From: a virus
DNA: 23,265 nucleotides
Strand: one strand, 5' to 3'
IMG/VR virus record: IMGVR_UViG_3300042879_001061
Coordinates: 1-23,265 of that record
Shown here one piece after another: positions 1 through 23,265 of this stretch. How positions within the stretch are numbered: position 1 is the stretch's first letter; each line of letters opens with the position of its first letter. A program made the translations under genes and the position numbers. The notes under the pieces were generated by a model. That model was not told the DNA's origin. It ran no database searches and saw only the letters and a list, made by a program, of their open reading frames with translations.

Positions 1-26
1 CCCGCCCGCGGGGGGCGGGGGGGGGG
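1..26. other. G-run/GC-rich window edge
   Basis: The first 26 bases are almost pure G and C, with a CCCGCCC arm able to pair with a GGGCGGG arm and a run of ten G. It lies directly after the stop codon of the leftward tail-completion gene. It could be a GC hairpin acting as a weak terminator, part of a packaging end, or an assembly artefact. No gene is seen here. Confidence 0.3.
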
Positions 27-695
27 TCACCTAGCCGAGGCCACCGCCTTCTCCAGGCTGCTGCGCAGGTAATCGCCGAAGCGACGGTCGATCACCTTCT
101 GCCCGATCTCGGCCATGGGGAACATCTTGCCGTAGCGCGCACGGGGCACAGCGATGAACAGCGGGCGCAGTTTCCCCTTGGCCGTCCGCTGGTACACACC
201 GGGAGGCCTCCCAGCGCCGTCTGGACGCCCCAGGAAGACGCTGTTCTTCCCCTTCGTGGCTATCTGGCTCTCGATGCGCTTCAGAGTGGCCAAGGAGACG
301 TTTCCAGCAGCCGTCAGGTTGATCGCTGCTGGCACGAGCACCGACCCCTTCGGCATCGTCGCCTCAGCCTTGGCCAGATAGCGCCGCTCGACCGGCTTCT
401 GCCCACGATCACCACCGCTGATCAACGTGCGCAGGTAACGGGCGCGGCGACGCTCGGCGTACACCTCGGCCTCGAGGTTGCGCTTGCTCGACCTGTTGAC
501 TAGGAACGCGCGCTGGGTGAAGGCGACCGGGTTCTTGAAGTACTGGCGAGTGGCGCCGTTCATCGCCGTGCGCATGTCAAACGCCGTGGCGTTCAACGCC
601 TGGCTGATGGCGAACGGAAGCTGCTTGGTCATGGTGTCGGTCCACCGGATGGCGGTGGGCAACTCCGACTTGATGTCCAGGGTGAGGGTGGCCAT
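27..695 (-). CDS. putative phage tail-completion protein (gpZ/gp10-like)
   Basis: 222-residue basic protein starting at ATG 695. The N-terminal third (LPFAISQALNATAFDMRTAM) resembles the start of lambda gpZ-like minor tail or neck proteins, where a short amphipathic helix with AIN/ALN precedes a basic stretch. The middle is very Arg/Lys-rich (AERRRARYLRTL). The C-terminus (FGDYLRSSLEKAV) looks like the closing helix of this class. Such proteins act at the head-tail joint or tail terminator during assembly. It is the only structural-type gene left of the replication genes, lying just downstream of the repeat block and the primase gene on the same strand. The family call rests on general resemblance, so other virion or DNA-binding roles are possible. 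Confidence 0.45.
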   Translation of the reverse strand: MATLTLDIKSELPTAIRWTDTMTKQLPFAISQALNATAFDMRTAMNGATRQYFKNPVAFTQRAFLVNRSSKRNLEAEVYAERRRARYLRTLISGGDRGQKPVERRYLAKAEATMPKGSVLVPAAINLTAAGNVSLATLKRIESQIATKGKNSVFLGRPDGAGRPPGVYQRTAKGKLRPLFIAVPRARYGKMFPMAEIGQKVIDRRFGDYLRSSLEKAVASAR

Positions 696-712
696 GGCTT
701 CACGGTAAGAGC

Positions 713-987
713 GTTACGGGCGTAACAGGGCGTAACAAGATCCGTAACATCGAGACCCTCGCCAGCGCAGTGGATCTGCCCCTGTTGTTACGTTGTTACT
801 TCTTTATAGAGAAATATATATATATATAAGAGAGAGGAGGGAGGAGGAGGGATGTCTCTCTCTCTCTCTTTATATGTGTGGCTATGTTTTGGAAAAAAGC
901 GTAACAGCGTAACAACTGGGGCAAATCCCTTGCGCCGCAAAGTGTTACGCTGTAACAAGCACCCGTTACAAATCACTGATCTGTAAC
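713..987. repeat. CGTAACA iteron array, candidate replication origin
   Basis: Twelve copies of GTAAC or its complement GTTAC lie at 713, 722, 732, 744, 787, 795, 901, 909, 944, 952, 965 and 983. In one orientation the consensus is CGTAACA(A/G). Three pairs have exactly 8 bp start-to-start spacing (787/795, 901/909, 944/952). The pairs 713/722 and 944/952 are inverted (GTTAC-GGGC-GTAAC and GTTAC-GCT-GTAAC). About half a copy would be expected by chance in this length. The copies form two clusters flanking an AT-rich and purine-rich core, and the last two run into the 3' end of the primase-helicase gene. Phage P4 alpha protein, a comparable primase-helicase, binds short repeats at its origin. 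An origin or partition site is therefore the best guess, and a regulatory operator array is the alternative. Confidence 0.6.
811..876. other. AT-rich tract plus purine-rich hairpin
   Basis: An alternating AT run (about 814-828) passes into an uninterrupted purine run (828-852) and then a CT repeat (855-871). Bases 824-836 can pair with 862-875 with one bulged T at 871, leaving a loop of about 25 nt rich in GGAGG. The loop strand also has four G-runs able to form a two-layer quadruplex. The position between two clusters of iterons fits a DNA-unwinding element, but this is inference. An open frame across this stretch on the minus strand is low-complexity and not considered a gene. Confidence 0.5.
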
Positions 988-3461
988 GCCACAGCCCTGG
1001 ATAGGGTGCCTGCGCCCTTGAAACGCATCGGCTCGGCCTTGCTCGCGCCCTTCAACCTGGAGAGCAGCGTGCCCCAGCTATGCGACCACTGCGTATCGCG
1101 GAGCATGGTGGCGATGGCCTCTGCGGTGTTGCTGACGAACAGCGTCCCGGCTTCTGGGTCGACCTTTAAGCCATGGCGTTCGAGGGCGTTGCGAGCCGCT
1201 GATGGCTGCACGTCGATATCCGTTGCGTGATGCATGGCGATCTCGACCAGCTCGCCCACGGCGCGGTTGCAGGTCTTCTCATCGGTCTCCACTCGGAGCT
1301 GGTACTGAAGGATCCGACGGATGCATCGCTGCTCATCAGGGATCTCAGTGGCTTGGCTGTATGGCTCCCAGTTGTTGGCCTTGATCAGGTTCCTAGCCTC
1401 ATCATCTGTTGGCACTTGCCGGGAGTACAGCGACCACGTTCCGGCCAAGAGGGTGCCGTACTGATCGCCTAGGCGCTGGGAATCGAAATGCTCAGCAGCG
1501 ACTCGAGTGAAGACTCGGATCGATTCACGAATCACCGGGATCAGCGAAACGGTGCGAGCGATGAGGCGGCGCCCTGTTTCTTGGTTGATGTAGTGGTCGA
1601 GGTCACGATCGAGGTCTTCCCAGTGCTTTATGCGCTCCTGCTTCGGTATTTCGGTTGGGCTGCGGAGGGTGAGCTGAGCGAAACGGCTGCGGTCGGCGCC
1701 TTGCTTGAGAGCGGTGGCGATGGAGGACATGAGGAACATCGAGCGGATGTTGAACCTGGTCACATCACCGCCTGGGCTGCCCTTGATCATGGTGGCGTGA
1801 GACTCACTAGACGCAACACGCGCCAAAGCGAGGATGTTCTGCATCCGCACCTGATCGGCCTTCTCATTCGATTCGGCCTCATCGAAGACGACCGGCAGGG
1901 CGTCGCATTTCAATGTCTGGCGCAGACCGGCTTCGGTGGTGTTGCCGGCAACGATGAGACCCATGTCGGCCAGCAATGGCGCGACATAGCGATCAAGGAT
2001 TGCCGACTTGCCCGAACCGGCGGATGCCGTTAGCCATGCGTGAGGGCGCCAGGGAAGGGCGCCACAGATCGGCGCAAGGGTGACCCACCCAGCGAGGAGT
2101 AGGCCAGACGCAGGCACCTCCCAGTGGAATCGCTCTGCCAGCTCCCAGATGATGAAAGCCTCGGTGTCGCTTAGTGGCTCGACGTTGGACGGACCAACCA
2201 GATCGGCCATGCGCTGGTAAAGGTATTGGCTATCGAATGGCTTGAGAACAGGCCTGCTTGCGCCGTTGACGATGAGGCGATCACCCAGGTGAAGCACGGT
2301 TCGCTTGTCATCCCACCATGCACCACGGCCGCGAACGCGATCCGGGTTGTATGGCGGCACCAACTCTGCCAATCGAAACAGCAGGTTGGCAGCTTTTACC
2401 CAGTCGACGTTGCCGCGATCGTTGGCTGCGAGTTGCTTCCAATAGTCGAGATTGGCCAGAGCAACAAGGTTGGTGCCCGTGTGCGAGCCACGGGTGATGC
2501 GGATCACCTGACCACTGCCGTGAGGCCGGTAGTAGTAGTTGTCACCCTCTTGGCCGAGGCAGGTGAAGTGGCCATTGGCTTCGAGTTCAGGCAGCTCGGG
2601 TTCGGCTTCGGGTTCCAGTTCTGGCAGGGGTTTGTCGACTGGTTGAAGCGACGCGGAGATGTTGGCCTTGATGTAGGCCGCGGCCTCCTCTGGCGTCCAG
2701 GTCGCGTCGGCCAGATCCCAACCTTCGGGCGCATCGGGTGGTGTAGCCACCATCTGCACGCGATCAACCGGCAGCCGTAGCAGCAGTTGTGCGAGGCGAT
2801 CCATGGCCTGCTGGCCAACGGCATCGGCATCAGGCCAAAGAATGATGCGGCGCCCGATAAGCGGCGACCAGTCGGCCTTGTCGATGGCTTTACAGCCTGA
2901 TGGCCAAGTGGTGACGACGGCCTTTTGGTAGAGCTTGGCGGCGGCGTCGGCGGCCTTCTCGCCCTCGACGATCAGCACGGTGCCGGTGCTTGAGAGCAGC
3001 TTGCTGAGGTTGAGCAACGGCCGTGGCGCTGGTGGCGCCTTCCATTCCCAGCGGCTATCGGACCACCAGAGCGGGCGGATCTTCTTTCCCGGGAAGCGGC
3101 AGACGATGAAGGTGTCGCTGTAGTGCCAGACATGCTCGGCACCTTTGGTGGGCGGCTCTGGGCGCTGCGGGGCAATGCCTAGGTGCTGCTCAACGCGCTG
3201 TGCGGCTTCCTTAAAGGTCCAGTTGGTGCGGCGCATTAACAGATCCATGCCGGTGCCACCGCCACCTGATTGATCTTTGCCACCGCATTTATTGCAGTAC
3301 CAGGATCCGGTGCCGTCTTGGTCATCGAAGCGATAGCGATCTTTGCCGCCGCATAACGGACAGGGCTGATGCTTGTCTGTGAGTTGCGTAGCTGATAGCC
3401 CTGCAAGGGCGCCAAGAATCGACGGCCATTGGCCGTTGGCGTGCTCAATGAGTTTGTTCAT
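966..3461 (-). CDS. primase-helicase (zinc-binding, Toprim, SF3/DUF927-like ATPase)
   Basis: 831-residue replication protein that should make primers and unwind DNA at the fork. The zinc-binding domain has C34-x2-C37 and C56-x2-C59 with the CPLCGGKDRYRF motif typical of P4-alpha-type primases. The Toprim domain shows VEGEK (E166) and PDAD (D211, D213). An acidic, proline-rich linker lies near 276-296. The C-terminal ATPase carries Walker A ASAGSGKS (K485) and Walker B VVFDEAE (D527, E528). The start ATG at 3461 overlaps the previous stop as ATGA, so expression is coupled to the upstream 90-residue gene. The stop lies inside the iteron array. Length and domain order match phage primase-helicases of the TOPRIM/DUF927 group. 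No key residue appears missing. Confidence 0.93.
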   Translation of the reverse strand: MNKLIEHANGQWPSILGALAGLSATQLTDKHQPCPLCGGKDRYRFDDQDGTGSWYCNKCGGKDQSGGGGTGMDLLMRRTNWTFKEAAQRVEQHLGIAPQRPEPPTKGAEHVWHYSDTFIVCRFPGKKIRPLWWSDSRWEWKAPPAPRPLLNLSKLLSSTGTVLIVEGEKAADAAAKLYQKAVVTTWPSGCKAIDKADWSPLIGRRIILWPDADAVGQQAMDRLAQLLLRLPVDRVQMVATPPDAPEGWDLADATWTPEEAAAYIKANISASLQPVDKPLPELEPEAEPELPELEANGHFTCLGQEGDNYYYRPHGSGQVIRITRGSHTGTNLVALANLDYWKQLAANDRGNVDWVKAANLLFRLAELVPPYNPDRVRGRGAWWDDKRTVLHLGDRLIVNGASRPVLKPFDSQYLYQRMADLVGPSNVEPLSDTEAFIIWELAERFHWEVPASGLLLAGWVTLAPICGALPWRPHAWLTASAGSGKSAILDRYVAPLLADMGLIVAGNTTEAGLRQTLKCDALPVVFDEAESNEKADQVRMQNILALARVASSESHATMIKGSPGGDVTRFNIRSMFLMSSIATALKQGADRSRFAQLTLRSPTEIPKQERIKHWEDLDRDLDHYINQETGRRLIARTVSLIPVIRESIRVFTRVAAEHFDSQRLGDQYGTLLAGTWSLYSRQVPTDDEARNLIKANNWEPYSQATEIPDEQRCIRRILQYQLRVETDEKTCNRAVGELVEIAMHHATDIDVQPSAARNALERHGLKVDPEAGTLFVSNTAEAIATMLRDTQWSHSWGTLLSRLKGASKAEPMRFKGAGTLSRAVALQISDL

Positions 3462-3730
3462 TTGTTGGTCTTGAGGACAAATTGCCGGACTGCTTCCTTC
3501 GAGTCTCGTTTCTCTTTGCGGCGAGCATCTGCGATCATCTGCAGACGTTCAGGCCAAAGGCGTTCAGCTTTTTCGAGCAATGATGCCTGCAGGGCGTGAT
3601 CGAGCTTGCTAATGCGTTCTAGCTCTTCTGGGTCGTTTTCACCTGTGAAGCAGTGATAGAGCAGCTCTGGCGTCAGCCATTTGTATAGGTCTGAGATGAA
3701 TCGATCGCGAACGCGATTTGGCCGGCTCAT
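3458..3730 (-). CDS. small helical protein of unknown function
   Basis: 90 residues from ATG 3730, a start chosen because it gives ATGA overlaps with both neighbours (RHH gene upstream, primase downstream). A longer frame to 3817 exists but would run deep into the RHH gene. The protein is charged and predicted helical, with a basic end (ADARRKEKRDSKEAV) and no Cys motif, signal peptide or membrane segment. I do not recognise a family. Coupling to the primase suggests a replication accessory role such as a loader or origin-binding partner, which is inference from position only. Confidence 0.75.
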   Translation of the reverse strand: MSRPNRVRDRFISDLYKWLTPELLYHCFTGENDPEELERISKLDHALQASLLEKAERLWPERLQMIADARRKEKRDSKEAVRQFVLKTNK

Positions 3731-3879
3731 TTTGTGGTCTTCTCCATAGCTGCATTGATGAGTTGCCTGACAAAGGCGGATCGAGAGAGCAGAGCGCCGG
3801 CCTGCTGATCCAGCCAAGCAATCTGGGCGGGCGGTAGATCGAGGGTGATGGTGCGGCGCTGCGGGCGCTTTGGCTGCAT
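3727..3879 (-). CDS. ribbon-helix-helix DNA-binding protein
   Basis: 50 residues from ATG 3879. After a basic arm (PKRPQRR) comes TITLDLPPAQIAWLDQQAG, which reads as the beta-strand and first helix of an Arc/CopG-type fold, then SRSAFVRQLINAAM as the second helix with the usual Ser-x2-x-hydrophobic-Val-Arg pattern. Such dimers bind short operators and often repress their own operon. It is the first gene of the leftward replication cassette, and nested CGCT/AGCG repeats begin 7 bp upstream. A longer frame reaches 4035, but that part overlaps the divergent nuclease gene and looks unstructured. Confidence 0.75.
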   Translation of the reverse strand: MQPKRPQRRTITLDLPPAQIAWLDQQAGALLSRSAFVRQLINAAMEKTTK

Positions 3880-3885
3880 GGGTTG

Positions 3886-3915
3886 CGCTGTGGTGTCGCT
3901 GGGGTTAGCGTAGCG
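3886..3915. promoter_or_regulatory. nested inverted repeat, candidate operator
   Basis: CGCT at 3886-3889 and 3897-3900 faces AGCG at 3907-3910 and 3912-3915, giving two nested dyads in the 59 bp between the divergent RHH and nuclease genes. Short, symmetric half-sites are what RHH repressors commonly bind. No convincing -10/-35 pair was found, so the promoters here remain unlocated. Confidence 0.35.
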
Positions 3916-3938
3916 TGGATTTTGGTCCTGCCAACCCC

Positions 3939-4682
3939 ATGCCAGCGTTTCGGTCACATCTCGAGGTACTTGTCGCCCAGGAGCTTGACCATCACGGGGT
4001 GAGCTGGGGCTACGAACGACCGGTGTCCCTGCCAAACCGGTTGCCGCTTCCTTATTTACCAGATTTCACCATCGACGATGCCAGCGAAGTGCTGGAACTT
4101 CCACGGTGGATTGAAGTCAAGCCGCAGCAATTTCTTTACGATTTGCGCGACTTGCTTGGTGTAACTCGACGGCACGGAGATCGATTCTCCGGCGAAGTAA
4201 TTAGAGGGGAAGTGACTGCAAAGGATCTGCGCGAGATGCTTCTGCAGGAACTTTGGAAGCCGAAGCGCTTGGCGGAATTGACTGGCGAGTCAGTCCTTGT
4301 AATTGGCACTGTTGGAGGCACTTCTTCATTGTCTGTAGAGATGTGTGCTGATTCGATTCGATTTAGCCGATCTCACCCATTCGTGAATTGGCTCGGCGTG
4401 CAGAAGGCGAAAGAACGTGAGCGCAAGAAATTGCAGTGGGAGGCCGAGGCGGCCGAGCGACAACGGTTGTGGCAGGAGCGGCAACAGCTTCAGTGCCAAG
4501 TAGCTGCTCGGCAACTGCAAGAAACCCTGCGTTTCAGGCATTTAGGTCCAACCAGATGGGCGCGTGCGTGTTTCGGCTGTAACGCATTTGTTCAAGCCGG
4601 CAGCGGCTCTCTCCGCAAAGTTTTGTTCACTGATGGCAGCCATCAATGGCGCGTGCTGTGTTCTAACTGCTGCCATCCATGA
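3939..4682 (+). CDS. PD-(D/E)XK nuclease with C-terminal zinc site
   Basis: 247 residues from ATG 3939; a GTG 24 bp earlier (3915) is an alternative start but falls in the operator-like repeats. The N-terminal domain has E9 in a helix, LPDF with D42, and IEVK with E59 and K61, the pattern of TnsA/Holliday-resolvase-like nucleases. Residues about 165-205 form a Glu/Arg/Gln-rich coiled coil. The end has C211-x2-C214 and C241-x2-C244, a probable zinc ribbon. It would cut or process DNA, but the substrate cannot be told. It stands alone on the plus strand among leftward replication genes, and its stop overlaps the VRR-NUC stop by 20 bp, so it may be a later insertion with its own promoter. TnsA-like describes the fold only; no transposon is implied. 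Confidence 0.7.
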   Translation: MPAFRSHLEVLVAQELDHHGVSWGYERPVSLPNRLPLPYLPDFTIDDASEVLELPRWIEVKPQQFLYDLRDLLGVTRRHGDRFSGEVIRGEVTAKDLREMLLQELWKPKRLAELTGESVLVIGTVGGTSSLSVEMCADSIRFSRSHPFVNWLGVQKAKERERKKLQWEAEAAERQRLWQERQQLQCQVAARQLQETLRFRHLGPTRWARACFGCNAFVQAGSGSLRKVLFTDGSHQWRVLCSNCCHP

Positions 4683-5022
4683 TGCGCACAGCATCAGAAA
4701 CTGAGCGCGCCACGCCAGCGATGCCCCCGGCTGTGCGGACCGCGCCTAGCCAAGCCTGCTGCGCTGGGGTTGTGCGGCCTGAGGTGGTCTTCACCTCGAT
4801 GCTGGTGAAGATGGCGACGCGCTGCCCGACCATCTCTGGTGTGATGGTGATGGTGCGCCAGCCGATCAGGTCTGCGGAGCCACGGGCGAGGCCGAACTGG
4901 ACGGGCCGGCCGGTGCGGGGATCAGGCAGGGTGCCGGTGTTGTTGCGGAATAGGCGGAGATCCTGCCGCGTACCAAGCGCCAAGCGGATGCGCTGCTGGA
5001 TGTCGGTCTCAGCGTTGGCCAC
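4663..5022 (-). CDS. VRR-NUC domain nuclease
   Basis: 119 residues from GTG 5022. It is a stand-alone VRR-NUC domain: E5 in helix 1, LFRNNTG, then FGLARGSADLIGW with D51, and SIEVKT with E76 and K78, followed by the conserved AQQAWLGAV helix. Phage members of this PD-(D/E)XK branch cut branched DNA such as Holliday junctions and often sit next to SF2 helicases. Here it overlaps the helicase gene by 14 bp, so the two are probably made together and used in fork or recombination processing. Length is normal for viral single-domain versions. Confidence 0.9.
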   Translation of the reverse strand: MANAETDIQQRIRLALGTRQDLRLFRNNTGTLPDPRTGRPVQFGLARGSADLIGWRTITITPEMVGQRVAIFTSIEVKTTSGRTTPAQQAWLGAVRTAGGIAGVARSVSDAVRIMDGSS

Positions 5023-6361
5023 GCGCCTGATAGATCCGGTACGCCCAGCCGGGACTGTAACCGCGCTCCTTGGCTAGAGCTAGGAGCTGGGGGAGGCTGC
5101 GGGCGGCGCCCTGCTTGCGGCGTGCGGTACGGATCTCGGAGCGGCGCAGCTCCTGCAGTTCACCTGCTAGCTGGCGGATCTTGCGGTTAGTGATTGGTGC
5201 GCATTGTGCGCCACAAACGGGACAGATCGGTTGCGGCTTGAACGCGGCGTAGCACTCGGGGCATGTCCGCACTGATGGCACTGCTGTGCCTGCGGTGCGC
5301 GTGATGCCATCGTCGAGCGTCCAGTCACGGGCATCATCCGGGAAGCCATGGCGGGTGACGTTGCCAACGTGATCGAGGATCAGAGCGGCCTGTTTGCCAG
5401 GCGCTGGGCGTAGCACGCGACCGACCTGCTGCAGGTACAGGCCGAGGGACTTGGTGGGGCGCAGGATGACGGCGACACTGGCAGCGGGCACGTCGAAGCC
5501 TTCACTAACCACATCGACGGTCACCAATATCTGCACCAGACCGGCGCCAAAATCTGCAACGACCTGATCGCGGTTGATGGTGGTACCGAGGAGTAGTACC
5601 GCGCGGATGCCGGCCGCCAGAAACGCAGCGCAAACGGATTCGGCGTGAGCGATATTGCAGCAGAACGCGATGGCCTGCTGGCCTGCTGCTAGCCGCTGGT
5701 AGTGCGCGATGGCATCACCTGTGACGGTGGGGCGATCCATGGCCGCCGCGGCCTGATCGTTGGCGTAATCGCCGGCTCGGGTGCGGATGCCGGATAGGTC
5801 GGCCAGTACTGGTGGCGCGTAGATGCGGGAATGGCTGAGGTAGCCAGCGTCTATCAGCTCAGCAACTGATGGACCGAGGACTAAGTGATCGAACGCACTG
5901 CGGAGGCCGCGGCCATCGAGGCGGCATGGTGTTGCTGTGACGCCCAGGCGGTAGGCGGCTGGCCAATGCTGCAAGGTGCGCTCCCACTGGCCTGCAGTGG
6001 CGTGATGTGCTTCGTCGATGATGATCAGGTCCGGCTGCCAGTCGATGCGGGACAGGCGTCGCGCGATGGTCTGGACTGAGGCCACCTGCACGGGCGCCTC
6101 GGATGGCTCGATGCCTGCAGCGATCAGGCCATGTTCAAGGCCTGCCCATCGCAGCTTGTCGCTGGCCTGGCGAAGCAGCTCACGGCGATGCACGAGGATG
6201 AGCACGCGCCGGCCTCGAGCGGCTGAGGCCTGCGCGATAGCGGTGAAGATGATGGTTTTCCCCCCGCCGGTCGGTAGGCATAGCAGTGGCGCCCGATAGC
6301 CGAAGCGGTAGGCGTTGCGGAGATCATCGATGGCGCGCTGCTGGTAGCTGCGGAGCTGCAT
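5009..6361 (-). CDS. DEAD/DEAH-box SF2 helicase
   Basis: 450 residues from ATG 6361. Motifs in order: Q-motif-like LRSYQQRAI, motif I PTGGGKT (30-36), VHRRELL, motif II DEAH (116-119), motif III TATP (142-145), motif V VSEGFD and motif VI QQVGRVLRP. A zinc-ribbon-like CPEC...CPVC follows the helicase core, then a basic C-terminal helix. This is the SSL2/RadD-like architecture frequent in phages, where it remodels or unwinds DNA during replication or recombination. It is divergent from the exonuclease gene across a 53 bp spacer and couples to VRR-NUC downstream. Confidence 0.92.
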   Translation of the reverse strand: MQLRSYQQRAIDDLRNAYRFGYRAPLLCLPTGGGKTIIFTAIAQASAARGRRVLILVHRRELLRQASDKLRWAGLEHGLIAAGIEPSEAPVQVASVQTIARRLSRIDWQPDLIIIDEAHHATAGQWERTLQHWPAAYRLGVTATPCRLDGRGLRSAFDHLVLGPSVAELIDAGYLSHSRIYAPPVLADLSGIRTRAGDYANDQAAAAMDRPTVTGDAIAHYQRLAAGQQAIAFCCNIAHAESVCAAFLAAGIRAVLLLGTTINRDQVVADFGAGLVQILVTVDVVSEGFDVPAASVAVILRPTKSLGLYLQQVGRVLRPAPGKQAALILDHVGNVTRHGFPDDARDWTLDDGITRTAGTAVPSVRTCPECYAAFKPQPICPVCGAQCAPITNRKIRQLAGELQELRRSEIRTARRKQGAARSLPQLLALAKERGYSPGWAYRIYQARGQR

Positions 6362-6414
6362 GGGGTTGCACTTGACCGCATCAGGCTATAGGATCGCGCA
6401 AGTCGCCACACCCT
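6362..6414. promoter_or_regulatory. divergent early promoter region
   Basis: This 53 bp spacer separates the leftward helicase operon from the rightward recombination operon, so it should hold two promoters. For the rightward side, TTGCAC (6366-6371) and TATAGG (6387-6392) form a weak -35/-10 pair with a short 15 bp spacer, which would give a leader of roughly 15 nt. No leftward promoter stands out. Location is well supported; the exact boxes are not. Confidence 0.4.
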
Positions 6415-7248
6415 ATGGAGAACGCCGACTATCACGCGCACCCTGCGATCTCAAAGTCGCATCTCGATCTCATCGCGCGTAGCCCGCTGCACTATTGGGC
6501 GCGCTACATCGACCCGAAGCGCGTCATTCCCGAGCCGACGCCAGCGATGCGCATCGGCAGCGCAGTCCACACCCATGTGCTCGAACTGCACAAATGGGAT
6601 ACCGACTACATCGTCGCCCCCGATGGCCTTGACCGCCGCACCAAGGCAGGTAAGGAAGCATGGGCAGCGTTTGAGGCTGAGGCCAACGGCCGCACCGTGC
6701 TGAGCCGAGAGGATGCTGATCTTGTCATGCACATGGGCAGAGCAGTGCTCGGCCATCCGGCTGCTGCATTGCTGCTTGGTATAGCCGGCGAGGCCGAGAC
6801 CACGCACATGTGGACGGAGCCGACCACTGGCCTTCAGTGCAAGTGCCGGCCTGATTGGATTACCGAGGATGGTGGCATCGTGGTGGATCTCAAGACCACC
6901 GAAGACGCAAGTCCGCGGGAGTTCCGCCGCAGCATTGCTAAGTGGCGGTATCACTGTCAGGCCGGGTTTTATGTCGCGGGACTTGAGGCTGCCTATGGGA
7001 AGCGCCCCTCTGGGTTCATCTTCATCGCAGTGGAGAAGAAGCCACCGTTCGCGGTTGGTGTCTATGCCGCTGATGAGCAGATGATTGAGCGCGGCTACGA
7101 AATAGCCATGCGCGATCTGCAGACGCTGGCCGAGTGCAAATCCAGTGGCCGTTGGCCTGCCTATAGCGATCGGATCGAACCGATCAGCTTGCCGGCATGG
7201 ATGACCGGCGAGGCCGCTACACAGACCACCGAGATCGAGATGTATTGA
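6415..7248 (+). CDS. RecE-like PD-(D/E)XK exonuclease (PDDEXK_12 type)
   Basis: 277 residues from ATG 6415. The N-terminus has the YHAHPAISKSHLDLIARSP motif with MRIGSAVHTHVLE, typical of phage exonuclease VIII-like proteins. The active site reads CRPDW (D147) and VVDLKTT (D158, K160), followed by the F-x-Q region (YHCQAGFYVAG). The enzyme should resect double-stranded ends to give single-stranded tails for the annealing protein encoded next. The stop TGA overlaps the next start as TGATG, which ties the pair together as a two-component recombinase. Length is close to that of other phage members. Confidence 0.88.
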   Translation: MENADYHAHPAISKSHLDLIARSPLHYWARYIDPKRVIPEPTPAMRIGSAVHTHVLELHKWDTDYIVAPDGLDRRTKAGKEAWAAFEAEANGRTVLSREDADLVMHMGRAVLGHPAAALLLGIAGEAETTHMWTEPTTGLQCKCRPDWITEDGGIVVDLKTTEDASPREFRRSIAKWRYHCQAGFYVAGLEAAYGKRPSGFIFIAVEKKPPFAVGVYAADEQMIERGYEIAMRDLQTLAECKSSGRWPAYSDRIEPISLPAWMTGEAATQTTEIEMY

Positions 7249-7895
7249 TGGAATCCACAGCACTCACCACCACCAGCACCGGCTCGGTGTTTAGCGGCAT
7301 CCAAGCCTTCGAGGATGCCCAGCGTATTGCCAAAGCCTTAGCCAGCAGCACGCTGATCCCGCCACAGTTTCAAGGCCAGCAAGGATTCGCCAACTGCCTG
7401 GTGGCGCTCGAGATCGCCAACCGAATGGGCATCAGTCCATTTCTGGCGATGCAACACCTCCATGTGATCCATGGCCGCCCATCGTGGAGCAGCAGCTTCA
7501 TCATCGCGATGGTGAACGGCTGCGGCCGATTCAGTCCACTGCGGTTTGAACTGAGCGGCAGCGGCGACAGCCTGGCCTGTTACGCGATCGCCAAGGATCT
7601 CGCCAGCGGGCAAGAGCTGAAGGGACCGACCATCACGATGGCGATGGCGAAGAAGGAAGGCTGGGCGACCAAGGCGGGCAGCAAGTGGCAGTCGATGCCC
7701 GAGCTCATGATCCGCTATCGCGCCGCAGCGTTCTGGGGTCGCCTGTATGCCAGTGATCTCTTGCTCGGAATGCAGAGCCAGGAGGAGGTGGTCGACATCC
7801 AGCCGGTGACCGTGAGCGATCAGGTCGCTGATCTCAACGCCGCCATCCCTGAGCCGGCACCTACACCGGAGCCTGAGAGCGATGAACTCTTCTGA
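7248..7895 (+). CDS. RecT-like single-strand annealing protein
   Basis: 215 residues from ATG 7248, the start that overlaps the exonuclease stop; the open frame extends 17 codons upstream but only as an exonuclease shadow. The core (ANCLVALEIANRMGISPF, then MQHLHVIHGRPSWSSSF, then KWQSMPELMIRYRAAAFW) matches phage proteins annotated as RecT-family recombinases. It would coat and anneal the single strands made by the exonuclease. Residues after about 185 are a Pro/Glu-rich disordered tail ending ESDELF, which looks like the acidic tip of bacterial SSB. The next gene overlaps its end by 14 bp. Confidence 0.82.
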   Translation: MESTALTTTSTGSVFSGIQAFEDAQRIAKALASSTLIPPQFQGQQGFANCLVALEIANRMGISPFLAMQHLHVIHGRPSWSSSFIIAMVNGCGRFSPLRFELSGSGDSLACYAIAKDLASGQELKGPTITMAMAKKEGWATKAGSKWQSMPELMIRYRAAAFWGRLYASDLLLGMQSQEEVVDIQPVTVSDQVADLNAAIPEPAPTPEPESDELF

Positions 7896-8073
7896 GTACC
7901 TGACTGCCACCCAGCTTGCACAGCGATGGGGGTTGCACCCCGACACGCTGATGCGCTGGCGTAAGGCCAACAAGGGTCCGGCGTATTTCCGCACGCCAGG
8001 CTTCGTGCTCTACCCATTGGCCGGGGTGGAGCAATACGAACAGGCCAACACCATTACCAACGAACAACCATGA
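7882..8073 (+). CDS. small MerR/excisionase-like HTH protein
   Basis: 63 residues. LTATQLAQRWGLHPDTLMRWRKANKGPAYFRTPG is a winged helix-turn-helix of the HTH_17/MerR-excisionase kind, and the following FVLYPLAGVEQYEQ supplies the wing and last helix. Proteins like this bind DNA as excisionases, transcription regulators or recombination cofactors. It sits between the RecT-like gene (14 bp overlap) and the 104-residue gene (ATGA overlap). Because no integrase is visible in the window, a regulatory role is as likely as excision. Confidence 0.75.
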   Translation: MNSSEYLTATQLAQRWGLHPDTLMRWRKANKGPAYFRTPGFVLYPLAGVEQYEQANTITNEQP

Positions 8074-8384
8074 GCTTCAAGCTGAACCTGAGCATCTTCA
8101 AGTCGACCAAGCCTGAAAGCAAGGTGGACTTCAGCGGGATGATGAACATCAAAGTGGAGGAGCTGGATGCCTTCTGCCGCTTTGTGATGAGCCAGACGCC
8201 CGACCAGTACGGCAGCGTCCAGGTGCCGATCAGCGGCTGGAAGAAGACCAGCCAGAAGGGACTGGCCTATGTGAGCGCCGTGGCACAGCCGCCGCGCGAC
8301 TGGGTGGATCCTGGTGATGCTGCGCAGAAGCTGGCCGCGGCCACTAATGGCGTGGTGGTCGACGTGAGCGACGACATGTTCTAA
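8070..8384 (+). CDS. unknown 104-residue protein with SSB-like acidic tip
   Basis: Starts at ATG 8070, overlapping the HTH gene as ATGA. The sequence opens with MSFKLNLSIFKSTKPESKVDFSG and is compact with few charges clustered. Its last residues, DVSDDMF, are acidic and end in Phe, like the protein-docking tip of SSB. As the last gene of the exonuclease-RecT operon it could be a divergent single-strand binding protein or a recombination cofactor. I do not recognise the family, and an OB-fold cannot be shown by eye. Its stop overlaps the convergent NblA-like stop by 4 bp. Confidence 0.7.
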   Translation: MSFKLNLSIFKSTKPESKVDFSGMMNIKVEELDAFCRFVMSQTPDQYGSVQVPISGWKKTSQKGLAYVSAVAQPPRDWVDPGDAAQKLAAATNGVVVDVSDDMF

Positions 8385-8566
8385 CGCCCCATCAGTTCAC
8401 ATTCGAGCCGCGCGATCTCGTTGACGGCCTGCTGGAGCAGTTGTTGCTGGTAGCAGGCCTGCTTATAGAGAGCGACGGCCATGGTGCCCGCGTCTTTGCT
8501 GTTGAGCAGAGCGCGGGCATGTTTTTCGATCTCGAACTGCTGCTCTGCCGAAAGGGTGACGGCCAT
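8381..8566 (-). CDS. NblA-like (phycobilisome degradation) small protein
   Basis: 61 residues from ATG 8566, preceded by a GGTGAG ribosome-binding sequence; ATG 8584 is a longer alternative without one. The start LSAEQQFEIEKHA matches the NblA/Ycf18 signature LSxEQxF, a helix-breaking NSKDA follows where NblA has its MSxxQA turn, and LYKQACYQQQLL matches the second-helix LYxQ pattern. The pair of helices and the length also fit. NblA proteins bind phycobilisomes and ClpC to trigger antenna degradation, and freshwater cyanophages are known to carry them. The gene is alone on the minus strand between rightward early genes, consistent with an independently expressed host-takeover gene. Two-residue gapping is needed in the loop, and general coiled coils could mimic the pattern. 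Confidence 0.5.
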   Translation of the reverse strand: MAVTLSAEQQFEIEKHARALLNSKDAGTMAVALYKQACYQQQLLQQAVNEIARLECELMGR

Positions 8567-8619
8567 CCACTCACCGAACTGCATTGTGCTAGACCAGTGG
8601 GGTACATCTCACGATAGCA
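8567..8619. promoter_or_regulatory. divergent spacer with GGGGTACA motif
   Basis: This spacer separates the leftward NblA-like gene from the rightward zinc-ribbon gene. GGGGTACA at 8599-8606 followed by TCAC recurs at 12210-12217, also just upstream of a small rightward gene. On the minus strand TGCTATCGT resembles an extended -10 box for the NblA-like gene. Both readings are tentative. Confidence 0.35.
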
Positions 8620-8850
8620 ATGCAGTGCCCCAGGTGCTCCAGTGGTGACATCAAGGCAATGGCAACGAACAACCGCGACGCCGAGGTGACGGTGCGCAAG
8701 CGTGGCTGCAATGCCTGCGGCCATGTCTGGTTCACGGTCGAGCTGCCTGTCAGCCCGGCGGTGGTCGGCTGGGGGCGGCGCGTCAAGGGGCAGAGCAAGC
8801 CAGAACTGCGGGTGCCGGTGGAGCTGGCAGTAGGCGCCGAGGCCGTGTGA
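8620..8850 (+). CDS. zinc-ribbon protein, NrdR/Ogr-like
   Basis: 76 residues. C3-x2-C6 and C30-x2-C33 frame a basic hairpin (VRKRGCNACGHVWFTVE) that closely resembles the zinc ribbon at the start of NrdR and the phage Ogr/Delta activators. The ATP-cone of NrdR is absent, so it is not a full NrdR. A role in transcription control is plausible, for example recruiting host RNA polymerase. The ATG lies 14 bp after the GGGGTACA motif, and a gene-free 83 bp spacer with operator-like dyads follows it. Confidence 0.7.
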   Translation: MQCPRCSSGDIKAMATNNRDAEVTVRKRGCNACGHVWFTVELPVSPAVVGWGRRVKGQSKPELRVPVELAVGAEAV

Positions 8851-8862
8851 AGAAGTGTCACA

Positions 8863-8889
8863 GGGCACTGTGCACCGCCGACGGGGCAC
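8863..8889. promoter_or_regulatory. operator-like dyad GGGCACTGTGCAC with CCGCCGACGGGGCAC
   Basis: A near-palindrome GGGCAC-T-GTGCAC (8863-8875) is joined to CCGCCGACGGGGCAC (8875-8889). The same two parts occur in inverted order at 12189-12211, again upstream of a small rightward gene. The 15-mer differs from the other copy at a single base. This fits a shared repressor or activator site ahead of the 44-residue membrane gene. Confidence 0.45.
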
Positions 8890-8933
8890 GGCATTATTGA
8901 CCCACGGCCACCAGGCCACTGTTCTTCAATCCA

Positions 8934-9068
8934 ATGATCAACCGCATCAACAACGCCATCTGCCTCCTTGTCGTCGCTGCCGTGTTCGCCATGATCGGCA
9001 TCGAGGCTGGCAATCAAGCAGGCGCTACGCACTCCGGCACGCAGCCGCTGGTGGAGGTGCGCAAGTGA
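8934..9068 (+). CDS. 44-residue single-span membrane protein
   Basis: ATG 8934 to TGA 9068. Residues about 8-24 (AICLLVVAAVFAMIGIEAG) form one hydrophobic segment after a short basic head, with a polar tail ending in EVRK, so one membrane pass is expected. Its stop overlaps the GTG start of the following gene as GTGA, which supports real translation despite its size. Function unknown; such early mini-membrane proteins may modify host membranes or act in superinfection exclusion. Confidence 0.6.
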   Translation: MINRINNAICLLVVAAVFAMIGIEAGNQAGATHSGTQPLVEVRK

Positions 9069-9238
9069 CCCCCCGCCGCTTCTACTTCACGATCAAGTCC
9101 GCCAACGTCGTCGAGTGCGTACTGGCGCACAGCCTGACCGAGGCCAAGCTGATCGCCGCCGATACATGGCTCCCTTGGTGGAATCAAATCGAATGGCTCA
9201 ATCCTGAATCTGTCACCGATCCGAATGTCTACCTCTAG
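9065..9238 (+). CDS. unknown 57-residue protein
   Basis: GTG 9065 gives TPRRFYFTIKSANVVECV and then HSLTEAKLIAADTWLPWWNQIEWL. The pattern of two strands, a helix with Ala repeats, a TW/NRW turn and a final strand is shared with the next gene. That suggests a family of small phage beta-alpha-beta proteins. The start is chosen for its 4 bp GTGA overlap with the membrane gene; a much longer frame from 8855 covers a non-coding spacer. No catalytic motif is visible. Confidence 0.65.
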   Translation: MTPRRFYFTIKSANVVECVLAHSLTEAKLIAADTWLPWWNQIEWLNPESVTDPNVYL

Positions 9239-9464
9239 CTCACCGATCGCCTTCCAATGGCGCACCGATCCCGAGGATGAGGGCGTCTACGGCGAGGGCA
9301 TCAGCAGGCCACGCAATGGTGCCCGCACTAAAGAGTATCGCCTCCTAATTTATCCCAGCGGCGCTCGGCCGATGCTCTGGATCACTCGCGCCGAGAACGT
9401 CGGTGCTGCGATCCGCTACGCCCAGAACCGCTGGCCATCCGCTGAAATCGAAGTTGCATCATGA
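9225..9464 (+). CDS. unknown 79-residue protein
   Basis: Starts inside the end of the previous gene (14 bp overlap). The N-terminal half is polar; then EYRLLIYPSGARPMLWITRAENVGAAIRYAQNRWPSAEIEVA mirrors the strand-helix-strand layout of the preceding protein, including the Ala-rich helix and the RWP-x-A-x-I-E end. No known domain is recognised. Its stop overlaps the next start as ATGA. Confidence 0.65.
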   Translation: MSTSSSPIAFQWRTDPEDEGVYGEGISRPRNGARTKEYRLLIYPSGARPMLWITRAENVGAAIRYAQNRWPSAEIEVAS

Positions 9465-9721
9465 CCCCAGACCAATCCATTGTTCCCTTCCATCGTTCGT
9501 TCATCCTCGCGAAAGTCATCCACTTGGACAAGGTGAATGATCTCAGCCGATCTGAGTTGGACATGCTCAACATCGAAACGCTGGCCGCACTCCAAGAAGC
9601 CAGACACAACTACGACCTGATCGAGGACAAACAATCAGAGGAGGCCAGCGGCGAATATCGCCGGATGAAGATGGCTGGCTACTTCCAAGCTGCTATTCAG
9701 ATCGCCCTGCAGAGCCGATGA
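9461..9721 (+). CDS. unknown 86-residue helical protein
   Basis: Mostly helical and charged: DLSRSELDMLNIETLAALQEARHNYDLIEDKQSEE suggests a long amphipathic helix or short coiled coil. It has no Cys, no membrane span and no recognisable motif. ATGA overlaps on both sides place it firmly in the small-gene operon. Function unknown. Confidence 0.65.
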   Translation: MTPDQSIVPFHRSFILAKVIHLDKVNDLSRSELDMLNIETLAALQEARHNYDLIEDKQSEEASGEYRRMKMAGYFQAAIQIALQSR

Positions 9722-9918
9722 ACGATGCTGCCCGTGCTCGTCTCTATAGCCTGCTCGAAGGCAGCAACACCTTCAAAGCTGGCCAAGCATCAGAACGTGA
9801 TCGCCTCCGCCTGCTGATCGACATTCGCATCGATCAGTTGCACAACACTTGCGGCATCAAGAACCGCGAACAGCTCTGTGCTGAACTGCTCCACCTTCGC
9901 AAGTACCTCGACGAATGA
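9718..9918 (+). CDS. unknown 66-residue protein
   Basis: A small, charged, helical protein (RARLYSLLEGSNTF, RDRLRLLIDIRIDQLHNTCG, QLCAELLHLRKYLDE). Two Cys residues are present but not in a metal-binding spacing. ATGA overlaps on both sides indicate coupled translation. No family recognised. Confidence 0.65.
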   Translation: MNDAARARLYSLLEGSNTFKAGQASERDRLRLLIDIRIDQLHNTCGIKNREQLCAELLHLRKYLDE

Positions 9919-10205
9919 CCACCACGCAACTCGACCAGCAGCGCGCCGACATGATGGAGGCGCTGTATCAACGCAGCGGCCGTCAGGAGTTGCCGTATGG
10001 CCATCCACTGCGTGGCACCCTCACCGGCCTGTGGGAGGAGTTTGCGCTTGACATCGCCGCGAACTTTCGCGACACGGACTACGCCACACTGCTCGACCGA
10101 GTGGTGAAGGCGATGGATGAGACCGAATCGGTGATGACGCAGAAGCAGGCGCAACAGGCCATTGAGGTGTGCCGCCAGGTGCTGATGGGTGAGAAGTGGC
10201 GGTGA
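9915..10205 (+). CDS. unknown 96-residue protein
   Basis: Acidic to neutral helical protein; contains HPLRGTLTGLWEEFALDIAANF and a second helical half (AMDETESVMTQKQAQQAIEVCRQVL). No membrane span or metal site. It overlaps its upstream neighbour as ATGA and its downstream neighbour as GTGA. Function unknown. Confidence 0.65.
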   Translation: MTTTQLDQQRADMMEALYQRSGRQELPYGHPLRGTLTGLWEEFALDIAANFRDTDYATLLDRVVKAMDETESVMTQKQAQQAIEVCRQVLMGEKWR

Positions 10206-10414
10206 AGGCGCCGACCAGCACCAGCTTCAAGCCAGGCCATGTGCCCGGTAACGCTGTATTGACGCCGCAGAACGCCATCGACATCCGCAAGCTGTACGCC
10301 AGCGGCTGGACAATCAAACAGCTGGCGGTCATCTACGGCATCACCAGCACCCACGTCTACGACATCATCACCCGCAAGAAATGGAAGAACGCAGAACAGC
10401 AAGCGACCTCGTGA
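10202..10414 (+). CDS. helix-turn-helix protein
   Basis: 70 residues from GTG 10202, chosen for its GTGA overlap; GTG 10196 two codons earlier is also possible. After a flexible basic arm (FKPGHVPGNAVLTPQNAI) comes DIRKLYASGWTIKQLAVIYGITSTHVYDIITRKKW, a clear Hin/resolvase-like or sigma-like HTH with recognition helix STHVYDIITRK. It likely binds DNA as a regulator or a homing-endonuclease-derived DNA-binding module. The arm resembles those of NUMOD/HNH proteins, but no nuclease motif follows. Confidence 0.7.
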   Translation: MKAPTSTSFKPGHVPGNAVLTPQNAIDIRKLYASGWTIKQLAVIYGITSTHVYDIITRKKWKNAEQQATS

Positions 10415-10641
10415 ACCACCCCCCGCACTATCAGGCGGGCACCATCGAGGCCATCGACTTCATCGAGTCGGTGATCGCCGATGCACCGCACATGGTCCCG
10501 GCATACCTGCAGGGGCAGGCGCTCAAGTACATGATCCGCATGTGGCTCAAGGGCAACGCGCTCGAGGATGCCCTGAAAGCGGAGTGGTATCTGAATCGAC
10601 TCATTGCCAAGATGGAGTCATGCTCGAACATCTCCGCCTGA
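10381..10641 (+). CDS. DUF3310 family protein
   Basis: 86 residues from ATG 10381; GTG 10411, which would give the usual GTGA overlap and begin at NHPPHY, is a strong alternative. VNHPPHYQAGTIEAIDFIES, then YLQGQALKYMIRMWLKG, then ALKAEWYLNRLI match the DUF3310 pattern found widely in phages. Some members, including T7 gp1.7 as I recall it, have been linked to nucleotide kinase activity, so a role in nucleotide metabolism is possible. No P-loop is visible. Confidence 0.85.
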   Translation: MEERRTASDLVNHPPHYQAGTIEAIDFIESVIADAPHMVPAYLQGQALKYMIRMWLKGNALEDALKAEWYLNRLIAKMESCSNISA

Positions 10642-10841
10642 ACTGGCTTGAGCGACAAGCGCTGCGGATCCTATGCCGCAGCGAGCGCATCGGCCTGCTG
10701 GTGGTGAAGCGCCACGGCTCTCGGATGGTCTTCATCGTGCGGGATCAGAGCGATCCGATCGACATCACGCAGGCCGATGAACCGCTGTCGATGCAGCTCG
10801 AGCGGTTGTATCACCAGCCGAGCTATGGAGAGGATGAATGA
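10620..10841 (+). CDS. unknown 73-residue protein
   Basis: ATG 10620 lies inside the end of the DUF3310 gene (22 bp overlap). The N-terminal part LEHLRLNWLERQALRILCRSERIGLLVVKRHGSRMVFIV reads as a helix followed by a beta hairpin, then a polar acidic end (PSYGEDE). No known domain. The upstream open frame to 10542 is discarded as a shadow of DUF3310. ATGA overlap with the next gene. Confidence 0.6.
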   Translation: MLEHLRLNWLERQALRILCRSERIGLLVVKRHGSRMVFIVRDQSDPIDITQADEPLSMQLERLYHQPSYGEDE

Positions 10842-11176
10842 TCAGGTTGCACGCTGGCCGATTACTGCTGGTGTGCGACCGCATCGATCGGACATGGCAC
10901 GCGCGCGTGATTCTTGGTCCGAAGGCTGAGCACCAGGTCGAGGTGGACACTGGCACCAATAGCCTGCACGATGCGCTGCTGAAGGCTGAGGCAGTCTTCC
11001 AGGCGGCGGTGGCCAGCATCAGACCGGAGACGGCCAGCGTGATGTGCTGGGACTGCATCCAGTGGGAGATGAGCACACAGCGTTGCGATTTGCTGCTGCC
11101 GGAGAGCAAGCGAAGTGGCGGGCGCTACGCGGTGAGTTGCGACTTCTTCCAGCGGGCATTGCCGGCGGCAGACTGA
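10838..11176 (+). CDS. 112-residue protein with C-terminal Cys cluster
   Basis: The N-terminal 60 residues are a beta-rich domain (RLLLVCDRIDRTWHARVILG) followed by a helix (LHDALLKAEAVFQAAVAS). The C-terminal part holds CWDC, then C and C (MSTQRCDLLLPE...YAVSCDFF), a four-Cys set with spacing that could bind zinc or an iron-sulfur cluster. Similar C-x2-C...C...C-x2-F ends occur in small cyanobacterial and cyanophage proteins. Function unknown. Confidence 0.6.
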   Translation: MIRLHAGRLLLVCDRIDRTWHARVILGPKAEHQVEVDTGTNSLHDALLKAEAVFQAAVASIRPETASVMCWDCIQWEMSTQRCDLLLPESKRSGGRYAVSCDFFQRALPAAD

Positions 11177-11195
11177 TAGAGGCCGCCAGGTCGCC

Positions 11196-11408
11196 GTGTC
11201 CAAGCGTGAGTTCAACACGCCTATCCGTGAGCCGTGGAATGTGCTCATCCATCAATCGCTGCAGGCAATCGACCGGCACAACCGCCTGTGGTTTGCATCG
11301 GGCGATGGATGGCACCTCCAGCAGGCGCAGGTACTGCGGGACTATGTGGCGGGCCTAAAGACATGGATCCATCGTGAGGAGGCACGGCAATGTTCGGACC
11401 TGAAGTGA
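11196..11408 (+). CDS. unknown 70-residue protein
   Basis: GTG 11196 follows a GAGG element at a somewhat long distance. The protein (NVLIHQSLQAIDRHNRLWF, then HLQQAQVLRDYVAGLKTWIHREE) is two amphipathic helices joined by a short turn with aromatic residues. No membrane segment or metal site. It is one of the few genes in this run that starts after a gap (19 bp) rather than an overlap. Function unknown. Confidence 0.6.
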   Translation: MSKREFNTPIREPWNVLIHQSLQAIDRHNRLWFASGDGWHLQQAQVLRDYVAGLKTWIHREEARQCSDLK

Positions 11409-11560
11409 TCAGCCGGACTGATCGAGACGGCGGCTACATCGAGGTGCTGATGCCTGTGAAGGGTGAGGTGTACTACCGGAGTTGTGTCGGTGGCGTGTGC
11501 CGGTATAGCTCGGACTGGTTTCAGGCAGAGATCTACCTCAATCAAATGCTGCGGCCATGA
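11390..11560 (+). CDS. unknown 56-residue protein
   Basis: ATG 11390 sits 19 bp inside the end of the previous gene, after a GAGGAGG ribosome-binding sequence. The product (ISRTDRDGGYIEVLMPVKGEV, then YYRSCVGGVCRYSSDWFQAEIYLNQML) looks like a small beta sheet with a final helix, with two Cys that could form a disulfide. The stop overlaps the next start as ATGA. Confidence 0.55.
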   Translation: MFGPEVISRTDRDGGYIEVLMPVKGEVYYRSCVGGVCRYSSDWFQAEIYLNQMLRP

Positions 11561-11640
11561 AGTACCCGCCGGTGGTGATCTTCGGCCTGACGTGGCTAGG
11601 CGGCATGTTGCTCGCCACCATCTGGCTGACGATGTTCTGA
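11557..11640 (+). CDS. 27-residue single-span membrane peptide
   Basis: ATG 11557 overlaps the previous stop as ATGA. After KYPP, nearly all residues (VVIFGLTWLGGMLLATIWLTMF) are hydrophobic, so the peptide is essentially one transmembrane helix. Its last 45 bases overlap the end of the convergent HNH gene. Reading-frame coupling and composition support it, but it is very short, so confidence is limited. Confidence 0.45.
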   Translation: MKYPPVVIFGLTWLGGMLLATIWLTMF

Positions 11641-11940
11641 GTGGCTGGTGATCCACTGCACGATCGCCCATTCACCAAGCGCAGACCAGAACGGTTGGGC
11701 GCGATACCAGTCGACCCATGGCTTGTGGCCTTTCTGGCTGTTGCACATCAGGCAACAACTGACCAGGTTCTCGCGCACTGTCAGGCCACCGTGGACCTTA
11801 GGAACGACGTGATCGAGGGTGGGACTGCGGCCGAGGGGATCGTTGCAATAGGCGCACCTATATCCCCAGCGGAGGTGGATCTGATCACGCGCCGATCGAC
11901 GGGTGACCAGCCGGGTTTCTTCAATGTGGTGCTGATCCAC
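11596..11940 (-). CDS. HNH endonuclease
   Basis: 114 residues from GTG 11940. CAYC (C29, C32) is followed by LDHVVPKVHGG (D43, H44), ENLVSCC, and CNSQKG (C66, N67, K70), an HNH nuclease with a structural zinc site. Phage HNH proteins either act in DNA packaging or are free-standing homing enzymes. Here terminase genes are absent and the gene is inserted against the direction of the early operon, so a homing-type role is the likelier. The final codons lie antisense to the 27-residue membrane peptide. Its start overlaps the end of the 61-residue leftward gene. Confidence 0.85.
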   Translation of the reverse strand: MDQHHIEETRLVTRRSARDQIHLRWGYRCAYCNDPLGRSPTLDHVVPKVHGGLTVRENLVSCCLMCNSQKGHKPWVDWYRAQPFWSALGEWAIVQWITSHSEHRQPDGGEQHAA

Positions 11941-12106
11941 ACAGGTCTACGGGGAGGGTGAACAGCTCGATGCCCAGCTCTAGGAGATCTTCCTCGTTGT
12001 GGACGAACTCAGCGATCTGGGAGTAAATGTCAGCCGGCAGCTCCTCGGGATCGGTTTCGGAGCGCACCAGCACCTTGGCGGTGATCTCCACGATGTACGC
12101 CCGCAT
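11921..12106 (-). CDS. unknown 61-residue acidic protein
   Basis: ATG 12106 gives RAYIVEITAKVLVRSETDPEELPADIYSQ followed by AEFVHNEEDLLELGIELF, a small acidic fold with two strands and a helix. The open frame runs up to 12223, but the extra part covers operator-like repeats and is Pro-rich, so the internal start is preferred although it lacks a clear ribosome-binding sequence. The end overlaps the HNH start by 20 bp, so the two form one leftward unit. Confidence 0.55.
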   Translation of the reverse strand: MRAYIVEITAKVLVRSETDPEELPADIYSQIAEFVHNEEDLLELGIELFTLPVDLCGSAPH

Positions 12107-12188
12107 GGGCGGCAGCCCCGGCTGGTTAAACGGTAGCGGGTGAGACGGGATCGGCAGATGTGACAGTTCGTTAACGTGCCCTGCATCC

Positions 12189-12217
12189 GGGGCACTGTGC
12201 CCTGTCGGCGGGGTACA
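12189..12217. promoter_or_regulatory. operator-like palindrome GGGCAC-T-GTGCCC
   Basis: A perfect dyad at 12190-12202 is fused to GTGCCCTGTCGGCGG (12197-12211), the inverted copy of the 8875-8889 site with one mismatch, and then GGGGTACA (12210-12217), also seen at 8599. A further GTGCCC lies at about 12176. It sits between divergent small genes (61-residue leftward, 56-residue rightward), where a shared regulator would be expected to bind. Confidence 0.45.
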
Positions 12218-12242
12218 GTTCACACATCAACGCACCGGACTC

Positions 12243-12413
12243 ATGACCACCTACACCGCCCGCATCACCTCGACCGAGCTGGGTTTCTTTGCTCTGGTTG
12301 TGCGCGTGGACAAAGATGGCAGTGAGCAAATCGACCCTTGCTTCCGTGCTCGTCACTTTGCCACCCGCAAATCTGCTGAGCGTTCCACACAGCGTTATCT
12401 GAGTGCCGCCTGA
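12243..12413 (+). CDS. unknown 56-residue protein
   Basis: ATG 12243. The product (TTYTARITSTELGFFALVVRV, then DPCFRARHFATRKSAERSTQRYL) looks like a beta hairpin followed by a basic helix, similar in layout to the small proteins at 9065-9464. It lies 26 bp after the GGGGTACA motif and ends just before a GC hairpin, so it may be a single-gene transcript. No family recognised. Confidence 0.6.
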   Translation: MTTYTARITSTELGFFALVVRVDKDGSEQIDPCFRARHFATRKSAERSTQRYLSAA

Positions 12414-12421
12414 CCCCAGCC

Positions 12422-12439
12422 GGGGCGCTTCGGCGCCCC
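12422..12439 (+). terminator. UUCG-loop hairpin, possible terminator
   Basis: GGGGCGC-TTCG-GCGCCCC is a perfect 7 bp stem with an exceptionally stable UUCG tetraloop, 8 bp after a stop codon. Only scattered T residues follow (CTATCCTCC), so it may be a weak intrinsic terminator or an RNA-stabilising or processing structure in front of the next gene. Confidence 0.5.
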
Positions 12440-12451
12440 TATCCTCCTCCC

Positions 12452-12640
12452 ATGACCTACATCCTCCGCATCGGTCCGTGGCATATCGGACCGTTCACCA
12501 CCCACATCGCTGCCACCACCTTCGCGGAGCAGCACGGCTGCGACGATTACACGATGATCCCGCTGGATGATCCGGCTGAAGCACCCGGCAACATCCACCG
12601 GCTGCGGATGGCGCCGCTGCAGCACCCGATGGCGCGCTAG
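12452..12640 (+). CDS. unknown 62-residue protein
   Basis: ATG 12452. TYILRIGPWHIGPFTTHIAATTFAEQHG and then CDDYTMIPLDDP have the strand-helix-strand layout seen in other small cyanophage proteins that end in a xLDDP motif. It is the last rightward gene before the long leftward late region and its stop overlaps the dCTP deaminase stop. No clear ribosome-binding sequence, although the hairpin lies directly upstream. Confidence 0.6.
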   Translation: MTYILRIGPWHIGPFTTHIAATTFAEQHGCDDYTMIPLDDPAEAPGNIHRLRMAPLQHPMAR

Positions 12641-13152
12641 CCCTTGCTGCCCGTGACGCCGAGATCGGCGTTGTAGCGGCCTGTGGCGGCATAGCTCCGG
12701 TCTGGGCGACCGCTCACCAGCAGGAACTTCATCTGCCCGATGCGTAGGCCAGGCCAGATCGGCAGTGGATGCATCCGGCGGCCATTCTTTAGCTCCATGG
12801 TTAGCCGGCTGCCATACCAGCCCGGATCACACCATCCGGCCTCAGCATGATCCCAGCCTTCGCGTGCGCGACTTGACTTGAGAACGAACTGCGCACCGAC
12901 GTGATCGGGCAGGTTGAAGATCTCCCTGGTCTCCGCTAGGAACCACTCCCCAGGCTGAATCCAGAACGGATCCTGCTGCGTGTGGCCGGTGATGCCAAGG
13001 ATTTGCAGCTCAGGGTGGCCTGCCACCTCGATCATGATCCGATCGCCCAGCGTCACGTCCAAGCTGGCTGGGTTCAGATGTTCGTCGATGTAGGGCGTCA
13101 CCATCGCCTCCTGCTTGCACAGGCGGGCGATCTCATGATCAGGTAGGAGCAT
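12637..13152 (-). CDS. dcd: dCTP deaminase / dUTPase-fold protein
   Basis: 171 residues from ATG 13152. INPASLDVTLGD-like motif (HLNPASLDVTLGD), then KSSRAREGW (93-100) with the substrate-binding S93-S94-R95, AGWCDPGWYGS and LTMELKN with E120 as the candidate catalytic Glu, and a C-terminal PIWPGLRIGQM followed by a Tyr/Gly-rich lid. dCTP deaminase converts dCTP to dUTP, feeding thymidylate synthesis; some members also have dUTPase activity. Its location in the lysis region, one base from the endolysin stop (TGATG), is unusual for a nucleotide gene but implies shared transcription. Confidence 0.9.
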   Translation of the reverse strand: MLLPDHEIARLCKQEAMVTPYIDEHLNPASLDVTLGDRIMIEVAGHPELQILGITGHTQQDPFWIQPGEWFLAETREIFNLPDHVGAQFVLKSSRAREGWDHAEAGWCDPGWYGSRLTMELKNGRRMHPLPIWPGLRIGQMKFLLVSGRPDRSYAATGRYNADLGVTGSKG

Positions 13153-14234
13153 CAGGCGTAATCCCAGCGCCGGCGTTTGCCATCAGCGCGCCGACCAAGA
13201 TGACAGAAGGCCGGTGCAGCGTAGCCGAGGCTGAATGGCCAGTTCTCATCGCACCACTTCTCGACAGCTTTCATGTCGGCGCCATCGATCACGAAGTCGA
13301 CCGCACCAACGCCAGGTGCTGAGTAGAGGTGCTCGCTATCGGTAGCGCCACCCACTGAGGCGTTGATCGCTGCCGGCCTGAAGCCGCTGGTGATGATGAT
13401 GCTCTTGCCGCCAAACCGTTGCCGCACTCGCTCGAGGAACGCCGCCAGCTCCGCTGCAGTGTTCACCTGATACTGATGCCGGAATCGACGCGCCTCCTGA
13501 TCGAGCGCGAACTCACCCAGGCGGATGTGCGGTGTGATCCGTGCGCTGAACGATGAGTCTGGCGTCAGCCTGGCAGGTTCCTGCTGCACCTTCGGCCGAT
13601 GGTCACCCCACAGCTCGCCTTCTGCTTTGCGGCGGCGAAGCAGGCCTGCCTCGACGTTGGTGCCAGGGTTGCGGTACAGCTCCATGGCGGCGGGCGCTTT
13701 GTCCCATGCCTGCTCGCGCAGCGCCTTGCTGATCGTCTCAAAGCCGGGCGTGCCGTAGAAGCCAGCGCCGAGGTTGTAGGCGAAGCTCACCAGCGCCGAT
13801 CGCTGGTTGTCGTCCATCACCTTCCAGTGCGGGATGGTGTTGGCCAGCTTCTCGGCAATACGATCCACCTCAAGCCGCAGCATCATGTCGGCCTCGATCA
13901 TGGTGATCTTGTCGCCACGCTTCACCGGCACGCCACCGCTATATCGGGTGGTGCCATAGCCGATCGTCCATGGATCGCCACCGCTCAGCGGATCGGGGTA
14001 GGCGGAGAGATGCACACCCTCGAACTGCTTGATCAGGTTGATGCCAGCCGATAGATCAACCTGCTTGCCATCCTGCGACCAAGCCTCGAACCACGGCCGA
14101 TCACGCCGCATCGCCTCCTGGTAGCCATTGGCGGCAAGGTCTTGCTCGAGCAAGCTGATCGCCGCGGCCTGATGGGGGAGTCCCTTGTAGTACCGGAACA
14201 GAGCCTGCAGTGTGATCGGCGCCGTGTTGGCCAT
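13152..14234 (-). CDS. bifunctional endolysin (GH24 lysozyme + M15 peptidase-like)
   Basis: 360 residues. An N-terminal helical part (1-60, ITLQALFRYYKGLPHQ) precedes a T4-lysozyme-type domain: KQFEGVHLSAYPDPLSGG with E72 and D81, then PWTIGYGTT with T90, and ALVSFAYNLG near 150. A linker follows at about 215-235. The last 120 residues form an M15/VanY-like domain with TSGFRP, SEHLYSAPGVGAVDF (H302, D313) and CHLGRR (H345), the usual zinc ligands. One part would cut glycan strands and the other peptide stems during lysis. No signal peptide or SAR segment is visible, so a holin is needed for release. Confidence 0.88.
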   Translation of the reverse strand: MANTAPITLQALFRYYKGLPHQAAAISLLEQDLAANGYQEAMRRDRPWFEAWSQDGKQVDLSAGINLIKQFEGVHLSAYPDPLSGGDPWTIGYGTTRYSGGVPVKRGDKITMIEADMMLRLEVDRIAEKLANTIPHWKVMDDNQRSALVSFAYNLGAGFYGTPGFETISKALREQAWDKAPAAMELYRNPGTNVEAGLLRRRKAEGELWGDHRPKVQQEPARLTPDSSFSARITPHIRLGEFALDQEARRFRHQYQVNTAAELAAFLERVRQRFGGKSIIITSGFRPAAINASVGGATDSEHLYSAPGVGAVDFVIDGADMKAVEKWCDENWPFSLGYAAPAFCHLGRRADGKRRRWDYA

Positions 14235-14236
14235 GA

Positions 14237-14377
14237 TCAGCGGCGCTTAGGGAACAGAACACGCAGCGCTTGAAGGAGGAGCTGGATCCAGCTATTGGAT
14301 TTCAGCGGGGAGACGGCGATGATCTCGGAGCCAGCGGCCACGATGATCGCGATGATCGCAATGGTTTCAGGGGACAT
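14237..14377 (-). CDS. 46-residue small membrane protein, holin candidate
   Basis: ATG 14377 to the stop at 14237. SPETIAIIAIIVAAGSEIIAV is a hydrophobic segment, SPLKSNSWIQLLLQALRVLF a second amphipathic helix, and the end is basic (PKRR). The same start and layout occur in small cyanophage proteins placed next to lysis genes. It lies 2 bp before the endolysin start in transcription order. A holin or holin partner is plausible by position and shape only. Confidence 0.6.
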   Translation of the reverse strand: MSPETIAIIAIIVAAGSEIIAVSPLKSNSWIQLLLQALRVLFPKRR

Positions 14378-14401
14378 AGCAGCAGTGCCTGAATCTCTAA
14401 G

Positions 14402-14635
14402 TTACTGCTGAAGCTCCAGTGCGCGCACGCGTTTGTCCAGGTCGGACAGTTCGTTGCGTGCGTCGATCTTCAGCTCTTCAATCGATTTGGCCATCTGCAC
14501 CACGGTGGCCTCGATCCGTGCCGACTGGATCTGCATCGAGATCAGCAGACCACCGATGGCGATCATGCCAGTAGCTAAGACGGTGGGCAGCGAGGCGGAG
14601 AAGACGCCACCTACGCTCTGTGGTTCTTCAGCCAT
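14402..14635 (-). CDS. 77-residue membrane/coiled-coil protein, holin or spanin candidate
   Basis: ATG 14635, supported by an 8 bp overlap with the previous stop; longer starts would cover the neighbouring gene. SLPTVLATGMIAIGGLLISMQ is one transmembrane helix, and IEATVVQMAKSIEELKIDARNELSDLDKRVRALELQQ forms a coiled coil. This one-span plus coiled-coil build is typical of phage holins of the class III kind or of inner-membrane spanins. It lies directly upstream of the other small membrane protein and the endolysin. Confidence 0.6.
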   Translation of the reverse strand: MAEEPQSVGGVFSASLPTVLATGMIAIGGLLISMQIQSARIEATVVQMAKSIEELKIDARNELSDLDKRVRALELQQ

Positions 14636-14795
14636 CGCTGTGGCGACTTCCATCCCATCCATCGTAGCGATCGAATGGGTCCGGCCTCCCCTGCAGGATG
14701 ACCACCGCACGGCGATAGTAATGGTTGTCCGTCTTCCCGACACGCTCGAGGTGGTCGCGAATCTTGCGCCAATTCTCGAGCGTATCGCGATCCAT
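14628..14795 (-). CDS. unknown 55-residue cyanophage-type protein
   Basis: ATG 14795 overlaps the previous stop as TGATG. DRDTLENWRKIRDHLERVGKTDNHYYRRAVVILQGRPDPFD matches, to my eye, a small protein often seen beside tail or lysis genes of cyanophages. Basic and helical with no membrane span. The final 8 bp overlap the start of the membrane/coiled-coil gene. Function unknown. Confidence 0.6.
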   Translation of the reverse strand: MDRDTLENWRKIRDHLERVGKTDNHYYRRAVVILQGRPDPFDRYDGWDGSRHSDG

Positions 14796-14932
14796 CAGCG
14801 GCCTTGCCCCCGCAGTGGCTTGCGGCCGCGGCGCCGTGGGCGGGACTGTTGGCCGTACCCCTGGCGTGTGGTCTTCGGTGGACCTGGCTGATGCTCGATG
14901 CGAGCGGTGCCGGTCTTGCTGCGGACGGCCAT
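14795..14932 (-). CDS. unknown 45-residue basic protein
   Basis: ATG 14932. AVRSKTGTARIEHQPGPPKT is followed by an Arg/Gln/Gly-rich end (RQGYGQQSRPRRRGRKPLRG). Very basic and probably disordered, so it may bind nucleic acid. The SKTGTARIEH opening recalls a small protein common in cyanophage genomes. TGATG junctions on both sides support translation although it is short. Confidence 0.55.
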   Translation of the reverse strand: MAVRSKTGTARIEHQPGPPKTTRQGYGQQSRPRRRGRKPLRGQGR

Positions 14933-15114
14933 CAGATCCCGAGCAACTCCTTCAGTTCCTCCACCGTCAGCCCACTAGCGGCCAGCTTTTCAGCAGGCGT
15001 CAGCTCGGGGACGGGCTCGGGCTCGGGGCGAGATTCGATCTCCGCAATTTCTTCGGCGGTCAGTTCGACGATTTCCTGCTCGCCGGTTTGAACGTCAACA
15101 ACAATGCGGTGCAT
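14932..15114 (-). CDS. unknown 60-residue acidic protein
   Basis: ATG 15114. HRIVVDVQTGEQEIVELTAEEIAEIE is a phage tail-region motif (a short strand pair, then a helix rich in Glu), followed by Pro/Glu repeats and a final helix LTPAEKLAASGLTVEELKELLGI. Such proteins occur next to tail fibre genes and may be structural or assembly factors. It follows the fibre gene at 15118 by 3 bp. Confidence 0.65.
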   Translation of the reverse strand: MHRIVVDVQTGEQEIVELTAEEIAEIESRPEPEPVPELTPAEKLAASGLTVEELKELLGI

Positions 15115-15117
15115 GAG

Positions 15118-15175
15118 TCAGCCCTCGTAAAGAATGTTGATCGACCCGGCGTCAAAGGTGTCGGTGCCGTTGACG
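15118..15175. repeat. 58 bp repeat shared with 15714-15771
   Basis: The 3' ends of the two fibre genes match at 57 of 58 bases (A at 15130 versus G at 15726), including the stop codon. Similarity then drops in the middle of the genes and reappears at the IPSWVK region. This points to tandem gene duplication or recombination between paralogues. Confidence 0.85.
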
Positions 15176-15711
15176 TGTGTCAGGCGGACGCGATCAAGAG
15201 TGGCTCCTAACGCGATACTTCCACCACCACCTGCTCCTAGCGTTGATGTACCGCTTACGCCGCCGCTGTAAGAAAACACCCAAGTGTTGCCAGTTAAGTT
15301 TGTAATGATGGCATTGCCATGTACTACTTCTCCCGCTGCACCGGCATAAACGCCAAATCCGGCAGTCGTTGAAAATGGTGCGCCGAAATACCCATAACTA
15401 CAAACATAGCCCGAAGTTGTTACTCCACTGCTTGTGCCAAGTTGCAGAAGATTATGAGAGGCTCCGTTGCCACTGACGCCTTGAAGCATTACCGTAATTC
15501 GCTTGACCCAACTCGGGATGCTGGTGAAATCAATCGACGTGCCACTGGTCGAAGCAACAGCAGTGCCGGATTTGATCGTGCCCTGAATTGTGGTGCCGGT
15601 GATCGTGGTGCTGCTGAGCGTGGCAATCGTGGCGCTACCGTCAGTCGCCAGAACGATATTATTGCCGCTGGCGCTGGGGTTCTTGAGGTTGGTGGTAGAT
15701 AGCGTGCTCAT
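15118..15711 (-). CDS. tail fibre / receptor-binding protein, copy B
   Basis: 197 residues. N-terminal Ser/Thr-rich repeats (TIATLSSTTITGTTIQG) suit a beta-helical fibre shaft. The rest shares a frame with the upstream paralogue: TSGTSIDFTSIPSWVK, ITVMLQGVSGNG, a variable middle, then TLDRVRLTHVNGTDTFDAGSINILYEG. The shared pieces read as a conserved fold with a changeable, Gly-rich centre, expected to form the cell-contacting tip. Probable trimeric virion protein. It follows the other copy with a 2 bp gap. Confidence 0.75.
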   Translation of the reverse strand: MSTLSTTNLKNPSASGNNIVLATDGSATIATLSSTTITGTTIQGTIKSGTAVASTSGTSIDFTSIPSWVKRITVMLQGVSGNGASHNLLQLGTSSGVTTSGYVCSYGYFGAPFSTTAGFGVYAGAAGEVVHGNAIITNLTGNTWVFSYSGGVSGTSTLGAGGGGSIALGATLDRVRLTHVNGTDTFDAGSINILYEG

Positions 15712-15713
15712 GA

Positions 15714-16340
15714 TCAGCCCTCGTAGAGAATGTTGATCGACCCGGCGTCAAAGGTGTCGGTGCCGTTGACGGTCGTGATGCGGACGCGATCTAGGGTGCC
15801 GGAGAGGGTTTTAACACCTCCGCATACCCAGCCAGTTTGCGTACCTCTACGTCCAGAACCTTGAGCCACCCAGATGTTTGAGCCAAGCAAAGCAAGAACA
15901 ACAGCACCTCCAATCGCATATGTTGCAGACATTGCGTCCATCAATCCGAAACCAGTTGTGAAATCAGTGGTTGCCATAGTTGTAGAGCCAAATCCCGTAC
16001 CACTTGCTTGATAAGATGTCGCGTCAATGCTGCCAGCACCTATTCGCACAAGCGGAATACTTGTTCCATTCGTACTCACCCCGTTAAACATCACCGTGAT
16101 CTTTTTCACCCAGCTCGGGATCCCAGTGAAGTCAATGCTGGTGCCGCTGGTCGTTGCCTGAGCGGTTTCAAGTACCATCCGCCCGCGATCAGCAAAGCTC
16201 AGGGTGCCGCTGCCGTTGGTGACCAGCGCCTGATCGGCGGAGCCATTGCCAGTCGGAAGCACCAGCGTGTTCGACCCAGCCACCGCCGGAGCGTCGATCT
16301 CGGTGTAGCCCGATGTGCTGCCGTTGAGACGGATACTCAT
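15714..16340 (-). CDS. tail fibre / receptor-binding protein, copy A
   Basis: 208 residues from ATG 16340. SIRLNGSTSGYTEIDAPAVAG then LPTGNGSADQALVTNGSGTLSFAD is a widespread cyanophage tail-fibre opening. The remainder matches copy B around IPSWVKKITVMFNGVS and the identical DTFDAGSINILYEG end. The middle differs and contains Met/Ala-rich hydrophobic stretches. Expected to sit at the tail tip. ATGA overlap with the upstream 137-residue gene. Confidence 0.78.
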   Translation of the reverse strand: MSIRLNGSTSGYTEIDAPAVAGSNTLVLPTGNGSADQALVTNGSGTLSFADRGRMVLETAQATTSGTSIDFTGIPSWVKKITVMFNGVSTNGTSIPLVRIGAGSIDATSYQASGTGFGSTTMATTDFTTGFGLMDAMSATYAIGGAVVLALLGSNIWVAQGSGRRGTQTGWVCGGVKTLSGTLDRVRITTVNGTDTFDAGSINILYEG

Positions 16341-16750
16341 TTGTTTGCCTCCAGGGCGGTCTTGATTTCGTCAGGGGTAGACGCGCCTTCAATCACGTCT
16401 TGGATCAGGGCGTACTTATCGCGGATCTGCTGGCGGGCGTCTTCTGCTGCGGTGGCATCAGCACCAGGGATCTGCTTGGCGATCACCTCGTCGTAAGGCT
16501 TGAACTCTTCAGCGCGTTGCTGGCGGCGATGGTCGTGGCCGATCTCTTTGCACTTGTCGAGGTCGTGCTCTACGCAGCAGTCGCCCATGACCCACGCATT
16601 GCGGAAGGTGCGGTCGCTGGGGATGTCGGCTTCGTCCACGATCTCGTAGGGCACGCCCTCGGGAACATCCTTGAGAGCCAGTTCAATGGACTCTGTTGGG
16701 ATGATGATGGAGACTCCGCCGGTCTCGTTTTGGTAGATGATTCGTTTCAT
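16337..16750 (-). CDS. tail-fibre-region protein, possible assembly factor
   Basis: 137 residues. KRIIYQNETGGVSIIIP, then DVPEGVPYEIVDEADIPSDRTFRNAWVMGD is a conserved phage motif found in small proteins beside fibre genes. A polar C-terminal helix pair follows (AAEDARQQIRDKYALIQDVIEGASTPDEIKTALE). Two Cys adjoin at CCVEHDLDKC, which may bind metal. Role in fibre assembly is inferred from position. Confidence 0.7.
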   Translation of the reverse strand: MKRIIYQNETGGVSIIIPTESIELALKDVPEGVPYEIVDEADIPSDRTFRNAWVMGDCCVEHDLDKCKEIGHDHRRQQRAEEFKPYDEVIAKQIPGADATAAEDARQQIRDKYALIQDVIEGASTPDEIKTALEANK

Positions 16751-16756
16751 GATGGG

Positions 16757-17218
16757 TTAGCGGAAGATGGATACATATATTTCACCTAAATCTCTTAGTG
16801 TTGCTGTGTAGTCACCCGTTGTAAATCGAACGGCAGTTGTTGTTTTATTTGAAGCAACGCCGTATTGAGTGGATGTTAAAACACCAGCAACAAAACCTGC
16901 ATTCAAACCAGCACCGCCACCGCCGACGCCAAAAGTAACAGCGTAATTCGCATCCGCCAACGCCGAAGTGAAGTTCACCGTATAGTCCCCTGTCCCGTTA
17001 TCCGTAATGCTGCTCACGTTGTAGCTGGCGCGGATTGCCACGGTGCCGGTGCCGTTGAAGTTGACCCATGCTTTGGCTAGGCCGCTGGCTTCAGCAGAGC
17101 CAAGCTTGGCGGTGGTGACAGCATTGGCTGCCAGCACATCAGTGTCAACCGTGCCATCAGGGATACCCCCGACGCTGATGCCGGTGATTGTTCCAGAACC
17201 GTTGATTGCGATTGGCAT
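16757..17218 (-). CDS. phage tail fibre protein
   Basis: 153 residues from ATG 17218. The start PIAINGSGTITGISVGGIPDGTVDTDVLAANAVTTAKLG is a common fibre-shaft opening, and SYNVSSITDNGTGDYTVNFTSALADANYAVTFG is a recurrent fibre motif of beta strands. Gly-rich loops follow. It lies in the fibre cluster, 3 bp after the next gene upstream, and should be a virion component near the tail tip. Confidence 0.8.
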   Translation of the reverse strand: MPIAINGSGTITGISVGGIPDGTVDTDVLAANAVTTAKLGSAEASGLAKAWVNFNGTGTVAIRASYNVSSITDNGTGDYTVNFTSALADANYAVTFGVGGGGAGLNAGFVAGVLTSTQYGVASNKTTTAVRFTTGDYTATLRDLGEIYVSIFR

Positions 17219-17221
17219 GAC

Positions 17222-17806
17222 TTACACCACCGTCCAAGAGGCGCCCGAGGGCACCGTAACGGTCACCCCAGCGTTGATCGTAATCGGTCCGGCTGACAAG
17301 GCGTTTTTGTTTGCAGTCAGCTGGTAGCTGGCAGTAACAGTCTGCCCGTTCTCGTAGAAAATGTCATCCGACGATCCGCCAGTTGCACCGCCGCCGATTG
17401 CGCCCCAGGCGCTGGCTTTGTAGCCCTCGAACTGGTTAAGGGTGGTGTTGTACCGGATCATCCCGTTGACCGGGGTGCCGGGGCGTTGGCCGGTGGTGCC
17501 GTCCGGCAGTTCAAGCGCCGTGGTGGTGCCAAGGATGACGTCGCCGGTGAACGTGGCGCCAGCCAGAGATGCGAGGCCGAGGTTCGTGGAGGCCAGCGTA
17601 CCAACAGTTACCCAAGCCGAGTTCGCGGCATTGCGGATCTTGAGCAGGCCGGTGGTCGTATCTGCCCACCACTGGTAGGCGTAGGTGGTGGTCGGTTCGG
17701 TGGCGCCGCTGTTGTTGGTAACGATTGCCGCAAGCTGACCATTAATGTCGCTTCTTACGGCCGCTCCGGTTCCGTTGCTGACAACGTAGTCCGCTTGGGG
17801 GCTCAC
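17222..17806 (-). CDS. phage tail fibre protein
   Basis: 194 residues from GTG 17806. TYAYQWWADTTTGLLKIRNAANSAWVTVGTL followed by MIRYNTTLNQFEGYKASAWGAIGG is the repeated fibre element seen in many cyanophage tail proteins. The end (SSDDIFYENGQTVTASYQLTANKNALSAGPITI...) resembles the coat-pilus-like fibre tip strand. It is the first fibre gene after gpJ, separated by 34 bp without any terminator. Confidence 0.8.
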   Translation of the reverse strand: MSPQADYVVSNGTGAAVRSDINGQLAAIVTNNSGATEPTTTYAYQWWADTTTGLLKIRNAANSAWVTVGTLASTNLGLASLAGATFTGDVILGTTTALELPDGTTGQRPGTPVNGMIRYNTTLNQFEGYKASAWGAIGGGATGGSSDDIFYENGQTVTASYQLTANKNALSAGPITINAGVTVTVPSGASWTVV

Positions 17807-17840
17807 GAGTTACACCAACCACGACAGTCCTTTTTCAATC

Positions 17841-20800
17841 TTAGCCCTGCCGTCCATATCCGGTTGCACTCCATGTGAAGTTGCGGGTGACGGGACTACC
17901 GCCGGAGTTGAAAAAGCTGATCTGGAAGCCCGTTCCAGTCACGTTGGAGATCTGGAAGTAATCGCCGGCCTGCAGGTTTTGTGCCGTCACACCGACGCTG
18001 GGCAGATAGGCGTTTAGGCCGCCGATGCTGGCCGTCCCAGTGAAGAACGGGTAGGGAAAGGTCACGGCGGTGTTGGTGGTGCCGCTCGCTGCGGCGTTGC
18101 TCTGCTCGGTCCGGCGTTGGACGGTGGCAAGGTAGCCCAGCTCATCGACAAGGATGTTTTCGGCAACGTCGTTGCTGGTCAGCGTGGTGCGGAACTGGAA
18201 GCCACGGCCACGGAAGGTGCCATTGACGAACGGCTGCCATGCGTTCCAAGTCGGCGTGCCGCTCGGGTTGTCGGTGGTGCTGCGGAGTTCGAGGATGGCG
18301 TTCACCGCGTCGATCACGCCGCCGTCCCAATCGCTCCAGTCGTCCACTTCGGCTAGGCGGCTGTCGATCAGATCGCTAGGGAAATAGCCACGGGTGACGA
18401 AGTAGCGGCTGAAGTCGATGGAGAAAGTATTGCCGAAATCGACCGTGGTGGCGAAGTCGTAGGTGCCGGAAGACTGCACCGAACCCATCACGTCGAAGGT
18501 GGGCAGCAAATCCACATCAGGCACGTCATCCAGCAAGTCCGAGCCATCCAGCGTCAGGGCGTCAAACTCCTCGCTGTAGAAGGTATTGGTGCGCGTGCCT
18601 TGGAATGGTGGGGTGTCCTGATCTTCGCGGCGGTTGATCAGCGTGAGCGGTGCCAGCGTGTCGGGAAGGTCGATGATGATGCTGGTTTCGCTGGCGCTTT
18701 GGCGGCCTCCATCGTCCTCGAATTTGACCAGCACCTCACCTTCCACCAGCGGGATGATGGCCTCGGTCGCGCTACCGGATTTGGCGGGGATTAGATCAAC
18801 GCTGTTGCTCCAGCTCGCGCTGCCATCCGTCAGGTTGCTGTGGCGGATATGAATTTTGCCGCCGACTTTTACGTCGAGGTCTACGGTTTCGTCCCAGCGC
18901 AGGCGACCGGAGTTGGCGTTGATGGCCTCAAAGCTCAGGTTCTGGACGTTGCCGGGGACGGCGGTTTTGCCGACAAGTTGAAATTCAGCAGTGGCTATTG
19001 CACTTATTTTGTTGACATAGTTTGCCGCCGTAAGTTGAATGTATAAAGTGCCTGGACGTGTTTGCTTAATTTGAATTGAAGGTGACGTACTAACAATTTG
19101 CCTCCAATTATCGTTATCAATTCGATAATCAATTCGAAACTCACTAACCCTTTCACGGGGGCTTACCCAGCTCAAATCAAAACCAGAGAACACATTTTGT
19201 CCATCTTGGTAAAGGTATTCAGTGCCGGTAATGCTGGTGACTGCATCGGGTGGGTCGCTGAGGTTGCTGATGTCGCGGGTGGTCAGCGTGTTGTCGCTTT
19301 CGATCGCGTTGTAAATGCTGCTGTTGTATTGCAGGGCGGTGACGCCGTAGATGCCGTCGTCCGATTCAGCGACGTTGAGGACGCGGAATTGCTGGGATTC
19401 GATGTCGTCGGTTTGGATCAGCCAGATGGCGTTGGCGTTGGGTGCTTCGCTAAACGGGTTGCCGACCGTGATGGTGCGGTCGCTGATGGATTGGATCGGG
19501 CGGAGTTCGACGTTGCCGCTGGGCAGGATGACCGAAATACGCGGGTTACTTGCCAGATTGACGGATAGGTTGCTGCTGGAGTCAACCGTGATGGTGGTTG
19601 TGGTGGCAGAACTGACGCGACCACTGCGGCGTGTGCCAGCCTTCATCGGGTCGGCAACATCAATCACCATCCCAGGGCGCAGGATGATGCCGCTGTCGAT
19701 TGACACCGAGAAGGTGACGGTTTCGGTCAGGTTTTGTTCGCTAAGGAGTGCCCACTTACCAGCGCGATGGGCTTGACCTTGGCTGTAACAACCGAGGGCT
19801 TTGATGTCTTTGTTGATGATGCCGTATTTGGCTACGGCGTCTGCATCTTCGATGTACTCGTACTCAACTTCGCCCAAAGTGTCGTAAGACTGCCAAGCAA
19901 CAGTTGCAACGCTGTGGCGTGCCTTCTGGGATGATCCGCTGTAATTGAAAACGCCATCAACAACATTGCTTGGTCCGAGCAGATATTGCGAGTCGGTCGG
20001 TTTGTCTTGCTGGAGCACCAGCGAGCCGGCGCCGTAATACGCGATGCCACGGAATAAGCTGGTCATCTCTTGGATGACGTTATAAACCTCGTCGCGGCTG
20101 TTGATCAGTAGGTTGCAGGAGAAACGGGGCTCCAAGCCGCCTTTGCCGTCGTCAACCAACTCGTTGCAATACTGGCTAATCGCGTAAAAGTCATAGCGAT
20201 CCAAATTGCTGGCTGGTATTCCGGCGCCGTAACGAGTGCTGGTCAATAAATCCCACAGGCACCAAGCTGGATCGTTGCACCAAGTCGCTGCGCCAAAGGT
20301 GCCGTTCCAAACGCCGGCGTAGGTTACGCGCCCTATATGTGTAGTGGTATCAACGGTTGCGTTGCTGGGCAACTGTATTTTTGCTCCACGAATTAGATAT
20401 TTACGCTTGGGGATATTATTGAAGTTGCGCGAGTCAAACCGCAGGCCAACAAGGGCGCTGTTTGGATAACGCAATTTTTCGTCAATAATTTCTGTATAGC
20501 TAGACCAAAAAGTATCGTTTTGGCGCTTGGCGGAGCTTTCGTCGCCACTTGTTCTCGTGATCCGGATGTCAACGGGGAATGCACCATTAAGCGCCAGCAT
20601 GTAATCACGTTGATATAGATTTCCTGTTTTGCCGCTAATCGTATCGCTAATGACCTCTGTGTAACCGCCGGAGTTGTATTGGGTTTCAATTTTTAGCGAT
20701 ACGCTGTGGCCAACAATGTCGCCGTCGTCCTGCAGGATCTGTAATGCTGGCACGTTAATTGTTACGCGCACACGATCAACCGCAGTATTTGTAACTTGAC

Positions 20801-21602
20801 GGGTGATGGGTGTTGATGCAAAAAGCTGGACGCTAACACCGTTTTCGGATTCTGTTGCGTTTAAGTCGGCACCAATAACAGTTTGATTCTGCGTGCCGTT
20901 TCTGGTAACAACTTGATAACCGCGAAAGTTTTTATTTCCTGCTGCGTCTTCAATAGGGGTGTCATCTAAGTAAATACTTTTGGCGCCGTTATCTAGACCT
21001 TGAATTTCACCTTCGCAAAGAAGGTCTAGAACACTTGCGTACTGGGTGGACTGCAGCGAATCATCTGCCTCATAAGGCGTCCTTCTGCCGCCGCCACCGC
21101 CCTTGCCACCACCGCCACCACCGCCACCAGCACCAGCGATACCAAGGCCAAGACCGGCATTGTGTACACGGATTCCGCCAGCGATAAAGGTGTGATGACC
21201 TTCGACGGTCAGGTTGTAGACCGTGCCATTGCAAAACTCGGTCTTGCCGACGATGGGGCGCAGGTGACCGTTGGCGTCAACGAGGCAGTCGTCGGAGCCA
21301 AGCGTGTCGATTTCGACGAAGGCGTTGAACTGGTTGAGGACCCAATGGTTCGGGGTGGCATCAAGATGCTGGCCGCCCCAGAGCGTGTAACGGATGACGC
21401 GCTCGCCTTCGTGCTCGTGGACTTTGAGGATTTTGGCTTCGTGGACTTCGCCGGTGTGATCAAAGCTCAGAACCAGATCGCCCGATTGCAGTTCATCAAT
21501 TCGGCGTTGGCCGTTTGGAACATTAACGAGCGTATGACCAAGGAAGCAGCCTCCACCGCCACCGCCACCAGAACCTTGGAGTAGAGCTGTTCTTTTTGTC
21601 AT
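17841..21602 (-). CDS. J: lambda gpJ-like tail tip (host specificity) protein with Hint insertion
   Basis: 1253 residues from ATG 21602 (TGATG junction with gpI). After an 18-residue Gly-rich head comes a Hint domain (19-148, described separately) and a second Gly-rich stretch to about 172. The body then follows lambda gpJ: DDSLQSTQYASVLDLLCEGEIQGL, WSSYTEIIDEKLRYPNSALVGLRFDS, then AWCLWDLLTSTRYGAG, and GCYSQGQAHRAGKWAL. Fibronectin-III-like modules follow at about 740-930, and the C-terminal quarter is beta-rich. gpJ forms the tail tip and contacts the receptor. Length is close to lambda J (about 1130) plus the insertion. Parts of the gene near 19000-19200 and 20340-21060 are more AT-rich than the rest. 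Confidence 0.95.
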   Translation of the reverse strand: MTKRTALLQGSGGGGGGGCFLGHTLVNVPNGQRRIDELQSGDLVLSFDHTGEVHEAKILKVHEHEGERVIRYTLWGGQHLDATPNHWVLNQFNAFVEIDTLGSDDCLVDANGHLRPIVGKTEFCNGTVYNLTVEGHHTFIAGGIRVHNAGLGLGIAGAGGGGGGGGKGGGGGRRTPYEADDSLQSTQYASVLDLLCEGEIQGLDNGAKSIYLDDTPIEDAAGNKNFRGYQVVTRNGTQNQTVIGADLNATESENGVSVQLFASTPITRQVTNTAVDRVRVTINVPALQILQDDGDIVGHSVSLKIETQYNSGGYTEVISDTISGKTGNLYQRDYMLALNGAFPVDIRITRTSGDESSAKRQNDTFWSSYTEIIDEKLRYPNSALVGLRFDSRNFNNIPKRKYLIRGAKIQLPSNATVDTTTHIGRVTYAGVWNGTFGAATWCNDPAWCLWDLLTSTRYGAGIPASNLDRYDFYAISQYCNELVDDGKGGLEPRFSCNLLINSRDEVYNVIQEMTSLFRGIAYYGAGSLVLQQDKPTDSQYLLGPSNVVDGVFNYSGSSQKARHSVATVAWQSYDTLGEVEYEYIEDADAVAKYGIINKDIKALGCYSQGQAHRAGKWALLSEQNLTETVTFSVSIDSGIILRPGMVIDVADPMKAGTRRSGRVSSATTTTITVDSSSNLSVNLASNPRISVILPSGNVELRPIQSISDRTITVGNPFSEAPNANAIWLIQTDDIESQQFRVLNVAESDDGIYGVTALQYNSSIYNAIESDNTLTTRDISNLSDPPDAVTSITGTEYLYQDGQNVFSGFDLSWVSPRERVSEFRIDYRIDNDNWRQIVSTSPSIQIKQTRPGTLYIQLTAANYVNKISAIATAEFQLVGKTAVPGNVQNLSFEAINANSGRLRWDETVDLDVKVGGKIHIRHSNLTDGSASWSNSVDLIPAKSGSATEAIIPLVEGEVLVKFEDDGGRQSASETSIIIDLPDTLAPLTLINRREDQDTPPFQGTRTNTFYSEEFDALTLDGSDLLDDVPDVDLLPTFDVMGSVQSSGTYDFATTVDFGNTFSIDFSRYFVTRGYFPSDLIDSRLAEVDDWSDWDGGVIDAVNAILELRSTTDNPSGTPTWNAWQPFVNGTFRGRGFQFRTTLTSNDVAENILVDELGYLATVQRRTEQSNAAASGTTNTAVTFPYPFFTGTASIGGLNAYLPSVGVTAQNLQAGDYFQISNVTGTGFQISFFNSGGSPVTRNFTWSATGYGRQG
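21159..21548 (-). other. Hint (mini-intein / BIL-type) domain within gpJ
   Basis: Codons 19-148 of the J gene, 130 residues. Block A: C19-FLGHTLVNVPNG followed by RRIDELQSGDLVLSFD. Block B: ATPNHWVL with T83 and H86. Block F: VYNLTVEGHHTFIAGG. Block G: R-V-H147-N148. There is no homing endonuclease. All catalytic positions of an N-terminal Cys intein are present, yet the next residue is A149 instead of Ser, Thr or Cys. That is the hallmark of type-A bacterial intein-like domains, which can cleave or splice by an altered route. If ligated, the flanking glycine runs would join as GGGGGGG-AGLGLG. Confidence 0.85.
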
Positions 21603-22291
21603 CAACCCTTGCTCGCAAATACTTCGCCAGTGGACTTACCAGCACTGCCGCTGAACTCCACATCAAGGCCGCTAGAAATTACAGCGGAACCCACAAATAA
21701 TCGACCGTAGGCAATCGGTACGGGCAATCCTTGCTTGGATGTGTTCACAATGCCGCTAAAACTAAACGATTCCAGCTTTGCCGCCTCACGTCCGCGCTCT
21801 AGCGGCGATGTTGATTGCACTGGAGATGGGGAAATGGCCTGTGCAACGCCACCAATCAGCATGGATGCACCAATTAGCCCCAAAGATGTTGAAATTGTTG
21901 CCGCCGCTGCGCCGGAAAAAAGACCTGCACCAAGACCCAAAAAACCTGCGCCAGCGGGACCTGCAACAATCGCCAAAGCAACAAAACCGATTCCCGCCAA
22001 AATCTGTCCGGCACCATCGCCGGCACCAGCAATTACAGGCGTGATGCTAAAAACTTCGCGCTCACTAAATGGAGCCGCAATCAACACGGCGTTTTGTTCG
22101 GTGACCTTTTCTTTTCCGATTGTTACGCGATAGCCAACACCGTCCTGTTCGCTATCAATCAGCCACTTTTCAAGACCGGGAAAATTGACGCAAAGTGCCT
22201 TGAGCGCCTGCGCTGGCGTGTCGGCTTCAAATTGGAAGCGGCACTGACCCAGCTTTTTGCGGAGTGCGCCGTAGACCTTAACGACTTTCAT
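21602..22291 (-). CDS. I: lambda gpI-like tail assembly protein
   Basis: 229 residues from ATG 22291. KVVKVYGALRKKLGQCRFQFEADTPAQALKALCVNFPG is the ubiquitin-like opening of gpI proteins. A long Gly/Ala-rich hydrophobic region (about 95-165, with AGIGFVALAIVAGPAGAGFLG) is typical of this family and may insert in a membrane or form a glycine-rich core. gpI helps tail tip assembly and is not kept in lambda virions. It overlaps gpK by 14 bp and gpJ by 1 bp, matching lambda order L-K-I-J. Confidence 0.9.
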   Translation of the reverse strand: MKVVKVYGALRKKLGQCRFQFEADTPAQALKALCVNFPGLEKWLIDSEQDGVGYRVTIGKEKVTEQNAVLIAAPFSEREVFSITPVIAGAGDGAGQILAGIGFVALAIVAGPAGAGFLGLGAGLFSGAAAATISTSLGLIGASMLIGGVAQAISPSPVQSTSPLERGREAAKLESFSFSGIVNTSKQGLPVPIAYGRLFVGSAVISSGLDVEFSGSAGKSTGEVFASKG

Positions 22292-22991
22292 GCCGCAGGA
22301 CTCGGGCGGTGCTTTTTAGATAATAGCCGCCATAGATGTCGCGGCTACTGAGGCGGCCTTGGATGTGGTGCAGGATCAGTTGGTCGCCAAGGTAGACGGC
22401 AGCGTGGTTGGGTAGCGATGATGCAAGCTGCATCAGGATTGCGTCGCCGTACTGCATTTCCTCCAAGGGGATGGAACGAAAGCCTTCGTTGGCGAAGTTG
22501 TCTAGGTATAAATTCTCATTCCGTAGCCAGAACTGGTCGCGGCGGTCGTAGTCGCTGAGGTTCAGCCCAAATTCGCGGTTGTACCAGTCGCGGCACAGGC
22601 TGTAGCAGTCCACGATGCCGAAGACAAATTCGCGTCCCACGTAAGGGAGTTCAAAACCTTCGGGTTCGCAGTAGCCCCACTGTTCCGTCTGGGGATTGAC
22701 GATGTGCCAAGGCAGGCCGGATTTTTCGCAGGCAACGCGGTCGGCTTGCGATGGGGCGTGGTTGGTTTTGGGGTGGCTATGCACCACCGCCACGATTTCG
22801 CCCTGTTCTTCAGCGGCAACGTAGTCAGCCGGATCCAGCACAAAGTGTTCGTCTGGTGTTTCGGCCATGTTGCGGCAGGGGAAATACCGCTTGCGGCCTT
22901 TGACCACGGCAACCAAGCCGCAGGACTCTTTTGGGAACTCTGCTCTGGCGTGCTCCAGGGCAGCAGCTTTAACAGTGTCAGAAAGTTTCAT
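22278..22991 (-). CDS. K: lambda gpK-like tail tip hydrolase (JAMM + NlpC/P60)
   Basis: 237 residues from ATG 22991. The JAB1/MPN part has E22 (FPKESCG) and the zinc motif HSHPKTNHAPSQAD (H71, H73, S81, D84). The NlpC/P60 part shows DCYSLCRDWY (C129) and LPNHAAVYL (H196), so both active sites look complete. gpK likely trims or locally opens peptidoglycan during entry and tail tip assembly. Starts by ATGA overlap with gpL. Confidence 0.93.
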   Translation of the reverse strand: MKLSDTVKAAALEHARAEFPKESCGLVAVVKGRKRYFPCRNMAETPDEHFVLDPADYVAAEEQGEIVAVVHSHPKTNHAPSQADRVACEKSGLPWHIVNPQTEQWGYCEPEGFELPYVGREFVFGIVDCYSLCRDWYNREFGLNLSDYDRRDQFWLRNENLYLDNFANEGFRSIPLEEMQYGDAILMQLASSLPNHAAVYLGDQLILHHIQGRLSSRDIYGGYYLKSTARVLRHESR

Positions 22992-23265
22992 TGGAGCAGT
23001 CCTGCGCTTGGGAATGAGCCGAATGGGAGTTCTGCAGTTTCACCAAAACGCAATTTGCATGAGCCGATCCGCTTACCGCATTTGTCCTGTGCCAGCGTGC
23101 CCACCACGTTGTCGTTGATGTCCCAGTAGTTGCTGCCGGTGTAGCCGCACTCGGTGCTGCGGTATTTCCACTGGCAGATGTTGGCGATGATTTGGCGCTT
23201 GGGGATCATCACGCCAGCGAGGTCGAATTTGCTGGCCAGCTCGAAGCTCACAGAGTCGCGGTTTT
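22988..23265 (-). CDS. L: lambda gpL-like minor tail protein, C-terminal fragment
   Basis: Only the last 92 or so codons are in the window and the frame stays open to the right edge, so a GTG at 23251 is not taken as the start. VSFELASKFDLAGVMIPKRQ precedes the four-Cys region: NICQW, TECGYTG, DKCGKRIGSC. Lambda gpL holds a 4Fe-4S cluster with four Cys in the same arrangement, so the cluster is probably kept. It ends GLLQ and overlaps gpK as ATGA. Confidence 0.92.
   Translation of the reverse strand, partial: NRDSVSFELASKFDLAGVMIPKRQIIANICQWKYRSTECGYTGSNYWDINDNVVGTLAQDKCGKRIGSCKLRFGETAELPFGSFPSAGLLQ

Follow-up and report, generated by a model that had tools for sequence, protein, structure and literature searches.

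The window analysed here is a 23,265-nucleotide stretch of viral DNA, positions 1 to 23,265 of IMG/VR record IMGVR_UViG_3300042879_001061. Its first bases (positions 1-30, without strand) lie just short of a cos-like genome end of the phage group, as judged from the contig ends of relatives. Next comes a minor tail protein gene (27-695, minus strand; PHROG 1924, E = 3.7e-47) and, beyond it, an array of iterons (713-987, without strand) that is a candidate replication origin. The array lies 5′ of the tail gene and 3′ of a minus-strand gene for a TOPRIM-type primase-helicase of 831 residues (966-3461), overlapping the last codons of the latter. Upstream of the primase-helicase are two further minus-strand genes, which encode a 91-residue protein (3458-3733) and an RHH protein of the primase operon (3727-4035), the true start of which is uncertain. 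In addition, the window contains a recombination pair composed of Exonuclease VIII-like (DUF3799) and RecT-like annealing genes (6415-7895). A J-like tail tip protein (17841-21605, minus strand) has, following a run of glycines close to its N-terminus, a Hint- or intein-like segment; the matches of this segment to the Pfam Hint (E = 1.8e-6) and intein splicing (E = 4.8e-6) families both fall short of the cut-off.

The array is composed of 12 near-palindromic sites of the YGTWACR type, whose invariant part is a five-base core, GTAAC or GTTAC, found exactly at 713, 722, 732, 744, 787, 795, 901, 909, 944, 952, 965 and 983. A preliminary description of this DNA had counted twelve copies of CGTAACA in 275 bp; the count of twelve holds for the core, but just seven of the 12 sites are exact CGTAACA, with three sites one base off and two sites two bases off. 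Exact CGTAACA occurs 10 times in the window against 1.4 expected, and seven of these occurrences fall inside the array. Across 300 dinucleotide-preserving shuffles of the window, the number of GTWAC cores in any 275-bp stretch reached a maximum of 5 (mean 2.1), compared with the 12 observed. The geometry first described is borne out, as three pairs of sites are spaced by exactly 8 bp (787/795, 901/909 and 944/952), inverted pairs are present (713/722, 944/952 and 965/983), and the sites form two clusters of six around an AT-rich core. The arm distal to the primase (713-799) holds the cores from 713 to 795, and the proximal arm (901-987), which overlaps the primase stop region, holds those from 901 to 983; the two arms are mutually inverted, with 744-799 and 901-956 being 75% complementary. 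The core between them (800-899) contains TA and GA/TC tracts and is a proposed melting region, with 64% A+T at 801-895 in a phage of roughly 60% G+C. The placement of the array beside the primase gene also stands, with the correction that it adjoins the gene on its downstream (3′) side. An Rfam search returned no match, and our literature search found no published account of this repeat. The primase-proximal arm additionally contains a hairpin-like CCCTTGCGCCGCAAGGG element (927-943), possibly a terminator, which recurs near the genome end of relatives (contig ends L020, L021, L026 and L028).

The primase-helicase matches the PHROG 35358 DNA primase family (E = 8.5e-135) and has an N-terminal primase zinc ribbon (Zn_Ribbon_Prim, PF08273; E = 1.5e-14 in the window protein), which is present in 40 of 40 members. 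A DnaG/T7-like TOPRIM domain is indicated by the best PDB fold matches, which are to T7 gp4 and DnaG primases (probability 1.00, E about 1e-3), and by a Pfam Toprim match that falls short of the Pfam cut-off (E = 0.0015). The helicase contains an invariant Walker A motif, GSGKS, at residues 482-486. No D5_N or Pox_D5 (SF3 helicase) match was obtained in the window protein or its relatives, DUF5906 was matched weakly in Acinetobacter phage Acjo_20, and the full-length AF2 model is poor in the helicase region, with low confidence at residues 466-598. The C-terminal domain (about residues 700-831; 969-1364, minus strand) is modelled as helices and β-hairpins with a pLDDT of 85, and we propose it as the DNA-reading domain since its sequence diverges specifically between loci of different repeat class. 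Foldseek found no significant match for this domain in the PDB (best E = 0.84), and a sequence search of the PDB gave nothing useful. At the predicted tip of one β-hairpin is R813 (codon 1023-1025, minus strand), which directly precedes an invariant phenylalanine and whose identity predicts the repeat class, as described below.

A search for the repeat next to homologous primase genes, suggested in the preliminary description, revealed arrays with the same spacing in nearly all of more than 125 relatives scored, out of 550 found, and a repeat sequence that depends on lineage. The first scan of viral contigs yielded 80 relatives of the primase; a second scan, with a profile of the C-terminal domain, yielded 35 loci outside the set used to find the residue-repeat rule, and a further held-out set comprised 14. 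In nearly all relatives for which downstream DNA is present, about 12 sites occupy the same positions relative to the end of the primase gene, and the AT-richest 60 bp of their arrays have a median GC of 0.37, compared with 0.61 for the locus. By lineage, the repeat reads YGTWACR, YGTTAGG, YGTGAGG, CGTMAGA or YGTAAGA, or CGTTMGG, giving at least five classes, of which YGTGAGG is carried by one contig at all twelve sites and CGTTMGG is the form found in the isolate Synechococcus phage S-H1. The positions are therefore kept while almost all sites change in concert. Site orientation is fixed in the non-palindromic classes. Since the GTWAC core reads the same on both strands apart from its centre base, the orientation at a given position flips freely from one relative to another within the window's clade. 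In L151, an array at about 4420-4730 is a hybrid, with a left arm of GTGAGA that matches the Y residue of its primase and a right arm of GTTAC/GTAAC; it arose either by natural recombination or through chimeric assembly.

The class of the repeat follows the residue at position 813 of the primase-helicase. Arginine accompanies GTWAC, tryptophan accompanies repeats ending in GG (GTNAGG or CGTTMGG) and tyrosine accompanies GTNAGA, a rule that fits 109 of 112 classed loci. Two of the three exceptions have histidine (L072 and L137), and the third is Bdellovibrio phage phi1422, whose alignment row is misaligned by one and which has arginine by eye. Six loci are unclassed, L122, L134, L151 and L152 for mixed or ambiguous counts and L040 and L083 for too few sites. 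For held-out scoring, repeats were called de novo and then classed; the rule fits 30 of the 31 classed loci among the 35 from the second scan and 13 of 14 in the further set, where the misfit, L220, has arginine with a mixed array. Among 840 full-length aligned columns, position 813 is the most informative about class, with an MI/Hjoint of 0.75 compared with 0.33 for the next column. Consistently, close primases with different repeats differ mostly in their last ~130 residues; L063 and L069, for example, are 90% identical overall and differ at 24-45% of positions in that region. Distant relatives extend the association, as phi1422 (33% identical primase, R) has 12 GGTAAC sites 3′ of the primase, Acjo_20 (35%, R) has about 11 GTAAC sites 5′ of it, and a betaproteobacterial MAG contig (47%, R) has GTSAC sites. 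KLER1-1, with arginine and TGTNAGC, breaks the rule; ZRG1 and MQ-4, which have other residues at 813 and arrays kilobases away, were counted neither for nor against it. In viral contigs, relatives of phi1422, KLER1-1 and Acjo_20 were limited to phi1422 itself and L184, a 34% relative with no recognised array nearby, and phages of roughly 90 kb with related helicases have no array adjoining the gene. Acjo_20 (L166) shares the helicase and the C-terminal half, and its N-terminal half contains PriCT_2 without a zinc ribbon or TOPRIM match, a domain make-up that suggests exchange of the primase domain with retention of the reader. Together, these comparisons indicate that residue 813 is a main determinant of repeat class. 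It is not the sole one, because histidine occurs with two classes (GTAAC in L137 and GTNAGA in L072), the centre base of the repeat varies independently of residue 813, and KLER1-1 and L220 depart from the rule.

The covariation shows that the primase-helicase and the array evolve together. What the array does is a separate matter, and it is possible, though we consider it unlikely, that it is an accessory element read by the primase-helicase, such as a copy-number control or replication enhancer resembling P4 crr, with replication truly starting at another site, for instance close to the genome end. Relative L022 continues past the window start with CGGGTCCTTCC. Contig ends were compared in L006, L014, L018, L020, L024, L026, L028 and L030, and in L130, L139 and L150. 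In seven contigs the sequence stops exactly 40 nt beyond a CGGGTCC(Y)TCC motif, which lies 3′ of the primase at a distance of about 1.0-1.5 kb; the three Y-class contigs (L130, L139 and L150) stop 13 nt after CGGGTCC, and L030 runs past the motif into apparent Illumina adapter. This pattern looks like a cos-type genome end near the origin. The GC-skew analysis put forward in the preliminary description, when run in relatives, placed the minimum at this end and not at the array: in three close relatives it falls within about 60-180 bp of the cos-like end, 0.7-1.1 kb from the array, and S-H1, the phage of L076 and phi1422 have no skew extremum at the array. We therefore dropped GC skew as origin evidence. 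A minimum about 1 kb from the array would suit a start of replication at the genome end, but genome organisation alone predicts skew there. Moreover, seven contigs of 35-45 kb contain no second array and no such paired-site pattern elsewhere, and two iteron arms around an AT-rich core are the standard layout of an origin (PMC6092414).

Slightly less probable is that the residue-repeat association reflects hitchhiking only, with the array and the gene end recombining together and residue 813 making no direct contact with the repeat. Synonymous divergence is raised at the gene end in class-switch pairs, as between L063 and L069, where fourfold sites give 0.68 compared with about 0.3, so the C-terminal domain and the array have probably been exchanged as one block. 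Linkage alone could therefore produce part of the association, and the hybrid array of L151 is also in keeping with such exchange. However, under linkage many C-terminal residues should be informative and no one residue should stand out across distant clades, whereas a single column exceeds the next more than twofold over 840 columns, and arginine, tryptophan and tyrosine recur with their repeats in separate clades. A control tree of the primase that left out the C-terminal domain requires at least 10 changes of repeat class and at least 11 of residue 813. All five independent pairs on supported branches show a joint change of residue and repeat, with none against (sign test p = 0.06, limited by n = 5 pairs).

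Our comparisons also bear on which protein of the cassette reads the array, for which the preliminary description had offered the primase-helicase, the RHH protein and the small protein upstream of the primase as candidates. RHH proteins are able to bind short repeats in either orientation, and 96-101 of 118 loci have an RHH-like reading frame upstream of the primase, so the array could serve the RHH protein as its operator or centromere, in the manner of omega-type heptads, and control transcription or partition. This is very improbable given that L063 and L074 have identical RHH cores and different arrays (GTWAC and GTNAGA, respectively), while L005, one of three loci with divergent RHH proteins (L005-L007), has an RHH protein very different from that of the window, yet the same array class and spacing. 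In addition, the best RHH column has an MI/Hjoint of 0.22, compared with 0.93 for position 813 over the same loci, and the genes examined include no recognisable ParA/ParM-type partner. With no covariation with repeat class, the RHH protein was ruled out as reader of the variable half of the repeat; it is probably a repressor of the primase operon. The 91-residue protein (given as 90 residues at first) was ruled out as well, being found with both GTWAC and GTNAGA arrays and missing from many loci. The idea that the array regulates late transcription of the tail gene that follows it, prompted by its intergenic position 5′ of that gene, is scarcely credible, since the gene after the array varies between relatives, the Acjo_20 array lies 5′ of the primase instead, the repeat sequence tracks a primase residue, and no sigma-70 promoter-like match was found within 600-4200.

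Because neither the RHH protein nor the 91-residue protein tracks the repeat, the protein that reads the array is likely to be the primase-helicase, for which the array would serve as origin. The array is thus very probably the replication origin of this phage, a reading that draws on conserved architecture and residue-repeat covariation; of the three candidates first named, the primase-helicase is the one that survives. From these sequence comparisons, we infer that the primase-helicase binds the array and that replication starts there. In the mechanism we propose, every site would be a docking point for the C-terminal domain, whose hairpin tip would read the variable half (arginine reading AC, tryptophan GG and tyrosine AGA), the GT half being constant. 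Helicase rings assembled on both arms would then melt the AT-rich core, and the TOPRIM domain would prime both forks. The RHH protein would repress the operon and not read the iterons.

By analogy, this system would work like the P4 α/ori and PICI origins. P4 α has been described as binding origin repeats through a winged-helix C-terminal domain before unwinding and priming (PMC4234260). The window protein shares with it a zinc ribbon and TOPRIM primase fused to a helicase, as well as short origin repeats, and to this extent the initial P4 α-type label was apt. Unlike P4 ori/crr, however, no second, crr-like array was found in the seven contigs, the window repeat is different, the helicase could belong to SF3 but gave no D5_N or Pox_D5 match, and the C-terminal domain, in which a winged helix is no more than possible, has no significant structural match in the PDB; we therefore do not file the protein as a P4 α member. 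Tested PICI primase-rep-ori modules have, 3′ of the initiator, an AT-rich region with a set of iterons on either side (PMC6092414), and the window has the same layout 3′ of its primase-helicase gene. In contrast to PICI and SaPI satellites, the window encodes J-like tail tip, minor tail and lysis proteins, and is therefore from a phage and not a satellite. We found no description of a repeat-residue code for PICI or SaPI modules.

Two further systems share parts of this arrangement. In PLE RepA/ori and ICP1 Odn, an origin and the DNA-binding domain of its initiator are exchanged together as a matched unit, and selection acts on the specificity of the origin; in the PLE case, an origin-directed nuclease selects for escape (PMC8263062). 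The array and C-terminal domain described here resemble the PLE modules in that origin and reader domain are exchanged as a module, whereas the PLE iterons are three semi-palindromic repeats of ~30 bp read by RepA and the window has about twelve 7-bp sites and a primase-helicase. The archaeal plasmid pRN1 (ORF56/ORF904) has an operon of a small repressor or copy-control protein and a primase-helicase, with an essential origin region directly downstream (PMC4234260). This gene order and the downstream position of the origin resemble those proposed for the window, but the pRN1 origin is a stem-loop without iterons and the pRN1 primase belongs to a type other than TOPRIM. The window system would belong to a known kind, an iteron origin with an initiator primase-helicase, to which it adds an apparent one-residue specificity code.

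We lean, with some reserve, towards a model in which one hairpin residue of the initiator primase-helicase sets the iteron that is required. This code would have been switched about ten times, with the residue and almost all of the dozen sites changing together, leaving the origins of related phages mutually incompatible. Possible drivers include origin-directed nucleases, satellites and superinfection. The phage group would provide a natural set of origin-initiator pairs that keep the same site positions and differ only in their recognition code, and origin specificity switching would be open to direct testing by single-residue swaps. Origins in many environmental phage contigs could also be found from the primase sequence, and the code would predict which co-infecting phages can share origins.
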